From Saccharothrix violaceirubra (lineage in GTDB: Bacteria > Actinomycetota > Actinomycetes > Mycobacteriales > Pseudonocardiaceae), in contig NZ_JACHJS010000001.1 of NCBI RefSeq assembly GCF_014203755.1, positions 1,054,001 to 1,118,000 of the forward strand: 64,000 nt of DNA, in the 5' to 3' direction. Within the stretch, counting starts at the first letter, position 1. Each line of letters begins with the position of its first letter. Shown piece by piece: positions 1 through 64,000 of the stretch. The position numbers and the translations under genes were made by a program. Under the pieces are notes generated by a model. The model made no database searches and was not told the DNA's origin. It saw nothing but the letters and a program-made list of their open reading frames with translations.

Positions 1-1
1 G

Positions 2-547
2 GCGGCGGAACGCGGCCTCCAGGTCGCGGAGAAGCCGGACAGCCACGACATCTGCTTCATCCCCGACGGCGACACGCGGGGGTTCCTGACGCGCAAGCTG
101 GGCGAGCAGCCGGGGTTGCTGGTCGACGACGAGACCGGTGCCGTGCTCGGGCGGCACGTGGGCGTGCACGAGTTCACCGTGGGGCAGCGCAAGGGCCTGG
201 GCATCGACGCCCCCGCACCCGACGGCCGACCCCGGTACGTGTTGTCGCTGGAGCCGGTGACCGGGACCGTGCGGGTGGGCGCGGCCGAGAAGCTCGCGGT
301 GACCGGGATCGTGGCGACGTCACCCGTGACGCGGGTGGACCTGGACGGTCCGGTGGAGTGCGTCGCGCAGGTGCGTGCGCACGGCGGCACGGCACCCGCC
401 GTGGCCCGACTGGTGGAGGGCGAACTGCGCGTCGAACTCCGGGCGCCCCTGCGCGGCGTGGCACCGGGACAGGCCGTGGCCATCTACCGCCCCGACCCGG
501 CGGGCGACCTGGTGCTGGCCAGCGCGACGATCAGTACCACCCACTGA
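2..547 (+). CDS. mnmA: tRNA-specific 2-thiouridylase MnmA, 3' part
   Basis: The reading frame is open from the window edge and ends at TGA 545-547, giving the last 181 residues. MnmA thiolates U34 of the Lys, Glu and Gln tRNAs using sulfur relayed to a catalytic cysteine. The visible stretch DICFIPDGD carries the second active-site cysteine region, and [10 protein letters not shown] is a family signature leading into the C-terminal beta-barrel. The N-terminal PP-loop domain lies outside the window. Identification is secure from these motifs. In Mycobacterium this gene starts the same conserved block that follows here. Confidence 0.93.
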
Positions 548-580
548 AACGGTCCGGACCACCGCGACGATGAGGGCTGT

Positions 581-904
581 GTGACCGATCACCACGCGGG
601 GCGCGGCGCCGCCCACCGGGCCGAGATCGACCGCCGGGTGACGATCATGGCGGCGAAACTGGAACACCCGTCGACCCAGTTCCTGGACGAAGAGCGCTAC
701 CAACGCCTCAGAGCGGAGGTGCGAACCCTCTACTGGGTGACAAAGGAACGAGAACACCGCCCCGAGTGGCAGGACGTGATCACCGCCGTCCTGAACCTCC
801 TGGCCGCACTCGAACGCCTGGACCCCTCCCTGCGCAGAGAGGTGGAGGTCGCCCTCCCCGCGCCACGGACCACGCCCCACCCCACACCCTGCCCACCGTC
901 GTAA
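581..904 (+). CDS. hypothetical protein, 107 aa
   Basis: GTG start 33 nt after mnmA, same strand, so probably co-transcribed. The middle section (about residues 20-90) is charged and looks helical, with the segment FLDEERYQRLRAEVRTLYWV; the tail is proline-rich. I do not recognise a family. Codon use is as GC3-rich as in neighbouring real genes. Moderate confidence that it is coding, none about function. Confidence 0.5.
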   Translation: MTDHHAGRGAAHRAEIDRRVTIMAAKLEHPSTQFLDEERYQRLRAEVRTLYWVTKEREHRPEWQDVITAVLNLLAALERLDPSLRREVEVALPAPRTTPHPTPCPPS

Positions 905-984
905 CCGGGCCAGGGCCCACCTCCGGACACCGGGAGCCACACACCCAGCTTTCGGCGCCCCAACGCACACCCCACGGTCCCGAC

Positions 985-1095
985 CGCACAACTCGCGGTG
1001 TCTGAACGCACAACTCGCGGTGTCTGAACGCATAACTCGCGCGTTCACGGGCGCAATCGACACCCGGTCGGGGGTGCCTGAGTGGAGGACTCGCG
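985..1095. repeat. 22-bp tandem repeat cluster between convergent genes
   Basis: Three units with 22-bp periodicity start at 985, 1007 and 1029; the shared part is CGCACAACTCGCGGTG (third unit CGCATAACTCGCGCG). A further related piece, GTGCCTGAGTGGAGGACTCG, spans about 1074-1093. It lies between the ends of a + gene and a - gene. Related clusters occur at 6331, 12555 and 23349, always in the same convergent setting. No spacers separate the units, so this is not a CRISPR array. Confidence 0.8.
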
Positions 1096-1097
1096 AC

Positions 1098-1964
1098 TCA
1101 AGGCGTCCAGTCGGTGTTGGCACCGCACAAGACGACACAAGGCAGATGCCCCGGCACCCGCCCGTCCAACCACGCCGCGAACGGCACCGCGGCAGCCGGT
1201 TCCACCGCCAACCGGAACTCCTCCCACAACCGGTCCCGAGCCGCCGACAACTCCGCATCGCTCACCAGGACCGAAGTGACGGGATACCGGCTCAACACCT
1301 CGAACGGCAACATCCCCACCCGCGTCGCCCCCAACGCCGAAGCCGCCACCGACTCGACCGGCGAGTCCACCGGCCCACCCGCGTGCAACGCCCGGTTGAG
1401 CGCACAACACATCTCGGGCTCCACGGCCACGGTCAACCGCTTGGACCCCAAAGCCGTCCCCGCCGCCAACCCGCCCCCGCCGACCGCCACCGCGATGGAG
1501 TCGACCTCGGGCATGTCCGCCACGATCTCCAACGCCACCGTGCCCTGCCCCGCGACCACCGCCGGGTCGTCGTAGGCCTCCACGTACCGCCCAGGAGCCT
1601 CACGCGCCGCTGCGGCGGCCTCCGCATAGGTGTTCCCATGCCGCACGAGAGTCGCGCCCGCGGCCTTGATCCGCCGGGCCTTCCCCTCGGGCACGGTCTC
1701 CGGCACGTACACGGTCGCCGGCACGCCCAGTACGGACGCCGCGAGCGCCACGCCCAACCCGTGGTTGCCGCCGGACGCCGTCACCACCCGTTCGGGCGGT
1801 GGGCCGTCCGTCAACGCGCTCACCGCGCCGCGGAACTTGAACGACCCGCCGACCTGGAGGTGCTCCAGCTTGAGCACGACATCACGTCCGTCGACGGTCA
1901 CCCGCCACGAAGGCGTCCAGCGCACGTACGGTCGGATGCGCCCGACCACGTCTTCAGGTGTCAC
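1098..1964 (-). CDS. PLP-dependent threonine/serine dehydratase-like enzyme
   Basis: 288 aa, fold-type II PLP enzyme. SFKFRGA (residues about 41-47) holds the Schiff-base lysine, TASGGNHG binds the substrate, and VGGGGLAAG is the phosphate-binding glycine loop. It lacks the C-terminal ACT regulatory domain of biosynthetic IlvA and is shorter than the usual 310-330 aa, so a catabolic deaminase or racemase-like role is more likely than isoleucine synthesis. ATG start 10 nt upstream of the neighbouring 1975-2478 gene's stop, so the two may be co-transcribed. Substrate is inferred only. Confidence 0.85.
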   Translation of the reverse strand: MTPEDVVGRIRPYVRWTPSWRVTVDGRDVVLKLEHLQVGGSFKFRGAVSALTDGPPPERVVTASGGNHGLGVALAASVLGVPATVYVPETVPEGKARRIKAAGATLVRHGNTYAEAAAAAREAPGRYVEAYDDPAVVAGQGTVALEIVADMPEVDSIAVAVGGGGLAAGTALGSKRLTVAVEPEMCCALNRALHAGGPVDSPVESVAASALGATRVGMLPFEVLSRYPVTSVLVSDAELSAARDRLWEEFRLAVEPAAAVPFAAWLDGRVPGHLPCVVLCGANTDWTP

Positions 1965-1974
1965 CCCTCCATCA

Positions 1975-2478
1975 TCACGTCAGCCAGTGGTAGGCCCACA
2001 ACACGAGAGTGACCGCGCCCACCACGAAGCACAGCAGCGCGAGCACGAGTCCGAGCAGGACCAGCACGTTCACCGTCCACGACGAGTCGCGGTCGTCGGC
2101 GACCGCGATCTCCCGCCGCAGCTGCGCGGACACCTCGGACTGGAGCGCGGCCAGCCGGACCCGGGCGGTCTCGGACGGGATGCCGTTCGCGCCGGTCGCC
2201 CAGTTCAACGCGGCCAGGCGTGCCTTGGGCGTGCGGTAGGCCCGTTCGAACGCGGCGACCTCCGCGTCGTACCGGTCCTCGCCCAGGTAGCTCCACCGAC
2301 CCGCCTGGACCGGGTCGCCGAGTAATCGGTAGACACCGGCCAGCCGGGCGCGCAGATCGAGGCGGTCGGGGTAGGTGGTGACCAGTCCGACCAGGCGTTG
2401 CCGTGCCCGCAGCACGCTCGCCAGGTCGCCGCGGTCGACCTCCTCGGCGGCCTTGCGCAGCGTGTGCTCGACAGGCAT
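1975..2478 (-). CDS. DUF6584-like small membrane-tailed protein
   Basis: 167 aa from ATG 2478, chosen because an upstream in-frame extension (to 2625) has no plausible ribosome site and family members begin near MPVEHTLRKAAEEV. The pattern ARQRLVGLVTTYPDRLDLR...YRLLGDPVQAGRWSYL is typical of the actinobacterial DUF6584 family. About residues 137-161 form one hydrophobic membrane segment. Function unknown. It is followed at 11 nt by the dehydratase gene. Confidence 0.75.
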   Translation of the reverse strand: MPVEHTLRKAAEEVDRGDLASVLRARQRLVGLVTTYPDRLDLRARLAGVYRLLGDPVQAGRWSYLGEDRYDAEVAAFERAYRTPKARLAALNWATGANGIPSETARVRLAALQSEVSAQLRREIAVADDRDSSWTVNVLVLLGLVLALLCFVVGAVTLVLWAYHWLT

Positions 2479-2981
2479 GAGCCACATCGTCCCAGTCGAC
2501 GCAACCACTACCGGGTGGTCCACGCCGGGTCGGAACCCCCGCTCACCCGAAAGGCGGCTTCGCGGCGTCCCGTCCGACCACCCCAGGAACGGGTGGTCGG
2601 GCGGAAAGAGTCGGGCCGACCGCAATTCTCCGGACGAGGTACCGGGGCGCGCGCCACGGAACAGCCGACGAATGGCGGTACTCCCGCGTGCGGTTCTTGG
2701 ACTATGCCGTCGGCAAATCGGCGCGATGATCGCACCTGTTCACATATTCGCAGGTCAGATACCTGTCGGTGGGCCAACCGAGACGCACGCACAACGCCGC
2801 TCGCCCGGTGTCTCCGACACGCCGTGAGTCCGCAATTCTAGTGTCGATCGATCCGGAAGTGTTCGACGTCCGCGTTCGACCCATTCGCGCACTTGTGGGT
2901 GTGGTAATTCTGGGTAATTTCATCCGGGTGCCGGGCACTCGTCGTGTCCGCACCGGGTGAGCCGAGAAAGGAACGCGAGAC
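2479..2981. other. intergenic region with probable promoter for the 2982 gene
   Basis: About 500 bp between divergent genes. Its GC content drops around 2695-2925 relative to coding DNA. A plausible promoter is TTGTGG (2893-2898) and TAATTT (2915-2920), 16 nt apart, for the phosphotransferase-like gene. Two short GGTAATT copies lie at about 2903 and 2914. I see no convincing gene here; long frames on both strands lack start signals. Confidence 0.4.
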
Positions 2982-3635
2982 GTGAACGCGCTGACCCACG
3001 GGTACACCAATCTGACCGAGCAGCGCGGGTCGGTGGTGCGCAAGTCGTACCTGGGCCCCGACGCCGAGGCACGCCGGCGCACGGAGCGGTCGGTGCTGGT
3101 GGAGTTGCGGGACCGGTTCCCGGTGCCGCCCCTGTCGCCGGGGACGGAACGCGACCTGCGCACGGCCTACGTGCGCGGCGTGCCGGGCCGTGTCGCCGTG
3201 GACGCGGGGCTGGCCGAGCGGGTGCTCGCGCTGTGCGGGCGGTTGCGCCGGGAGTTGGACGCCCTGGACGTGCCCGGCCTGCCCGGCACGGGCGCGGTGG
3301 TGCACGGTGACTTCGGCCCGCAGAACCTGATCGTGACACCGACCGCCGACGCCGCGGTGGCGGTGGTCGACTGGGAGTGGTGCCGCCGGGGCGATCCCGT
3401 CGACGACCTGGCGTGGGCGGAGTGGACCGTCCGCCTCCACCACCCCGACGCGATCGCCGCCGTGGACGCCCTGTACGCGGCCTACGGCCGGCGGGCCAAG
3501 TGGTCCGTCCGCCACGAGGCGATGATGGCCACCTGTCACCGCAACCGGGATTTCTGCGCCCGGGGCGGCGATTGCGCGGGCGTGGCCGTGTGGGACGACC
3601 GGATCGCCCGGACCGCGGGCTTCCGGGACCGCTGA
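2982..3635 (+). CDS. aminoglycoside phosphotransferase-family (APH/choline kinase-like) protein
   Basis: 217 aa from GTG 2982 with GAAAGGA 11 nt upstream. VVHGDFGPQNLIV is the catalytic loop of the APH/choline kinase fold (Asp acts as base) and VVDWEWCRRGDP is the metal-binding Asp motif. The N-lobe is short compared with full APH enzymes (about 260-300 aa), so either a compact phosphotransferase or a degenerate N-lobe. The substrate cannot be told from sequence; antibiotic resistance should not be assumed. Confidence 0.8.
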   Translation: MNALTHGYTNLTEQRGSVVRKSYLGPDAEARRRTERSVLVELRDRFPVPPLSPGTERDLRTAYVRGVPGRVAVDAGLAERVLALCGRLRRELDALDVPGLPGTGAVVHGDFGPQNLIVTPTADAAVAVVDWEWCRRGDPVDDLAWAEWTVRLHHPDAIAAVDALYAAYGRRAKWSVRHEAMMATCHRNRDFCARGGDCAGVAVWDDRIARTAGFRDR

Positions 3636-3636
3636 G

Positions 3637-3678
3637 ACGGAGCAGGGGCGGTCCCCGAGGAGACCGCCCCTGCTCCGT
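3637..3678. terminator. strong bidirectional hairpin terminator
   Basis: Perfect 17-bp inverted repeat, ACGGAGCAGGGGCGGTC at 3637-3653 and its complement at 3662-3678, with an 8-nt loop. It lies 1 nt after the + gene's TGA and 29 nt downstream of the stop of the converging chitinase gene, so it can serve both. No T-run, as is common in actinomycetes. Confidence 0.85.
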
Positions 3679-3707
3679 GCTGCCTTCTACCGGGAAGCTT
3701 CTACCGG

Positions 3708-5093
3708 TCAGCCGGTGAAGCCCTTGAAGATGTTCGTGAATTCGTACTGGGACTGCGAGATGCTGCTGCACGTCGGCGAGATGCCGCCGCCCGGGCAGCC
3801 GCCGTTGTCCCGGCCGGTCGACCAGAAGCCGAGCAGGCCGATGTGGTTGGTGTTCGCCCACGCCACCAGCTTCTGCGCGTGCGCCTGGTTGAAGATCTTG
3901 CCGTTGTAGTTCCGGCCGATCATCGGGGTGACGCCCAGCAGCTTCTTCAGCTCCGCGTCGGACTTCGCGGGCCAGATCTGCTTCATCTGGCCGAGCGTGG
4001 CCTGTGCGGCGGCGATCACCGCGTCGCCCCAGTCGGACCGCGACGTGCCGAACTCCATGGTCATCGGGTTGACCAGGACGGTCAGGCCCTTCGACGCGGC
4101 GTTCTGGAGCACCTGCACCGAGTACGGGTCCATGCCGTAGTCGTCGCCCTGGATGCGCATCGTGTAGCTGATGTGCGTGCCGCGCTCGGCCTGGAGCTTC
4201 TTGAGCGCCGTGTTCACCAGGTCGTGCGGGATGGTGGCCTCGACGTCGACGTCCAGGTGGTTGCCGCCGACCGCGTCCAGGATCTTCTTGTACGCGTTGT
4301 ACAGCGCGTCGGCCGTGGAGCAGGTGTACTCCAGGTACGGCCCGGCCGCGCCGCCGGTCGCCACGATGACGTCGCCGCCCAGCGCCTTGAGGGCCTTGAC
4401 GTCGTTGATGATCCGGCTGTCGTTCAACGGGATCGTGCCGCCCCACGCCGGGTTGCAGCCGGAGCTGTCGGCGAGCGCGAACGCGAGCGTGAAGACCTTC
4501 TGGCCGGTGGTCTTGGCGATCGACTCCAGCGACGGCGTGGGCATCGTGATGTCCACGTACGGCGCGGACTTGATGCTGCCCGGCTGCTGCGGCGTCGTGG
4601 TCGTCGGGTCGGTGGTGACCGGCGGCGTGGTCGGGTCGGTCGTCACCGGGGGGCTGGTGTCGGAGACGATCGTGGTGGTCGTGGTCGTCGACGACCCCTC
4701 GCACGGCTGACCGTTGATCTTGCAGCCGGTCGGCACGCCGGTGCCGTTGACCAGGAACCCGAACGACGCGGACGCGCCGGCTGCCAGGGTGCCGTTGTAG
4801 TTGCGGCTGCTGAACGTGTGGTGCGTGCCGCTGGTGGCCAGCGTGGCGTCCCAGTACGCACCGGGCTTGGTGTCGGCGGGCAGGTCGAACTCGACCTTCC
4901 AGCCGTTCACAGCCGACGAGCCCGCGGTGATCGTGTAGCGGGCCTGGTAGCCGGAGCCCCAGGACGAGTCCTTCGCGAACTTCGCGGACGGGGTGGCGGC
5001 GGCGCCGGCAGGGGCGGCGACGAGCATCCCCGTGATCGCGGTCGCGGCTACGCCGGCCGCGAGCAGCATCAAAGACTTGCGCTTCGAGAACAT
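3708..5093 (-). CDS. secreted chitinase: CBM2 plus GH18 catalytic domain
   Basis: 461 aa from ATG 5093, chosen over upstream in-frame starts because GGGAG precedes it and a signal peptide then starts at residue 1 (MFSKRKSL, hydrophobic core, cleavage near AAPAGAA). Residues about 33-130 are a family 2 carbohydrate-binding module, 134-172 a Thr/Pro-rich linker (TTTTTT, repeated PPVTTDPTT), and 178-461 a GH18 domain with the catalytic DVDVE segment (Asp281, Asp283, Glu285). It hydrolyses extracellular chitin. Two DasR-like operators lie upstream (5213-5246), which fits GlcNAc-controlled expression. Cysteines at the C-terminus may form a disulfide. Confidence 0.93.
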   Translation of the reverse strand: MFSKRKSLMLLAAGVAATAITGMLVAAPAGAAATPSAKFAKDSSWGSGYQARYTITAGSSAVNGWKVEFDLPADTKPGAYWDATLATSGTHHTFSSRNYNGTLAAGASASFGFLVNGTGVPTGCKINGQPCEGSSTTTTTTIVSDTSPPVTTDPTTPPVTTDPTTTTPQQPGSIKSAPYVDITMPTPSLESIAKTTGQKVFTLAFALADSSGCNPAWGGTIPLNDSRIINDVKALKALGGDVIVATGGAAGPYLEYTCSTADALYNAYKKILDAVGGNHLDVDVEATIPHDLVNTALKKLQAERGTHISYTMRIQGDDYGMDPYSVQVLQNAASKGLTVLVNPMTMEFGTSRSDWGDAVIAAAQATLGQMKQIWPAKSDAELKKLLGVTPMIGRNYNGKIFNQAHAQKLVAWANTNHIGLLGFWSTGRDNGGCPGGGISPTCSSISQSQYEFTNIFKGFTG

Positions 5094-5212
5094 CGTGCTC
5101 CCACGGATGCAGGGTTGGGTGGGAGTGGTGCGGGGACGTGGGGCGCGGCACGCCCCCACACCACGATCGCAGCGGTGCCCGCAACTGTGAGCACCGACCA
5201 GGTGACCGTATG

Positions 5213-5246
5213 TGGCCTAGACCACCGCGTCAATGGGTCTAGACCT
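5213..5246. promoter_or_regulatory. two DasR-type (dre-like) operators
   Basis: TGGCCTAGACCA (5213-5224) and GGGTCTAGACCT (5235-5246) resemble the DasR responsive element TGGTCTAGACCA with one and two differences; the second has a perfect GGTCTAGACC palindrome. Centre spacing is 22 bp, two helical turns. They lie 120-150 bp upstream of the chitinase start and just upstream of the divergent MetE-like gene. In Streptomyces the GntR regulator DasR represses chitin genes through such sites (known); binding here is inferred. Confidence 0.65.
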
Positions 5247-5292
5247 TTTCGCCGCCGATCGGCCGTTCGGACGTGGTGGGAGACTGTGTGCC

Positions 5293-6339
5293 GTGGACGT
5301 CTCCCCCTGGCCCGAGGGCACCGCGACCGGTATCGGTTCGCTGCCCGGCGCCGACCCGCTCGAAGCCGCACGTGTCGTCCTCGGCGAGCTGCCGCAGCTC
5401 CCCCACCTGCCCGAACTCCCCGGACGCGGGGTCGGTGCCGATCTCGTCGGCCGCACCGCCGGCCTGCTGGTCGACCTGCCCGTCGAGGTCGTGCCGTCCG
5501 GTTACCGGACCGCCGCGCACCCCGGTCGGGACCACCGCCGCGCGGTGGACCTCCTGCGGCGCGACCTCGACGCGTTCGAGGAGGCGCTGGAGACCTCGGG
5601 CGCCCGGCCGGAGGTGGTCAAGGTCCAGGCGGCCGGGCCCTGGACGCTCACCGCGAGCATCGAGCTGAACCGCGGCCACCGCGTGCTGACCGACCGCGGC
5701 GCGTTGCGCGAGTACGCCGAGTCCCTGGCTGAGGGGCTGCGCCGGCACGTCGCCGAGGTCGCCAAGCGCATCGGCGCCCGCGTGGTCGTGCAGCTCGACG
5801 AGCCGGGTCTGCCCGCCGTGCTGCGCGGGCTGCTGCCCACGCCGTCCAAGCTCGGCACCGTGCCCGCCGTCCACGAGCCCGAGGCGCTCGCGGTGCTCCG
5901 GCCCGTGATCGAGGCGTTGGGGCCGGACGTGGTCGTGCACTGCTGCGCGCCCAAGCCGCCGATCGGGCTGTTGCGCCGGGCCGGTGTCCGGGCCGTGGCG
6001 TTGGACGTGGGCCTGCTGGACGAGTCGTCGTGGGACGAGGTCGGCGAAGCCTGGGAGGAGCGCACGACCCTGTTCCTGGGTCTGGTGCCGAGCACGGACC
6101 CGGCCGCGCCGGTGGACCTGGCGGGCGTGGCCAAGCCCGCGCTGGACCTGGTCGACCGGCTCGGGTTCCCCCGCGAGACCCTGGCGAGGTACGCCGTGCC
6201 CACGCCGACGTGCGGGCTGGCCGGTGCGAGTGCCAAGTGGACGCGCCGGGCGTTGTCGTTGAGCCGGGACCTGGGGCGCGCGTTCGTCGAACCGCCGGAG
6301 AACTGGCGGCGGGCGGAAGAGGGCCGCGAGGGTGCCTGA
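5293..6339 (+). CDS. cobalamin-independent methionine synthase-like (MetE C-domain) protein
   Basis: 348 aa from GTG 5293 with GTGGGAG about 10 nt upstream; an ATG at 5233 is in frame but overlaps an operator. The protein corresponds to the C-terminal, catalytic barrel of MetE only. Zinc-ligand motifs are kept: VHCCA supplies His and Cys, and PTCGLAG the last Cys. Stand-alone MetE C-domain proteins are found at this position near mnmA in other actinobacteria. The methyl donor and acceptor are unknown. In-frame stop is followed by a repeat cluster. Confidence 0.8.
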   Translation: MDVSPWPEGTATGIGSLPGADPLEAARVVLGELPQLPHLPELPGRGVGADLVGRTAGLLVDLPVEVVPSGYRTAAHPGRDHRRAVDLLRRDLDAFEEALETSGARPEVVKVQAAGPWTLTASIELNRGHRVLTDRGALREYAESLAEGLRRHVAEVAKRIGARVVVQLDEPGLPAVLRGLLPTPSKLGTVPAVHEPEALAVLRPVIEALGPDVVVHCCAPKPPIGLLRRAGVRAVALDVGLLDESSWDEVGEAWEERTTLFLGLVPSTDPAAPVDLAGVAKPALDLVDRLGFPRETLARYAVPTPTCGLAGASAKWTRRALSLSRDLGRAFVEPPENWRRAEEGREGA

Positions 6340-6379
6340 ACGCACATTTCGCGGTGTCTGAACGTATAACTCGCGGGAT
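6331..6379. repeat. 22-bp repeat cluster between convergent genes
   Basis: Two units with 22-bp period: CGCACATTTCGCGGTG from 6341 and CGTATAACTCGCGGG from 6363, preceded by GGTGCCTGAA. It overlaps the 3' end of the MetE-like gene and runs up to the end of the converging acetyltransferase gene. Same family as the clusters at 985, 12555 and 23349. Confidence 0.75.
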
Positions 6380-6871
6380 TCAGGGGGTGGAGAAGGGGGC
6401 CGCGTAGGTGAAAGGGCCCGCCAGGGACGGCGTCCAAGCCGACAGGGTGCGGACCTGGAAGTGGGGTGCCCACTCGGCGACCGGCGGGGTGATGCCGTGG
6501 TCGGCGGCGAGGACGAACCCGAAGCGGGCGTAGTACGCGGGGTTGCCCAAGAGGACCACGGCGGGCTCGTCCAGGGCGTCGGCGGCGCCGAGGACGGCGT
6601 GCAGGAGCGCCGAGCCCACGCCCGCGCGCTGGTGGTCGGGACGCACGCTGACCGGTCCCAGGCCCACACCGATCGAGGCGCGGGTGGCGACCGCGTGCCC
6701 GACGACCTCGCCCGCCACCTCGGCGACCAGCGACAGCGCCGGAATCCAGCCCGGGTCCGCGCGCAACGCGTCGACCAGGCCGGCCTCGCCGCCGGGTCGT
6801 GCGGCGAACGCGGCCGACGTCACCTCGCGGATCACGTCGACGTCGGCGGGGGTCTCGCGGCGGATCATCAT
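6380..6871 (-). CDS. GNAT-family N-acetyltransferase
   Basis: 163 aa. Start ATG 6871 overlaps the LysR stop as ATGA, indicating translational coupling. It opens IRRETPADVDVIREVTSAAF, and LGPVSVRPDHQRAGVGSALL is the acetyl-CoA pyrophosphate loop (Q-x-x-G-x-G/A type). YYARFGF resembles the YhbS-like subfamily. Substrate unknown. Transcribed with the LysR gene. Confidence 0.85.
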   Translation of the reverse strand: MMIRRETPADVDVIREVTSAAFAARPGGEAGLVDALRADPGWIPALSLVAEVAGEVVGHAVATRASIGVGLGPVSVRPDHQRAGVGSALLHAVLGAADALDEPAVVLLGNPAYYARFGFVLAADHGITPPVAEWAPHFQVRTLSAWTPSLAGPFTYAAPFSTP

Positions 6872-7779
6872 GCGCGCGAGCCTAGGGCGTGCACGCCCGA
6901 CGGCAGCGCCACACCGCGCAGGTACCGGTTGAGGACGTCCAGGAACGCCCGCGCGGCCGACGTCGGCGCCACGTCCGCCCGGTGCGCCACGGCGACGACC
7001 CGGTCGATCCCCGGCTCCAGCGGCACGCCGTGCAGCGACCGCGTGGCCAGCACCGTGCTCGGCACGATCGCCCACCCCAGTCCCACCTCCACGAACCGCA
7101 GCACGGCGTCCATCTCGCCGCCCTCCACCGCGAACCTCGGCTCGAACCCGGCCTCGCGGCACGCGGCCGAGGTGGTCTCGCGCAGGTCGTAGCCGGTCCG
7201 GAACATCACCAGCGGCCGGTCCCGCAGCGCGGCGACGGGCAGCCGGGCCGAGTCGAACGGCGTGGGGGAGGCGACCACGAGTTCCTCGCGCAGCACCGGG
7301 ATCACCGTGAGCGCCCGGTCCGCGTCCACCGGGGAGGCGATCACCAGCGCGAGGTCCAGGTCGCCCGCTTCCAGCGCGCGCACGAGGTCGCGCGACCCGC
7401 CCTCCTCGACGAGCACGCGGATGCCGGGGAACGCGTCGTGATACGCCTTCAGGACGTCCGCGAACAGGCTGCCGCACAGGCTGGGCGTGGCACCCACCCG
7501 CAGTCGTCCGCGGCGCAGCCCGACGAGTTCGGCCACCTCCAGCCGGGCGGTGTCCACATCGGACACGATCCGGCTCGCCACGGGCAGCAGCGCCTCGCCC
7601 GCCGGGGTCAGCGCGACGTTCCCGCGTGCCCGGCTGAACAGTTCCGCGCCGAGTTCGCGCTCCAACGCGTGGATCTGCTTGGACAGTGAGGGCTGCGCCA
7701 CACGCACCTGCTCGGCGGCCCGGGTGAAATTCCGCGTCCGGGCCACTGCCAGGAAGTACGCGAGCTGGTGGAGCGTCAT
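6868..7779 (-). CDS. LysR-family transcriptional regulator
   Basis: 303 aa, full length for the family. Residues 1-60 are the winged helix-turn-helix (FTRAAEQVRVAQPSLSKQI), and residues 90-295 the effector-binding domain. It is divergent from the succinate dehydrogenase operon with 72 bp between the starts, which hold an inverted repeat (7794-7822). By the usual LysR logic it controls that operon and itself; the effector is unknown, possibly a dicarboxylate. Confidence 0.9.
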   Translation of the reverse strand: MTLHQLAYFLAVARTRNFTRAAEQVRVAQPSLSKQIHALERELGAELFSRARGNVALTPAGEALLPVASRIVSDVDTARLEVAELVGLRRGRLRVGATPSLCGSLFADVLKAYHDAFPGIRVLVEEGGSRDLVRALEAGDLDLALVIASPVDADRALTVIPVLREELVVASPTPFDSARLPVAALRDRPLVMFRTGYDLRETTSAACREAGFEPRFAVEGGEMDAVLRFVEVGLGWAIVPSTVLATRSLHGVPLEPGIDRVVAVAHRADVAPTSAARAFLDVLNRYLRGVALPSGVHALGSRA

Positions 7780-7793
7780 AGCCTCAGGCTATC

Positions 7794-7822
7794 GTCGTCC
7801 AGTCAATGATGTATTGGACGAC
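7794..7822. promoter_or_regulatory. putative LysR operator
   Basis: Inverted repeat GTCGTCCA (7794-7801) / TGGACGAC (7815-7822) with a 13-bp spacer, between the divergent LysR and sdh start codons. Size and position match a LysR box. The spacer is AT-rich (GTCAATGATGTAT) and could hold promoter -10 elements for either direction. Confidence 0.6.
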
Positions 7823-7851
7823 TTGTCGAGGCCGTTCCTAGCGTCGAAGAC

Positions 7852-8469
7852 GTGCTTCACCTCTACCGCCGCACGATCGGCAAGAAGGCCGTCATGGCGG
7901 TCACCGGATCGCTGCTGCTCCTCTACGTGGTCGCACACATGGTCGGCAACCTGTCGATCTTCGTGGGCGGCATCGACGACTACGGCCGGTGGCTGCGCTC
8001 GATCGGCGCGGTCTGGCCCGTGCGGCTGGGCCTGCTCGGGTGCGTGGTGCTGCACTTCGTGGCCGCGTGGCAGCTCACGAGACGCGCCGCGAAGGCACGC
8101 GGCCGGTACGAGCACCGACGTGTCGTCAACGGCTCCTACGCCGCCCGCACGATGCGTTGGGGCGGCGTGATCCTGGCCCTGTTCGTCGTCTACCACCTGC
8201 TCGACCTCACCGCCGGGGTGCTCAACCCGCACGGCGTCGAGGGCGAGATCCACGCCAACGTCGTGGCCGACTTCCGGCACTGGTACGTGGTCCTGGCCTA
8301 CACCGTCGCCGTGCTGGCCCTGGGTTTCCACCTGCGGCACGGGGTGTGGAGCGCGACCCGCACGCTCGGCGTCGCCACGTCCCGCGCACTCGCCCTCGGC
8401 GTCGCCGTCGTGGTGTGCGCCGGGTTCCTGTCCGTCCCGTTCGCCGTCGTCACCGGAGTGGTGAGCTGA
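7852..8469 (+). CDS. sdhC: succinate dehydrogenase/fumarate reductase cytochrome b subunit
   Basis: 205 aa from GTG 7852. Five hydrophobic segments span about residues 14-37, 57-80, 103-125, 145-166 and 182-203. Candidate heme histidines lie in VVAHMVGNL and VVYHLLDL. This is the single-subunit, diheme-type membrane anchor that carries electrons to or from menaquinone. It precedes the flavoprotein gene by 2 nt, so the three genes form an operon. A second sdh set is usual in actinomycetes and may exist elsewhere. Confidence 0.9.
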
Positions 8470-8471
8470 TC

Positions 8472-10358
8472 ATGTACACCGAAGGCGATCCGATCGCCGA
8501 CCACCGCGCGCCCACGGGTCCCATCGAGACCCGCTGGGACCGCCGCCGGTTCACCGCGCGCCTGGTCAACCCGGCCAACCGGCGCGGTCGGACGGTGATC
8601 GTCGTGGGTACGGGCCTGGCCGGCGGTTCGGCCGCCGCGACCCTGGCCGAACTCGGCTACCGGGTGCTCTCGTTCTGCCACCAGGATTCCCCGCGCCGGG
8701 CGCACTCGGTCGCGGCCCAGGGCGGGATCAACGCGGCGAAGAACTACCGCAACGACGGCGACAGCGTGTGGCGGCTGTTCCACGACACCGTGAAGGGCGG
8801 CGACTTCCGCGCCCGCGAGTCGAACGTGTACCGGTTGGCCCAGCTCAGCACGGCGATCATCGACCAGTGCGTGGCGCAGGGCGTGCCGTTCGCGCGCGAG
8901 TACGGCGGGCTGCTGGACACGCGGTCGTTCGGCGGCGCGCAGGTCTCGCGCACGTTCTACGCGCGCGGCCAGACCGGGCAGCAACTCCTGCTCGGCGCCT
9001 ACCAGGCGCTGGCCCGGCAGATCGACGCCGGACGCGTCGAGTCGCACCCGCGCACCGAGATGCTCGACCTGGTCGTGGCCGACGGGCGGGCCCGCGGCGT
9101 GGTCGTGCGCGACCTGGTGACCGGTGCGGTGTCCACGCACCTCGCCGACGCCGTCGTGCTCGCGACCGGCGGCTACGGCAACGTGTTCCACCTGTCCACC
9201 AACGCCAAGGGCTGCAACGCCACCGCGATCTGGCGGGCGCACCGGCGCGGCGCCCTGTTCGCCAACCCGTGCTTCACGCAGATCCACCCGACATGCATCC
9301 CGCCGGCGGGGGAGCACCAGTCCAAGCTGACGTTGATGTCCGAGTCGTTGCGCAACGACGGCCGCGTGTGGGTGCCGCGCGATCCCGCCGATCGGCGGAC
9401 ACCGGGCGCGATCCCCGAGTCCGGACGGGACTACTTCCTCGAACGGCTCTACCCGGCGTTCGGCAACCTCGTGCCGCGCGACATCGCCTCACGTGCGGCC
9501 AAGAACGCCTCCGACCCCGAACGCGGCGTGTACCTGGACTTCGCCGACGCCATCGCCCGGCTCGGCGCGGACGTCGTGAAAGCCCGCTACGGCAACCTGT
9601 TCGAGATGTACCAGCGCATCACCGGCGACGACCCGTACACGACGCCGATGCGCATCTGGCCCGCCGTCCACTACACGATGGGCGGGCTGTGGGTCGACTA
9701 CGACCTGCGGTCCACCATCCCCGGCCTGTTCGTGATCGGGGAGGCCAACTTCTCCGACCACGGCGCGAACCGGCTCGGCGCCAGCGCGTTGATGCAGGGG
9801 CTCGCGGACGGGTACTTCGTGCTGCCCAACGTGATCGGCGACTACCTCGCGGACGCGCCGTTCGGGGACGTGGACCCGGGCGGGGTCGAGGACGAGGTGC
9901 GCGACCGCGTGGCCCGACTCCTGGCGGTGGACGGGGATCGCACGGTCGAGTCGTTCCACCGCGAACTCGGCCGGATCATGTGGGAGGAGTGCGGCATGGA
10001 ACGCACGGACGCCGGGCTGCGCACGGCGTTGCGGCGCATCCCCGAACTGCGGGCCGAGTTCTGGTCGCGGGTGAAGGTGCCCGGCCGGGGCGAGTCGTTC
10101 AACCAGGAGTTGGAGAAGGCCGGTCGGGTCGCGGACTTCCTCGAACTGGCCGAGCTGATGTGCGTGGACGCGCTGCACCGCGAGGAGTCGTGCGGCGGGC
10201 ACTTCCGCGCCGAGAGCACGGCCGGCGGCGAGGCGTTGCGCGACGACCACCGCTTCTCGTACGTGGCCGCGTGGGAGTTCACGGGCGGTCCACCCGTGCT
10301 GCACCGCGAGGACCTCGTCTTCGACCACGTCCGACCGAGCATTCGGAGCTACGCGTGA
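8472..10358 (+). CDS. sdhA: succinate dehydrogenase/fumarate reductase flavoprotein subunit
   Basis: 628 aa from ATG 8472, 2 nt after sdh[18 protein letters not shown] is the FAD dinucleotide fold; [13 protein letters not shown] contains the histidine that links FAD covalently. [20 protein letters not shown] and [17 protein letters not shown] are conserved active-site and FAD-contact segments. It oxidises succinate or reduces fumarate on the cytoplasmic side. The long N-terminal lead before the FAD motif is normal for this actinobacterial branch. Confidence 0.95.
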
Positions 10359-11113
10359 ACCTGACGATGCGGATCTGGCGGCAGAACGGCGCGACCGGCC
10401 GCCTGGTGACCTACGACGTGCCCGACCTGTCGCCGGACATGTCCTTCCTGGAGGCGTTGGACGTCCTCAACGAACGACTCGTGCTCGCGGGGGAGGAGCC
10501 CGTGGCGTTCGACCACGACTGCCGCGAGGGCATCTGCGGCATGTGCGGGCTGATGATCGATGGTGTGGCACATGGTCCGGAACGCGCCACCACGGCGTGC
10601 CAACTGCACCTGAGGCACTTCTCCGACGGCGACACGGTGACCGTGGAACCGTGGCGTGCCACGCCGTTCCCGGTGATCCGCGACCTGGTCGTGGACCGGT
10701 CGGCGTTCGACCGGATCGTCGAGGCCGGCGGGTACGTGAGCGTGTCGACGGGCAGCGCGCCCGACGCGCACGCCCTGCCCGTGCCCAAACCCGATGCGGA
10801 CGCGGCCTTCGAGGCGGCGGCGTGCATCGGGTGCGGTGCGTGCGTGGCCGCGTGCCCCAACGGCTCGGCGATGCTGTTCACGGCCGCGAAGGTCACGCAC
10901 CTGGGCCTGTTGCCGCAGGGCCGGCCGGAACGCGGGACGCGGGCGTCGGACATGCTGGCCGCGCACGACGACCTCGGGTTCGGCGGGTGCACGAACACCG
11001 GCGAGTGCACGGCCGTGTGTCCCAAGGGGATTCCGCTGTCCACGATCACGCGGTTCAACGCCGACGTCCTGCGCGCCGCACGCAGTTTTAGTCAGGGTGA
11101 CAAAAGGAGGTAG
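10355..11113 (+). CDS. sdhB: succinate dehydrogenase/fumarate reductase iron-sulfur subunit
   Basis: 252 aa from GTG 10355, overlapping the sdhA stop as [14 protein letters not shown] binds the [2Fe-2S] cluster; [14 protein letters not shown] and [15 protein letters not shown] bind the [4Fe-4S] and [3Fe-4S] clusters. An alternative ATG at 10367 would remove four residues. The last codons overlap the palindrome at 11086-11105. Confidence 0.95.
11086..11105. promoter_or_regulatory. palindrome at the NUDIX gene start region
   Basis: TTTTAGTCA (11086-11094) faces TGACAAAA (11098-11105), an AT-rich near-perfect inverted repeat inside the last codons of sdhB and just before the AAAGGAGG ribosome site of the NUDIX gene. 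Its position suggests an operator, possibly for autoregulation by the NUDIX-winged-helix product. Confidence 0.45.
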
Positions 11114-11122
11114 GGTCGCGGA

Positions 11123-11815
11123 ATGGCACCCCGCGACCACGAGATCGTCCGGCTCACCGCGGACCTGGTGATCCTCACCGTCCGATCCGGGCGGCTGTGC
11201 GTGCTGCTGGTGGAGCGGGCGAACGAGCCGTTCCGCGGCCGGCCCGCGCTGCCCGGCGGGTTCCTGCGCGCCGGCGAGACGATCGAGGAGACGGCGGCGC
11301 GCGAGTTGGCCGAGGAGACCTCGCTGGACGGGCTGCCCGTCGAGCAGATCGGCGTGTACTCGGCGCCCGACCGCGATCCGCGCGATCCGCGCGTGGTGAC
11401 GTGCGCGTTCCTGGCCATCGCGCCCGACCTGCCGGTGCCCGTGGCGGGCACGGACGCGCGGGAGGCGAGGTGGCTGCCGTTGGACGAGGTCGGCGGGTTG
11501 GCGTTCGACCACGGTCGGATCCTGGCCGACGCCGTGGAACGGGCGCGGACCAAGCTCCAGTACACGACCGTGGCCACGGCGTTCTGCCCGCCGGAGTTCA
11601 CGATCAGCGAGCTGCGCGAGGTGTACGAGGTGGTGTGGGACGTGGAGGTCGACCGCCCGAACTTCCACCGCAAGGTCACCGACGCGGAGGGGTTCGTGGA
11701 GCCGACGGGTGCCAAGAGCACCAAGGGCGGCGGCCGGCCGGCGGTGCTGTACCGGGCGGGCGGTGCACGGGTGCTGCACCCGCCGATGGTCCGGCCGCGC
11801 GCCAAGTCCTCCTAG
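11123..11815 (+). CDS. NUDIX protein with C-terminal winged helix (NrtR-like)
   Basis: 230 aa from ATG 11123 with AAAGGAGG upstream. Residues 10-140 form a NUDIX domain; the box reads GGFLRAGETIEETAARELAEET, keeping the REL-x-EE core but with Thr-Ser where Gly is usual. Residues 150-215 (FTISELREVYEVVW...FHRKVTD) match the DNA-binding C-domain of NrtR-type regulators that sense ADP-ribose or related nucleotides. So it may be a repressor, a hydrolase, or both. A palindrome precedes it. Confidence 0.85.
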   Translation: MAPRDHEIVRLTADLVILTVRSGRLCVLLVERANEPFRGRPALPGGFLRAGETIEETAARELAEETSLDGLPVEQIGVYSAPDRDPRDPRVVTCAFLAIAPDLPVPVAGTDAREARWLPLDEVGGLAFDHGRILADAVERARTKLQYTTVATAFCPPEFTISELREVYEVVWDVEVDRPNFHRKVTDAEGFVEPTGAKSTKGGGRPAVLYRAGGARVLHPPMVRPRAKSS

Positions 11816-11830
11816 TGGGTCTGCATCCTT

Positions 11831-11900
11831 CCCCCTTATTGTCGTCTAGACCCGAACGTAGTCCGACGGCCTGGTTCGTGTCAATACGACAAGAAGGGGG
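11831..11900. repeat. 15-bp inverted repeat upstream of the 11910 gene
   Basis: CCCCCTTATTGTCGT (11831-11845) and ACGACAAGAAGGGGG (11886-11900) are complementary at 14 of 15 positions around a 40-nt loop. It fills the gap between the NUDIX gene and the next gene and ends 9 nt before that ATG, so it could be an operator pair or an mRNA stem that hides the ribosome site. Confidence 0.55.
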
Positions 11901-11909
11901 TGCGGTTCA

Positions 11910-12551
11910 ATGGACGCCATGCGCTGGTTCCGACGCCCGCCGCGGGTCGCCGCGGCGCACGTGCCCAACCCCGCGGAGGCCGCCGAGGCGTTCTGGCGGG
12001 GCTGGTTCGAGCTGCTGCCGGCCGTGAGCGCGGCGCTGGGCGACCGCGAGCCGCAGCGCTTCGAGAACGACCTGTGCGAACTGGTCGCGGCCGTGCACCC
12101 GGACCTGCACTTCACCGTGGAGCGCGGACAGCGGGCGATCTACGCGCTGGTGCTCAGCGGCCAGGAGGACCCCCGGTTGCGGCCCTACACCGACGCGTGG
12201 CGGGCCGCCGCGCCGCCCGAGGACATGATCTGGGAGTACCACGACTCCGTGCCGCCGGTGCCCGATCCGACGGCCGTGACGGTGAACCTGGGCGCGCACC
12301 GGGTGGGCCTGGCCGACGTGCGGGTGGCGGCCCGGATCGTGGCCGGCGTCGTCGACGTGGCCGTGTACCACCCCGGATTCGCCGCGTTGGACGACGAGGC
12401 CCGCCGGACCATGACCTACCTGCCGCTGGACGTGACCCTGGGCGAACGCCTCGCGGCCGAACGCCTGGGCCGCGTGGAGACCGCCCTCACCGACCCCGCC
12501 GACTCCATCGACCTCCTGGCCCTGCGCACCCTCGTCACCTCCCTCCCCTGA
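11910..12551 (+). CDS. hypothetical protein, 213 aa
   Basis: ATG 11910 with AGAAGGGGGT upstream. No signal peptide or membrane segment. It is acidic, with a Trp-rich N-terminus (MRWFRR, FWRGWFELLP) and the segment YLPLDVTLGERLAAERLGRVE near the C-terminus. I do not recognise the family. The preceding inverted repeat suggests individual control. Confidence 0.7.
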   Translation: MDAMRWFRRPPRVAAAHVPNPAEAAEAFWRGWFELLPAVSAALGDREPQRFENDLCELVAAVHPDLHFTVERGQRAIYALVLSGQEDPRLRPYTDAWRAAAPPEDMIWEYHDSVPPVPDPTAVTVNLGAHRVGLADVRVAARIVAGVVDVAVYHPGFAALDDEARRTMTYLPLDVTLGERLAAERLGRVETALTDPADSIDLLALRTLVTSLP

Positions 12552-12554
12552 CCG

Positions 12555-12602
12555 CGCGAGTCCTCCACTCGGACACCCCGAAATACGCGCTCAGGCACCC
12601 CC
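12555..12602. repeat. 22-bp repeat cluster between convergent genes
   Basis: Read on the minus strand, a unit GAGCGCGTATTTCGGGG is followed 22 bp later by GAGTGGAGGACTCGCG, linked by GTGTCC. It fills the gap between the ends of the 11910 gene and the phosphatase gene. Same family as 985, 6331 and 23349. Confidence 0.75.
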
Positions 12603-12610
12603 GATCGTGG

Positions 12611-13018
12611 TCAGGCAGCGGGGAAGCGACGTACCCACCGTCGCTGCCACGGCGTTTCCACGGCCTTCGGGTGGTAGTGCGCACGGGTCCACGCCACGGC
12701 TTCCTCGGCGGGCACGCCGCTCAACACCGCGACGCACGCCATGACCGTGCCCGTCCGGCCCACGCCACCCAGGCACGCCACCTCCACGGCCTCGCCCGCC
12801 AAGGCCCGGCGGTGCAGGTCCTTGATCAACTCGATGGCCCGCGCACGATCGCGCGGCAACCGGAAGTCCGGCCAGTCCAGCCACTCGGAATGCCACGGCA
12901 CCTCGGGCCGTTTCGCCAGGTACAACCCGTACTCCGGCGACGGCCCGGCAGGCAGGTCACGACCACGCCCGCGCACCACCGCACCGTCCGGAAAACGCAC
13001 CGCCCCCGTCAATTCCAT
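12611..13018 (-). CDS. dual-specificity/tyrosine phosphatase-like protein
   Basis: 135 aa from ATG 13018. EVACLGGVGRTGTVMACVAV holds the C-x5-R phosphatase loop (Cys82 to Arg88), as in small cysteine phosphatases; the general acid may be an Asp in WLDWPDFRLP. The frame stays open far upstream but only as an antisense artefact over other genes. It is divergent from an acetyltransferase gene 33 bp away. Substrate unknown. Confidence 0.8.
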   Translation of the reverse strand: MELTGAVRFPDGAVVRGRGRDLPAGPSPEYGLYLAKRPEVPWHSEWLDWPDFRLPRDRARAIELIKDLHRRALAGEAVEVACLGGVGRTGTVMACVAVLSGVPAEEAVAWTRAHYHPKAVETPWQRRWVRRFPAA

Positions 13019-13051
13019 CCTCCGATTGAACACCCGCCGGAAAGGCCCGCG

Positions 13052-13546
13052 ATGACCGATCTCCACGTGCGCCCCGCCCGTACCGAAGAACTGTCGGACA
13101 TCGGCGCGCTCACGGTCGCCGCCTACACCGCCGACGGCCTCGACCCCGCGAGCGGCTACGTCACCGTCCTCGCCGACGCTGCCACCCGCGCCCGCGACGC
13201 CGTGCTCCTCGTCGCCGTCGACCCCGAGGGCACGTGCCTGGGTACGGTCACCGTCGCCCGCCACGGAACGCCTTACGCCGAACGCTGCCGACAAGGCGAG
13301 GTCGAGTTCCGCATGCTCGCCGTCGCCCCGGCCGCCCGTCGACGCGGAGTCGCCGAAGCGCTGGTCCGGACCGTCCTGCGCACCGCGCGCGACGAAGGCG
13401 CCCACACCGTCGTCATGAGCAGCAAACCGAGCATGACCACGGCCCACCGCCTCTACCACCGACTGGGTTTCACGCGCACGCCCGACCGCGACTGGGAAGT
13501 GTTCCCCGGCCTCACCCTCGTCACGTTCGCACTCGGACTCGGGTAA
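13052..13546 (+). CDS. GNAT-family N-acetyltransferase
   Basis: 164 aa from ATG 13052 with GGAAAGG about 10 nt upstream. FRMLAVAPAARRRGVAEALV is the acetyl-CoA-binding motif A, and TAHRLYHRLGFTRTPDRDW the terminal motif B. Substrate not predictable. The stop is followed by a hairpin (13547-13593) that could end transcription. Confidence 0.85.
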   Translation: MTDLHVRPARTEELSDIGALTVAAYTADGLDPASGYVTVLADAATRARDAVLLVAVDPEGTCLGTVTVARHGTPYAERCRQGEVEFRMLAVAPAARRRGVAEALVRTVLRTARDEGAHTVVMSSKPSMTTAHRLYHRLGFTRTPDRDWEVFPGLTLVTFALGLG

Positions 13547-13593
13547 CGGTTTCCCGGAGGCGCCCGATTCCCGGGCGTGGCCGAGGGAAACCG
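13547..13593. terminator. nested hairpin after the acetyltransferase gene
   Basis: CGGTTTCCC (13547-13555) pairs with GGGAAACCG (13585-13593), and an inner CGCCCG/CGGGCG pair (13561-13566 / 13572-13577) stacks inside. It directly follows the stop at 13546. It overlaps the proposed GTG start of the next gene, which makes the downstream TTG at 13595 an alternative start for that gene. Confidence 0.5.
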
Positions 13594-14881
13594 ATTGGAA
13601 GCCAAAGGATTCCGGGGCGCGCGTTACATCGCGGTCGTCCTGCTCGTCATCAGCGTCGCCGCCCTGGTGTTGTTCGGCGCGGTCCAGGCGAAACCCGTGC
13701 AGGCCGTCGCACTCGGCCTGATCATCGCACTGGGCTCGACGATCACCGGTGCCCTGCTCGGCTTCGTGTTCGGGATCCCTCGACGCGTCCAGGGCGAGTC
13801 CGGGACGACCGGGTACGCCGTCAACACGAACTTCGAGCAGATCTCCGACTGGCTCACGAAGATCATCATCGGGCTGGGCCTGGTCGAACTCGGCTCGATC
13901 GTCGGGCACTTCGGCCGGCTCAGCACCACGCTCGGCGCGGCGTTGGGTCCGGGCACCGCGACCACGGTCGCGGCCGGTGCGACCATCGTGTTCTTCGTGC
14001 CGCTCGGCTTCCTTGTCGGCTACCTGCTCACGCGCACGTTCCTCACCGACGCGTTCCGGTCGTTCGACGACCTGCCCGCGAACGCGGTCACCGACGCGGT
14101 CGACCGCGTCGGCACGCTCGCCCAACGCCGATACCGCTCCATCCACGCGGACTACGAGAACCAGTCGCACCTGCCCGCCGACAACCGCAACCGCGAGACC
14201 GTCGAGCGCGCCGCCGAGGCGACGAGCCCGGTGTCCGACGTGGTCACGCTGTGCGGCGAGATCGAGAACCTGCTCGCCGAACTGCTCGCGCCGTACCCCA
14301 GCCAGGACCTGGCGTCCGACGAGCTGGTCGACCTGCTCGCGGCCCGGGGCGTCGTCGACGCCGAACTCGCCGACGCCCTCAAAGGACTGTTCGAGTTCGC
14401 CCGCAAGGTCGCGCTGGGCCGTCCACTCGCGCCGGTCGACGCGGTCGCCGTGCGCAACCAGGGCACGGCCGTGCTCGCCGAGGTCGGCCGGTTGCGCCGG
14501 ATCGCCGGGGTGGCGTTCGAGAAGCACGTCGTGGACACGTTGCTCGACGCCGCGGGCGGGCGTGGGTGGCGGGTCGTGACCGACGCCCTGGTCTCCGAGG
14601 TGCCGCGCGTGCACGTGGACGCGTTGGTGGTGAACGGTGCGGGTTCGGTGATGGTGGAGGCGCGGTCGTTGCGCGACCCGGTCGCGGTCGCCGACCTCCA
14701 GGGCTGGCTCGACCACGTGCCCGAGCAGCCGTTGGTGCTGGTCGTGCCCGGTGACCAGCGGCAGCGGGCCCGCGTCGAGGGGCTCGGGCGCCGCGGTGAC
14801 GTCCGGGTCGTGATGTGGGATCTGGAGCCCGGCGCGCTGGTCCCGCTGGTGGAGGAACTGCTCGGCCGGCGGCCGGGATGA
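13577..14881 (+). CDS. membrane protein with nuclease-like C-terminal domain
   Basis: 434 aa from GTG 13577 (TTG 13595, preceded by GAGGGA, is an alternative). Three hydrophobic segments at about residues 17-37, 40-66 and 130-156 surround a conserved-looking block, FGIPRR...YAVNTNFEQISDWLTKIIIGLGLVEL. The middle is charged and cytosolic. The tail (about 310-390) runs GVAFEKHVVDTLLDAAG...VHVDALVVNG...VMVEARSL, an arrangement resembling PD-(D/E)xK nucleases such as Mrr, with Arg where Lys is usual. A membrane-anchored effector is possible; this is inference. Not an operon partner of its neighbours. Confidence 0.7.
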   Translation: MAEGNRLEAKGFRGARYIAVVLLVISVAALVLFGAVQAKPVQAVALGLIIALGSTITGALLGFVFGIPRRVQGESGTTGYAVNTNFEQISDWLTKIIIGLGLVELGSIVGHFGRLSTTLGAALGPGTATTVAAGATIVFFVPLGFLVGYLLTRTFLTDAFRSFDDLPANAVTDAVDRVGTLAQRRYRSIHADYENQSHLPADNRNRETVERAAEATSPVSDVVTLCGEIENLLAELLAPYPSQDLASDELVDLLAARGVVDAELADALKGLFEFARKVALGRPLAPVDAVAVRNQGTAVLAEVGRLRRIAGVAFEKHVVDTLLDAAGGRGWRVVTDALVSEVPRVHVDALVVNGAGSVMVEARSLRDPVAVADLQGWLDHVPEQPLVLVVPGDQRQRARVEGLGRRGDVRVVMWDLEPGALVPLVEELLGRRPG

Positions 14882-14912
14882 CACCCCGCGACCGCTGTGG
14901 TGAGCTTGGCGG

Positions 14913-15623
14913 GTGCTCCAGGCCTGTCTGAACGGCGCCCGGGAGGCGCACTGCCACCCGGCCCTGCCGATCACGCCGGACGACCTCGCGCGCGACGCCG
15001 CCGCGGTCGCCGAACTCGGCGTGACCCACCTGCACCTGCACCCGCGCGACGTGCTCGGCCGCGAGGTCCTCGCCGGACCGGAGATCGCGCCGACCGTGGC
15101 CCGGGTGCGCTCGGCCGTGCCGCACGTCGAGATCGGCGTGACGACCGGTGCGTGGATCGAACCCGACCCGGACGTGCGGGTGGAACTCGTGCGCGGGTGG
15201 GCGGCACTGGCGGCCGGGCGGCCGGACGTGGCGTCGGTGAACGTGCACGAGGACGGCTGGCTCGCGGTGGCGGAGGCGTTGCACGCGGCCGGGATCGGGC
15301 TCGAACTGGGCGTGCGCGACGACGCCGCGGCCCGCGTGCTGCTCGCCGCCGGCCCGCCGCCGGGCACCCGGCGGGTGCTGGTCGAGATCCCGGCCGACCA
15401 CCGGGTGGCGCACGCCGAGCGGCTGCTGGACCTGCTCGCGGTGGTGGACGTGCCGATCCTGGTGCACGGCGCGGACGACAGCGCGTGGCCGGTGCTGAAC
15501 TACGCCGTGCGCCGTGACCACGCCACGCGGATCGGTTTGGAGGACACCCTGTCCGACCCCGACGGCACGCCCACCGAGGGCAACGCCGCTTTGATCGGCC
15601 ACGCCTCCCTGGGCCCTTCCTGA
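14913..15623 (+). CDS. BKACE-family (DUF849) beta-keto acid cleavage-like enzyme
   Basis: 236 aa from GTG 14913. The N-terminus LQACLNGAREAHCHPALPIT and HLHLHPRD supply the metal-binding His pair and active-site residues of the BKACE/KCE family, which splits beta-keto acids with acetyl-CoA. It is shorter than the usual 270-310 aa. The individual substrate varies across the family and cannot be assigned. Confidence 0.82.
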   Translation: MLQACLNGAREAHCHPALPITPDDLARDAAAVAELGVTHLHLHPRDVLGREVLAGPEIAPTVARVRSAVPHVEIGVTTGAWIEPDPDVRVELVRGWAALAAGRPDVASVNVHEDGWLAVAEALHAAGIGLELGVRDDAAARVLLAAGPPPGTRRVLVEIPADHRVAHAERLLDLLAVVDVPILVHGADDSAWPVLNYAVRRDHATRIGLEDTLSDPDGTPTEGNAALIGHASLGPS

Positions 15624-15630
15624 CGGCGGA

Positions 15631-16290
15631 TCAGTCGGGCAGGACCACGGACACGATCCCGGCCAGGTGGGCCAGGCGGGCCACCTCGGCGGCGCGGAAC
15701 ATCGGGCCGCCCGGCCGTCCCACCAACAACACCCGATCGGGCTTGCCCAACGGGGTGGCGGCGAGTTCCGTGCCGAGTTCGCGCCACGTGTCCGGCACCC
15801 ACGTGTCCTCGCCGTCCAGCACGGTCGCGCGTGCCAGCGGGAACCACGGCGGGTTCTCGATCCGGGTCTCGGGGGCGGCCGACGACGCGGTCAGCCGGTG
15901 CACGCCCGTGCCGTCGGCCGCGAACACCACGGCCCACCCGGCGCGGATGATCCTGGGGACGCCCTCCGTGAACACGGCGAGGCCGCGTGCCGGTTCCTCG
16001 GCCACGTCCTCGACCAACTCCAGCTCGCGGTGCGTGTTCAGCACGCCCGCGTACGGCCGGACGGCGTCCACCTCCACGCCCTCGACCGACTCGGCCGCGG
16101 TGATCAGCACGTCCGGCAGCCGACCCGACGGCAGCTCCACCACCAGGTCGTCGATCGCCAGGCCGGGCCCGCGCTCCACCACGTCCACGCTGAGGATGTC
16201 GGCTCCGATCTCGCCCAGCGCCGTGGCGACCGCGCCCAGCGTGCCGGGGCGGTCCGGGAGTTGGACCCGGATCAGGAAGGACACGGTCAC
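15631..16290 (-). CDS. ACT-domain protein (Rv3013-like)
   Basis: 219 aa from GTG 16290. FLIRVQLPDRPGTLGAVATALGEIGADILSVDVVER is a clear ACT fold; a second, weaker domain follows. ACT domains bind amino acids. A homologous gene sits divergent from gatC in Mycobacterium too, which is seen here again (171 bp between the starts). The role is unknown; a regulatory or sensing function for amino-acid supply is likely. Confidence 0.85.
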   Translation of the reverse strand: MTVSFLIRVQLPDRPGTLGAVATALGEIGADILSVDVVERGPGLAIDDLVVELPSGRLPDVLITAAESVEGVEVDAVRPYAGVLNTHRELELVEDVAEEPARGLAVFTEGVPRIIRAGWAVVFAADGTGVHRLTASSAAPETRIENPPWFPLARATVLDGEDTWVPDTWRELGTELAATPLGKPDRVLLVGRPGGPMFRAAEVARLAHLAGIVSVVLPD

Positions 16291-16461
16291 GCCTCCAGGC
16301 TCTGGTGAAAGTTGCCGGCCGATGATTCTCGCAGACCCGGGTCACCTTTCCGAGCCACCGGGCACGCCTGATCGCGGAGCCTGGCCTGACCTGGCGATTG
16401 AGCCGGCAATAGACTCGTCGGGTCCACAATCCGAAACACTCGACCCACGGGGGTTGACGAG

Positions 16462-16761
16462 GTGCCCAGCATCTCCCGCGACGAGGTCGCGCACCTGGCG
16501 AGGCTGGCCAGGCTGGCCGTCACCGACGACGAGCTTGACCTGTTCGCCGGCCAGCTGGACGTGATCCTCCAGTCGGTGGCCACGGTCGGCGACATCGCCA
16601 CCGCGGACATCCCGCCCACTTCGCACGCCGTTCCGCTGACCAACGTGTTCCGCGAGGACGTCGTGCGTCCCAGCCTCGGTCAGCGGCAGGCGCTCGCGGG
16701 CGCCCCCGCAGCCGAGGAAGGCCGCTTCCGCGTGCCCCGAATCCTGGGTGAGGAAGCATGA
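16462..16761 (+). CDS. gatC: Asp/Glu-tRNA amidotransferase subunit C
   Basis: 99 aa from GTG 16462. It shows the family pattern [21 protein letters not shown] and, at the C-terminus, REDVVRPSL. GatC wraps around GatA and stabilises the GatCAB complex that converts mischarged Glu-tRNA(Gln) or Asp-tRNA(Asn) to the correct amide. First gene of gatC-gatA-x-gatB; overlaps gatA as ATGA. Confidence 0.95.
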
Positions 16762-18251
16762 GCGACCTGATCCGCGAGAACGCGTCCGACCTGGCCGCGA
16801 AGATCGCGAGCCGCGAGACCAGCGCCGTCGAGGTCGCGCAGGCGCACCTCGACCGCATCGACCAGGTCGACGGTGCCGTCCACGCCTTCCTGCACGTCGA
16901 CCGCGAAGGCGCCCTCGCCGCCGCGCGCGCGGTCGACCAGGACATCGCCGACGGCCGCCCGGTCGGCCCGCTGGCCGGCGTCCCCCTGGCGCTCAAGGAC
17001 GTCCTGACCGCCGAGGGCATCCCGACCACGGCCGGTTCCAAGATGCTCGAAGGCTGGCGTCCGCCTTACGACGCCACGGTCACCCGCCGCCTCAAGGAGG
17101 CCGGCGTCGTGATCCTGGGCAAGACCAACATGGACGAGTTCGCCATGGGCTCCTCCACGGAGAACTCGGCGTACGGCCCGACGCGCAACCCGTGGGACCT
17201 CGACCGCATCCCCGGCGGTTCGGGCGGCGGCTCATCGGCCGCGCTCGCCGCGTTCGAGGCGCCGCTGGCCATCGGCACGGACACCGGCGGCTCGATCCGC
17301 CAGCCGGGCGCGGTCACCGGCACGGTCGGCGTGAAGCCCACCTACGGCGGCGTCTCGCGCTACGGCCTCATCGCGTTCTCCTCGTCGCTGGACCAGGCCG
17401 GTCCGTGCGCGCGTTCGGTGCTCGACGCCGCGCTGCTGCACGAGGTCATCGGCGGCCACGACCCGCTGGACTCCACGTCGGTCGACGTGCCGGTGCCGCC
17501 GGTCGTCGCGGCGGCCCGCGAGGGCGCGAACGGCGACCTGACGGGCGTGCGCGTCGGCGTGGTCACGCAGTTCAGCGGCGACGGCTACCAGCCGGGCGTG
17601 CTGCGCTCGTTCGAGGCCGCGGTGGCGCAGCTCAAGCAGCTCGGCGCGGAGGTCGTCGAGGTCTCGTGCCCGAGCTTCGACTTCGCGCTCCCGGCGTACT
17701 ACCTGATCGCGCCGAGCGAGGCGTCGTCCAACCTGGCCCGCTTCGACTCGATGCGGTACGGGCTGCGGGTCGGCGACGACGGCACGCGCAGCGCCGAGGA
17801 GGTCATGTCGCTGACCCGTGAGGCCGGTTTCGGCCCGGAGGTCAAGCGCCGGATCATGATCGGCACGTACGCGCTCTCGTCGGGCTACTACGACGCGTAC
17901 TACGGCTCGGCGCAGAAGGTGCGCACGCTCATCACCCGCGACTTCGCGTCCGCGTTCGAGCGGGTGGACGTGCTGGTCTCGCCGACGACGCCGACCACGG
18001 CGTTCCGCATCGGCGAACGCGTGGACGACCCGTTGGCCATGTACAAGGCGGACCTGTGCACGATCCCCGCCAACCTGGCCGGCACGCCCGCGCTGAGCAT
18101 CCCGAGTGGACTGTCCGACGAGGACGGTCTGCCGGTGGGTCTGCAGATCATGGCTCCCGCGTTGCAGGACCACCGGATGTACCGGGTGGCCGCGGCGTAC
18201 GAGGTGGCGCGCGGCCCGATCGGGTCGGCGCCGGAACCGGTCGGTGCGTGA
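16758..18251 (+). CDS. gatA: Asp/Glu-tRNA amidotransferase subunit A
   Basis: 497 aa from ATG 16758, overlapping gatC by 4 nt. It has the amidase signature [14 protein letters not shown] with the Ser-cisSer-Lys triad at Lys80, Ser155 and Ser179 ([11 protein letters not shown]). It releases ammonia from glutamine for the transamidation carried out with GatB. Length is normal. Confidence 0.97.
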
Positions 18252-18448
18252 TGGACGTCAAGAAGGCACGGGGCCTGATCGGCCTCGCCGGTTCGATCTT
18301 CGGTGCGGTCAACGCGTTCTCCTCGCTGCGCGCCGCCCGCGGTGACAAGGACAAGCTCGCCCTGGCCAACGCGGTCGCGGGCATCGTCGTGGCGATCACC
18401 GGCGCGGCACTGGCCGTCCGGGGTCTGCGGAAGGGCGGCAAGGCATGA
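18251..18448 (+). CDS. small two-helix membrane protein inside the gat operon
   Basis: 65 aa from ATG 18251; the gatA stop and this start share one base (TGATG), and its own stop overlaps the gatB start as ATGA. Residues about 6-22 and 39-58 are hydrophobic, joined by a charged loop (RAARGDKDK), with a basic tail (RKGGKA). The tight coupling on both sides argues strongly that it is translated. Function unknown; it occupies the place of pfkA in Mycobacterium. Confidence 0.8.
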
Positions 18449-19941
18449 CGGCCACGCTCATGGACTACGCCGAGGTCGTCGAGCGCTTCGACCCGGTGCT
18501 GGGCCTGGAAGTCCACGTCGAGCTGCACACGGCGACGAAGATGTTCTGCGGCTGCGCGAACCTGTTCGGCGGCGAGCCGAACACGCACACGTGCCCGGTC
18601 TGCCTGGGCCTGCCGGGCGCGCTGCCGGCCGTGAACGGCCAGGCCGTCGAGTCCGCGATCCGCATCGGGCTCGCGCTCAACTGCTCGATCGCCGACTGGT
18701 GCCGGTTCGCCCGGAAGAACTACTTCTACCCGGACATGCCGAAGAACTTCCAGACCTCGCAGTACGACGAGCCCATCGCGTTCGGCGGCTGGCTCGACGT
18801 GACGCTGGACGACGGCGAGGTCGTGCGCGTGGAGATCGAGCGCGCGCACATGGAGGAGGACACCGGCAAGTCGCTGCACGTCGGCGGCGCGACCGGGCGC
18901 ATCCACGGCGCCGAGCACTCGCTGTTGGACTACAACCGCGCGGGCGTGCCGCTGATCGAGATCGTGACCAAGCCGATCACGGGCACGGGCGAGCGGGCGC
19001 CCGAGGTGGCGCGCGCGTACGTGAGCGCGTTGCGGGACCTGCTCAAGGCGCTGGACGTGTCCGACGTGCGCATGGACCAGGGTTCGCTGCGGTGCGACGC
19101 CAACGTCTCGCTGATGGCCAAGGGCGCGGACGTCTTCGGCACGCGCACCGAGACCAAGAACGTCAACTCGCTGCGCAGCGTCGAGCGCGCCGTCCGGTTC
19201 GAGATGACGCGCCAGGCCGCCGTGCTCGCCGAGGGCGGCGAGATCACGCAGGAGACCCGGCACTTCGACGAGTCGACCGGCAGCACGTCGTCGGGCCGCA
19301 AGAAGGAGACGGCCGAGGACTACCGGTACTTCCCGGAGCCCGACCTGGTCCCGATCGCGCCCGCGCGCGAGTGGGTCGAGGAGCTGCGCGGCACGCTGCC
19401 GGAACTGCCGTGGGAGCGCCGCAAGCGCATCCAGGCCGAGTGGGACCTGACCGACGCCGAGCTGCGCGACCTGGTCAACTCGGGCGCGATCGACCTGGTC
19501 GCCGCGACCGTCCAGGCCGGGACGACCCCGGCCGAGGCCCGGTCGTGGTGGGTGGCCTACCTGACCAAGGAGGCCAACGCGCGCGGCGTGGAGCTGGACG
19601 GGCTGCCGGTCACGCCGGCACAGATCGCGCGGGTCGTGGCGCTGGTCAACGCGGGCGAGCTGACCAACAAGCTGGCGCGCGAGGTCGTGACGGGTGTCCT
19701 CGCGGGCGAGGGCGAGCCCGAGGCGGTCGTCGAGGCGCGCGGCCTGAAGGTCGTGTCGGACGACTCCGCGTTGGAGAAGGCGATCGACGAGGCCCTGGCG
19801 GCGCAGCCGGACGTGGCCGCCAAGATCCGCGACGGCAAGGTGGCGGCGGCGGGTGCGATCGTCGGCGCGGTCATGAAGGCGACCAAGGGCCAGGCCGACG
19901 CGAAGAAGGTGCGTGACCTGGTCATCGCGCGCTGTTCGTAA
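18445..19941 (+). CDS. gatB: Asp/Glu-tRNA amidotransferase subunit B
   Basis: 498 aa from ATG 18445. [10 protein letters not shown], the zinc-site cysteines in [11 protein letters not shown] and [11 protein letters not shown], and [11 protein letters not shown] belong to the catalytic kinase-like domain that activates the tRNA-bound acid with ATP. The C-terminal 150 residues form the helical and YqeY-type tRNA-binding region (NKLAREVV...[26 protein letters not shown]). A strong terminator follows. Confidence 0.97.
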
Positions 19942-19956
19942 GGATTCCTCGCCCGA

Positions 19957-19990
19957 ACGGGGGTGTGCCGGATTTCCGGCACACCCCCGT
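19957..19990. terminator. terminator after gatB
   Basis: Perfect 16-bp inverted repeat, ACGGGGGTGTGCCGGA (19957-19972) and its complement (19975-19990), 2-nt spacer, then CGTCGTTT. It begins 15 nt after the gatB stop and closes the gat operon. Confidence 0.9.
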
Positions 19991-20382
19991 CGTCGTTTCG
20001 CCCACGGTGTGGTTCGGGTCACCGAAGTGCGTGCGGACGGATTTCGCGGAACCGTCGCGGCCCGGAATTCCCGGGGCGATGATCACTGTTCGGAGCCGCG
20101 CGGGTACGGGAATTGTTGCCGGTGAGTGACTTCGTTGTGTTAATACGTTCGGCCATTCGAGTGGTATCCACAGTGGCACTGCATTATCTACCTGGGGAAA
20201 CGCCAGGGCTAACCTGGACTTCATTGCTCTAAGTAAGAGTTCCCCTCCATAGATGCATCCATCTGTGTCAGGATTGATCCGTTCGGTCAGGCCGGGGGGC
20301 CGGCCGGACGAGCAGGAAGTACTGACCGAAGGTGATCACGACCCACAGCCGGGGTCGTAGTTGTAGGGGAGGGCAACCACAG
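19991..20382. promoter_or_regulatory. long upstream region of the small acidic peptide gene
   Basis: About 390 bp without a gene, with markedly lower GC around 20115-20260, consistent with a promoter. An inverted repeat TTCGGTCAG (20282-20290) / CTGACCGAA (20322-20330) surrounds a GC-rich core (GCCGGGGGGCCGGCCGGAC) and could be an operator or an mRNA stem about 50 nt before the peptide's ATG. I cannot place -35/-10 boxes with confidence. Confidence 0.45.
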
Positions 20383-20643
20383 ATGTCTGTCACCGACGAG
20401 AAGAACACCACCGGCACGCTGTCGGCCGAGACCGTCGACCTGGACTCGGTCGAACTGGCGGGCTCCGTCGAGGAGACCACGCCGGCCGAGGCCGTCACCG
20501 CGGAGGCCGAGGCGGTCGTCTCGAACGCGGCGCTGCTCGCCGCCGCCAAGCCCAAGGGCCCGCGTCAGGGCGGCGACGGTGACGAGGTCGAGGACGGCCC
20601 GTACAAGCCGCACTCGCCGGAGCCCGCGACTCCGCTCAACTAG
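20383..20643 (+). CDS. small acidic protein preceding the TPR-CHAT gene
   Basis: 86 aa from ATG 20383 with AGGGGAGGG upstream. Very acidic and Thr/Ala-rich, no Cys and no hydrophobic membrane segment, likely disordered. It ends with a distinctive tail, DGPYKPHSPEPATPLN. It is followed by a strong hairpin and then the TPR-CHAT gene. Genes paired with caspase-like CHAT proteins can encode their substrates (known for Craspase/Csx30); whether this is such a substrate or a precursor peptide is my inference. Confidence 0.75.
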   Translation: MSVTDEKNTTGTLSAETVDLDSVELAGSVEETTPAEAVTAEAEAVVSNAALLAAAKPKGPRQGGDGDEVEDGPYKPHSPEPATPLN

Positions 20644-20657
20644 AAGATGTCCTTACG

Positions 20658-20689
20658 GCCGGCCGGACGGGAGTTCCCGTCCGGCCGGC
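20658..20689. terminator. hairpin between peptide gene and CHAT gene (terminator or attenuator)
   Basis: Perfect 15-bp inverted repeat, GCCGGCCGGACGGGA (20658-20672) and its complement (20675-20689). It starts 14 nt after the peptide stop and ends 29 nt before the CHAT ATG. If it is partially read through it would make the peptide in excess over the large protein. Confidence 0.8.
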
Positions 20690-20718
20690 TGCGTCCACCT
20701 GGACCTTTGTGCTTACAT

Positions 20719-23346
20719 ATGTCAGTGCCAGCCGCGACACCCTCTGATGGTGGATCCACGGGCGCGGCCGAGAAGGCGCGGCTGCTGCACCGCAGGGGCA
20801 AGAAGGCGGCCACGGCCGACCGGCACCCGACCGCGATCCTCCTGCTGAAGCGCGCGTTGGCCGTGCTCGACGCCGCGCAGGACGTCGATTCCGTCGTGCG
20901 GGTGGAGATCCGCACCCGGGTCCAGGCGACTTTGGCCTACTGCCTGGCCGAAACGACGAGCCTCGACGAAGGCGCCGCCCTGCTCGACCGCGTGCGGGCG
21001 GAACTGGCCGAGTTGCCCGACATGCCGCTCAAGGACGAGCTGCACGGGTTGATCGACCACAACCACGCCGTACTGCTCTGCCGGGTCGGCCGGATCAAAG
21101 ACGGCATCGTGCTTTTCGACTCCGACGTCCGCCACACGGAGCGTCGGCTGGCCGAGACCACCGGTGACCGCACGGCCGTCGTCGACTGGCTGGTCACGTC
21201 GCTGTCCAACCGCGGCAACGCCCATGGGACCTCGGGCAGCCCGTCGCTGGCGGTGCGGGACCTGAACCGGGCCATCGACCTGGCCCGCGAGTACGGACTG
21301 CACGAACGGGTCGGGATCGCGACGCACGCGCTGGGCAACTTCCTCCAGCGCATCGGGGACATGCCCGCCGCGCTGCGCCGCTACGAGGAGGCCAACCGGC
21401 TGTTCACCGAGCACGAACCCGGACTGCTGCTGCGCCTGCGGCTGGACCAGGCCGAAGCGATGCTCAGCGTCGGCCTGGCCGACGAGGCCGGCCGGCACCT
21501 GGACGAGGTGCTGCCCGAGATGCGGCGGCAGCGCATCCTCCAGGACCACGCCGAAGCCGAGCTGTTCCGGGGCGCGGCGGCCCTGCTGGAGGGCGAGGTG
21601 CGTACGGCCCGGCGCATGGCCGTGTCCGCGCACCGCCGTCTGTTGCGCCGGGGCAGCCCCGGGTGGGCGGCGATCGCGGCCCTGATGATCGCCCGTGTGG
21701 ACGTCCAGAAAGCCTTGGACGCCAGGGTTCCGGCCGCGCTGCCGCGCCGGGTGCTGGAGCTGTCCGACCAGCTCGCGGTGTTGCGCCTGGCCGACGCGTC
21801 CGCGCAGGCCCGCATGCTCGCCGTCCGGCTGGAGGTCAAGCTCGGCAACGTCGACCGCGCGGCCGAGCTGTTCGCGGCCGTGCCGACGCCGCGTCCCACG
21901 TCCGCGATCGACCACCGCATGCTGGTGCGCATGTGCCGTGCCGAACTCGCGTTGGCGCGCGGCGACCGCCGGGCCGCGTTGGCGCAGGCCAAGGCGGGCC
22001 TGACGGAACTGGGGCGGATGCGCGACAGCCTCGGCGCGGTGGAACTGGTGTCGGGCAGCGCGTTGCACGGTCGTGAACTCGGCGACTTCGCGGTCCGGCT
22101 CGTGCTCGGCTGCGGCGACTCGCCCGCCGACGCCCGCCGCCTGTTCACCTGGCTCGAACGCACGCGCGCCCAGCTCTACCGGTACGACCCGGTCGAGTCC
22201 ACTGTGGACAGCGAGTTGCGCGAACGCATCGCCGAGGTGCGCCGGCTGAGCCGGGCACTGCTGCGCGCCCGCCTGGACGGCGCACCCACCTCGAAGCTGG
22301 AGATCCAGTACGCCGCGGCCCAGCGCGACGCCATGCGCCTGGGCTGGAGCGAATCGCCGTGGGGCAAACCCCGCCCGGTCGCCCGGCCGCGCGACGTCAT
22401 GGACCGGCTCGGCGACCGGGCGCTGATCAGCTTCGCGGCGTCCGACGACAGCCTGGTGGCCGTGGTCGTGCTGGCCTCCGGCGTGCGGATGGTGCGCCTG
22501 GGCTCGGCCGCCGAGGTCAACGAACGCGCCCGCCGCCTGCACGCCGACCTCAACGCCCTCGCGCCCGACCACCTGCCGCCGCCGCTGGTCGAGGTGATCA
22601 CCGCCTCGGCCCGCCGCGAGGCCGAACGCCTCGACGAGACGTTGCTGCGCCCGCTGGTGGATCTGATCGGCGATCGCGACCTGGTCGTCGTGCCGACCGG
22701 CGCGCTGTACGTGGTGCCGTGGGCGGTGCTGCCGACGTGCGCGTCCCGGCCGACCGTCGTCGTGCCGTCGGCCACGGCGTGGCTGTCGACGACCCGGGCC
22801 GACCCCGAGGAGGCCAGCGGTGTCCTGCTCGTGCGCGGACCCGGCCTGGTCGCGGCGGAGGACGAGATCGACCGGCTGGCCGGCTACCACAGCGACGCGC
22901 GCACGCTGGGCCTGCCGGACGCCAGGGTGTCGGCGGTGCTGAAGGCGTTGGACGGCGTCGAGCTGGCCCACATCGCCGCGCACGGCGAGCACGAACCGGA
23001 CAACGCGCTGTTCTCCCGGCTGGAGCTGATCGACGGCGCCCTGTTCGCCCACGAGGTCGGCCGGGTGCGCCGCCCGCCGCACCGGGTCGTGCTGTCCGCG
23101 TGCGAACTGGCGCTCAACCGCATCCGCCCCGGCGACGAGCCGCTGGGCTTCGCCGGTGCCCTGCTGGCGGGTGGCGCGCTGACCGTGATCGCGGCGTCGA
23201 GCAAGGTGGGCGACCAGCCGTCGGCCGCCGCCATGGCCGACTTCCACCGCAACCTGGCCAACGGCGCGGCGCCCGCCGTGGCGTTGGCCGAGGCGGTCGC
23301 CGTGGACCCCTTCCGCCGCCCGTTCGTGTGCCTCGGCTCAGGCTGA
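20719..23346 (+). CDS. TPR-repeat protein with C-terminal CHAT (caspase-like) domain
   Basis: 875 aa from ATG 20719; an earlier in-frame ATG (20647) would place the terminator hairpin inside the gene. Residues about 15-530 are helical TPR-like repeats (for example AIDLAREYGLHERVGIATHALGNF, YEEANRLF). The last 300 residues are a CHAT domain with the caspase-type dyad His755 (AAHGEHEPDNA) and Cys795 (LSACELALN). CHAT proteins are cysteine peptidases or scaffolds used in signalling and defence. No NB-ARC, kinase or membrane part. The upstream small acidic gene is the obvious candidate partner. Followed by a repeat cluster. Confidence 0.88.
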   Translation: MSVPAATPSDGGSTGAAEKARLLHRRGKKAATADRHPTAILLLKRALAVLDAAQDVDSVVRVEIRTRVQATLAYCLAETTSLDEGAALLDRVRAELAELPDMPLKDELHGLIDHNHAVLLCRVGRIKDGIVLFDSDVRHTERRLAETTGDRTAVVDWLVTSLSNRGNAHGTSGSPSLAVRDLNRAIDLAREYGLHERVGIATHALGNFLQRIGDMPAALRRYEEANRLFTEHEPGLLLRLRLDQAEAMLSVGLADEAGRHLDEVLPEMRRQRILQDHAEAELFRGAAALLEGEVRTARRMAVSAHRRLLRRGSPGWAAIAALMIARVDVQKALDARVPAALPRRVLELSDQLAVLRLADASAQARMLAVRLEVKLGNVDRAAELFAAVPTPRPTSAIDHRMLVRMCRAELALARGDRRAALAQAKAGLTELGRMRDSLGAVELVSGSALHGRELGDFAVRLVLGCGDSPADARRLFTWLERTRAQLYRYDPVESTVDSELRERIAEVRRLSRALLRARLDGAPTSKLEIQYAAAQRDAMRLGWSESPWGKPRPVARPRDVMDRLGDRALISFAASDDSLVAVVVLASGVRMVRLGSAAEVNERARRLHADLNALAPDHLPPPLVEVITASARREAERLDETLLRPLVDLIGDRDLVVVPTGALYVVPWAVLPTCASRPTVVVPSATAWLSTTRADPEEASGVLLVRGPGLVAAEDEIDRLAGYHSDARTLGLPDARVSAVLKALDGVELAHIAAHGEHEPDNALFSRLELIDGALFAHEVGRVRRPPHRVVLSACELALNRIRPGDEPLGFAGALLAGGALTVIAASSKVGDQPSAAAMADFHRNLANGAAPAVALAEAVAVDPFRRPFVCLGSG

Positions 23347-23348
23347 CC

Positions 23349-23433
23349 CGCGAGTCCTCCACCCAGGCACTCCGAAATACGCACTCAGGCACCCCGAAAA
23401 ACGCGTTCGGGCACCCCGAAAAACGCGTTCGGG
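23349..23433. repeat. 22-bp tandem repeat cluster, four units
   Basis: Read on the minus strand, two nearly identical units GAACGCGTTTTTCGGGGTGC are followed by GAGTGCGTATTTCGGAGTGC and a terminal GTGGAGGACTCGCGG, all at 22-bp period. It fills the gap between the ends of the CHAT gene and the lipoprotein gene. This is the clearest copy of the family also seen at 985, 6331 and 12555. Confidence 0.85.
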
Positions 23434-23442
23434 CCGGCCGGC

Positions 23443-24624
23443 TCAGTCCTGGCCGCCGCCGGCGCTGTCCGGCCGGACGATGATCACCACGCGGTCGTCG
23501 CTGGACACCGGCGTCGCGCCCGGGACCTTGTTGACCGTGCCGACCAACGCCGTGCGGTCGTCCAACGCGACCATGGGCCCCAGCCGCCCGAAACCCTTGT
23601 CGTCGTCGAGGTTGCGCTCCGGCTTGCCGCTGAAGCTGCCGTCCGGGTTCAGGTGCAACGACAGCGTGCCCGGCGCCTTCGTCGTGGCCAGCCAGATCAG
23701 GCCGGTCATCGACGCGCACCCGGCGATGCCCGGACGGTCCGGCCACGACCACGCGGCCGACGTCAGCGCCTTGCCCGGCTCGACCCGGAACAGCAGGTCC
23801 GACGTCGGCGTGGAGTCGGTGACCCACAGCTTCGACCCGTCGGTCGCCAGGCACAGACCGCCAGGGGAGTGCAGGCCCGACGTCACCACGCGCGAACCCT
23901 CGGTCGGGTTGCCCTTCGCGGCCTGGCCGGACGCGTCGATGCGCAGCACCTTGCCCGCCAACGACGCGGGGTCGGCCGCCGACGCCGCGTTGCCCGCGTC
24001 GCCGGTCGCCACCAGCAGCGCGCCGGACGGGTCGGACGCCAGCGCGCCCCGGTTGCCGGTCGCGCCCTTGGGGATCCCGGTCAGCACCGGCTTGGGCACG
24101 TCGCCCGGCGCCAGCCGCAGCACGCGGTTGTCGGTGGCGGTCGTCACGTACACGTAGACGAGCTGGTCCTCCGCGTAGGTGGGCGACAGGGCCAGCCCGC
24201 TCAGGCCGCCGTCACCCGACGCGTCCACCTCGAAGGTCGCCACCACGACCGGCTCGACGTCCTTGGCCACGCGCAGCAACCGGCCGCCGCGCTCGGTCGC
24301 CAGCGCCGTCACGGACCCGGTGGTCTCGTCCACGTCGATCATCGCCACGCCGGTCACGGTGTTCAGGCAGGTGGCCACGACGGCCGGGTTGAAGTCCTTG
24401 CACCCCTCCGGCGGTGGGACCGGCACCGCGGACTGGCCGGGCTGCTGACCCTGGCCGGGGCTGCTGGGCAGCTCCCCGGGCAGCTCGGGCCGGGGCCCGG
24501 CCTGGGGCGTGAGCTGCACCTGCGCGCTCCACCCGGCGGGCGCCGGCTGGTCGGGGAAGCTCGCGCACCCGGCGGCGAGCAGGCCGACGGCGGACGCGAC
24601 CAACACCGTGCGCAGACGTGACAC
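23443..24624 (-). CDS. LppZ-like lipoprotein, PQQ-dependent sugar dehydrogenase family
   Basis: 393 aa from ATG 24624. The signal peptide ends in a lipobox LLAAGC, so the mature protein is attached to the outer face of the membrane through Cys20. After a Pro/Gln-rich linker (residues 35-70) comes a beta-propeller of the soluble glucose dehydrogenase type (GLSGLALSPTY, GALASDPSGALLVATGDAG). Mycobacterium lppZ (Rv3006) has the same family and neighbourhood. Enzymatic activity is unproven. Confidence 0.85.
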   Translation of the reverse strand: MSRLRTVLVASAVGLLAAGCASFPDQPAPAGWSAQVQLTPQAGPRPELPGELPSSPGQGQQPGQSAVPVPPPEGCKDFNPAVVATCLNTVTGVAMIDVDETTGSVTALATERGGRLLRVAKDVEPVVVATFEVDASGDGGLSGLALSPTYAEDQLVYVYVTTATDNRVLRLAPGDVPKPVLTGIPKGATGNRGALASDPSGALLVATGDAGNAASAADPASLAGKVLRIDASGQAAKGNPTEGSRVVTSGLHSPGGLCLATDGSKLWVTDSTPTSDLLFRVEPGKALTSAAWSWPDRPGIAGCASMTGLIWLATTKAPGTLSLHLNPDGSFSGKPERNLDDDKGFGRLGPMVALDDRTALVGTVNKVPGATPVSSDDRVVIIVRPDSAGGGQD

Positions 24625-24633
24625 GCGACCAGG

Positions 24634-25458
24634 CTAGGCGGCGCCGGGTGAACGCGGGGTGAGCAGGAGGGCCTCCCGCACGGCGGCGGCCCGCCGGACC
24701 AGCGCGTCCAGTTCCGCCACGACCAGACCGGGGTTCTCCACGGGCAGCAGGTGCGTGTTCGGCACGACCCGGACGCGGGCCTGCGGCAGCGACCCGGCCG
24801 CGCCGACCACGTCCGACGCCGCCGCCAGCGGGTCGTAGCGCCCGGCCAGCACGGTCGTGGGGCACGTCAACGGCCGCAGGTCGAACCGGGGCGTGCGGCC
24901 CAGCGCCAGCGACAGCGTGAAGTACCAGGCCCAGTCGTGCCGCAGCACCGCGCCGAGCGAGCCGGCCAACGGCACGCGGTGCAACACGCCGTCCAACACC
25001 GGCGCGGCCAACCGCAGCGCGGACACCGACAGCACGCCCAGCGCCCGCCGCACCGACTCCGGCACGCCCGGCACGCCGAACGCCCCGGCGAACGCGTCAC
25101 CCGGCGCACCGGCCACGAGCAGCAGACCGGACACCCGCTCGGGATGGCGCAACGCCAACGCGGCGGCGACCGTGACGCCCATGGCCCACCCGGCGACCAC
25201 GCACCGGCCCACGCCGGCGTCGTCGAGCACGGCCACGGCGTCGGCCACGTGGTCGTCGACCGCGATCCGGTCCGGGTCGTCGGGTCGCGCCGAGCCGAAC
25301 GTGCCCCGGTAGTGCCAGCCGCGGACCCGTGCGCCGGCCGCCGGCCACGCGCCGGGCAGCGCGCCGAGGCCGGTGCACAGCAGCACGTCCGGTCCCACAC
25401 CGGTGTCCCAGGCCCTGATCCGCGTGCCGTCCGTCGCAACGACGTCGTGCTCCCGCAT
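24634..25458 (-). CDS. alpha/beta-hydrolase fold protein with Ala at the nucleophile position
   Basis: 274 aa from ATG 25458 (ATG 25470 is possible). The fold is clear: VLLCTGLG, the elbow VVAGWAMGVTVAAALALRHP, Asp in LAGRYDPLA and His in NTHLLPVENP. The nucleophile elbow reads G-W-A-M-G instead of G-x-S-x-G, so the catalytic serine is replaced by alanine while the Asp and His remain. It may be a non-hydrolytic relative or a pseudoenzyme. Its start lies 30 bp from the divergent dehydrogenase start. Confidence 0.82.
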   Translation of the reverse strand: MREHDVVATDGTRIRAWDTGVGPDVLLCTGLGALPGAWPAAGARVRGWHYRGTFGSARPDDPDRIAVDDHVADAVAVLDDAGVGRCVVAGWAMGVTVAAALALRHPERVSGLLLVAGAPGDAFAGAFGVPGVPESVRRALGVLSVSALRLAAPVLDGVLHRVPLAGSLGAVLRHDWAWYFTLSLALGRTPRFDLRPLTCPTTVLAGRYDPLAAASDVVGAAGSLPQARVRVVPNTHLLPVENPGLVVAELDALVRRAAAVREALLLTPRSPGAA

Positions 25459-25488
25459 GCGGTCCAGCATGCCGTATACCGTGCGAGG

Positions 25489-26403
25489 GTGACGATCACC
25501 GTGCTGGTACCCGACGATCTCGGCGTGCGCGTGCTGTCCGAAGTGGAAGGCGTGACCCCGGTCCGCTACACGGCGGGCGAACCGCTTCCGCCCGAGGCGG
25601 TCGAGGCGCGGGTGCTGGTGCCGAGGTTCCTCGCGGGTGTCGACCCGGAGGCGTTCTTCGCGGATCTTCCCCGCCTGGAGTACATCCAGTTGCTCAGCGC
25701 GGGCGCCGAGAACTTCGTGGGCGTGATCCCGGACGGCGTCGTGCTGTCCACGTGCCGGGGCGCGCACGGCGGCAGCACGGCCGAGTGGGTGGTCGGCGCG
25801 CTGCTGTCGGTCTACCGGGACCTGCCCGCGTTCGACCGGTCCCGGATCGAGGGCCGCTGGGACTACCGCGGCACGGAGACGTTGCAGGGCAAGGACGTCC
25901 TGGTCGTCGGCGCGGGCGACCTGGCCGTGGAGCTGCGGCGGCGGGTCGAGCCGTTCGACGCGACCGTGACGCTCGTCGGTCGTACCGCGCGCGACGGCGT
26001 GCACGGGTTCGACGAGCTGCCCGACCTGCTCGGCCGGTTCGACGTCGTGGCGCTGGTCGTCCCGCTGACCTCCGAGACGACGGGCATGGTCGACGCCGCG
26101 TTCCTCGAACGGATGCGCGACGGCGCGATCCTCGTCAACGCCGCGCGCGGACGGGTCGTGGACACCGACGCGCTCGTGGCCGAGCTGGTGTCGGGCCGGT
26201 TGCGCGCGGCGCTCGACGTGACCGATCCCGAGCCGCTGCCCGAGGGGCACCCGCTGTGGAGTGCGCCCGGCCTGTTCCTGACCCCCCATGTGGCGGGCAG
26301 CTGTACGGGCACGATGGAGCGCGCGTATGCGGTCGTGGCTGCTGAAATCGCCCGATTTGCTCGCGGAGAGCAGCCGAATAACCTCGTTCGGGGAGAGTAT
26401 TAG
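25489..26403 (+). CDS. D-isomer-specific 2-hydroxyacid dehydrogenase
   Basis: 304 aa from GTG 25489. VLVVGAGDLAVELRRRVEPF is the NAD(P)-binding fold; catalytic residues are Arg in VNAARGRVVD, Glu in VTDPEPLPEGHPLW and His in LTPHVAGS. The glycine motif is G-x-G-D rather than the usual G-x-G-x-I-G. Family members reduce 2-keto acids such as glyoxylate, pyruvate or hydroxypyruvate; the substrate is not determined here. Confidence 0.88.
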   Translation: MTITVLVPDDLGVRVLSEVEGVTPVRYTAGEPLPPEAVEARVLVPRFLAGVDPEAFFADLPRLEYIQLLSAGAENFVGVIPDGVVLSTCRGAHGGSTAEWVVGALLSVYRDLPAFDRSRIEGRWDYRGTETLQGKDVLVVGAGDLAVELRRRVEPFDATVTLVGRTARDGVHGFDELPDLLGRFDVVALVVPLTSETTGMVDAAFLERMRDGAILVNAARGRVVDTDALVAELVSGRLRAALDVTDPEPLPEGHPLWSAPGLFLTPHVAGSCTGTMERAYAVVAAEIARFARGEQPNNLVRGEY

Positions 26404-26475
26404 TCCGTTCGGGTCAGATGGCAGGGCGGAACGGACGCTCGCGGTTGTCGGCCGAACCTCCTACCGTGCGGGTGC

Positions 26476-27174
26476 GTGGCTACTCACGACGACCGCACGA
26501 CCGGCTACTCCGACGAAGGTCCCTACCCGGCGAGCGGAGGAGTCCACCACTTCGACGACGGCACGACGGCGTTCGACAAGAAGACCAACGCCTTCGACAC
26601 GTCCGCCTACACCCCCGTCGACCAGTTCCCGACGGCGGCGGCCCACCTGGACGAGGAGGACACCCGCCGCCCGTTCGGCTGGACCGCCGGACCCGACATC
26701 GGCCTGCTCGTGCTGCGGCTCGCGCTCGGCGGCGCGTTCGTGCTGCACGGTCTGCAAAAGGTGTTCGGCCTGTTCGGCGGGCCGGGCGTCGACAAGTTCG
26801 CCCAGGCGTTGCAGGACATGGGCTTCCGCGAGGCGAAGGTGCTCGCCTGGGTCACCGGCGTCACCGAACTCGCGGGCGGCGGCCTGCTCGTCCTCGGCCT
26901 GTTCACGCCGCTCGCGGCGGCCGGCCTGCTGGGCGTGATGGCCAACGTGCTCGTGCTGCGGTGGCGGTCGGGCTTCTTCGCGCCGGGCGGCGTCGAGTTG
27001 GAGGCCGCCTACGCGGCGATGGCGTTCGGCCTGCTGTTCGCCGGACCGGGCCGGGTCGCGCTGGACCGCGGCCGGACCTGGTTCCGGCGCCCGCTGCTGT
27101 GGGGCTTCCTGTGCCTGGTACTGGCCGCGGGCGCGACGGCGGCGACCCTGTACGTCTTCCGCAACACCCACTGA
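26476..27174 (+). CDS. DoxX-family membrane protein (Rv3005c-like)
   Basis: 232 aa from GTG 26476. The first 75 residues are hydrophilic and acidic; four membrane helices follow at about 77-97, 123-145, 147-170 and 202-224. LRLALGGAFVLHGLQKVFGLFGGPGVDKF and TGVTELAGGGLLVLGLFTPLAA are DoxX signatures. In M. tuberculosis the homologue DoxX forms a membrane oxidoreductase complex with SodA and SseA (known); neither partner is nearby here. Confidence 0.87.
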   Translation: MATHDDRTTGYSDEGPYPASGGVHHFDDGTTAFDKKTNAFDTSAYTPVDQFPTAAAHLDEEDTRRPFGWTAGPDIGLLVLRLALGGAFVLHGLQKVFGLFGGPGVDKFAQALQDMGFREAKVLAWVTGVTELAGGGLLVLGLFTPLAAAGLLGVMANVLVLRWRSGFFAPGGVELEAAYAAMAFGLLFAGPGRVALDRGRTWFRRPLLWGFLCLVLAAGATAATLYVFRNTH

Positions 27175-27175
27175 T

Positions 27176-27214
27176 TCCGGTCGCGTCCCCACCCTCGACG
27201 GGGACGCGACCGGA
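27176..27214. terminator. bidirectional terminator between doxX-like gene and ilvD
   Basis: Perfect 15-bp inverted repeat, TCCGGTCGCGTCCCC (27176-27190) and its complement (27200-27214), 9-nt loop. It sits between two convergent genes. Confidence 0.88.
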
Positions 27215-27220
27215 TCGTCC

Positions 27221-29065
27221 CTACCGGTCGACGTCGCGCACGGCGCCCAGCGAGGCGTCCGTGGCCATGCGCGCGTAGGCCCGCAGCGCCGAGGTCACCG
27301 GGCGCACCCGGTCGACGGGCTGCCACGGCCGCTCCGACGTCTCCATCTTCGCCCGCCGCTCGGCCAGCACCCGCTCGTCGACGAGCAGTTCGAGCTTGCG
27401 CCGCGCCACGTCGATCAGGATGCGGTCGCCGTCCTCGACCAGGCCGATCGCGCCGCCGCCCGCCGCCTCCGGCGAGACGTGGCCGATCGACAGACCCGAG
27501 GTGCCGCCGGAGAACCGGCCGTCGGTGATCAACGCGCACTTCTTGCCCAGGCCCGCGCCCTTGAGGAACGCGGTCGGGTGCAGCATCTCCTGCATGCCCG
27601 GACCGCCCGCCGGACCCTCGTAGCGCACGACCAGCACCTCGCCGGCCTGGATCTGCTTGCCGAGGATCACCGACACGGCCTGCTCCTGGGACTCGACGAC
27701 CCGCGCCGGTCCCTCGAAGCGCCAGAGGTCCTCGTCGATGCCCGCCGACTTGATCACCGCGCCGCGCTCGGCCAGGTTGCCGCGCAGCACCGCGAGCCCG
27801 CCGTCCTTCGTGTACGCGTGCTCGACGTCGCGGATGCAGCCGCCGCCGGCGTCGGTGTCCAGGCGCGACCAGCGGTTCGTGGTGGAGAACGCCTGCGTGG
27901 TGCGCACGCCGCCGGGCGCGGCGTGGAACAGCTCGACCGCCTCGGGCGACGGCGACTCGGCGCGGACGTCCCACGCGGACAGCCAGGACGCCAGGTCCTC
28001 GCTGTGGACGGTGCGCACGTCCTCGTTGAGCAACCCGCCCCGCCAGAGTTCACCCAGCAGGGCCGGGATTCCGCCCGCCCGGTGGACGTCCTCCATGTGG
28101 TAGTCCGAGTTCGGCGACACCTTGGCCAGGCACGGCACCCGACGGGACAGCCCGTCGATGTCCTCCAGGGTGAAACCGATCTCGCCCTCCTGCGCCGCGG
28201 CGAGGATGTGCAGCACGGTGTTCGTCGACCCGCCCATGGCCATGTCCAGCGCCATCGCGTTCTCGAACGCCTTGCGGTTCGCGATCGAGCGCGGCAGGAC
28301 CGACTCGTCGTCCTCGTCGTAGTACTTGCGGCACAGCTCGACGACCGTGGTCCCGGCCCGCGCGAACAGGTCGCGGCGCGCGGCGTGCGTGGCCAGCGTC
28401 GACCCGTTGCCCGGCAGCGCCAGGCCCAGCGCCTCGGTGAGGCAGTTCATCGAGTTCGCGGTGAACATGCCCGAGCACGACCCGCACGTCGGACACGCCG
28501 ACCGCTCGACCTCGGCCAGGCCCGCCTCGTCCACGTCCGGCGACGCGGACGCCGCGATCGCCGTGATCAGGTCGGTCGGCGCGACGGCGACGCCGTCCAC
28601 CACGACCGCCTTGCCGGCCTCCATCGGCCCGCCCGAGACGAACACCACGGGGATGTTCAGGCGCATGGCCGCGTTGAGCATGCCGGGCGTGATCTTGTCG
28701 CAGTTGGAGATGCAGACGATCGCGTCGGCCTGGTGCGCGTTGACCATGTACTCGACGGAGTCGGCGATGATCTCGCGGCTGGGCAGCGAGTAGAGCATGC
28801 CGCTGTGGCCCATCGCGATGCCGTCGTCGACCGCGATCGTGTGGAACTCCCGGGGGACGCCGCCCGCCTCCCGGATCGCCTCGGCCACGATGTCCCCGAG
28901 GTCCCGAAGGTGCACGTGACCCGGCACGAACTGGGTGTAGGAGTTGGCGATGGCCACGATCGGCTTGCCGAAGTCCGAGTCGGTCATGCCGGTCGCGCGC
29001 CACAGCGAGCGGGCGCCCGCCGCGTTGCGGCCGTGGGTGGTGGTTCGGGAACGGAGCGGTGGCAC
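27221..29065 (-). CDS. ilvD: dihydroxy-acid dehydratase
   Basis: 614 aa from ATG 29065. It dehydrates 2,3-dihydroxy-3-methyl acids in valine and isoleucine synthesis. Iron-sulfur cysteines appear in SNCDKITPG and [20 protein letters not shown]; the active-site loop [11 protein letters not shown] and the C-terminal [21 protein letters not shown] are typical. Opposite in strand to ilvBNC 1.4 kb away, so separately controlled. The start is the usual one, [22 protein letters not shown] pattern (first residues). Confidence 0.96.
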
Positions 29066-29149
29066 GGCTCCTCCAGGATCTGCGTGTGGTGCTGTCGCGA
29101 AACGGCGCGGTCGTGGGCGCCGGAAAGCGGTGCGGGCGGTGCGTCCAGG

Positions 29150-29614
29150 CTACTCCCGCCGCGTCGCCCCGGTGACCGGCCGGTCCTCCCGCAGCGCACC
29201 CGCCACCAGTACGCCCGCCAGCGCGAGCGTGATCACGTGCACGGCCGTGCACCACAGGCAGATCTTCCCGATCAGCACGAATTCGGCCGCGACCAGGTAG
29301 ACGACGAACAGCACGCCCACGCCGGCCGCGCCCAGCCGTGCCCAGTGCAGGCGTCGGTCGCGCCAAGCGGCCGGCAGGCACAGGACCGTGATCCCGACGA
29401 AGAACGCCAGGCCCAGGACCGCGACCGGGATGCCGAGGAACTCGGACTGCTCGCTGGTGGTGACCGTGCCGCAGTCGATCACCGCGCCCTCGGAGCACAG
29501 CAGCACGTCCGGGTCGAAGTGGGTGTAGGTGAGGTACGCCGAGACCGCGAGCCCGGCGATCGCCAGGACCAGGCTGATCAGCGGGAGGGGCGTCGTCCGG
29601 GTGTTCGAACTCAC
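29150..29614 (-). CDS. vitamin K epoxide reductase (VKOR) family protein
   Basis: 154 aa from GTG 29614. Four membrane helices. LCSEGAVIDCGTVTTSEQSEFLGIPVAVLG holds the loop cysteines, and ICLWCTAVH the CXXC active site. Bacterial VKOR re-oxidises periplasmic DsbA-like proteins using menaquinone. It lies 84 nt upstream of ilvD on the same strand. No DsbA domain is fused to it. Confidence 0.9.
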   Translation of the reverse strand: MSSNTRTTPLPLISLVLAIAGLAVSAYLTYTHFDPDVLLCSEGAVIDCGTVTTSEQSEFLGIPVAVLGLAFFVGITVLCLPAAWRDRRLHWARLGAAGVGVLFVVYLVAAEFVLIGKICLWCTAVHVITLALAGVLVAGALREDRPVTGATRRE

Positions 29615-29707
29615 CGTGCCGACTGTACGGAAGCGGCCGTGTCGTCCGGGTCAGGTGGGCGGATCGGGCGAGGTGGACGGGGGTGTGCGACCGGGCAGGT
29701 CTCGCGG

Positions 29708-30211
29708 CTACTTCGCGGTGGGCTTTTCCCCGGCCGGGGCGTCCGGGGTGGTGCTGTCCGGGGTGGTGCCCGCGGGGGCGGCGTCCTCCACGCGGTCCGA
29801 GGCGGTGGCGTCCGTCTCGTCCGGCGCTGCTTCGTCAGGCTCCGGAGCGCTCGGGTCCGGCACCCGGCCGCCGCTGACGACCGAGAGCGCGGGCAGGTGC
29901 CCGGCGCGCACGGCGGGCAACCGGACGAGCGAGCCGTCCGCGAGTCGGGCGCTCAGCCAGCCCCTGGCCACGACCTTGATCGCGGACACCTCCGACCACG
30001 CGATCACGCGCCGGCCGAACGTGCCGCGTGCGACCAGCCGTTCTTCGTCCACAGTGGTCCGGTTGCGCACGACCCACCAGCCGAACCCGAGCGGCAGCAG
30101 GTAGATCGCCTGGAGGCCCGGTGCGGCCCACGCGACCGGAGTGGCGCAGATCGCCGTGGTCAGCGCGGCGAACAGCGCGGGCATGGGCATCCGGAAGACG
30201 ACTCTGCGCAC
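29708..30211 (-). CDS. PH-domain membrane protein (Cfp6/Rv3004-like)
   Basis: 167 aa from GTG 30211 (ATG 30190 is an alternative). One or two N-terminal membrane helices, then the bacterial PH domain core LPLGFGWWVVRNRTTVDEERLVARGTFGRRVIAWSEV (RNRTTVDEERLV, about residues 39-50), and an acidic Pro/Thr-rich tail. Mycobacterium cfp6 occupies the same place next to ilvB. Function unknown. Confidence 0.8.
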   Translation of the reverse strand: MRRVVFRMPMPALFAALTTAICATPVAWAAPGLQAIYLLPLGFGWWVVRNRTTVDEERLVARGTFGRRVIAWSEVSAIKVVARGWLSARLADGSLVRLPAVRAGHLPALSVVSGGRVPDPSAPEPDEAAPDETDATASDRVEDAAPAGTTPDSTTPDAPAGEKPTAK

Positions 30212-30344
30212 GTCGGGACATGCTGCCACCGGTCGTTCGAGCGGGTGATGGCGGGCCGGTTTCCCCTGATCGGAGCGTCCACGATCCGGGAGTGCCATCC
30301 CGCACAGTTGACGCCCGCCTTCATTGACGGTTAACGTCCCTGCC

Positions 30345-30392
30345 ATGCAGCGCAACCTCGTTCTCGTACTTCCCAGGCGCGTCGACGCCTAG
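30345..30392 (+). CDS. ilvBNC leader peptide
   Basis: 15-codon frame, ATG 30345 to TAG 30390-30392, reading [15 protein letters not shown]. Five of its residues in a row-like cluster are Leu or Val (LVLVL), plus another Val later. It lies just upstream of two competing hairpins and the ilvB gene. In Corynebacterium the ilvBNC operon is controlled by a similar branched-chain-rich leader peptide (known). Too short to be found by length alone; context makes it convincing. Confidence 0.85.
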
Positions 30393-30454
30393 GCAAGCGA
30401 GCTTGCGTCGACGCGCGACCCTCGTCCGACCCTGCGGGTTGGCGAGGGTTTTTT
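30378..30454 (+). promoter_or_regulatory. ilvBNC transcription attenuator
   Basis: First hairpin: CGCGTCGACGC (30378-30388) pairs with GCGTCGACGCG (30405-30415), with an inner GCAAG/CTTGC stem; it overlaps the last leader codons. Second: ACCCTCG...CGACCC pairs with GGGTTG...CGAGGGT, followed by a run of six T (30449-30454), a rare classical intrinsic terminator in this GC-rich DNA. Ribosome stalling at Leu/Val codons would be expected to change the folding and allow read-through into ilvB, 43 nt downstream. Confidence 0.85.
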
Positions 30455-30496
30455 CGTGCCCGGACCGTGCATTCTCCTTACCCACGAGGCAGACAG

Positions 30497-33917
<3,421 letters not shown>

Positions 33918-33986
33918 GACCTGCGGGTTCGCTGCCGGGGTGTGCGGTGTCCCCACGCACCGCGCACTCCGGTATACCTAGTTTCC

Positions 33987-34256
33987 ATGACCGAGAGCGC
34001 GCCGATCTACGACGACAAGGCCCACGTCAGAGGCAATCTCGACCTGTCCGCAGCGGGTTGGATTCGCAGTGACGAAGGGGCGGAGGACGAGGACGAGCAC
34101 GTCGAGATCGCCTTCGTGGAGCACAGCGACGGGGTCACGTACACCGCGATGCGGAACTCCGCCCATCCCGATGGGCCGGTGTTGGTGTTCACGCCGGCCG
34201 AGTGGGAGGCGTTCATCCTGGGGGTCAAGGACGGGGAGTTCGACGAACCCTGGTGA
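33987..34256 (+). CDS. DUF397-domain protein, stand-alone
   Basis: 89 aa from ATG 33987. The region W-I-R-S...VEIAFVEHSDGVTYTAMRNSAHPDGPVLVFTPAEWEAFILGVKDGEFD is the DUF397 pattern of actinomycetes. Such proteins usually accompany a helix-turn-helix regulator of the BldB-like signalling pairs; no partner is adjacent here. The domain is acidic and lacks membrane parts. Confidence 0.85.
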   Translation: MTESAPIYDDKAHVRGNLDLSAAGWIRSDEGAEDEDEHVEIAFVEHSDGVTYTAMRNSAHPDGPVLVFTPAEWEAFILGVKDGEFDEPW

Positions 34257-34729
34257 GGGTTCGTGCCTGGTGGCCGTGTTCGGGGTCGGGTCGGGGAAGC
34301 GCTGGTGCCTGGCGGGTGTCGTCGTGGGGCGCTGACGGAAGCGTTCAAGCGTCGCTCGCCGCTGGGCAGGCCGCCAGGGGCACTCAGGGGGATTCCGCCT
34401 TCGACTGTTGCCGTCGTGGGTTGGCCGTGATGCTGCCGGTGCTTCGCACAGGGTTCGCTGCCGGCAGGTCGCGGGGCTGATGGTGATGCTGCCGGTGTCT
34501 CGTGGTCTGTCTGTCTGTCCATCTGTGGCTGTGTGGGCGATTTTTCGGTGTCGTGCTCATCTGCCTTCGGGTGGATTCCCTCCCGGGCCGACCTCCCGCC
34601 CGTTCCGTCGGTCGGCGGGACTATGCTCGGGCGGAACCCGGACACACTGTCGTGGCCGGTCGGCGCGGGTATCCGCTGCGACGGCCGCCCGCGCATCCCA
34701 CCCGTCCACACCCTCCGGGAGCGACGTCC
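34257..34729. other. intergenic region upstream of serA
   Basis: About 470 bp with no convincing gene. It holds a 15-bp direct repeat GTGATGCTGCCGGTG (34427-34441 and 34483-34497) and a GTCTGTCTGTCTGT run (34505-34518). A lower-GC stretch with GCGATTTTTCGGTG around 34538-34551 may be promoter. A long untranslated leader for serA is possible, but I recognise no riboswitch. Confidence 0.4.
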
Positions 34730-36316
34730 GTGACCAAGCCCGTTGTCCTGATCGCCGAGAAGCTCGCGCCGTCCGTTCTCGACGTCTTCGGTGACGGCAT
34801 CGAGGTGCGCCACGTGGACGGCACCGACCGTCCCGCGTTGCTCGCCGCCGTGGCCGACGCCGACGCGCTCCTGGTCCGGTCCGCGACCAAGGTCGACGCC
34901 GAGGTTCTCAAGGCCACCACCAAGCTCAAGGTCGTCGCCCGTGCGGGCGTCGGGCTCGACAACGTCGAGGTGCCCGTCGCGACCGAGCGCGGCGTCATGG
35001 TCGTGAACGCGCCGACCAGCAACATCGTCAGCGCCGCCGAGCACGCCGTCGCGCTGCTGCTCGCGGTCGCCCGGCAGATCCCGGCCGCGCACGCCACCCT
35101 CCAGAACCACGAGTGGAAGCGCAGCAAGTTCAACGGTGTCGAGCTGAACGGCAAGACGGTCGGCGTCGTGGGCCTGGGCAAGATCGGCCAGCTGTTCGCC
35201 GCCCGCGTGGCCGCGTTCGGCACCTCGCTCATCGCGTACGACCCGTACGTGTCCGAGGCCCGCGCCGCGCAGTTGGGCATCGAGCTGGTGTCGCTGGACG
35301 AGCTGCTCGAGCGCGCCGACGCGATCAGCATCCACCTGCCCAAGACGCCCGAGACCAAGGGTCTGATCGGTGCCGCGCAGCTGGGCAAGACCAAGCGGGG
35401 CGTCATCATCGTCAACGCGGCGCGGGGTGGTTTGGTCGACGAGGAGGCGCTCGCCGAGGCCGTGCGCTCCGGCCAGGTCGGCGGTGCCGGTGTGGACGTG
35501 TTCTCCACCGAGCCCACCACCGAGAGCCCGCTGTTCGGCGTGCCCAACATCGTGGTGACGCCGCACCTGGGCGCGTCCACGGGAGAGGCGCAGGACCGCG
35601 CGGGCACGGACGTGGCCAAGTCGGTGCTGCTGGCCCTGCAGGGCGAGTTCGTGCCGGACGCGGTGAACGTGCGCGGCGGCGGTGTCGGCGAAGAGGTCCG
35701 GCCGTACCTGCCGCTGGTGCAGAAGCTCGGCACGGTCGTGGCCGCGCTCAGCGCCAAGGCGCCCACCAGCGTCACCATCGAGGTGCGCGGCGAACTGTCC
35801 AACGAGGACGTCGACGTCCTGCCGCTCGCCGCGCTGCGCGGCGTGTTCTCCCGCGTGGTCGAGGAGCAGGTCACCTTCGTCAACGCGCCGGCGCTCGCCG
35901 AGTCGCTGGGCGTGACGGTCGACCTGGTGAAGGGCTCCGAGAGCGCCAACCACCGCAGCCTGGTGACGGTGCGCGCGGTGCAGGCGGACGGCGCGGTGAT
36001 CACCGTGTCCGGCACCCTGACCGGCCTCGACCAGGTCGAGAAGCTGGTCGGCGTCAACGGCCGCGGCTTCGACCTGCGTGCCGAGGGCAACGTGCTGCTG
36101 CTGGAGTACCCGGACCGGCCCGGCGTGATGGGCACGGTCGGCACGCTGCTCGGCGAGGCGGGCGTCAACGTCGAGGCGGCGCAGATCAGCCAGACCAAGG
36201 ACGGCGCGGACGCGTTCATGCTGCTGCGCGTGGACCGGCCGGTCGACAACGCGGTGCTGGACCCGATCGGCGCGGCCGTCGGCGCCCGGACCGTCCGCTC
36301 GGTGAACTTCGACTGA
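34730..36316 (+). CDS. serA: D-3-phosphoglycerate dehydrogenase
   Basis: 528 aa from GTG 34730, TCCGGGAG upstream; the long type found in Mycobacterium. Nucleotide-binding VGVVGLGKIGQLFAARVAAFG; catalytic Arg (VNAARGGLVDEEAL), Glu and His (VVTPHLGASTGEAQDRAG). An intervening ASB domain is followed by a C-terminal ACT domain (LLLEYPDRPGVMGTVGTLLGEAGVNV) for serine feedback. First step of serine synthesis. It is the last recognisable backbone gene before the accessory region. Confidence 0.97.
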   Translation: MTKPVVLIAEKLAPSVLDVFGDGIEVRHVDGTDRPALLAAVADADALLVRSATKVDAEVLKATTKLKVVARAGVGLDNVEVPVATERGVMVVNAPTSNIVSAAEHAVALLLAVARQIPAAHATLQNHEWKRSKFNGVELNGKTVGVVGLGKIGQLFAARVAAFGTSLIAYDPYVSEARAAQLGIELVSLDELLERADAISIHLPKTPETKGLIGAAQLGKTKRGVIIVNAARGGLVDEEALAEAVRSGQVGGAGVDVFSTEPTTESPLFGVPNIVVTPHLGASTGEAQDRAGTDVAKSVLLALQGEFVPDAVNVRGGGVGEEVRPYLPLVQKLGTVVAALSAKAPTSVTIEVRGELSNEDVDVLPLAALRGVFSRVVEEQVTFVNAPALAESLGVTVDLVKGSESANHRSLVTVRAVQADGAVITVSGTLTGLDQVEKLVGVNGRGFDLRAEGNVLLLEYPDRPGVMGTVGTLLGEAGVNVEAAQISQTKDGADAFMLLRVDRPVDNAVLDPIGAAVGARTVRSVNFD

Positions 36317-36329
36317 TTCGTCGGTGACG

Positions 36330-36368
36330 CACCGGGGTTCACGTTAGATATCGTTGTGAGCCCCGGTG
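36330..36368 (+). terminator. terminator after serA
   Basis: CACCGGGGTTCAC (36330-36342) pairs with GTGAGCCCCGGTG (36356-36368), 13 bp with one G-T pair and a 13-nt loop, starting 13 nt after the serA stop. Confidence 0.75.
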
Positions 36369-36866
36369 TTGTCACACTTCACCGTTGAGTGTCAAATCTG
36401 TGGTTTACGTCACTCAAAATGCCTAATTGTTCCGGATGGTCACTCGAATAGGTTGCCCCCACGAGGTTGACCCGGTGCCGTAGAGGGCACGGCACCACGC
36501 GGGCGTGACACCTACCGGATTTTGATCACTGACCGTGCTCGCGAACACCACGCCGGGTGGGCTGACCTGCGGCCGTATGGGCAGACGTTTTTCGGCGGGC
36601 ACTGAAGCCACAGACCGTACCGGCGGACGCTCCACCGTGCTGGCGAACGCGGCGCCGGACTCATAAACGGTGGGTTTAGGGTGGCTCACGCCCCTGCGCG
36701 GCATACGGCACGGCGCTCTACCGTGAGTTGTATTCACGTTGAATATTGAGCGTCACGGGTGATCATGTTACGCCGATCGGCGGCGAGCACCTGTCCATGT
36801 ACCGATGGACGTGTTGGATGGAATTTCCGCAAATCGCGTACCCGCCCTGCGACACCCGGGGGACCA
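36369..36866. other. unexplained lower-GC intergenic block at the backbone/accessory junction
   Basis: About 500 bp without a supportable gene, less GC-rich than its surroundings. It holds an imperfect direct repeat beginning ACCGTGCT[C/G]GCGAAC (36532-36556 and 36634-36658, 21 of 25 identical, 102 bp apart) and an inverted pair in which GTAGAGGGCACGGCACCACG (36480-36499) resembles the reverse of 36700-36722. The left attachment site of the element may lie here, but I see no tRNA gene and cannot identify att cores. Confidence 0.4.
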
Positions 36867-37121
36867 GTGACCACAGACCGTGACAGCGGAGGAGTCCAGC
36901 TCTGGAACATCCTCGCGAACATGCTGCACCGACGGGCGAATCTCCCGGCGGACACGCTCATCACCGACACGATCGTCATATCTCGCACGGTGCGTTACGA
37001 CGCCGACGGACACCCCCGATACCGCGTACACCTCACCCACCCGCACGGCCCCATGGACCCCCATCTGGAGCAAGGCATCCTGGAGGCCGCACTGCGGCAG
37101 TCCCACGAGCGGACGTCCTAA
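36867..37121 (+). CDS. small hypothetical protein, first gene of the accessory region
   Basis: 84 aa from GTG 36867 with GGGGGA upstream; the frame is open earlier but without a good start. Sequence includes LWNILANMLHRRANLPADTL and VRYDADGHPRYRVHLTHPHG. No family recognised. It converges on the repressor gene and overlaps it by 4 nt at the 3' ends. Confidence 0.6.
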   Translation: MTTDRDSGGVQLWNILANMLHRRANLPADTLITDTIVISRTVRYDADGHPRYRVHLTHPHGPMDPHLEQGILEAALRQSHERTS

Positions 37122-37639
37122 TCGACCCTGGTGCTAATCGTGTCCGCCAAGGTCGCACCTTCTCCCGCGGCGGCGATTTCGTCGCCCGCGCGGTCTCCCG
37201 CCGCCGCGACCTCCGACCCCGAATGCACGACAGGTCCGGGACCGACGTCGTATCCCCGGGCGCGGAGCAGGGAGTCGACGATCGCCTCGATCGCCGAGAA
37301 GTCGGCGGGGGCGAGCTTCACCAGCTTGCCCGCCAGGTGGCGTGCCTCCGGTGGCTCTTCTTCTTCGGACGCCTCCACTTTGTATCCGGCGAGTCGGAGC
37401 CACACGGAGGGCCGCTCCTCGAGCCCGGACGCCACCCGACGCACGACGTCCTCGCTTGGTTTCCACGGCTCGCCCGGCAGGTGGGTCATGTAGCCCCGCA
37501 CCAGGTTGCTGACGGTCTGGGGGCTGAGCCCGGACCGCTTCGCGAACCTGTTCTGAGACCATCCGCGCTGACGCAGCGACGCAGTCAGCCGCTCACCGAA
37601 GGCCCACTGCGTCCGAGGCTCGCCATCCCCGACTGTCAT
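37118..37639 (-). CDS. cI-like XRE-family repressor
   Basis: 173 aa from ATG 37639, which has GGGAGG 9 nt upstream. Residues about 16-70 form a helix-turn-helix, ERLTASLRQRGWSQNRFAKRSGLSPQTVSNLVRG. The C-terminal half has helical and low-complexity parts (SEEEEPPEARHLAGKLVKLAP). It is divergent from a smaller helix-turn-helix gene at 37728, the usual layout of a phage or ICE lysis-lysogeny switch, with an operator-like repeat between them. Confidence 0.85.
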   Translation of the reverse strand: MTVGDGEPRTQWAFGERLTASLRQRGWSQNRFAKRSGLSPQTVSNLVRGYMTHLPGEPWKPSEDVVRRVASGLEERPSVWLRLAGYKVEASEEEEPPEARHLAGKLVKLAPADFSAIEAIVDSLLRARGYDVGPGPVVHSGSEVAAAGDRAGDEIAAAGEGATLADTISTRVD

Positions 37640-37697
37640 GGGCGGCATCCTCCCGGATCGGGCACTGCCCGTCGAGCGGTACCCGCTCGCACTTGCC

Positions 37698-37729
37698 TTT
37701 GGATGGTCTTGGATATAATTTGGATGCAT
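37698..37729 (+). promoter_or_regulatory. promoter/operator with three TTGGAT repeats, copy 1
   Basis: Three TTGGAT units occur 11-12 bp apart (37699, 37710, 37720), with a perfect TATAAT box (37714-37719) between the second and third and TTGCCT (37693-37698) as a possible -35. The block runs into the ATG of the Cro-like gene (37728), implying a nearly leaderless message. A second copy, 26 of 32 bases identical, is at 44550-44581, so one regulator could control both transcripts. Confidence 0.7.
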
Positions 37730-37994
37730 GTCGTCCTCCCTCCCGACACCCCAGGAGATCCGTGATCTCCGGATGGCCGCACGGCTCAGTCAGGTCGAAC
37801 TTGCCCAGCTCACCGGCCTGAGCCGCAACACCGTGCAGGCAGCCGAGCAGGGGCGCCTGACCACCCGTACCGCGCGCGCACTCGGTTGTGTACTGCGCGA
37901 ACTTCAAGTCCCCTCCGATCGGCTCACCCAGGTCGAGCGGCAACTCGCCGACCTCACGGCCCAGGTCGAGCAACTGGCCCGAGGTGCGGCGTGA
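37728..37994 (+). CDS. Cro-like XRE-family regulator
   Basis: 88 aa from ATG 37728. Residues about 8-60 are a compact helix-turn-helix (IRDLRMAARLSQVELAQLTGLSRNTVQAAEQG); residues 63-85 form a short coiled-coil-like tail (RLTQVERQLADLTAQVEQL), probably for dimerisation. First gene rightward from the switch; overlaps the next gene as GTGA. Confidence 0.85.
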   Translation: MSSSLPTPQEIRDLRMAARLSQVELAQLTGLSRNTVQAAEQGRLTTRTARALGCVLRELQVPSDRLTQVERQLADLTAQVEQLARGAA

Positions 37995-38446
37995 CGTACT
38001 TCCTCGCCGAACGTCGCGCCCTCGCGCACCGCCCCCTGGTCAAGATCGCGTACACCGTCCCCGAAGCCGCCACGGCCCTCGGTAAACCCGACCACACCAT
38101 CCGCCGGCTGATCGCCAGAGGCGTCATCCGCAGCCGTAACACCGGGTCCGAGTACCTCATCGCCGGCGGAACACTGCTCGACCTCGTCGAGGGCACGCTC
38201 CCGGGCATCGTCGACCACCGCGACGTCGTCCACGCCGACGATTACTACCTCACCGCCGATCTGCTGGCCCTGCTCCCCCTCAGCGAGGAGCAGATACGAG
38301 GACTCGTGCACCCCGGCAACGCCAGGTTCCGTAAAGGCCCGCTAGTGCCGACGCACCGCAGTCCGCGACTCATCGTGCCCGGGAGCAGCCTGCTGGAGTA
38401 CCTGAACGGCGAGGACGCCCCGATCCGACACTCCGCGTCCGCGTGA
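37991..38446 (+). CDS. excisionase/MerR-type DNA-binding protein
   Basis: 151 aa from GTG 37991. IAYTVPEAATALGKPDHTIRRLIARGVIRSRNTGSEYLI is a winged helix of the excisionase (Xis)/MerR type. The remainder has a second repeat-like half (YYLTADLLALLPLSEEQIRGLVHPG). It may act in excision or in regulation; no integrase gene is in view. Confidence 0.7.
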   Translation: MTYFLAERRALAHRPLVKIAYTVPEAATALGKPDHTIRRLIARGVIRSRNTGSEYLIAGGTLLDLVEGTLPGIVDHRDVVHADDYYLTADLLALLPLSEEQIRGLVHPGNARFRKGPLVPTHRSPRLIVPGSSLLEYLNGEDAPIRHSASA

Positions 38447-38474
38447 TCGAACTCTTACCCCCGCCAATCACAGC

Positions 38475-38524
38475 GGTGGGTCGTCCTCCACACCGGATTG
38501 CGCCCGGTACGGCGACGACCCACC
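38475..38524. terminator. hairpin before the exonuclease gene
   Basis: GGTGGGTCGTC (38475-38485) pairs perfectly with GACGACCCACC (38514-38524), loop 28 nt, in the 161-bp gap between the excisionase-like gene and the exonuclease. Possible partial terminator. Confidence 0.5.
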
Positions 38525-38607
38525 CAGAACACGAGGAGTCGACTCGTGCCCGAACGTAACCATCCCATACCGGCGCAAGCCATCCTTACCGCCCCGGAGG
38601 TCGCGTC

Positions 38608-39390
38608 GTGATCAAGCGCTGGCAGCAGGGCTCCGGCCATTGCTACTCCATCGACGGCAAACGCGCCCTCGGGGTCACCACGGTCCTCAAGGCCGTGCCG
38701 AAGGAACTCGTCGGCTGGTCCGCCAGGACCGTCGCGGACTTCGTGGTCGAGCACCCCGGTCTGCTCCAGGACCTGATCCGCGACGGCGGCGGCGACGCCA
38801 CCCGCGACTTCCTCGCCGGACTCCCCTTCCAGCAGCGCAACGCCGCCGCCGTACGCGGAACCGCGGTCCACCGCCTGGCAGAGCGGATCATGCACGGCGA
38901 CGAGGTCGAGGTGCCCGACGACCTGGTGCCGTACGTCCGGTCCTACATCGCGTTCTGCGACGACTGGCAGCCGACCGCGCTGCACTCCGAACTGGTGGTC
39001 GCCTCCCGCAAGCACGGCTACGCTGGCACGCTCGACTCGATCCTGCGGATCCCCGTCCAGGGGCTGGGGGTCGTGCAGGTGGACTACAAGACCGGCAACG
39101 GCGTGTACGGCGAGGTCGCACTGCAGACCGCCGCCTACCGCTACGCCGACGTCTACCTCGACGAGGACGGCGTCGAGCAGCCGATGGTCCCGGTCGACGG
39201 CGTCTACGTGCTGCACGTGCGCCCCGAGGGCTACGAGCTGATGCCGCTGGAGGCCGGGCCGGCGACGTTCGACAGGTTCCTGGCAGTGCTGGAGATGTAC
39301 CGGCAGGTGATCCGACCGGTACAGCGGGTCCGGCCGCTCGACCGGCTGATCGGCGCCCCGCTGTCGATCGACGCGCCGGCGGTGGCCTGA
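38608..39390 (+). CDS. RecB/Cas4-type PD-(D/E)xK exonuclease
   Basis: 260 aa from ATG 38608. Nuclease motifs in order: GTAVHRLAERIMHG (His), SELVVASRKHGYAGTLDSIL (Asp of GTLD), VVQVDYKTGNG (D-x-K) and ALQTAAYRYAD (Q-x3-Y). It lacks the four cysteines of Cas4. Together with the ERF gene sharing one base with its stop, this is a phage-type double-strand end resection and annealing pair. Confidence 0.88.
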   Translation: MIKRWQQGSGHCYSIDGKRALGVTTVLKAVPKELVGWSARTVADFVVEHPGLLQDLIRDGGGDATRDFLAGLPFQQRNAAAVRGTAVHRLAERIMHGDEVEVPDDLVPYVRSYIAFCDDWQPTALHSELVVASRKHGYAGTLDSILRIPVQGLGVVQVDYKTGNGVYGEVALQTAAYRYADVYLDEDGVEQPMVPVDGVYVLHVRPEGYELMPLEAGPATFDRFLAVLEMYRQVIRPVQRVRPLDRLIGAPLSIDAPAVA

Positions 39391-40079
39391 TGGGCGACGA
39401 GCCGCGCGACGAGCCGATCGTGAAGGTCATGGCCCGGGTCATGGCCGAAGTGCGTGCCGTGGGCAAGGGCGACAAGAACACCTTCCACAACTTCTTCTTC
39501 CGGGGCATCGACCGCATCCTCGACAACGTCGGCCCGGCGCTGCGCGCGCACGGCGTCGTGCCCACACCGAGCTTGCTCACCCTGGAGTCACGGGACACCA
39601 AGACCGAGAAGAACAAGACCGCACGCGAGATCACCGTCTGGGTCAAGTACACGTTCCACGGCCCGGCAGGCGACTCGATGGAGTGCATCGTGCCCGGCGA
39701 GGCACAGGACACGGGAGACAAGGCGGTCTCCAAGGCCATGGCCGTCGCGTACCGGACCGCGTTGATCCAGGTGCTCGCGATCCCGACCAGGGAGCTGGAC
39801 CCGGATGCCCGGTCCTACGAGCGGACGTCGACGGACGGCGGCCCCAGTGTCACCGAGCTGAAGCGGTCCATCTGGGCCGCCGCCCAGGAACGCGGCTGGA
39901 TCGCGGAGGACGACACCTACGAGGAGCTGACGCAGGACTTCGCTCTATGGCGGGCACAGGGCGACGAGCCCGTGATCGAGCTGGCCGACGCCGACTCCGA
40001 GACGCTCACGGCCTATCTGGCCTTCCTGAAGCCCAAGACGCGAATGTCGCGGACGCGGACGCGGACGGCGCAGTCATGA
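39390..40079 (+). CDS. ERF-family single-strand annealing protein
   Basis: 229 aa from ATG 39390, overlapping the exonuclease stop as TGATG. FFFRGIDRILDNVGPALRAHGVVPTP and GEAQDTGDKAVSKAMAVAYRTALIQVLAIPT are the ERF signatures. It promotes annealing of complementary strands in phage recombination. The C-terminal 80 residues are variable. Partner of the exonuclease. Confidence 0.9.
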   Translation: MGDEPRDEPIVKVMARVMAEVRAVGKGDKNTFHNFFFRGIDRILDNVGPALRAHGVVPTPSLLTLESRDTKTEKNKTAREITVWVKYTFHGPAGDSMECIVPGEAQDTGDKAVSKAMAVAYRTALIQVLAIPTRELDPDARSYERTSTDGGPSVTELKRSIWAAAQERGWIAEDDTYEELTQDFALWRAQGDEPVIELADADSETLTAYLAFLKPKTRMSRTRTRTAQS

Positions 40080-40249
40080 CGGCCGCCGAGCAGTTCGCCA
40101 GCGTGGCCGCGTTGGACGCGGCCACCCACCACGCGGTGGAGGTGCTGCCCCCGCTGGACCCGCCGTACCAGGGCGAACTCGACGTACCCACCCGCCCCAC
40201 GGTGTCGCCGTGGTTCCGCAAGCCGAACAGCCTCGGAGGTGCCGCGTGA
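40076..40249 (+). CDS. small hypothetical protein, 57 aa
   Basis: ATG 40076 overlaps the ERF stop as ATGA and its own stop overlaps the next start as GTGA. It ends VSPWFRKPNSLGGAA. Coupling on both sides supports translation; function unknown. Confidence 0.6.
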   Translation: MTAAEQFASVAALDAATHHAVEVLPPLDPPYQGELDVPTRPTVSPWFRKPNSLGGAA

Positions 40250-40494
40250 GCGACCCGAGCCGGTACGACCCGGTGGACCTGTGGGACCGGATGCTCGCGG
40301 CCAAGCAGGTGGTCGAGGAGTTCGAGGCGGGGGTCGATCCTGGCGAGCAGGTGGCCGCGTTCCTGTACGACCTGAAACTCGCGCTCAACGGCGACGTCCT
40401 CCGCGACGAGATCACCGGCGAACTGATGCGGTTCCGTCCCGGCCACGGCCAGGCGTTGACCGCGCTGCTCGCCGCCGGTCGGGAGGCGTCATGA
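40246..40494 (+). CDS. small hypothetical protein, 82 aa
   Basis: GTG 40246, coupled by overlap upstream and adjoining the next ATG. Acidic and mostly helical (DLWDRMLAAKQVVEEFEAGV, QVAAFLYDLKLALNG). No family recognised. Confidence 0.62.
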   Translation: MSDPSRYDPVDLWDRMLAAKQVVEEFEAGVDPGEQVAAFLYDLKLALNGDVLRDEITGELMRFRPGHGQALTALLAAGREAS

Positions 40495-40955
40495 CCCGCC
40501 GCCGATGGGGAAAAGCCGGGGTCCAGCTCACCCCGCGCGAAGCGTCCCACCGCGACCGGCTCTCCGTCCTCCGTAACGCCGAGCGGAAGCGCCAGGACGA
40601 GGCCGCTCGGCAAAAGTGGTTGCAGGGCTTGGTGGTCCCGGCACACATCACGATGGCGCTCGACGCCGCAGGCCTGCACGGGCCCGAAGTGGACTGGGCG
40701 TGCGGAGTCAACGAGCCCGACGTGGACAACTGGGAATCGGGGCTCCTGTACCCGAGGTGGGAACAGCTCCTGCGATTGGCTGAAATCACGAGCCGGAGGC
40801 CGATGTACTTCATGGCTCCGGTGCACCAGATCACGTCCATCTACGACACGTCGATGCGGTTCCACCTGGTTCCCGGAGACCGGCATCCGCTGCCCGTCCA
40901 CCGATATCGCTACCGCGCCCTCGTCGACGCACGCCAGTGGGGGGTACGAGCATGA
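40491..40955 (+). CDS. hypothetical protein with a helix-turn-helix-like core
   Basis: 154 aa from ATG 40491 (GGGAGG 4 nt upstream). A basic N-terminal helix (RDRLSVLRNAERKRQDEAARQKW) precedes a segment resembling XRE domains, HITMALDAAGLHGPEVDWACGVNEPDVDNWESG. Possibly a DNA-binding protein; weak evidence. Confidence 0.62.
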   Translation: MTRRRWGKAGVQLTPREASHRDRLSVLRNAERKRQDEAARQKWLQGLVVPAHITMALDAAGLHGPEVDWACGVNEPDVDNWESGLLYPRWEQLLRLAEITSRRPMYFMAPVHQITSIYDTSMRFHLVPGDRHPLPVHRYRYRALVDARQWGVRA

Positions 40956-41389
40956 GCGTCCGCACCGTGTTCCGCTACCTCTGCGACGCGCCTCGGTGCC
41001 CGGTTTCAGCCACCGGGGAGAGCGCCTCGTCGACTCCGGCTGGTTGGTCCCGCCTGTCCTCCACCGCCCACCTCGCCGGTGTACGGGAGACGAGAGGCAC
41101 GGTGTCGCCGTCGGACCGGGCGCGTGGCAGCTTCAGCCTGCTGCTGTGCCCGGACCACGCACAGGCGTTCGACGGCCACCGGCCGGTCACCGACGGCCGA
41201 CCACCGCGACCGGGCCGTGGTGCGGTCGCGGTGCACGTGGCCTGCACGTGCGGCGGCCTGTCCACCTACGCCGACGCCGCGACCGTGGCCGGTGACACCG
41301 GCGGTGTGCCCGCGCACCTGCCGGAACGCGCCTGGTGGCTGCACCTGCCCGTCGCACTGCGCTGGTACACCACCCGGGAGATGCCGTGA
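40952..41389 (+). CDS. hypothetical zinc-ribbon-like protein
   Basis: 145 aa from ATG 40952 (ATGA overlap). Cysteines at CDAPRCP, LLCPDH and CTCGG could bind zinc. The type is common among actinophage small proteins of unknown function. Rich in Ser and Gly otherwise. Confidence 0.6.
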   Translation: MSVRTVFRYLCDAPRCPVSATGESASSTPAGWSRLSSTAHLAGVRETRGTVSPSDRARGSFSLLLCPDHAQAFDGHRPVTDGRPPRPGRGAVAVHVACTCGGLSTYADAATVAGDTGGVPAHLPERAWWLHLPVALRWYTTREMP

Positions 41390-41718
41390 ACCGGCGGACG
41401 CCGCTGAAGCGCTGCGGCCGAGATGTCCGACGGAGCGGGTATTCGTTGCAGCATCGGCTCCCGCGTGGCCGTGGTGGCACCAACACCATGGCCAACTTGG
41501 TGACGCTCTGCGGATCTGCCACGACAAAATGCCACGGCGAGGTCGAGTCCGGACAACGCGCCCTCGCCACCGCCGAGGGCTGGGTCGTCCCCTCGGGCAT
41601 CCGCCTGGAGGACTGGCCGGTCCTGCGCTTCCGGGAGACGTGGTCGCTGCCCGGCGAGCACGGCTGGGACGACGACGTCGACCCGCACCCGCTCCAGACC
41701 GACCCGAGGCTCACGTGA
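41386..41718 (+). CDS. HNH endonuclease-like protein
   Basis: 110 aa from GTG 41386. SLQHRLPRGRGGTNTMANLVTLCG followed by CHGEVESG matches the compact HNH layout (His, Asn, His with flanking Cys for zinc). Many phages carry HNH proteins for packaging or as homing nucleases; which applies here is unclear. Confidence 0.7.
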   Translation: MNRRTPLKRCGRDVRRSGYSLQHRLPRGRGGTNTMANLVTLCGSATTKCHGEVESGQRALATAEGWVVPSGIRLEDWPVLRFRETWSLPGEHGWDDDVDPHPLQTDPRLT

Positions 41719-41975
41719 GCCGCCGACGACTGCCCGCCGCACTCACCACCGGCCGTCCCCGCTCGGACTGGCGGCTGTGGCGGGCCTGCTGCGACGGCCG
41801 CGAACCCGCCGAGGCGCTGACCACCCGGGACCGCGAGGACCTGGTGCGGCTGCTGTGGGACTGCGGCTGGACCGACGGCGAGATCGCCGTGCACACCCGA
41901 CTCACCGACTACACCGCCGCCCGCATCAGGACCCGACTGGGCCTCGTGGCGAACACCCTTCCGAGCGCAGCTTGA
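41715..41975 (+). CDS. small helix-turn-helix-like protein
   Basis: 86 aa from GTG 41715 (GTGA overlap). The C-terminal part, DREDLVRLLWDCGWTDGEIAVHTRLTDYTAARIRTRLG, looks like a sigma-region-4 or transposase-type helix-turn-helix. Basic N-terminus. Likely DNA-binding; role unknown. Confidence 0.65.
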   Translation: MSRRRLPAALTTGRPRSDWRLWRACCDGREPAEALTTRDREDLVRLLWDCGWTDGEIAVHTRLTDYTAARIRTRLGLVANTLPSAA

Positions 41976-42027
41976 CCGCCGCCGCGGCCGACGCGCCTCC
42001 GATCCCGACCACCAGGAGGCAGGCACC

Positions 42028-42954
42028 ATGACGTTCTTCCCCACCCCCGACGAGTTCTATCGAGACCCCCTGTACCTCGGCTTGTCCGCCCAGGCGATCG
42101 CTCTGTGGACAGTGGCCGGCTCGTGGTCCGCCGACCGTCTCACCGACGGTTTCGTGCCGACCGCGGCGCTCGCTCTGTTCCCCACGATCGACCCCGCCGC
42201 GGCCGACGAGCTGGTGGCACGCGGGATCTGGAAGCGGGCTCGCGGCGGTCACCAGTACGTCGACTGGCCGAGGACGTGCAGTCGCGAGTACGTGCTGGCG
42301 AAGCGGGAGAAGGAGCGGGACAAGAAACGCGGGCAACGCGCGGCCAATCCGGGTGCAGGAAGCCGAACTCCCAGTTCAAAGCCGGTTGTGTCCCCAGGGG
42401 ACACCCGAGGGGACACCCCGGGGACTCACGTGGGGAGTCCATCGGGGAGTCCCCGCCCATCCAGTAAGCCAGTACAACCAGTACAACCAAACAAAGAACA
42501 ACCCCCTTCGGGGGTTGTCGCGCCCACGCGCCCGCGCGCGAGTGCCGGGACCTACATCCCGGAGGACTTCACCGCGACCGACGAGATGATCGCCTGGGCA
42601 CGGAAGGAGACCCCCCTGGTCGGCGCGGCCGAAACCGACCAGTTCCGTGACTACTGGCTCGCCGCGTGCGGGCCGTCGGCGAAAAAACGCAACTGGCTCG
42701 CCGCGTGGCGGAAGTGGATGCGCGAAGCACAGGCCAAGGCCGAAGCCGCGCCGGTCCGACCGCACCCGCTGGTCCGGCAGCGACAGGGACTAGGACGCGT
42801 ACCGACGACCGACACCGGCACGGTCACCGGATCACGGCGCATGGACAAAGTCCTCGCGGCGCTCGAGCCAGACGACCCGTTCCTCGCCGACTACCTCGAC
42901 GAACCACCGACGAACGATCACCTGCTGGTCATCGAAGGAGGCCGGACGGCATGA
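42028..42954 (+). CDS. phage-type replication protein (predicted)
   Basis: 308 aa from ATG 42028 with AGGAGG upstream. The N-terminal 90 residues resemble replisome-organiser winged helices (YLGLSAQAIALWTVAGSWSADRLTDGFV...ARGIWKRARGGHQYVDW). A Pro/Ser/Gly linker follows, with a lower GC3 stretch (about 42355-42500), and then a C-terminal block FRDYWLAACGPSAKKRNWLAAWRKWM shared by many phage replication initiation proteins. Probably an origin-binding or helicase-loading factor; the linker DNA could hold an origin, which is speculative. Confidence 0.7.
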   Translation: MTFFPTPDEFYRDPLYLGLSAQAIALWTVAGSWSADRLTDGFVPTAALALFPTIDPAAADELVARGIWKRARGGHQYVDWPRTCSREYVLAKREKERDKKRGQRAANPGAGSRTPSSKPVVSPGDTRGDTPGTHVGSPSGSPRPSSKPVQPVQPNKEQPPSGVVAPTRPRASAGTYIPEDFTATDEMIAWARKETPLVGAAETDQFRDYWLAACGPSAKKRNWLAAWRKWMREAQAKAEAAPVRPHPLVRQRQGLGRVPTTDTGTVTGSRRMDKVLAALEPDDPFLADYLDEPPTNDHLLVIEGGRTA

Positions 42955-43526
42955 ACCTCTCGGAGGCAGGACGCATCCTCGCCACCGCGATCAGCCTGGA
43001 CCCCAAGATGCCCCAGCCCGACGCCAAGGGCTTCATCCGCGGCGTCTGGCAGAAGGCCCTGCACGACGTGCCCTACGAAGACGCAGAGAAGGCCGTTTTC
43101 GCCCACTACCGGTCCGACGAGTACACCCGGCACCGCGAGACGATCTCGCCCGCGGACATCGTCCAGTGGTGGAACGCGCGGCGACGCCCGACCGAGCGCG
43201 AACGCTCCGGGTCGACCGGGGCCCGTGCCATCCCTGCTGCCCCGTTCGATCCGGAGCGGCTGCACGCGGGCGTGGACCGGGCCGTGGCGGCGCTCAGGGC
43301 CGGGAAGCGGGTACGGGCCGGGTCCGCGCTCGCCGTCGCCGAGCGGGAGGGCGTGCGTGAGTCGACCGCGAGGCGAAGAGTCCTGGCCCGGCCGTGCGGG
43401 TACTGCCGGGCACAGGTTGGGGAGGCGTGTGTGGACGGTCGGGGCCGGAAGCTCACGAAGTCGGAGGCGCACCCCTCCCGCCTGGTCGGCGCCGAGGTCA
43501 CGCCGCGCGCGCGGAGGCTGTGGTGA
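42951..43526 (+). CDS. hypothetical protein with C-terminal zinc ribbon
   Basis: 191 aa from ATG 42951 (ATGA overlap with the replication protein). The N-terminal half (LATAISLDPKMPQPDAKGFIRGVWQKAL...ISPADIVQWWNARR) is typical of phage replication-partner proteins; the end reads CGYCRAQVGEACVDG, a metal-binding motif frequent in actinophages. Likely accessory to replication. Confidence 0.68.
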   Translation: MNLSEAGRILATAISLDPKMPQPDAKGFIRGVWQKALHDVPYEDAEKAVFAHYRSDEYTRHRETISPADIVQWWNARRRPTERERSGSTGARAIPAAPFDPERLHAGVDRAVAALRAGKRVRAGSALAVAEREGVRESTARRRVLARPCGYCRAQVGEACVDGRGRKLTKSEAHPSRLVGAEVTPRARRLW

Positions 43527-43825
43527 GCCCGTCCCGGTTCGGCGACCCCGACGACGAGGCCGTGACCGCCGACGAACTGCTCGTCGACGAGCCCGCGGTC
43601 GAGGTGCCCGAGCAGCGTGACCAGCCCCCGGTGCCGCACGTGTGCGACGGGGGCTGGGTCGACCCGGACGCGGACCGTCCGGTGCCGTGTCCGGTGTGCC
43701 AGCCGTGGCTGGCCGTGACGGTCCGGGTCGGCATCTGCCCACCCCGGGTCAGGCCGGCCCGACAGGAATCCCCCGCAGTGCCGTCCAGCGTCCCCGTGGA
43801 CGCGAGAGGAGACCGTTCCGCATGA
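43523..43825 (+). CDS. small hypothetical Cys-containing protein, 100 aa
   Basis: GTG 43523 (GTGA overlap). Acidic N-terminus, then HVCDGGWVDPDADRPVPCPVCQPWL, a possible zinc knuckle. Proline-rich tail. Function unknown. Confidence 0.58.
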   Translation: MSPSRFGDPDDEAVTADELLVDEPAVEVPEQRDQPPVPHVCDGGWVDPDADRPVPCPVCQPWLAVTVRVGICPPRVRPARQESPAVPSSVPVDARGDRSA

Positions 43826-44430
43826 CATCCCACCCCGACACCAGCAGCGGCCCGCAGTACCCGACTCCGTGGCGATGCGGGGAATCCCACGGCACGACGG
43901 CGATCGTGGCTGCCGACGGCCGGGTCGCGGCCCAGGCGGTGCCCGACGTCGCCAAGATGATCGTTCGGCTCGTCAACGCAGCAGCTGCATGCGGGGGCAT
44001 CAGCACGACCCGGACCGGTGACAGCCGCTACCGCACCGGGAGCCACAACCCGCGCAACGTCTACACCGACACCGGGGACAGGGACACCGACGAGCACGTC
44101 GCCGTCGCCCTCGACCCGGCTTTCGGGCCGGTGATCGCCGCCGCCCTCAACCGGGCCGCCTGCGGAGGCGGGGCGGTCTCCGGCGGTCACTACGGCGTGG
44201 ACGAGCTGCGGTCCGCCACGTCCGCATGGGCGCGGGAGCGCGAGTCCCGGATGGACTGGGCCGCCGAAGCGATGCGCGTGGACGCCGCGATAGCCGGGCT
44301 GGCCGCCGACTTCCGCCGCATGGCGTCGCTGCCGGAGGCGGGCGAGTGCGTGCGGGGCATGTGCGAGCTGGTCGTCTCCCACCTCGACGCGATCCGTGTG
44401 CAGCCCGACGAGGAAGACGGCTGCGACTGA
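43822..44430 (+). CDS. hypothetical protein, 202 aa
   Basis: ATG 43822 with AGGAGA upstream and ATGA overlap. Contains short motifs (GDSRYRTGSHNPRNVYTDTGDRDTDEHVAVAL) and a helical C-terminal half. No recognised family. Last gene of the first rightward operon; 171 bp follow before the next operon. Confidence 0.65.
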   Translation: MTSHPDTSSGPQYPTPWRCGESHGTTAIVAADGRVAAQAVPDVAKMIVRLVNAAAACGGISTTRTGDSRYRTGSHNPRNVYTDTGDRDTDEHVAVALDPAFGPVIAAALNRAACGGGAVSGGHYGVDELRSATSAWARERESRMDWAAEAMRVDAAIAGLAADFRRMASLPEAGECVRGMCELVVSHLDAIRVQPDEEDGCD

Positions 44431-44549
44431 CGCGCCCTGCGGGCTGAGGTTCCCCGACCGCTCGCCGCCCCCGGACGACCGCCTGGCGCGCTGAAGCTGT
44501 CCTGAGGCGCAAGGTCTGAATTGGCGAAGTGGGATCGACAACACTTGCG

Positions 44550-44581
44550 TTTGGATGGATTTGGACGTAGTTTGGATACAT
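44550..44581 (+). promoter_or_regulatory. promoter/operator with TTGGAT repeats, copy 2
   Basis: TTTGGATGGATTTGGAC...TTTGGATACAT, 26 of 32 bases identical to the block at 37698-37729, including the upstream ACTTGC. TTGCGT (44545-44550) may be the -35. It drives the long operon starting at 44602. Here the -10 region reads GTAGTTT rather than TATAAT, so it may be weaker or activator-dependent. Confidence 0.68.
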
Positions 44582-44601
44582 CAGACGCCCAAGGAGATCC
44601 G

Positions 44602-44874
44602 ATGACGCTCTCCACCGCTCGCACCGAACTCGACCCCCAGCTCCGCCCCCTCGACACCCCTGCCGACGCGGTCGGCCTCACCGCCGCGACCACCGCCGCC
44701 GGCGCCCTCTCCGCACTCGTCACCACCGCCGTGACCACCGACCTGCCCTGGTGGGCGGTCGGCCTGTCCGGACTGGCCGGCGCGTCGGCCGCCCTGGTCC
44801 TGCTCGCCGTGTCCGCGGCGCTGATCGGCGCCGCCGGGACCGTCCTCGCTCGAGCCCGCCGGAGCACCCGATGA
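44602..44874 (+). CDS. small two-helix membrane protein
   Basis: 90 aa from ATG 44602 with AAGGAGA upstream. Hydrophobic segments at about residues 25-48 and 54-82. First gene of the second operon, directly behind the TTGGAT operator. Function unknown. Confidence 0.65.
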   Translation: MTLSTARTELDPQLRPLDTPADAVGLTAATTAAGALSALVTTAVTTDLPWWAVGLSGLAGASAALVLLAVSAALIGAAGTVLARARRSTR

Positions 44875-45038
44875 CCATCCCCACCGTCCGTACCGACGAC
44901 CAGGCGCTCACCGGCCTGGCCTCCGGCGACCCGGGCACCGTCACGGCTGGCGACCCCGGGCTCGACGCCCGGCTCGCCGCGTGGGCCGCCACCGAACGGG
45001 CCGCGCTGGACGCCCAGGGCCGCGAGGCGCTCCGATGA
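44871..45038 (+). CDS. small hypothetical protein, 55 aa
   Basis: ATG 44871, ATGA overlaps on both sides. Acidic; includes LDARLAAWAATERAALDAQG. No family recognised. Confidence 0.5.
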   Translation: MTIPTVRTDDQALTGLASGDPGTVTAGDPGLDARLAAWAATERAALDAQGREALR

Positions 45039-45202
45039 CCCCGGCGTGGACGGTCGCGGTGCTGCTGGCCGGGCTGTGGACGGCACCGGTCGCGGTCCTG
45101 CGCGCCGCCGTCCGGCGGGCCGACGACGACGCGTTCACCGCCGCCCTGCCCTACCCGCGTGCCCGCTGCCCGCACCGCGACCTGCCCGGCGGCCGGTCGT
45201 GA
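45035..45202 (+). CDS. small single-span membrane peptide, 55 aa
   Basis: ATG 45035 (ATGA overlap). N-terminal hydrophobic helix (WTVAVLLAGLWTAPVAVLRAAV) with a charged tail containing one Cys-His pair. Function unknown. Confidence 0.5.
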   Translation: MTPAWTVAVLLAGLWTAPVAVLRAAVRRADDDAFTAALPYPRARCPHRDLPGGRS

Positions 45203-45315
45203 CGGGCCGCCACCACATCCACCACACCGACCGGGCCCGGCACGCCTGCGCCGTCCTGCTCTTCGCGGTGGCCATCGCCGGCCTGTGGGCCGTCGTGCTC
45301 GGCCTACTCCCGTGA
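45199..45315 (+). CDS. very small membrane peptide, 38 aa
   Basis: GTG 45199 (GTGA overlap). His-rich start (GRHHIHHTDRARH) then one hydrophobic helix (ACAVLLFAVAIAGLWAVVLG). Coding status rests on the overlaps. Confidence 0.45.
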   Translation: MTGRHHIHHTDRARHACAVLLFAVAIAGLWAVVLGLLP

Positions 45316-45458
45316 CCCGCCAGTCCTGGTTCGCCCGGCTGCTGCTCGGCCCGCTCGACGGCCAGGACGGACCCGACCCCGACTGCCCGCGCGGCGGCGA
45401 ACCCCACCCCGACGTATCCGACCACGACACCACCACCGATCCCGAGGAGGCGCGGTGA
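45312..45458 (+). CDS. small hypothetical protein, 48 aa
   Basis: GTG 45312 (GTGA overlap at both ends). Starts TRQSWFARLLLGPLDG, then an acidic Pro/Asp-rich tail. No family recognised. Confidence 0.45.
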   Translation: MTRQSWFARLLLGPLDGQDGPDPDCPRGGEPHPDVSDHDTTTDPEEAR

Positions 45459-45898
45459 GCGCGACGGTCCGCCTGTCCTGCGACTGCGGCGACGACTGCG
45501 GCCTGCACACCACGGTCACCACCGACACCCCGTGGTCCGCCCGGGTCGTCGCCCAGGACGCCGGCTGGTCCTGCGACACCCTGCCCGGCGGCACCACGAT
45601 CGACCTCGCCCCCGGCCACACCCTCCCGACGGAGGCCGACACCGGCTACACCCCGGACACCGGCATCCCCGGCGACGTCGGCCACCTCACCGACCGGTAC
45701 GGCCGGCCCTGGACCCGACGCGGCACCCGCTGGCAGAACACCGACGGCGGCTGGCTCACCGTCGCCTCCGAACACGACCTGCTCCGCGAGGACGGTCCGC
45801 TGCGCGACCGCGTCCCCGACGACGACGAGCCCGCCGCGACCGCGATCCCGGACTGGGTGCGCAACCACGCCGCTTTCGCCGAGGGCGACCCGGCGTGA
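45455..45898 (+). CDS. hypothetical protein, 147 aa
   Basis: GTG 45455 with GAGGAGG upstream. N-terminal cysteines CDCGDDCG may bind metal; the middle (YGRPWTRRGTRWQNTDGGW) looks like small beta-rich phage proteins. Acidic overall. Function unknown. Confidence 0.58.
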   Translation: MSATVRLSCDCGDDCGLHTTVTTDTPWSARVVAQDAGWSCDTLPGGTTIDLAPGHTLPTEADTGYTPDTGIPGDVGHLTDRYGRPWTRRGTRWQNTDGGWLTVASEHDLLREDGPLRDRVPDDDEPAATAIPDWVRNHAAFAEGDPA

Positions 45899-46011
45899 CC
45901 ACGACCTCCGACCCGTGGTGCGTCTACTGCCACGACTCCGGTGCCTGCCGGTGGTGCGGCATCCCCCGCACCACCGGCACCACCCCCCGCCCGCCCCGAC
46001 CCCCGAGGTGA
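45895..46011 (+). CDS. zinc-finger-like peptide, 38 aa
   Basis: GTG 45895 (GTGA overlap). CVYCHDSGACRWCG gives four cysteines with zinc-ribbon spacing, then a Thr/Pro/Arg tail. Its end supplies the GAGGTGA ribosome site for the next gene. Confidence 0.5.
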   Translation: MTTTSDPWCVYCHDSGACRWCGIPRTTGTTPRPPRPPR

Positions 46012-46019
46012 AACCCGCC

Positions 46020-46412
46020 GTGAACAACACCGCCCTCCTCGCCCGCATCGCCCGCGTCGCCGGACACCCCGCCCTCACCGCCACCACCCCCGACCTCGGC
46101 CGCATCGGCAACATCACCGGCACCGCCAAGCGCGTCGACATCCAGCTCGGCCAGCCGAGCACCGTCGAAATCCTGGCCTCCTGGTACGACCTCCTCCACC
46201 AGTCCCACATCGCCCTGCACGACATGACCCGCTACGACCCCGACAAGACGCTCTCCGTCCACATCGACGTCACCGGCAAGCTCGACGGCGACGAGGTGCG
46301 CGTCTTCACCGCCCTCGACCCCGTCCGCACCGCCCGGCTCCACGCCCTCATGCGCGGCCACGACTCCATCGCGATCGGCGTCGGCACCCTCTGCTCGATC
46401 GAGGCACCGTGA
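46020..46412 (+). CDS. hypothetical protein, 130 aa
   Basis: GTG 46020 chosen because GAGGTGA lies 9 nt upstream; GTG 46008 overlapping the previous stop is the alternative. Contains VHIDVTGKLDGDEVRVFTAL. Mixed alpha/beta, no membrane part. Family not recognised. Confidence 0.6.
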   Translation: MNNTALLARIARVAGHPALTATTPDLGRIGNITGTAKRVDIQLGQPSTVEILASWYDLLHQSHIALHDMTRYDPDKTLSVHIDVTGKLDGDEVRVFTALDPVRTARLHALMRGHDSIAIGVGTLCSIEAP

Positions 46413-46924
46413 CCGTCCTCGACCACCACCCCGACGCGGAGACGTGCCCCGAGCTGTGCGCCACCACGCGCAGCCAGAGGTACGCCCCCACCTGCGGCCA
46501 CCCCGCCGCAGACCACCGCGTCTGCGGATGCTGCCCCGGCAGGCACCGTTCGCGGTGCCAGCAAGCGCAGATCCTCACCCAGCTCACCACCACCGAGATC
46601 ACCGCATACCTGCGCGACCTCAGCGGCAGTCTCGGCTACCTCGCACCCGAGGACGCGTGGACGGACGCCGTCGGCGTGCCGCTGCCCGAGGACGTGCAGG
46701 ACGCCGCACACCGGTTGTGGCGCAACGGCCTGCTGCCCGCGTTCGTCGACTGCGGGCTGCCGGACGACTACGTCGCGCCGAACGCCTGCGCCTACTGCGA
46801 CATCGACCGCGAACACCACCTCCAGCGCCACGCACCCGGCATCAGCTGGCACCGGTGGACCGAGCCGAGCGACGCCCTGCGCCTGGCCCGCATGCGCCAC
46901 CGCTACGCCACCCGACACCACTGA
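46409..46924 (+). CDS. hypothetical Cys/His-rich protein, 171 aa
   Basis: GTG 46409 (GTGA overlap). N-terminal cysteines (CPELCATT, PTCGHPAADHRVCGCCPGRHRSRC) suggest one or two zinc sites, and CAYCDIDREHHLQRH near the C-terminus a third. No known enzyme motif. A hairpin follows. Confidence 0.6.
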   Translation: MTVLDHHPDAETCPELCATTRSQRYAPTCGHPAADHRVCGCCPGRHRSRCQQAQILTQLTTTEITAYLRDLSGSLGYLAPEDAWTDAVGVPLPEDVQDAAHRLWRNGLLPAFVDCGLPDDYVAPNACAYCDIDREHHLQRHAPGISWHRWTEPSDALRLARMRHRYATRHH

Positions 46925-46931
46925 CCACCCC

Positions 46932-46958
46932 GCCCGGCGCACCCCGCGTGCGCCGGGC
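46932..46958. terminator. hairpin between operon segments
   Basis: GCCCGGCGCAC (46932-46942) and GTGCGCCGGGC (46948-46958), perfect 11-bp stem with a 5-nt loop, in the 53-bp gap before the 46978 gene. Likely an internal terminator or RNA-processing stem. Confidence 0.6.
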
Positions 46959-46977
46959 CTCACCCCGGAGACCAGCC

Positions 46978-47709
46978 GTGGCTGACCCAACCGAGGACGA
47001 GATCACCACCGCGATGCGCGGCCTGACCCCCCTCACCGCCGCGATGCTCGCAGACATGGCGGCCCAGCCCGATCGGGCTCTGATCCTGGTCGGCCAGTAC
47101 CACCCGGCCACCCGCGCCGCAGCGGACCGACGCGGCCTCATCTACCCCGTGCCCGCTGGCGAGCACCGGCTGACCCTGCTCGGAGAGGCTGTCATGTCCC
47201 GCATGTCCATCCAAACTGGACAGAACAAAGCCGTGGCTGACCCCATCACCGACCAGGCCGTGGCCGCAGCAGCGACCGCGATCCACGACCTCCTGTCCCC
47301 GCACGCACACGACTGCGCCGGGATCTACACCGGCCAGATCGGCAGCCTCTCTCCCACGAACGAAGACCTCGCCCGCGCCGTGCTCGCCGCCGCGCTCCCG
47401 ATCATCCACGCCAACGCCAGCACGGCAGCACACGTCCACACCGGAGAGTGCGACCACCGCGTCGTCCCGATGGACGTCGAGGGCGCCACCGAGTGCTACC
47501 ACTGCGGCCCGCACTACGGCACCAGCCGGTACTGCCACGAAACCTGCCCGGCACCCGACGACCGGCCGCCAGCGGACATCGACACGTTGATCGCCGAGCA
47601 CTTGGTGGCCTGGCCTGGGTGGGCCGTGCAGCGAGACCTCCTCGCCAGCGGCACCGCACCGTCCGGTGAGGACCGGAACACGACCCTGCGAGGTGAGCCC
47701 GGTGAGTGA
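46978..47709 (+). CDS. hypothetical protein, 243 aa
   Basis: GTG 46978 with CCCCGGAG upstream. A small winged-helix-like N-terminus (GLTPLTAAMLADM...RRGLIYPVPAGEHRLTLLGEAVM) is followed by a region with Cys/His pairs (HTGECDHRVV, CYHCGPHYGTSRYCHETCP). Its stop overlaps a possible 23-codon frame. Function unknown. Confidence 0.6.
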   Translation: MADPTEDEITTAMRGLTPLTAAMLADMAAQPDRALILVGQYHPATRAAADRRGLIYPVPAGEHRLTLLGEAVMSRMSIQTGQNKAVADPITDQAVAAAATAIHDLLSPHAHDCAGIYTGQIGSLSPTNEDLARAVLAAALPIIHANASTAAHVHTGECDHRVVPMDVEGATECYHCGPHYGTSRYCHETCPAPDDRPPADIDTLIAEHLVAWPGWAVQRDLLASGTAPSGEDRNTTLRGEPGE

Positions 47710-47773
47710 CCTCGACAAGGCCATCCGCGACCAGCAGGTCACCGGCGGCCTGTCCGACGTGGAGCCCCGATGA
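47702..47773 (+). CDS. possible 23-aa coupled peptide
   Basis: GTG 47702 overlaps the previous gene by 8 nt and ends at TGA 47771-47773, overlapping the next ATG as ATGA. GAGGTGAG precedes it. The peptide begins VSDLDKAIRDQQVTG. Only overlap and ribosome-site logic support it. Confidence 0.3.
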   Translation: MSDLDKAIRDQQVTGGLSDVEPR

Positions 47774-48480
47774 CCACCGCCTGCGACTGCCCCGACCGCA
47801 TGCATGGCTACGGCCTCGGAGACCTCACCGCCATCGCTCGACGTGCCACCGCCAACGCGCGCGCCCGCGGCGACGTCGACCTGCTCCACGAGGCCGCCTG
47901 GAACGGCTTGGTGGACTGCCTGCTCGCCTCGGAGACCCACCCCGGTCCATGCGAACTCGCGGTCGCCGCCCGCGACGGCATCCTCAACGACATCCATCAG
48001 TGGCAGGGCCACCGTGGACGTCGGAAGAGCTGGGGCAATCCCGGGGCACGGTTCGCTGCCTACTGGCACTCGGATCTCCCTGCCCTCGTCGACCCTCGAA
48101 TCGAAGCGCTCGTCGATCGCATCGCCACCGAGCAGGTCACTCACAAGCTCCCTCGCCACCAAGCCGACCTTCTGCTGCTTCTCGCCGCCACCGGCAGCGT
48201 CCAAGCCGTCGCGACCGCGCGCGGATTGCCCTACGAGACCGTAAAACCGCAAGTACGACAGGCACGTCGGTGTTGGGAAGACCTGTGGTTTGACTGGGAA
48301 CACGCCCACCGCGTGCGACACGCCAAAATCCGGCCACGGCGTCCGATCCAACACGGCACCATCAACGGCTACGCACAGCACCGCCGCCGCTACGAACAGG
48401 CATGCGACGACTGTCGTCACGCGGCACGCGCCTACAACCGGGCACTGGCGGCCTGCGGTAAAAAAGGGAAAGCGAAATGA
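47770..48480 (+). CDS. sigma-factor-like / DNA-binding protein with C-terminal zinc motif
   Basis: 236 aa from ATG 47770. A helix-turn-helix-like segment (ADLLLLLAATGSVQAVATARGLPYETVKPQVRQARRCWEDL) resembles sigma region 4. The end, HGTINGYAQHRRRYEQACDDCRHAARAYNR, is a small His/Cys motif common in actinophage proteins. Its coding DNA is less GC3-biased than its neighbours. Possibly a late-gene or operon regulator. Confidence 0.65.
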   Translation: MTTACDCPDRMHGYGLGDLTAIARRATANARARGDVDLLHEAAWNGLVDCLLASETHPGPCELAVAARDGILNDIHQWQGHRGRRKSWGNPGARFAAYWHSDLPALVDPRIEALVDRIATEQVTHKLPRHQADLLLLLAATGSVQAVATARGLPYETVKPQVRQARRCWEDLWFDWEHAHRVRHAKIRPRRPIQHGTINGYAQHRRRYEQACDDCRHAARAYNRALAACGKKGKAK

Positions 48481-50012
48481 TCACCGTAACCGACCTGTTC
48501 TGCGGAGCCGGGGGCTCCGGACTCGGCGCGACCGCCGTCCCCGGCGTCCAGCTCGTCATGGCCGCGAACCACTCCCCGCGCGCCATCGAGACCCACGCCG
48601 CGAACTTCCCGGACTGCGCACACGACTGCGCCGACATCTCCCAGGTCGAGCCCCGCCGCTACCGGCGCACCAACATCCTGTGGGCGTCGCCGGAGTGCAC
48701 CTCGCACTCCGTCGCGAAAGGACGCAAACGCCGCCAGGTCGGCCCCGGCCTGTTCGACGAACCCCTGCCCGACCACGTCGCCGAACGCTCCCGGGCGACC
48801 ATGTGGGACGTACCCCGCTTCGCCGAGGTGCACCGCTACGACGCGGTGATCGTGGAGAACGTCGTCGACGCCGCGCACTGGGCTCCGTTCCAGGCGTGGC
48901 TGATGGCCATGGACTCCTACGGCTACGACCACCACGTCGTGTACCTCAACTCCATGCACGCCCCCGCGATCGCCGCGCCCCGTGCCCCGCAGTCCCGCGA
49001 CCGGATGTACGTGGTGCTCTGGCGGCGCGGCAACCGACGCCCGGACCTGGAGATCCGGCCGCGGGGCTGGTGCACCGGCTGCGCGGCCGAGGTCGAGTGC
49101 CGGCAGGCATGGAAACGGCGCGGCGCGACGTGGCCGCTGGAGCGGTGGGGCCGCTACCGCGCCCAGTACACCTACGCGTGCACCACCCCGGGCTGCGGCA
49201 GGCCGGTCGAGCCCTACGTGCTGCCCGCCGCGTCCGCGATCGACTGGTCGATGCTCGGCGAACGGATCGGCGACCGGGACAAGCCGTTGTCGGACAAGAC
49301 CATCGCGCGTATCCGCGCCGGCCTGGCCCGCTACGCCGGTGCCCAGCTGGTGCCGTCCGGGGGCACGTGGAACGAGTCCGCCCAACCCGTGACCGGTCCG
49401 TTCCGGTCCCGTACGACCCGGGAGAACGAGGGGCTGCTCGTCCCGGTCGAGGGCAGGGTCGGCAACGCCGCACTCCCAGCCGCGGCACCGATGCGCACCC
49501 AGACGACCCGGCACGAGACCGCGCTGGTCGTCCCGTACTACGGGACCGCCGAGGCCGCGCAGCCGACCGACCGGCCGTTGGGCACCCTGACCACGGTGGA
49601 CCGCTACGGCCTGGCGTTCATCGCCGAGCTGCGCGGCGGCGGCTCCACCGCCCGGGACGTCCGCGAGCCGCTGTCGACCGTGACCGCGAGCGGCACCCAC
49701 CACATGCTCGTCCGGCACAACACCGCGCGCGGCGACGAGGGCTACCTGTCCACGCCCGTGGACGAGCCGATGCGCACGCTCACCACCGCCGGACACCAGT
49801 CCCTGGTCGGCTGGTCCGAGCGGCCTCCGGCCGTGGAGGACTGCACGTTCCGGATGCTCGCCGTCCCGGAGATCCAGCGCGCCATGGCGTTCGGCGACGA
49901 CTACGTGGTCACCGGGAACAAACGCGAGCAGGTCAAGCAGTTGGGCAACGGAGTCACCCCGCCCGCGGCCGAGTTCCTGATCCGCGCCGTCGTCGACTCC
50001 CTCACCCCCTGA
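48477..50012 (+). CDS. C5-cytosine DNA methyltransferase
   Basis: 511 aa from ATG 48477 (ATGA overlap). Motif I TVTDLFCGAGGSGLG; motif IV WASPECTSHS with the catalytic Cys preceded by Pro-Glu rather than the usual Pro-Cys-Gln; motif VI VENVVD; motif VIII QSRDRM; motif X KQLGNGVTPPAAEFL. A variable target-recognition region contains four cysteines (CTGCAAEVEC, CTTPGCG). It is a solitary enzyme with no restriction gene adjacent, probably protecting element DNA against host restriction. Confidence 0.9.
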   Translation: MITVTDLFCGAGGSGLGATAVPGVQLVMAANHSPRAIETHAANFPDCAHDCADISQVEPRRYRRTNILWASPECTSHSVAKGRKRRQVGPGLFDEPLPDHVAERSRATMWDVPRFAEVHRYDAVIVENVVDAAHWAPFQAWLMAMDSYGYDHHVVYLNSMHAPAIAAPRAPQSRDRMYVVLWRRGNRRPDLEIRPRGWCTGCAAEVECRQAWKRRGATWPLERWGRYRAQYTYACTTPGCGRPVEPYVLPAASAIDWSMLGERIGDRDKPLSDKTIARIRAGLARYAGAQLVPSGGTWNESAQPVTGPFRSRTTRENEGLLVPVEGRVGNAALPAAAPMRTQTTRHETALVVPYYGTAEAAQPTDRPLGTLTTVDRYGLAFIAELRGGGSTARDVREPLSTVTASGTHHMLVRHNTARGDEGYLSTPVDEPMRTLTTAGHQSLVGWSERPPAVEDCTFRMLAVPEIQRAMAFGDDYVVTGNKREQVKQLGNGVTPPAAEFLIRAVVDSLTP

Positions 50013-50055
50013 TCACCCGTGCCGCCGCCGCGGCGGCCTGAGGAGGACAACACCC

Positions 50056-50280
50056 ATGACCGACACCGACAACCTCCACTCCACCCTCTCAGCCTGGCGG
50101 GTCGGCGACATCGGCATCTTCCGCCACGACGAGGTCGGCGACATCGAGGTCGAGGTCGAGCGCATCTACAGCGACGGCCCCGCAGCCCCCGCGCTGGGCA
50201 TCGTCTACGCCGACGACTGGCACGCGGTGATCGACCCGTCGCGGCTGCGCCCGGCACCCGCGGCCGAGGTGTCCCGGTGA
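50056..50280 (+). CDS. small hypothetical protein, 74 aa
   Basis: ATG 50056 with GAGGAGGA upstream. Beta-rich, acidic (WRVGDIGIFRHDEVGDIEVEVERIYSDG). Overlaps the next gene as GTGA. No family recognised. Confidence 0.58.
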   Translation: MTDTDNLHSTLSAWRVGDIGIFRHDEVGDIEVEVERIYSDGPAAPALGIVYADDWHAVIDPSRLRPAPAAEVSR

Positions 50281-50525
50281 CCGCCCCGGACCCCGAGACC
50301 ACGGCCGCCCGGGACCTCGCCACCGCCTGGTGCACGCTGCCCGGCTGGACCCGTGCCCACGCCCTGATCGAGATCGGGTCGATGGGCGCGGTCGCCCTGT
50401 ACTCGACCGGGTGCGAGCGGGACTACCGCCCGCCGGACCCGGAGGTGGACGAGCCGATCGTCGCCCCGGACGACATGCCGCGCTGCAAGCGGTGCCTGCG
50501 CCGATCCGAGGAGCGCGCATCGTGA
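50277..50525 (+). CDS. small hypothetical protein, 82 aa
   Basis: GTG 50277 (GTGA overlaps on both sides). Ends MPRCKRCLRRSEERAS, a Cys pair that could bind metal. Family unknown. Confidence 0.55.
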   Translation: MTAPDPETTAARDLATAWCTLPGWTRAHALIEIGSMGAVALYSTGCERDYRPPDPEVDEPIVAPDDMPRCKRCLRRSEERAS

Positions 50526-50854
50526 CCACCCCCTCCACCGGCCACGACCAGCCGTGGCTGCCGACCGCCGGCCACCCGGCGGTGTGGATGCCGCACGCCA
50601 CCGGCGATGACGACTCCCGACTGGTCGTCGACGTCCTGGACGTCTGGCCCGACGCCGGGCGCCGGCACCACACGCCGAGCGCGCTCCTGTGCGAGGTACG
50701 GGAGCCTGGCGAGGGCACTCCGGTGTGGGTGTGTACCGAGCAGGATCTCCTCCCGCCCGCCGTCCCTCAGGCCACGGCAGAGCCGACCGAGTGGCACGAG
50801 GGGGACGCCACAGATCTTGGGGACGCAGTCACCCCGCCCGCCGAGGAGGCGTGA
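50522..50854 (+). CDS. hypothetical protein, 110 aa
   Basis: GTG 50522. No known motif. It ends in PPAEEA; the DNA of this end, CCGCCCGCCGAGGAGGCGTG, doubles as a ribosome site for the next gene and recurs identically at the end of the 52019 gene. Confidence 0.55.
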   Translation: MTTPSTGHDQPWLPTAGHPAVWMPHATGDDDSRLVVDVLDVWPDAGRRHHTPSALLCEVREPGEGTPVWVCTEQDLLPPAVPQATAEPTEWHEGDATDLGDAVTPPAEEA

Positions 50855-50855
50855 C

Positions 50856-51053
50856 GTGGCCGCCTACCGATCCGTACGACTGATGTGCGACGGAGCGCGC
50901 TGCCTCACGGAGTACATCCCAACCGACCCGACGCCGACTGCGAGCGCTGCCCGGTACCTCGCCTCCCGACGGGGCTGGACGACTGTCGCCCGGCGCGACT
51001 ACTGCCCGGCGTGCTGCCCCGCCACCGCCAACACCACCGCCAAGGAGGCGTGA
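50856..51053 (+). CDS. small Cys-rich protein, 65 aa
   Basis: GTG 50856, 1 nt after the previous stop. MCDGARCLTEY and YCPACCP give two cysteine pairs that could form a zinc ribbon. Shares its last base with the next ATG (TGATG). Confidence 0.55.
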   Translation: MAAYRSVRLMCDGARCLTEYIPTDPTPTASAARYLASRRGWTTVARRDYCPACCPATANTTAKEA

Positions 51054-51424
51054 TGCCCCGCTTGATGTCCGTCGCGATGACGGAGGACGCCGTCCGATCC
51101 CGCATCAAGACCGTGACGCGTCGCAAGGGCTGGGTCGACCTCCAGCCCGGTACCCGTCTCACCCTGTGCCGCAAGATCATGGGCCGCAAGCCCGGCGAGC
51201 CGCTGGTGCGGATCGTGGACGTCGAGGTCGTGTCCGTCCGCCGCGAACGCCTCGACACCATCACCGCCGACGACGTGGCCCGCGAAGGCTGCCCCGGCAT
51301 GACCCCGGACGAGTTCGTCGACCGGTTCTTCGTGCGCGCCCAGCGGATCGACCCGGCCGCAGAGATCACCCGCATCGAGTGGCGCTACCTGCCCGACACC
51401 ACCGAGGAGACCGTCCGTGCGTGA
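51053..51424 (+). CDS. ASCH-domain protein
   Basis: 123 aa from ATG 51053. The sequence TKTVTRRKGWVDLQPGTRLTLCRK (here KTVTRRKGWVDLQPGTRLTL) and IVDVEVVSVRRERLDTITADDVAREGCPG match ASCH (PUA-like RNA- or nucleotide-binding) proteins common in actinophages. Molecular role unknown. Confidence 0.8.
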   Translation: MPRLMSVAMTEDAVRSRIKTVTRRKGWVDLQPGTRLTLCRKIMGRKPGEPLVRIVDVEVVSVRRERLDTITADDVAREGCPGMTPDEFVDRFFVRAQRIDPAAEITRIEWRYLPDTTEETVRA

Positions 51425-51773
51425 GATGCGTCGGTCCATCCAGCCCACCTACGACAGCCGTGAGACCGGACCCCGGTATCGGGTCACCTACCAGCTCGAC
51501 GACCGCACCATCACCTTCCGGGAACCCATCGCCGACCCGTTCGGGAGGTTCACGCTCCGCGTGTCGTGGTGGGACCGCTTCAAGTCGCTGCTGCGCCGCG
51601 ACATGGCCGTGACCGTACTGGTCGACGGCGACCCCGAGGTGATGGACGACGTCCTGGAGTTGGACGCGGACACCCTCGTGCCGTACTCAACCCGGCAGGC
51701 CGAATTTCGGGCGGGGGTCCACAAGAGCTTGGCCCGATTCGCCAAGGAGAACGAAACCGTCGAGGGAGCGTGA
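51417..51773 (+). CDS. hypothetical protein, 118 aa
   Basis: GTG 51417, GAGGAGA upstream, overlapping the ASCH gene by 8 nt. Mixed alpha/beta, basic centre (WWDRFKSLLRRDMAVTV). No family recognised. Confidence 0.55.
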   Translation: MREMRRSIQPTYDSRETGPRYRVTYQLDDRTITFREPIADPFGRFTLRVSWWDRFKSLLRRDMAVTVLVDGDPEVMDDVLELDADTLVPYSTRQAEFRAGVHKSLARFAKENETVEGA

Positions 51774-51776
51774 GCC

Positions 51777-52022
51777 GTGGCCAACGACGACACCTGGATC
51801 TACCCCGCACCCGCCTGGAGGACCGGCGACCGGGTCGCCATCGACGACAGCAGCCGCCTCGACTACGACGAGGCTGGGACCGTCATCGGACCCGACCCGT
51901 ACGACAACGGCGCGTGGCTCGTCGAACTGGACGACGGCACCGAGACCTCTGCGTACTCCGATGAGCTGACCGGGCTGATCGAGCCCCACTCCGCTTCGTC
52001 TCCCGAAAGGACAGACACGTGA
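51777..52022 (+). CDS. small hypothetical protein, 81 aa
   Basis: GTG 51777. Beta-rich, with the pattern WRTGDRVAIDDSSRLDYDEAGTVIG...WLVELDDGTE, similar to small SH3-like phage proteins. Overlaps the next gene as GTGA. Confidence 0.55.
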   Translation: MANDDTWIYPAPAWRTGDRVAIDDSSRLDYDEAGTVIGPDPYDNGAWLVELDDGTETSAYSDELTGLIEPHSASSPERTDT

Positions 52023-52294
52023 GCAGCGACCCCGCCGCCATCACCATCCACCTCGGCATCGGCGGCCTGGACCGCAACGAAGCCACTGCCGTTCTCCGCG
52101 CCATCCCGGCCGGACGCTCGGCCACGTTCGACGTCACCCAGCCCGCCCTCGGCGGCCCGCGCTACGACGTCACCCTGCACGACCTGTCCAGCGTGCAGGC
52201 CCGAGACCTGCTCGCCGCCCACATCACCGCCGCCGAAGCTGTGTGGAACACGGGAAACGGCGATGGCACCGCCCCGCCCGCCGAGGAGGCGTGA
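52019..52294 (+). CDS. small hypothetical protein, 91 aa
   Basis: GTG 52019. Contains ITIHLGIGGLDRNEATAVLRAIPAG. Ends in PPAEEA with the same terminal DNA as the 50522 gene. Function unknown. Confidence 0.55.
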   Translation: MSSDPAAITIHLGIGGLDRNEATAVLRAIPAGRSATFDVTQPALGGPRYDVTLHDLSSVQARDLLAAHITAAEAVWNTGNGDGTAPPAEEA

Positions 52295-52297
52295 GCC

Positions 52298-52498
52298 GTG
52301 GCGGTCTTCATGGACTCCGCAGCATTCTTTCGCCGCCAAGCCATGCTCGCCCGCCGAGCGGAGGTCATGGCGGCCAACCCGACGATCACCGAGGCATCCG
52401 CTCTCGCGCCGCTCATGGGCGACATGCAGAGCGAGTACTGGAAATGGTGCCTGGAGCGCCACCTCATCGAACCGGCCGCGCCCGAGGGTGCGGGGTGA
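52298..52498 (+). CDS. small hypothetical helical protein, 66 aa
   Basis: GTG 52298, GAGGAGG 10 nt upstream inside the previous gene's end. Helical, FFRRQAMLARRAEVMAANPT. GTGA overlap with the next gene. Confidence 0.52.
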   Translation: MAVFMDSAAFFRRQAMLARRAEVMAANPTITEASALAPLMGDMQSEYWKWCLERHLIEPAAPEGAG

Positions 52499-52731
52499 GC
52501 TCCGTGCCGGACGGGATACGCCAGCCCGTCCGCCACGACCTCACCACCACAGAACTCGGCGCCCGCCTGCACGTGGTCGAACGCCCGGTCTTCCCGTGCC
52601 CCCGGTGCGGCCGGGCCGGGTGGCTGGCCGTGCACCTGCACGGCGTGCGCCGGCCGTGCGGCCACACCCGCAGCCTCCCGCCCCTGACCCCCACACCCGC
52701 ACACCACCGCCACCACCGAGGAGCAGCATGA
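52495..52731 (+). CDS. small zinc-ribbon protein, 78 aa
   Basis: GTG 52495. FPCPRCGRAGWLAVHLHGVRRPCGH is a probable zinc ribbon. His-rich tail. Overlaps the next gene as ATGA. Confidence 0.58.
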   Translation: MSSVPDGIRQPVRHDLTTTELGARLHVVERPVFPCPRCGRAGWLAVHLHGVRRPCGHTRSLPPLTPTPAHHRHHRGAA

Positions 52732-53072
52732 CCACCGATCCCCTCGCGTACTTCGAGGACGAGACCCTGCCCGACCACTGGTCCAACGGCGACCTCGCCG
52801 CCGAGATCACCAGGAACGACCCCGTCGCAGACGCCCGCGTCGTGTGGATCCTCGCCGCCCGCGTGGCAACGGCCGGCGCGGCGAACACCGACCCCTTGCA
52901 CACCCTCCACGACCTCGGCCGCGCCGTCGCCGCGATCACCGTCACGGCCGACGCGATCATCCGAGACCGTTTCGACGACCTCGACGCCGAGGAGACCACC
53001 GACTTCCGGTCCACGATCGACCACCTCGTCGCCGCCGCGAAGGGCCTGGACGACTTGTCGGGGTGGTTCTGA
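52728..53072 (+). CDS. hypothetical protein, 114 aa
   Basis: ATG 52728 with GAGGAGCA upstream. Acidic, helical (LGRAVAAITVTADAIIRDRFDDL). Shares one base with the RuvC-like start (TGATG). Confidence 0.6.
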   Translation: MTTDPLAYFEDETLPDHWSNGDLAAEITRNDPVADARVVWILAARVATAGAANTDPLHTLHDLGRAVAAITVTADAIIRDRFDDLDAEETTDFRSTIDHLVAAAKGLDDLSGWF

Positions 53073-53602
53073 TGGACGCCGCCTCCGCGCGCGGGAACGT
53101 CATCGGCCTGGACTTGTCCATCACCGCCACCGGGATCGCCTACCCCGACGGCTCCACCGCCACGGTGAAGACCCGGTCCGCCGACGGCGACCGCCGTCTG
53201 CTGGACATCGTCGTCGCCGTCAATCTCGCCCTCGGCTCCGAGCCCACGCTCGTGGTGATCGAGGACCTCCCGACCCACGCCCACGCCGCCGGGATCACCG
53301 GCATGGTCCACGGCGCGGTCCGGGCCGCACTGCTCGACGCGGGCATCCCGTACGTCCTGGTGCCCCCGGCCACGCTCAAGGCGTACGCGACCGGGAGGGG
53401 CAACGCGGACAAGACCGCGATGGCCCTGGCCGCGTTCAAACGCGCCCAGGTCGAGTTCGGCGACGACAACCAGTGCGACGCGTGGTGGCTGCGCCATGCC
53501 GGTCTCGACCACCTCGGCGTCCCGCCGGTCGCGCTGCCCGAAGCCCAGCGGAACAGGCTGTCGGTGCTGCGCTGGCCCGACCTGCCGGCCCGGGTCGCGT
53601 GA
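53072..53602 (+). CDS. RuvC-like Holliday junction resolvase
   Basis: 176 aa from ATG 53072. RNase H-fold with acidic residues Asp14 (VIGLDLSITATGIAYPDG), Glu64 (LVVIEDLP) and Asp132 or Asp136 (DDNQCDAWWLR), as in RuvC and phage resolvases. It completes the recombination set begun by the exonuclease and ERF genes 14 kb upstream. Could also act on branched packaging intermediates. Confidence 0.82.
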   Translation: MDAASARGNVIGLDLSITATGIAYPDGSTATVKTRSADGDRRLLDIVVAVNLALGSEPTLVVIEDLPTHAHAAGITGMVHGAVRAALLDAGIPYVLVPPATLKAYATGRGNADKTAMALAAFKRAQVEFGDDNQCDAWWLRHAGLDHLGVPPVALPEAQRNRLSVLRWPDLPARVA

Positions 53603-53799
53603 TGAGCTCGGACAACCTGTTCATCCCGAGCGTGCACGCCCGCGTCCACGCGTGGGACCGCGACGACCAGGACGGCTACCTCCAAGACCAGCGGCACGCG
53701 GCCCGGCTGACCGTGGCCCGCCACGCCCACGACCGGGACGACTGCGTGGTCCTGCTCGACATGCTCGGCCTGCTCCCCGACACCAACCCCCGCCACTGA
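53602..53799 (+). CDS. small hypothetical protein, 65 aa
   Basis: ATG 53602 (TGATG overlap with the RuvC-like stop). His- and Asp-rich (VHARVHAWDRDDQDG...ARHAHDRDDC). No family recognised. Confidence 0.55.
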   Translation: MSSDNLFIPSVHARVHAWDRDDQDGYLQDQRHAARLTVARHAHDRDDCVVLLDMLGLLPDTNPRH

Positions 53800-53812
53800 C
53801 AGGAGACACCCC

Positions 53813-54154
53813 GTGACCGTGTTCCGCCGCTACGTGGAAGAGAACGACTGGGAGGGCGAGACCTGGACGTTCTGGCTCCAGGTCGACGGCAACGAGGCCG
53901 GCCTCGACCGGCTCGCCAGTCTGCTCGCCGACCTCGACCCAAGCAGCCAGTACGACACCGAGGACTCGGAGGAGTCCCCCTACACCCTGGCCGACGAGGT
54001 CGAGCCGGAGCACGTCGTGGACAAGCTCGTCGAGTACTCCGACACCGGCTACATGGCCTCCCACACCAAGGTCCCCGGCCGCCTCGTGCTGCCCGAGGCG
54101 ACCGTCGCCGAGACCCTCCACAAGGGCGGGATCAAGGACTTGTTCGTCGCATGA
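53813..54154 (+). CDS. hypothetical protein, 113 aa, at the head of the CRISPR operon
   Basis: GTG 53813, AGGAGA upstream. Acidic (YDTEDSEESPYTLADEVEPEHVVDKLVEYSDTG) with two Trp in the N-terminus. Its stop overlaps the DUF3307 start as ATGA, which places it in the transcript that leads into the cas genes. Function unknown. Confidence 0.6.
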   Translation: MTVFRRYVEENDWEGETWTFWLQVDGNEAGLDRLASLLADLDPSSQYDTEDSEESPYTLADEVEPEHVVDKLVEYSDTGYMASHTKVPGRLVLPEATVAETLHKGGIKDLFVA

Positions 54155-54657
54155 CCGCCGGGACCACCGCGGCCCTGGTGTTCGTCGCGCTCTACACGGC
54201 CCACCACCTGGCCGACCACTGGGTACAGACCGACCACCAAGCCATCCACAAAGGACTCCCCGGTTGGCGGGGACGCCTGGCCTGTGCCCGGCACGTCGCC
54301 ACCTACACCCTCACCACCCTCGCCGCCGTCCTGGCCGTGCTCTGGCTGCCGCTGGGCCTGCACGCCACCTGGACCGGCATCGCCGTGGGCCAGGCCGTGT
54401 CGGCGGTCACCCACTACGTGATCGACCGGCGCACCCCGCTGGCCCGACTCGCGCACGCCACCGGCAAAGGCGACTACCACGACCGCGGAACCCCACGGCC
54501 GCACCGGGTGTTCGCGTACCGGCCGGACGTGGAGGACGACCCGACGGCCGACCTCCCGCTCGACCAGGCCCCGGTGGTGCGGGGCGCGTACTTCCTGGAC
54601 CAGTCTTTGCACATCGCCGTGCTGTTCGCGGCGGCCTTGATCACCGCCCTGCTCTGA
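54151..54657 (+). CDS. DUF3307-like membrane protein
   Basis: 168 aa from ATG 54151. Hydrophobic helices at about residues 5-20, 47-70, 73-93 and 148-167. HHLADHWVQTDHQA, YVIDRRTPLARL and YFLDQSLHIAV match the histidine/aspartate pattern of the DUF3307 family. Found on phages and integrative elements; function unknown. It is 25 nt upstream of cas6e. Confidence 0.72.
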   Translation: MTAGTTAALVFVALYTAHHLADHWVQTDHQAIHKGLPGWRGRLACARHVATYTLTTLAAVLAVLWLPLGLHATWTGIAVGQAVSAVTHYVIDRRTPLARLAHATGKGDYHDRGTPRPHRVFAYRPDVEDDPTADLPLDQAPVVRGAYFLDQSLHIAVLFAAALITALL

Positions 54658-54682
54658 CCCAACGCACCGAGGAGACCCGCCA

Positions 54683-55315
54683 GTGATCATGACCAAGGTG
54701 GTGCTGGACCACCGCAACCCGCAGACCGTCGAGGATCTCCGAAACGCCTACCAAATGCACGTCCGCGTCCGGGAGATCGCCGAGGGCCTGCCCGACCCGG
54801 ACGGCGGCAGGCTGCTGTGGGGCCTGCACGGCACGACCCTGCTCGTGCAGACCGGAGCGGCGGTGTCCCCGCTCGCCCTGCCCGCCGGGTACGCCGTCTC
54901 GGTCCACTCCGCGAACCTGGCATCCCGCCTCGACCGGATCACCGCCGGTTCGGTCGTGCGGTGGGCGGTCATCGCCAACCCGACCCGGGCACGGGCCAAG
55001 GCCACCGCCGTCGGCCCCGACGGCGTCCCGGTGCGCAAGTCGAGGGGCCAGCCCACCCCGGTCGCCCTGGGCGAACGCAACGAGTGGATCACCCGCAGGC
55101 TCGCCCCGGCACTGGAGATCACCGCGCTGACCGGCAGGCCGCTGCCCGCCGCCGCCGGCACCCAGATCCGCACGAGGCACCGCGTGCACCACTCCCGGCA
55201 CCTGTGGCAGGGCACCGCGACCGTGGCCGACCCGGACGTCCTGCGCGGTCTGGTGTCGTCCGGGATCGGCCACGGCAAGGCGTTCGGCTGCGGCCTGCTG
55301 CTGGTGGCGTCGTGA
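54683..55315 (+). CDS. cas6e: Cas6e-type CRISPR RNA endonuclease
   Basis: 210 aa from GTG 54683 with GAGGAGA 7 nt upstream (ATG 54689 alternative). Family features in order: VVLDHRN strand, YQMH with candidate catalytic Tyr23 and His26 (same spacing as T. thermophilus Cas6e), GTTLLVQTG, LPAGYAVSVHSAN, WAVIANPTRARA, GERNEWITRRLAPAL, and the C-terminal glycine-rich loop GIGHGKAFGCGLLLVA. Two ferredoxin-like domains as in type I-E CasE. It would cut precursor crRNA at repeat hairpins. Canonical type IV-B loci lack cas6, so its presence here is notable. Overlaps csf1 as GTGA. Confidence 0.88.
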   Translation: MIMTKVVLDHRNPQTVEDLRNAYQMHVRVREIAEGLPDPDGGRLLWGLHGTTLLVQTGAAVSPLALPAGYAVSVHSANLASRLDRITAGSVVRWAVIANPTRARAKATAVGPDGVPVRKSRGQPTPVALGERNEWITRRLAPALEITALTGRPLPAAAGTQIRTRHRVHHSRHLWQGTATVADPDVLRGLVSSGIGHGKAFGCGLLLVAS

Positions 55316-56070
55316 CCTCGCCGACCCGACTCGTCTGGGGACTGGCCGGACACCCCGAGCCGACCGGGGCCGTCGCGAACCTGTTCGCCGACCGGCCCGG
55401 GATGTGCGTGATGTGCGGGCTGTCCGCCGACCGCACCGCCGACGCCGCCCGTGCGACCGGCGCGAACTTCACCGACCAGTACCTGTACCGCCGGCCGGAC
55501 TCGGACCGGATCTGCCCGGCGTGCGTGTGGTGCTGCTCGGGGAAACCCCCGGCGACGCTGCGCATGTGGACGGTCGTCGCCGCGATCGGCGCGACCCTGC
55601 CCGACAACCACCCCAAGTGCTGGCTGCCCAGCCAACCAGGTTTGTGCCTGACCAACCGGGCCGCGCCCGGTGTCGTCGCCGACATCCTCGCCGCCCCACC
55701 GGAGGGGGCGTGGCTGGTCACCGTCGCGACCTCCGGGCAGAAACACGTCCTGCCCTACGGGAAAGTCAACCACGGCGGTCCCGAGTGGACGGTCCGAATG
55801 GAGAACACCACGATCACCTCCAACGCCCCCACGTGGCGCCGCGTCCTGGGCCACGCCGCCACACTGCGCGCGGCCCGCCACACCGGCGACGACCTCGCCG
55901 CCGGGCGGCCCACCCTCGCCGCGATCCGCACCGCCGACGACCTCGACACGTGGAACCACCACCACGCCGGACTCGCCGACCACGTCGGCTCACCACTACT
56001 CGACCTAGCCCTCTGGTGCCTGACCAAGGAGACGATCCATGACCACGCCCACGCCGCCCCCGTCGCCTGA
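55312..56070 (+). CDS. csf1: Csf1-like (type IV Cas8-like) protein
   Basis: 252 aa from GTG 55312. Two cysteine pairs, Cys32-x2-Cys35 (MCVMCGLS) and Cys68-x2-Cys71 with extra Cys74/75 (ICPACVWCC), form the zinc finger expected in Csf1, with TDQYLYRRPDSD between them. The C-terminal half is helical (WRRVLGHAATLRAARHTGDDL). Length fits the reduced large subunit of type IV effector complexes. Assignment rests on the cysteine pattern, size and position before cas11-csf2-csf3. Overlaps the next gene by 32 nt. Confidence 0.78.
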   Translation: MTSPTRLVWGLAGHPEPTGAVANLFADRPGMCVMCGLSADRTADAARATGANFTDQYLYRRPDSDRICPACVWCCSGKPPATLRMWTVVAAIGATLPDNHPKCWLPSQPGLCLTNRAAPGVVADILAAPPEGAWLVTVATSGQKHVLPYGKVNHGGPEWTVRMENTTITSNAPTWRRVLGHAATLRAARHTGDDLAAGRPTLAAIRTADDLDTWNHHHAGLADHVGSPLLDLALWCLTKETIHDHAHAAPVA

Positions 56071-56398
56071 CGAGCTGATCCAGGCCACCGTCGCCTGGCT
56101 CAACGCGCTGCTCGACTCGGCCTCGGCCGACGTGCTCGGCGTCGCCCACTACTGGGACCGCGCCCAGTCCGCGCTGATCACCGCCGCCACCGCCGACACG
56201 GTCGGGGAGGCGGTCACCACCGCCGCCCGCAAACTCCAGATCGAGACCACCCAGGCCCGCACCGACACCGCGCTGCTGGAGGCGTGCGCGGTGATCGCCG
56301 CCGACTACCCCGCCTGGCAGGCGAGGGTGGAACGCGAAGCCGTCTACCTCGTCGCCCTCGCCCGTGTCGCCCGCACCGCCCGGAAGGCCACCCGATGA
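56039..56398 (+). CDS. cas11: Cas11-like small subunit (predicted)
   Basis: 119 aa from ATG 56039, starting inside csf1. After a Pro-rich start it is entirely helical with no Cys (DELIQATVAWLNALLDSASAD, AVTTAARKLQIETTQARTDTALLEACAVIAADYPAW in part). Size, helicity and position between csf1 and csf2 match the small subunit of type IV-B loci such as that of Rhodococcus jostii. Sequence alone would not identify it. Overlaps csf2 as ATGA. Confidence 0.65.
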   Translation: MTTPTPPPSPDELIQATVAWLNALLDSASADVLGVAHYWDRAQSALITAATADTVGEAVTTAARKLQIETTQARTDTALLEACAVIAADYPAWQARVEREAVYLVALARVARTARKATR

Positions 56399-57285
56399 CC
56401 ACCACGCTGACGATCCCGTTCACCGCCACCCTGGTGGCGCCGCTGCACCACGGCGCCGGCACCGCCGGCAACACCAGCCTCATCCGCACCCAGCGGATGG
56501 TCCGCCCCGACGGCACCGTAGCGCAGGTGCCGTTCGTGTCCGGGAACTCGCTGCGCCACGGCCTGCGCGCCGGCCTGGCCTGGCACGCCGTGCGCACCCT
56601 GGGCGTCGAGGACGGCGGCCTGTCCAAGGCCGTGGTCGACCTGCTGTGGTCCGGCGGCGCGATCACCCGCACCGGCTCCCAGACCGACCTCGCGCTGCTG
56701 CGCCGGGTCGAGCACCTGTACCCGCCGCTCGCCCTGATGGGGTACAGCGCCGCGGCCGACATGACCGCGGGCACCCTCGCCGTCGACCAGCTGCACCTGG
56801 TCTGCGCCGAGAACGCGTGGCGGCTGCCCGGGCGGCTGGCCGGCGACCCACGCGCCGCACGGCCGGCGTCGGCGTTCCGCGGCGAGGAATTCGGGACTCG
56901 CCACGACGTCGCCGGGACCCCGGTCGACCGGTACACCGCGCTGGCCGACGAGCTGGTCCCCACCACCACCCAGATGATCTACGAGCACCAGGTCGTGCTG
57001 CCCGGTGCCGCCCTGTACGGCGGGCTCGTGCTGACCCCGGCGGCCACCGACGCACAGCTCAGGGTCCTGCTCGTCGCCCTCGACGAGATCATGCCCGCCG
57101 ACCGGGACGGCGTCCGCGTCCTGCAACTTGCCGCGAAGCGCGGCGTCGGCTACGGCACCTGCCGGGTCGACCTCGACCTGCCGGACGGCCTGCCCACCCC
57201 CGCCGACGCCCGCGCCTGGTGGGAAGCCCACCTCGTCGAGCACGCCGAGGAGATCACCGCCCTGTGGCAGGAGATCGTCGCGTGA
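56395..57285 (+). CDS. csf2: Csf2 (Cas7-type RAMP) protein
   Basis: 296 aa from ATG 56395. FTATLVAPLHHGAGTAGNTSLIRTQRM, PFVSGNSLRHGLRAGLAWHAV and the late ALDEIMPADRDGVRVLQLAAKRGVGYG carry the RAMP pattern of Cas7/Csm3 proteins, with a glycine-rich G-x-G-Y-G end. This subunit would polymerise along the guide RNA to form the backbone of the complex. A Csm3-like acidic residue for RNA cleavage is not obvious. GTGA overlap with csf3. Confidence 0.85.
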   Translation: MTTTLTIPFTATLVAPLHHGAGTAGNTSLIRTQRMVRPDGTVAQVPFVSGNSLRHGLRAGLAWHAVRTLGVEDGGLSKAVVDLLWSGGAITRTGSQTDLALLRRVEHLYPPLALMGYSAAADMTAGTLAVDQLHLVCAENAWRLPGRLAGDPRAARPASAFRGEEFGTRHDVAGTPVDRYTALADELVPTTTQMIYEHQVVLPGAALYGGLVLTPAATDAQLRVLLVALDEIMPADRDGVRVLQLAAKRGVGYGTCRVDLDLPDGLPTPADARAWWEAHLVEHAEEITALWQEIVA

Positions 57286-57995
57286 GCCCGGTCGTCCCCG
57301 CCGGCACCGTGGTCGACACCACCGACGACCCGCGCTGGCAGCCACTGGTCGTCACCGCGACCCTGACCGAGCCGGTCGTCGGCCTGGACTCGCAGCCGCT
57401 GTGCCTGGACGGGCCGCTGGCGTGGTGCGCCGCGCAGCTCGCCCTGGCCGACGAGGCCGGCCTGCCGCCGCTGCGGCACGACTGGGCACCCGACCTCGCC
57501 CTGCCCCTGGCCACGTGGACCGCCGCGCCCTCCCGGCCCGACACCGACTCGCGGCTGCGCGCCGCCGACGGCGAACGGGTGTGGGGGTGGGCGTGCTCGG
57601 CCGCGTCGTGGACCGCGCTCGGCCACACCACCGTCGAGATCCGCCGCCGTCCCCCGGTCGGAGAGATGGCCCGGTTCACCGCGGACGGCAAGCACCACTC
57701 CGGGTTGGGCCCGTACAAGGCCCGGGACACGCCGATGGCCGCGACCTGGGTCGACACGGTCGTCTGGCACGCCCTGGGCGACCCCGACGCCGTCGCCGGG
57801 CTGCTCGCCCACCTGGGACACCTGGGCCGGGCGACCCGGCACGGCCACGGCCGCATCCAGACGATCACCGTCGAACCCGGCCGGGACCGGGACGCGTGGC
57901 GGTCCCGGCCGCTGCCCGACCCGACCGGCCCGGCCGGGTCGATCCGCGCCCCCTACCACCACCACTCCCGGAGGATGCCGTGCCGCACCCCGTGA
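57282..57995 (+). CDS. csf3: Csf3 (Cas5-type RAMP) protein
   Basis: 237 aa from GTG 57282. LVVTATLTEPVVGLDSQPLCLDGPLAWCAAQLA opens a RAMP domain; GLGPYKARDTPMAATWV and LGHLGRATRHGHGRIQTITV supply the glycine/arginine-rich segments of Csf3. It would cap the 5' end of the guide. Overlaps the methyltransferase gene by 16 nt. Confidence 0.82.
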   Translation: MSPVVPAGTVVDTTDDPRWQPLVVTATLTEPVVGLDSQPLCLDGPLAWCAAQLALADEAGLPPLRHDWAPDLALPLATWTAAPSRPDTDSRLRAADGERVWGWACSAASWTALGHTTVEIRRRPPVGEMARFTADGKHHSGLGPYKARDTPMAATWVDTVVWHALGDPDAVAGLLAHLGHLGRATRHGHGRIQTITVEPGRDRDAWRSRPLPDPTGPAGSIRAPYHHHSRRMPCRTP

Positions 57996-58885
57996 TCGCC
58001 TGGGACGGGCAGCCGGTCGGCGACCGCTACCCGGCGATGGACGTCGTCCCCGGCGTGCTGCCCTGGTCCACCCTGGACCAGGACTCCCGGCCGTGGCAGG
58101 ACCGCAAGAAGCACTGGCACGACCTGGGCGTCCGCGACACCACGCCCCGCGACCACGCCGCGGGGATGATGACCACCGGACGGCACGGCGCCCTCTCGGG
58201 CGGGGTGTCGCGGTTCGACCCGGTGCTCGCCGAGGTCCTGTACCGGTGGTACTGCCCGCCGGGCGGGCGGGTGCTCGACCCGTGCGCGGGCGGACCCGTA
58301 CGCGGCCTGGTCGCCTCCCACCTGGGCCTGGAGTACGTCGGCGTCGACCTGGACGCCGACCAGGTCGACGCGAACACCGCCGTCGCGGCGGGTTCGCCGT
58401 ACCCGTCCCCGGCCTGGTTCGCCGGGGACGCGCTGACCTACGCCTGGCCGGTCTCCGACGGGGACGCGGACATGGTGCTGACCTGCCCGCCCTACCACGA
58501 CCGGGAGCGCTACTCCGACGACCCCCGCGACCTGTCCACCATGGACTGGCCCGCGTTCCTCGACGCCCACCGCGCCGTGGTCGGCCGGGCCGCCGCGGCG
58601 CTGCGCGAGGACCGGTTCCTCGCGTGGGTGATCTCCGACGTCCGCGACCGGCACGGCCACCTGCGCGGCCTGCCCCGCCACGCCTGGCAGCACCTGGAGG
58701 ACGCCGGACTGCACGTCGTCAACGAGCACGTGCTGCGTGCCCCGGTCGGCACCGCGCACAAACGCATGCGCCCGCCGTGGCAGGCGTGCCGCACCGCGAC
58801 CCGCCGCCACCAGATCGTCCTGGTCGCGGTCAAGGGCGACCGGCGTGCCGCGACCCGCGCCGTGTCCGGGGGTGGCGGGTGCTGA
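57980..58885 (+). CDS. DNA N4/N6-methyltransferase inside the cas operon
   Basis: 301 aa from GTG 57980, CGGAGG 6 nt upstream, starting within csf3. Motif I RVLDPCAGGPVRG (Asp100) binds AdoMet, EYVGVDLDADQVDAN is motif II, and MVLTCPPYHDRERYSDD is motif IV (T-C-P-P-Y, residues 168-172), the amino-methylating type. Residues 1-95 are unrelated to the catalytic core and could recognise DNA. It overlaps cysH by 7 nt, so it is made with the CRISPR proteins. Not a known core component of type IV loci; target unknown. Confidence 0.85.
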   Translation: MPHPVIAWDGQPVGDRYPAMDVVPGVLPWSTLDQDSRPWQDRKKHWHDLGVRDTTPRDHAAGMMTTGRHGALSGGVSRFDPVLAEVLYRWYCPPGGRVLDPCAGGPVRGLVASHLGLEYVGVDLDADQVDANTAVAAGSPYPSPAWFAGDALTYAWPVSDGDADMVLTCPPYHDRERYSDDPRDLSTMDWPAFLDAHRAVVGRAAAALREDRFLAWVISDVRDRHGHLRGLPRHAWQHLEDAGLHVVNEHVLRAPVGTAHKRMRPPWQACRTATRRHQIVLVAVKGDRRAATRAVSGGGGC

Positions 58886-59652
58886 TCGACTCGACCCGGA
58901 TCACCGACCGCGACCGCGACCACTGGGACGCGCTGGAGCGCTACGACCGGATGCTCGCCGCCGACCCGGCCCTGGACCGCAAGGCCGAGAGCGCCGTCGC
59001 CGAGGTCCGGGCGTTCCTGGACGCGGGCGAGGCGTACGTGTCGGTGTCCTGGGGCAAGGACTCCGTCGTCGTCGCCCACCTGGCAGCCCTGGCCGAGCTG
59101 ACGGTCCGGGTGGTGTGGGTCCGGTCGGTCCTGTTCGAGACCCCCGAGTGCGACGCGGTGCGCGACGCGTTCCTCGACGCCCACCCGCAGGTGCGCTACG
59201 AGGAGATCGCGGTCGAAATGCGGAACCCGAAACGCGGCGAACCGGGCTACGACACCCGGCACGCCGACCCGCACGCCGACCACCAGGACGTCCTCCGGGA
59301 GACCCTGACCGGCCGGTGGATCTCCGGGCTGCGCGGCGAGGAGTCCCGGATGCGCCGCATGTCCATCGCCCACCGGGGCCTGTCCACGAAGAACACGTGC
59401 CGGCCGATCGGCCGGTGGGACGCCACGCACGTGTTCGCCTACCTGTGGCGCGAGAAACTCCCGGTGCACCCGGTGTACGCGATGACCGCCGGCGGACACT
59501 ACGACCGCCGCTGGCTGCGGGTGCACCCGCTGGGGTCGGCACCCCCGGCCCGGTCCGCCGTGCACGGCCGGGACATGGACTCGTGGGAGGACGCCTACTA
59601 CGGGGACGTGCTCGCCGCCGCGAGGCAGGCCCGCGCCCACCTGTGGCGGTGA
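58879..59652 (+). CDS. CysH/PAPS-reductase-like PP-loop protein
   Basis: 257 aa from GTG 58879. VSVSWGKDSVVVAHLAALAEL is the PP-loop (Ser57 to Ser62) that binds an adenylyl nucleotide; SGLRGEESRMRR and CRPIGRWDATHVFAYLW are further family motifs. The C-terminal ECG(I/L)H motif of sulfate-assimilating CysH is absent, so classic PAPS reduction is unlikely. A cysH-like gene is the hallmark neighbour of type IV-B CRISPR loci (known), with unknown function; DNA or RNA thio-modification is one idea. Last gene before a strong terminator. Confidence 0.88.
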   Translation: MLIDSTRITDRDRDHWDALERYDRMLAADPALDRKAESAVAEVRAFLDAGEAYVSVSWGKDSVVVAHLAALAELTVRVVWVRSVLFETPECDAVRDAFLDAHPQVRYEEIAVEMRNPKRGEPGYDTRHADPHADHQDVLRETLTGRWISGLRGEESRMRRMSIAHRGLSTKNTCRPIGRWDATHVFAYLWREKLPVHPVYAMTAGGHYDRRWLRVHPLGSAPPARSAVHGRDMDSWEDAYYGDVLAAARQARAHLWR

Positions 59653-59665
59653 CCGGCTGAACGAC

Positions 59666-59698
59666 CAACGCCCCGCCCGACAACCGGGCGGGGCGTTG
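59666..59698 (+). terminator. terminator of the CRISPR operon
   Basis: CAACGCCCCGCCCG (59666-59679) and its perfect complement (59685-59698), 5-nt loop, 13 nt after the cysH-like stop. It also faces the converging gene at 59716. Confidence 0.9.
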
Positions 59699-59715
59699 CG
59701 CACGCCGGCGGAAGC

Positions 59716-60177
59716 TCAGGGGCCGTCGGGGTAGACGACGGCGCGGAGTGCCGCGGCACCGATCCTGTAGATGGCCTCGGCCGCGTCGTCGCTGTGGTCG
59801 ATCCACCAGCGGGCATCGGTCCGACCGGTCAGCACCTCGCGCATGGCGTCGATCCAGACGTCGCAGAACGCCGGGGTGAATCCGTTGACGCCGATCGACG
59901 CGACCAGCTCTTCGACGTGGCGTTCGACAGCGGGCGCGGCCCTGCCTCGGATGGCTTCGGCCCAGGCGATCTGTTTGGTGCTGCCGGTGAGCGGGGGCAG
60001 GTCGAGGTCGGCGGTGACCCGGGCGCCGGCGCGGTGTTCGGCGGCGGTGTGGCAGGCGAGGCAGGCGCGGCGTTCCTGGCGGCGGACTTCGCCGCGGTGT
60101 TGGTTGCGGACGTTGGTGCCGGTGATGTTGATGGTGTCCTCGTGTCCGCAGGTGCGGGTGATCGTGTACTGGGCCAT
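59716..60177 (-). CDS. hypothetical protein with N-terminal zinc ribbon
   Basis: 153 aa from ATG 60177. RTCGHEDTI and ACLACHTAAEH give a Cys/His metal site; the rest is helical with a tail ALRAVVYPDGP. Divergent from the 60252 gene across an operator with CAAG/CTTG palindromes. Function unknown. Confidence 0.65.
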   Translation of the reverse strand: MAQYTITRTCGHEDTINITGTNVRNQHRGEVRRQERRACLACHTAAEHRAGARVTADLDLPPLTGSTKQIAWAEAIRGRAAPAVERHVEELVASIGVNGFTPAFCDVWIDAMREVLTGRTDARWWIDHSDDAAEAIYRIGAAALRAVVYPDGP

Positions 60178-60206
60178 GGTGTCCTCCGTCGCTCACCCAA
60201 ACCGTA

Positions 60207-60239
60207 CAAGTCATGCTTGCAATACACAAGTGGTGCTTG
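60207..60239. promoter_or_regulatory. double palindromic operator between divergent genes
   Basis: CAAGTCATGCTTG (60207-60219) and CAAGTGGTGCTTG (60227-60239) are two CAAG-N5-CTTG palindromes exactly 20 bp apart, and the whole region is flanked by GTAC on both sides. The second ends 12 nt before the ATG at 60252; the first starts 29 nt before the ATG at 60177. It very likely binds a dimeric repressor. Confidence 0.7.
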
Positions 60240-60251
60240 TACGGTCGTGCC

Positions 60252-60836
60252 ATGCGATTCGACACCACCCGCCCCGCCGCCGCCTCGCCCCAGCACTACC
60301 ACGCCACCCCACCCGAACGACCGTTGCCCGAGTACGCCGAGCTGACCGACGACGAGTTCACGGCGCTGTACCGCGACACCCTCGGCCAGGGCGAAGCCCC
60401 CGCCGAGTACTTCGCCGCCGAGCTGCTCCGCCGATTCCCCGGCCTGCAGTTCGCCCACCGCCAGTACAAGGACTCGTTTCGCCGCGACATGGACGAAACC
60501 ACCGCGACCGAGAAGGCCGCCGGCACGTGGAACGTGATGAAGGTCGTCCCGGTCGAGCCGTCGGAGCAGACGCAGCGACTCGCCGAGGCGTTCGCCGCGC
60601 TGGTCCGGGCGACCGCCTACGACGACGACACCAGCCTGCGCGCCCGACCCACCATCACCCTCGACGAGATCCTGGAACGCGCGCAGATCAAGCGCGACAC
60701 CTGGCACGGCTACATCAGCCGCGGGCAGGTCGGCGGCAGGATCGGCCACGACTGGCACACCGGAGAGCCGGTATGGGACCGGGACGTGGTCGAGTACTGG
60801 ATGCGCCGGCGCCGTACCCCGGCCCGCAGCCGGTAG
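60252..60836 (+). CDS. DNA-binding-like protein, 194 aa
   Basis: ATG 60252. Helical N-terminus (ELTDDEFTALYRDTLGQGEAPAEYFAAELL). The C-terminal 60 residues, ITLDEILERAQIKRDTWHGYISRGQVGGRIGHDWHTGEPVWDRDVVEYWM, look like an excisionase/MerR-type domain. It could be the regulator that binds the adjacent operator. Confidence 0.65.
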   Translation: MRFDTTRPAAASPQHYHATPPERPLPEYAELTDDEFTALYRDTLGQGEAPAEYFAAELLRRFPGLQFAHRQYKDSFRRDMDETTATEKAAGTWNVMKVVPVEPSEQTQRLAEAFAALVRATAYDDDTSLRARPTITLDEILERAQIKRDTWHGYISRGQVGGRIGHDWHTGEPVWDRDVVEYWMRRRRTPARSR

Positions 60837-60857
60837 CCGCGCCCGCGAACAGACCTG

Positions 60858-60885
60858 TGCCCCGCCACCTCCGGGTGGCGGGGCA
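60858..60885. terminator. terminator after the 60252 gene
   Basis: TGCCCCGCCACC (60858-60869) and GGTGGCGGGGCA (60874-60885), perfect 12-bp stem, tetraloop TCCG, followed by CTTTC. Lies between two convergent genes. Confidence 0.85.
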
Positions 60886-60905
60886 CTTTCGCTCGTCCCG
60901 ATCCG

Positions 60906-61151
60906 TCAGTCGAGGGTGTCGCGCACCGATTCGGCGTGCTGGCGTGCCGACTGCTCGGCAACACTCGTCAGCCCGCCTCCGATAGCCGAGGCTTCGGCGT
61001 TCGTCAGCGAGATGGTGGCCCACTGCCCCCCGGCGTCGGAAATCCGAAGCCGCACGTCACCGCCGGCTTCGGGTGTGACCGAGAATTCGATCGGGCCTTT
61101 CCACAAGACAGGGCAGCTCGGCGGCCCGTATGGCCGTGGCGTGTCGCACAT
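60906..61151 (-). CDS. small hypothetical protein, 81 aa
   Basis: ATG 61151. Beta-rich middle (IEFSVTPEAGGDVRLRISDAGGQWATISLTNAEASAI). Downstream member of the minus-strand group. Family not recognised. Confidence 0.58.
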   Translation of the reverse strand: MCDTPRPYGPPSCPVLWKGPIEFSVTPEAGGDVRLRISDAGGQWATISLTNAEASAIGGGLTSVAEQSARQHAESVRDTLD

Positions 61152-61182
61152 GGCGTCCTCCTGGTCCGAATCGGTCGTGCGG

Positions 61183-61707
61183 TCAAGCGCCCGAAACCTG
61201 TCCGGGGCGCGGAAAACTCCCCGGCACCGGCCAGTGCTCGATGTCCCCGCCGTCGATCAGCCACAGGTGCCCGTCGACGTCGGCGTAGTTGTCCCGACAG
61301 GTCTGCGGCGCGGCCTGGCGGATCGCGGCGAGCCGGGCGGGATCGACTTCCGCGCCGCTGTCGGGCAGGTACGGCATCGCCACGACGACACACTCGAAGC
61401 CCCACTCGTCCAGCACCGTCCACAGCGTGGTCGGCGGTGCCCACGGGGCACCCGCTTGACGCCACGCGGTCAGCGCCTCGTGCTCGTACCGGTTGCCGGC
61501 GTCGCGCCCGACCTTGTAGACGACTCCGTCGATCAGCCACGCCACGCACCGCTCGCCCCGGCCGATCAACCGCTTGTGCAGGCGCGGATCGTCCTCGTGC
61601 GCGTCGTCGTGGAGCATGAGCGAGATGTCGTGGTCGTCGTAGTCGTGGTAGCCCAGTGCCGCCGAGGCCGCGTCGCGCCGGTTTCCGACGGGGCGGTCAG
61701 ACCTCAA
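61183..61707 (-). CDS. kinase-like fold protein (predicted)
   Basis: 174 aa from TTG 61707, which overlaps the upstream stop as TTGA; no ATG/GTG nearby fits better. RLIGRGERCVAWLIDGVVYKVGRDAGNRYEHEALTAW resembles the glycine-loop and Lys region of protein-kinase-like folds, and VVVAMPYLP a hinge; NYADVDGHLWLIDGGDIE could hold the metal-binding Asp. Small for a kinase, so activity is uncertain. Confidence 0.6.
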   Translation of the reverse strand: MRSDRPVGNRRDAASAALGYHDYDDHDISLMLHDDAHEDDPRLHKRLIGRGERCVAWLIDGVVYKVGRDAGNRYEHEALTAWRQAGAPWAPPTTLWTVLDEWGFECVVVAMPYLPDSGAEVDPARLAAIRQAAPQTCRDNYADVDGHLWLIDGGDIEHWPVPGSFPRPGQVSGA

Positions 61708-62429
61708 AGGATCTCCCCCCACAGGCTCTCCGCGGTCACCTCGTCGGTGATGTGGCCGTCGTTCCGCAGGCTGGTGCGGGCGGGGCTGGTCATCGTCAGC
61801 ACCAGCGGCTGCTGCTGCCGGACCTCCTCGACCGTCATCCCGGCCACCTCCGCGATCTGCTCCACGGTCAGCGGGCACGGCTCGAGCGTGCGTACCCGAC
61901 GCACGGCGTACCGGCGGGCCGCGAAGGCCTCCAGCAGCCCGGTTCGGTCCGGACGCGCGTACGAGGAGGCGACCCGGTCGGCTTCCGCGCGCAGCAGTGC
62001 CAGCGAGTCGGCGTGGGCCTCGGCCCGCGCACGCTGTTCGGCCTCGCGTTCCCTCTCGTGGAGGGCCTGGTCCAGGCGGGCCCGGGCGACGACCGTCACG
62101 AGCGCGTCCAGGACCTGGTCGGGGTCGGACAGGTCGAAGCCGTACTCCCAGCGGCGCGTCCCGTAGACGTACGGGTGGTCCGGGTCGTCGTTGTGGTTCT
62201 CCTCGGTCAGATGCGGCGCCGCGGCCTGCACCCAGTCCAGGCGTTCCGTGCCGACCACGCCGGCCTGGCCGGTCTCGACCAGCTCCTGCTGGTGCCAGGC
62301 GGCCAGGACGGTGACGCCGTCGGCCAGGGTCGCGCGCAGCCGCCACCGGGTGCGCGGGAGCGGTGCCTCCTCGACGATGCGGTGGGCGAGGGCGACGAGT
62401 TCGCCACGGCCCTCGGGCGTGTCGGTCAT
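61704..62429 (-). CDS. hypothetical protein with C-terminal helix-turn-helix
   Basis: 241 aa from ATG 62429. A long charged helix (residues about 110-160, ARLDQALHEREREAEQRARAEAHADSLALL) may form a coiled coil; PLTVEQIAEVAGMTVEEVRQQQPLVL near the end is a helix-turn-helix. Possibly a regulator. Coupled to the kinase-like gene downstream. Confidence 0.62.
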   Translation of the reverse strand: MTDTPEGRGELVALAHRIVEEAPLPRTRWRLRATLADGVTVLAAWHQQELVETGQAGVVGTERLDWVQAAAPHLTEENHNDDPDHPYVYGTRRWEYGFDLSDPDQVLDALVTVVARARLDQALHEREREAEQRARAEAHADSLALLRAEADRVASSYARPDRTGLLEAFAARRYAVRRVRTLEPCPLTVEQIAEVAGMTVEEVRQQQPLVLTMTSPARTSLRNDGHITDEVTAESLWGEIL

Positions 62430-62491
62430 GGAGTGTCCTCTCGGTGGTCGTCGGGGTGTCGGGTGGTGACGTCGGCGCGCGGCGCGGTCAC
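62426..62491 (-). CDS. possible 21-aa coupled peptide
   Basis: GTG 62491 to TGA 62428-62426; overlaps the upstream stop as GTGA and the downstream start as ATGA. Supported only by this perfect chaining. Confidence 0.3.
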   Translation of the reverse strand: MTAPRADVTTRHPDDHREDTP

Positions 62492-62583
62492 GCGGTCCTC
62501 TCGGCGGTGTCCTCGGCGCGGCCGCGGATGTCCACGTCGGCGCGCGCGTACTCCTGCTGGACGTCCGAGGACGCCAACGGCAT
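62488..62583 (-). CDS. possible 31-aa coupled peptide
   Basis: ATG 62583 shares one base with the stop of the 62583-62981 gene (TGATG) and its end overlaps the next start. Begins MPLASSDVQQEYARADVD. Low-complexity otherwise; coding status uncertain. Confidence 0.35.
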   Translation of the reverse strand: MPLASSDVQQEYARADVDIRGRAEDTAERTA

Positions 62584-62981
62584 CAGTTCGCCTCCAGCCA
62601 GCCGAGCACGGTGGACCGCTCCACCCCGGCCCGGCGGGCGAACGCGCCGGGCGAGTCCGGGTTGTGCCGCCCACGGACACCGACCCGGACGGTCATCACG
62701 GCGACTTGGCGCAGCGCGGCCAGCGCTTCGATCTCGGCCCGGCGTGCCCTGGTCCGCTCGGCCGCGAGGGTTTCGACGAGGTCGTCCTCGCCGAGCAGGA
62801 CGCGGTAGGCGGCGGTGAGCGCGGCGGTGCGTTCGTCCTCGTTGTCGGGGTCGGGCCACGTGGCGGCGATCCGGTCGGCCTCGTCGCGCAGCCGTGCGAG
62901 CCGTTCGTCGTCGAGGCCGTGGTCGTCGCCGAGCCACGCCTCGATCTGGTAGTCCTGCACGGGTCGGGGGGTGTCAGTCAT
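62583..62981 (-). CDS. small helix-turn-helix protein, 132 aa
   Basis: ATG 62981. Helical (DDERLARLRDEADRIAATW, LVETLAAERTRARRAEIEAL) ending with AFARRAGVERSTVLGWLEAN, a compact helix-turn-helix. Overlaps the upstream gene's end by 8 nt. Probably DNA-binding. Confidence 0.62.
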   Translation of the reverse strand: MTDTPRPVQDYQIEAWLGDDHGLDDERLARLRDEADRIAATWPDPDNEDERTAALTAAYRVLLGEDDLVETLAAERTRARRAEIEALAALRQVAVMTVRVGVRGRHNPDSPGAFARRAGVERSTVLGWLEAN

Positions 62982-63321
62982 CGTCTTCCTCGTCGTCGAT
63001 GGTGTCGCAGGCGAAGCAGTCGCACGGGTAGTCGGCGACGGGGCCGCCGACCGCCCGTGCGAACGCGTCGCCCTCCTCGGTGCGGTGTCCGGCCGGGGCG
63101 TGGAAGACCCCGACCTGGGTGTCCGCGGCCCGATAGAGGGCGCGGGCGAGCCCTTCGCCGCGTCGGTCGGATCGGGTCTCGATGTTGGCGATCTCGTGGG
63201 TGTCGACGAAGACGTACAGCTCGGCGGCGACACCTCGACCGTCGAGGATTTCCCAGATGAGGTACCGGCCCCCGTCTCCGAGGTAGTCGCCGGCGCGTCG
63301 GGCGATCGTCTCCGTCATCAT
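62974..63321 (-). CDS. acetyltransferase-like small protein
   Basis: 115 aa from ATG 63321 (ATG 63318 also in frame). Beta strands around GRYLIWEILDGRGVAAELYVFVDTHEIANIETRSDRRGEGLARALYRAAD suggest a truncated GNAT-like fold, but the acetyl-CoA loop is weak. The end CDCFACD has a Cys pair, and the tail is very acidic. Its start codon lies inside a 17-bp inverted repeat. Confidence 0.55.
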   Translation of the reverse strand: MMTETIARRAGDYLGDGGRYLIWEILDGRGVAAELYVFVDTHEIANIETRSDRRGEGLARALYRAADTQVGVFHAPAGHRTEEGDAFARAVGGPVADYPCDCFACDTIDDEEDDD

Positions 63322-63364
63322 GTTGTACACACTACATGACTCATGCGGTGTGCACAACATGATG
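63316..63364. promoter_or_regulatory. 17-bp inverted repeat over the 62974 gene start
   Basis: CATCATGTTGTACACAC (63316-63332) and GTGTGCACAACATGATG (63348-63364) match at 16 of 17 positions around 15 bp. The AT-rich repeat covers the start codon of the minus-strand gene, so a bound protein would block transcription or the mRNA stem would block translation. Loop contains ATGACTCAT. Confidence 0.68.
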
Positions 63365-63462
63365 GTTGCCGCTGGACGCAGCGTCCCGACCACATCATTC
63401 GGTCTCCGGACGGCACTGGCCCACCATGGCTTCGAGGCCGGCGCGCGTCGGTGTGCAGAGAT

Positions 63463-63774
63463 CTACTCGCCGTCGCCGTTCCCGTGGTCGCGGTACCACC
63501 GCAGCCACGACCAGGGCCTCACCCACACACCCCACGGCATCATCGACTCCTCGGTCCCGGTCAACCCCGCGACCCCGACCTCGATCAGCCGCATCCCGCC
63601 CAGGACGACCACCACGACCGCGGGCGCGACGGCCGGGGCCAGCCACCACGGCCACCGGACGTCCCGGGCCACGTCGGACCACCTGTCCGCCTCGACCGCG
63701 ACGACCACGCACCACCCCAGGCCCAAGGCCGCGCTGACGGTTTCCCTGAGCAGCTCCCGGTTCGTCTTCTTCAC
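63463..63774 (-). CDS. small membrane protein, 103 aa
   Basis: GTG 63774 overlaps the upstream stop as GTGA; longer in-frame starts would overlap that gene. Two hydrophobic stretches, about residues 9-24 (TVSAALGLGWCVVVAV) and 37-62 (WWLAPAVAPAVVVVVLGGM), and a Trp-rich end (WGVWVRPWSWLRWYRDHG). Function unknown. Confidence 0.6.
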   Translation of the reverse strand: MKKTNRELLRETVSAALGLGWCVVVAVEADRWSDVARDVRWPWWLAPAVAPAVVVVVLGGMRLIEVGVAGLTGTEESMMPWGVWVRPWSWLRWYRDHGNGDGE

Positions 63775-64000
63775 GACGACTCCTCTCCTTCCCGTTCCGT
63801 GTCGTCCGGTGCGGCGCCCGGAGCACGTCGCCCCGGCGTGGTCAGCGCCGCCTCGGGATCCCACCCGTTGATCAGCCGCGACCGCAGCGCCGACACCGAG
63901 ACCACGCAGCGCTCGTCACGCGCCCACTGCGCCTGGGTCTTCTCCTCCCCGAACGCCACCAGCATCGGCGACGGCCTCCCCCCGCCCGCACCGCGTCCGG
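63771..64000 (-). CDS. HNH/homing-type DNA-binding domain protein, 5' end outside window
   Basis: The frame ends at 63771 and stays open past the window edge. Residues FGEEKTQAQWARDERCVVSVSALRSRLINGWDPEAALTTP follow the pattern of a small helix-turn-helix unit repeated in phage HNH and AP2-type proteins (F-G-E-x-K-T...W-A-R-D...L-x-x-R-L-x-x-G-W-x-x-E-x-A-L-T-T-P). An internal ATG at 63965 could also be the start, giving 64 aa. Confidence 0.6.
   Translation of the reverse strand, partial: GRGAGGGRPSPMLVAFGEEKTQAQWARDERCVVSVSALRSRLINGWDPEAALTTPGRRAPGAAPDDTEREGEESS

Follow-up and report, generated by a model that had tools for sequence, protein, structure and literature searches.

Type IV-B CRISPR-Cas systems, such as that of Mycobacterium sp. 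JS623 (PDB 7JHY), combine csf1, cas11, csf2 and csf3 with cysH and have no array. They are described as lacking a crRNA-processing enzyme (PMC8175902), or as "generally" lacking one (PMC7937560), and the literature leaves both their ligands and their function open (PMC7937560, PMC8175902, PMC11656645). Type IV-A systems also use Csf proteins, with Cas6e in some, but they have dinG and their own array and no Cas11 (PMC8175902, PMC7937560). Among RecD-associated type IV systems, which have a RecD-like helicase, Cas6 is listed for IV-D (PMC11127173), and a chimaeric variant has a Cas7 of IV-B origin (PMC12669027). Fuxivirus IV-B systems of Bathyarchaeia viruses are virus-borne and include cysH together with a two-repeat mini-array; the accessible portion of that paper does not mention cas6e (PMC10848311). 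Phages also turn CRISPR parts against host CRISPR through the Cas-derived or RNA anti-CRISPRs AcrIB3, AcrIB4 and Racr, each a single mimic. These descriptions hold for the accessible portions of the sources. In the same portions of the open-licence PMC literature, we found neither a type IV-B system with Cas6e nor a link between type IV-B and type I-E self-targeting, either of which the Pinilla-Redondo 2020 survey may mention.

The locus described here occupies positions 54683–59652 (plus strand) of a 64,000-nucleotide stretch of the Saccharothrix violaceirubra genome (the window). It consists of seven genes with overlapping ends, in the order cas6e, csf1, cas11, csf2, csf3, DNA methyltransferase and cysH. 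The identities given in the initial annotation, and the csf1-cas11-csf2-csf3 order with its cysH neighbour, are borne out by PADLOC, Pfam and a profile match to 7JHY. The overlaps also stand, with two boundaries revised: csf1 extends to 56070, overlapping cas11, and the methyltransferase starts at about 57980. The first gene, cas6e (54683–55315), encodes a predicted I-E-type crRNA endonuclease of 210 residues (PADLOC Cas6e, 5e-28; Pfam PF08798, CRISPR_assoc, 5e-27) that matches the solved Cse3-family structure 5U07 (E = 1e-14). The product of csf1 (55312–56070), a type IV Cas8-like large subunit, has no Pfam match, and its proposed relation to Csf1 is confirmed by PADLOC (Csf1_0_IV, 7e-34). 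The cas11-like gene (56039–56398) encodes a small subunit of 119 residues (PADLOC PDLC01187, Csf4gr11 "possibly Cas11", 2e-25). The next two products, from csf2 (56395–57285) and csf3 (57282–57995), are type IV Cas7 (PADLOC PDLC01572, 2e-86) and Cas5 (Csf3_0_IV, 2e-28), respectively, as had been proposed; the best solved match of the Csf2 profile is the IV-B Csf2 7JHY (E = 5e-17). The methyltransferase (57980–58885; Pfam N6_N4_Mtase, 3e-6; PADLOC MTase_II, 1e-10) has a DPCAGG motif ahead of TCPPY, and the cysH-like gene (58879–59652; Pfam PAPS_reduct, 9e-12) encodes a PP-loop protein with an SWGKDS motif. Since matches to the NCBIfam Csf1, Csf2, Csf3 and Cas6e models all fall short of the model cut-offs, the set is divergent. 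A search of Rfam returned nothing at the gathering threshold.

Compared with the JS623 system, the operon has the same csf core, a cas11-like gene between csf1 and csf2, a cysH neighbour and no array, but adds a type I-E Cas6e, often a methyltransferase, and carriage by a prophage. As this Cas6e conflicts with the absence of a crRNA-processing enzyme by which type IV-B is defined, we regard the carriers as a variant of IV-B; the subtype call of the initial annotation holds for the effector set, with Cas6e outside the published definition. In contrast to type IV-A, the operon includes Cas11 and cysH, and no array was found in the window. Neither DinG nor RecD was matched, in agreement with the earlier reading, among the eight locus products scanned with Pfam and PADLOC. 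The DinG result agrees with the JS623 system, and the RecD result distinguishes the operon from the RecD-associated variants, with which it has in common a Cas6 or a Cas7 of IV-B origin. It resembles the Fuxivirus systems in being virus-borne with cysH, and differs from AcrIB3, AcrIB4 and Racr in that a whole effector set plus a processing enzyme is conserved. This operon family supplies the processing enzyme that is missing from IV-B.

The gene cas6e is joined to csf1-cas11-csf2-csf3-cysH in 12/12 carrier genomes, including the cysH-like neighbour in every case, so that the order seen here recurs in relatives except for the methyltransferase, which adjoins the operon in only 8 of the 12. It accompanies the operon in all nine named relatives, in both further Corynebacterium carriers and in 16 of 19 viral contigs, at least five of which appear to repeat named loci. 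Only cas6e, csf1, cas11, csf2, csf3 and cysH were found in every one of the 11 element regions that entered the comparison (G298 left out); the next-widest cluster, SSB-like, is present in 8/11. Since the comparison covered partial regions and ORFs of at least 60 residues matching at E 1e-6, it would overlook an anti-CRISPR that is small or evolves quickly. Against the plasmid relatives that were recovered, the identity of the csf2 product does not exceed 34%. Divergent Cas6e proteins without Csf2 in five Corynebacterium genomes were considered as solitary IV-B remnants and rejected, as an array is present in the same stretch in each.

The operon Cas6e looks active, judging from its retained residues: His26 lies within an AYQMH motif, and a glycine-rich loop (GIGHGKAFGCG) is close to the C-terminus. 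The histidine at the catalytic position is present in 10/10 genome copies and in 19 of the 20 IV-B rows of a Cas6e tree, from which two short sequences (vir93_IVB and G414_div) were omitted, and the glycine-rich loop is retained.

The array reported as absent could not be found in 50–64 kb or in the window as a whole, and the same script recovered the 28-repeat array of the host as a positive control. At the nine named loci, searched over at most 10 kb per side, and at L112 and L113, there were no arrays with repeats of at least 20 bases, and no I-E-like array was found at the 12 carrier genome loci. These counts refer to arrays of three or more repeats, two-repeat mini-arrays being outside the reach of the search, and exclude 19-base short tandem repeats (three copies at L006, four at L103). 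A solitary I-E repeat, or an own array, within the prophage was also rejected, the best match to the host repeat having 8 mismatches (51796). A match with 6 mismatches occurs at 19942, outside the prophage.

The carrier had been described as prophage/ICE-like. Its terminase, portal, major head, tape measure, endolysin and integrase genes identify it as a prophage and rule out an ICE or a plasmid. In window numbering it spans approximately 36.4 to 116.6 kb, with the left end approximate; its left part (36867–64000) contains regulators, exonuclease, ERF, replication initiation and the IV-B operon. A solo Cas8e/Cse1-like gene on the minus strand (63771–65642, of which 63771–64000, the 3' part, is in the window; Pfam CRISPR_Cse1, 1e-47; PADLOC Cas8e, 1e-47) is located in the same prophage. 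A search for att sites gave no repeat of more than 12 bases in common between the prophage ends; the tRNA-like fragment at 116589 recurs perfectly over 26 bases at genome position 1,563,548.

Besides the operon Cas6e, 11/12 carrier genomes encode a canonical I-E Cas6e and have I-E arrays. By comparison, any Cas6e occurs in 104 of 297 genomes of the family of the present host, and canonical Cas6e in 90 of 242 Corynebacterium genomes versus 5/6 Corynebacterium carriers (Fisher p = 0.028). The remaining carrier (G361) has no canonical Cas6e and, by pattern, no I-E array, with one chance-like spacer match at 2 mismatches.

Host spacers perfectly match the resident IV-B region in 8/8 genomes that have 20 or more spacers and whose I-E effector genes are complete (64 matches, in which the spacers of one genome are non-independent observations). 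Left out were G298 and G304, with 6 and 8 spacers, and G302, in whose I-E locus no cas8e, cas11e or cas3 was found, so that its self-targeting is uninformative. Reversed spacers gave no matches to the IV-B regions, and none of the spacers matched ∼160 kb of other host sequence from three genomes. In the present prophage, the protospacer at 41327–41359 is a perfect match to the host I-E spacer L124:6774, and those at 41464–41496, 46280–46312 and 51296–51328 have one mismatch each to spacers L014:9563, L014:9013 and L124:6713, respectively; the spacer set of G000 includes 16 spacers from a non-I-E array. The protospacer flank is not uniform, with GA instead of AA at 11/16 perfect protospacers in G399.

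Among 12 I-E Corynebacterium genomes (13 minus G405, in which 0 spacers were found), a prophage without IV-B is perfectly self-targeted in only one, compared to the 8/8 carriers (p = 7e-5). Because the spans were unequal (40 kb around terminase in controls; ∼79–101 kb around csf2 in carriers, 124 kb for G000), we also compared 40-kb spans in both groups, which gave 7/8 versus 1/12 (p = 8e-4). The control I-E loci were covered from about cas5e onward, so that completeness of the effector genes is established for the carriers only. The IV-B elements thus persist despite perfect self-targeting by gene-complete I-E systems, the behavior expected of an anti-CRISPR acting on type I-E. Persisting self-targeted elements are a strong genetic sign of function.

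The best explanation, to which we give about an even chance, is that the prophage IV-B set and its own Cas6e protect the phage by taking crRNAs of host I-E arrays. The phage Cas6e would cut host I-E pre-crRNA at its repeats, and Csf3 with Csf2 and Cas11 would load the cut guides into a Csf complex, displacing the host Cascade. Guided Cascades would become scarcer and fail to recruit Cas3 to the prophage despite matching host spacers, and the CysH-like protein and methyltransferase might then act on bound RNA or DNA. We infer that RNA is captured, that I-E is inhibited and that these last two proteins play any part. This reading is supported by the fixed place of a seemingly active Cas6e in the operon, the lack of an array, co-residence with I-E, the excess of self-targeting and the six-gene core. 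However, the one IV-B complex studied, which has no Cas6 of its own, showed no enrichment of co-expressed I-E crRNAs, according to the accessible part of PMC7937560. The carrier without canonical Cas6e or I-E array (G361) also argues against capture, a plain RNA sink would not need a conserved CysH, and one control prophage is self-targeted without IV-B. If true, guide capture would explain how phages persist in cells with exactly matching CRISPR memory. The operon family points to host I-E arrays as the likely guide source and makes the older idea of a "guide sponge" directly testable.

That last control (G433, with 2 perfect self-matches), along with near self-matches of 1 to 4 mismatches in G354 and G368, indicates that other inhibitors or tolerance exist. 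It fits a rather doubtful alternative, in which another gene of the element (a conventional anti-CRISPR or, here, the solo Cas8e) blocks I-E, or I-E is silent, and IV-B is unrelated. Cas-derived anti-CRISPRs are known, for example the Cas8b-like AcrIB4 (PMC13131331, accessible part), and the prophage in the window does contain the Cas8e-like gene. Nevertheless, Cse1 outside the I-E locus is absent from each of the other nine first-found genomes, and no gene beyond the six-gene core is common to all 11 regions, within the detection limits given above. The same Cas6e, array and co-residence observations would equally suit hijacking of host I-E crRNAs to block rival phages or plasmids, with the prophage protected by something else. 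We consider such superinfection exclusion unlikely, since on this account perfect self-matches need not outnumber those to prophages lacking IV-B, and prophage-matching guides would send the complex to its own carrier.

In a variation on guide capture that seems very unlikely, host crRNAs matching the phage, loaded via Cas6e, would guide the IV-B complex back to the corresponding protospacers on phage DNA, where the CysH-like protein and methyltransferase would modify the site and hide it from Cascade. DNA modification would then be directed by RNA guides taken from host immune memory. A general form, in which the complex loaded with host crRNA steers the two proteins to matching DNA for chemical marking, is in our estimate highly improbable. 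The methyltransferase, missing beside the operon in a third of the carriers, speaks against such marking, but modification of nucleic acids by CasCysH has been proposed (PMC8175902, accessible part), the SWGKDS motif of the PP-loop is present in 11/11 aligned CysH-like copies, and the methyltransferase motifs are recognisable in 7/7 aligned copies.

The operon lies at 54683–59652 on the plus strand of the window (bases 1,054,001–1,118,000 of a single 7.35-Mb contig) and consists of seven overlapping genes encoding Cas6e, Csf1, Cas11, Csf2, Csf3, a DNA methyltransferase and a CysH-like protein. The five Cas products were identified by PADLOC models (E 2e-25 to 2e-86). NCBIfam models for Csf1, Csf2, Csf3 and Cas6e gave matches below cut-off only, indicating that this Cas set has diverged. 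Against solved structures, the top match of the Csf2 profile is the type IV-B Csf2 of 7JHY, followed by Cas7c (2e-10), and that of Cas6e is the Cse3-family protein 5U07. The csf1-like, cas11-like, csf2, csf3 and cas6e assignments of the initial annotation are thus borne out.

The operon is carried by a prophage roughly 80 kb long. To the right of the window lie genes for a terminase large subunit, a portal protein, a major head protein, a tape measure, an integrase and an endolysin, which uphold the prophage part of the earlier “prophage/ICE-like” description. Genes for an exonuclease, an ERF protein and a replication initiation protein lie upstream of the operon, and the prophage is flanked on the left by a serA-like gene and on the right by a stretch that contains a leuB-like gene (names read off translations), its ends being approximate. 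Beyond the window, a prophage gene at 113151–114728 in window numbering (L019:9151–10728) matches phrog_850 “RNA-binding protein”; judging from its sequence, its product appears to be TROVE/Ro60-like. A further prophage DNA methyltransferase, at 48477–50012, is of the C-5 cytosine type (PF00145, 6e-22).

A Csf2 peptide-pattern scan of one genome per species (84,980 species), which detects close relatives only, located nine more loci, all in actinomycetes. The search for the same gene order in related genomes, proposed as a check, returned cas6e-csf1-cas11-csf2-csf3 followed by cysH at 9/9 of these loci, with the methyltransferase adjoining the operon in five. Six of 242 Corynebacterium genomes are carriers, two of them new and both with cas6e, cysH and methyltransferase, which brings the carriers to 12 (methyltransferase beside the operon in eight). 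Within its own family, S. violaceirubra itself is the only carrier among 297 genomes. IMG/VR holds 19 contigs with the operon, 16 with cas6e; at least five contigs seem to duplicate named loci, and L004 and L012 are seemingly identical to IMG/VR contigs. Three viral contigs (L098, L101 and L103) encode the same Csf2 family with undetectable cas6e, and L101 has three cysH-like matches. Phage genes are present in the element regions of seven carriers (the window genome, G299, G301, G302, G303, G361 and G399), a count that leaves out G298, G300 and G304 and that relies, for the six besides the window genome, on a terminase or a cluster with the window prophage's tape measure. A protein search scored 329 relatives; of the 120 listed, those shown with a name are labelled hypothetical or uncharacterized. 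In plasmid and phage collections, Csf2 relatives are distant only: identity reaches no more than 34% in plasmids and is 29.6% for Skermania phage SPI1. At three distant Csf2 loci no Cas6e was found by profile, the same profile search missing csf1 and cas11 in two.

No array of at least three repeats of at least 20 bases was found in the window, the nine named loci, or stretches L112 and L113; two-repeat mini-arrays are below the reach of this search, and a 19-base repeat with three copies in L006 was left out. Elsewhere in the genome, 11 of the 12 carriers have a canonical Cas6e, that of a host type I-E system, and all 11 have arrays near I-E genes (28–29-nt repeats, spacing about 61 nt). The exception is G361 (operon at G361:C1 654525–659337, L112), where canonical Cas6e is absent, as is an I-E array by pattern search. 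Any Cas6e occurs in 104/297 genomes of the window genome's family; in Corynebacterium, canonical Cas6e occurs in 5/6 carriers versus 90/242 genomes overall (p=0.028). This tie to I-E hosts differs from the negative co-occurrence for IV-B in general that is quoted in PMC7937560. The window genome also has, at 838–856 kb (L127), an extra array with a 38-nt repeat, which is not I-E and lies beside a full Cas1 match.

Host-array spacers match the carriers' own IV-B regions, the element stretches around csf2. Perfect matches, matches with up to four mismatches, and spacers number 4, 12 and 91 in the window genome; 3, 5 and 43 in G297; 19, 30 and 99 in G299; 3, 8 and 28 in G300; 2, 4 and 48 in G301; 2, 13 and 85 in G302; 16, 34 and 75 in G303; 1, 1 and 21 in G305; 16, 26 and 114 in G399; 0, 0 and 8 in G304; and 0, 0 and 6 in G298. 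All 12 matches of the window genome fall within the prophage and none in the host stretches scanned; reversed spacers gave no matches to IV-B regions, nor did spacers match elsewhere in the host DNA, scanned over about 160 kb in three genomes. AA directly precedes 35/39 perfect protospacers of forward-read arrays, and TT directly follows 6/7 of reverse-read arrays (window genome and G300), the flank that a I-E PAM should give. AA flanks one of two perfect protospacers in G301; in G399, with one extra repeat base allowed for, the flanks are AA in 4/16 and GA in 11/16. I-E effector genes were detected by tblastn in the window genome, G297, G300, G301, G305 and G399, and also in G299 and G303, where the fetched stretch breaks off within cas3. 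G302 was dropped from the self-targeting count because cas8e, cas11e and cas3 were not found by tblastn. Of the first 38 spacers in the G299 array (L075), 20 have a match in the resident IV-B region; these come in runs, with ranks 7–14 matching throughout, as if adaptation had continued during blocked interference; the leader end is inferred.

The controls were 13 Corynebacterium genomes that have I-E together with a prophage free of IV-B genes; 12 of them yielded spacers (822 in total). Perfect self-targeting occurs in 8/8 carriers that have the I-E effector genes and at least 20 spacers, versus 1/12 controls (G433, two spacers; p=7e-5), and in 7/8 versus 1/12 within 40-kb spans (p=8e-4). With up to four mismatches, three of the 12 controls have matches, ten in all (G433 five, G354 four, G368 one). 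A second G299 prophage, without IV-B, has no spacer match in the 20 kb read. The G433 prophage (L205, L206) is a candidate for another anti-I-E gene.

ORFs of at least 60 aa were clustered from 11 element regions of up to about 80 kb, some of them partial prophages, an approach blind to small or fast-changing genes. The only real genes in all 11 regions are cas6e, csf1, cas11, csf2, csf3 and cysH; other clusters reaching 10–11 regions are antisense shadows whose every member overlaps these six. Next are an SSB-like gene (8/11) and the tape measure cluster (6/11). The simplest common cause of element survival under I-E attack is the shared cassette. IV-B Cas6e retains the glycine-rich loop and a histidine, presumably the catalytic His of Cse3, at the catalytic position in 10/10 genome copies and 19/20 rows with viral copies. 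In a 36-row Cas6e tree, the 12 host I-E proteins form one group (support 97/95), and the IV-B copies are separate, alongside one divergent I-E-like copy; the IV-B copies may have a single origin. CysH and the methyltransferase are probably both enzymes, since SWGKDS is kept in CysH (11/11) and methyltransferase motifs are recognisable in 7/7 aligned copies.

From the gene parts, conservation, I-E co-residence and self-targeting observed, we take the Cas6e-bearing IV-B operon to be a counter-defence system. The prophage Cas6e and Csf complex would capture host I-E guide RNAs, the Csf complex would thereby inhibit I-E, and CysH and the methyltransferase may contribute. The idea of IV-B as a guide sponge is already published (PMC8175902). 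According to PMC7937560, the known IV-B complex showed no enrichment of I-E crRNA; unlike the prophage operon, that complex lacks its own Cas6e. Three features appear to be new: a IV-B family that carries Cas6e, the link between that family and I-E hosts, and the self-targeting.

The same prophage carries a solo Cas8e/Cse1-like gene on the minus strand, from 63771–64000 in the window on to 65642 (L017:1–1642). No Cse1 outside an I-E locus was found in the other nine first-found carriers. The family match is N-terminal only (PF09481 positions 1–278 of 450), and the product is possibly a dominant-negative anti-CRISPR.
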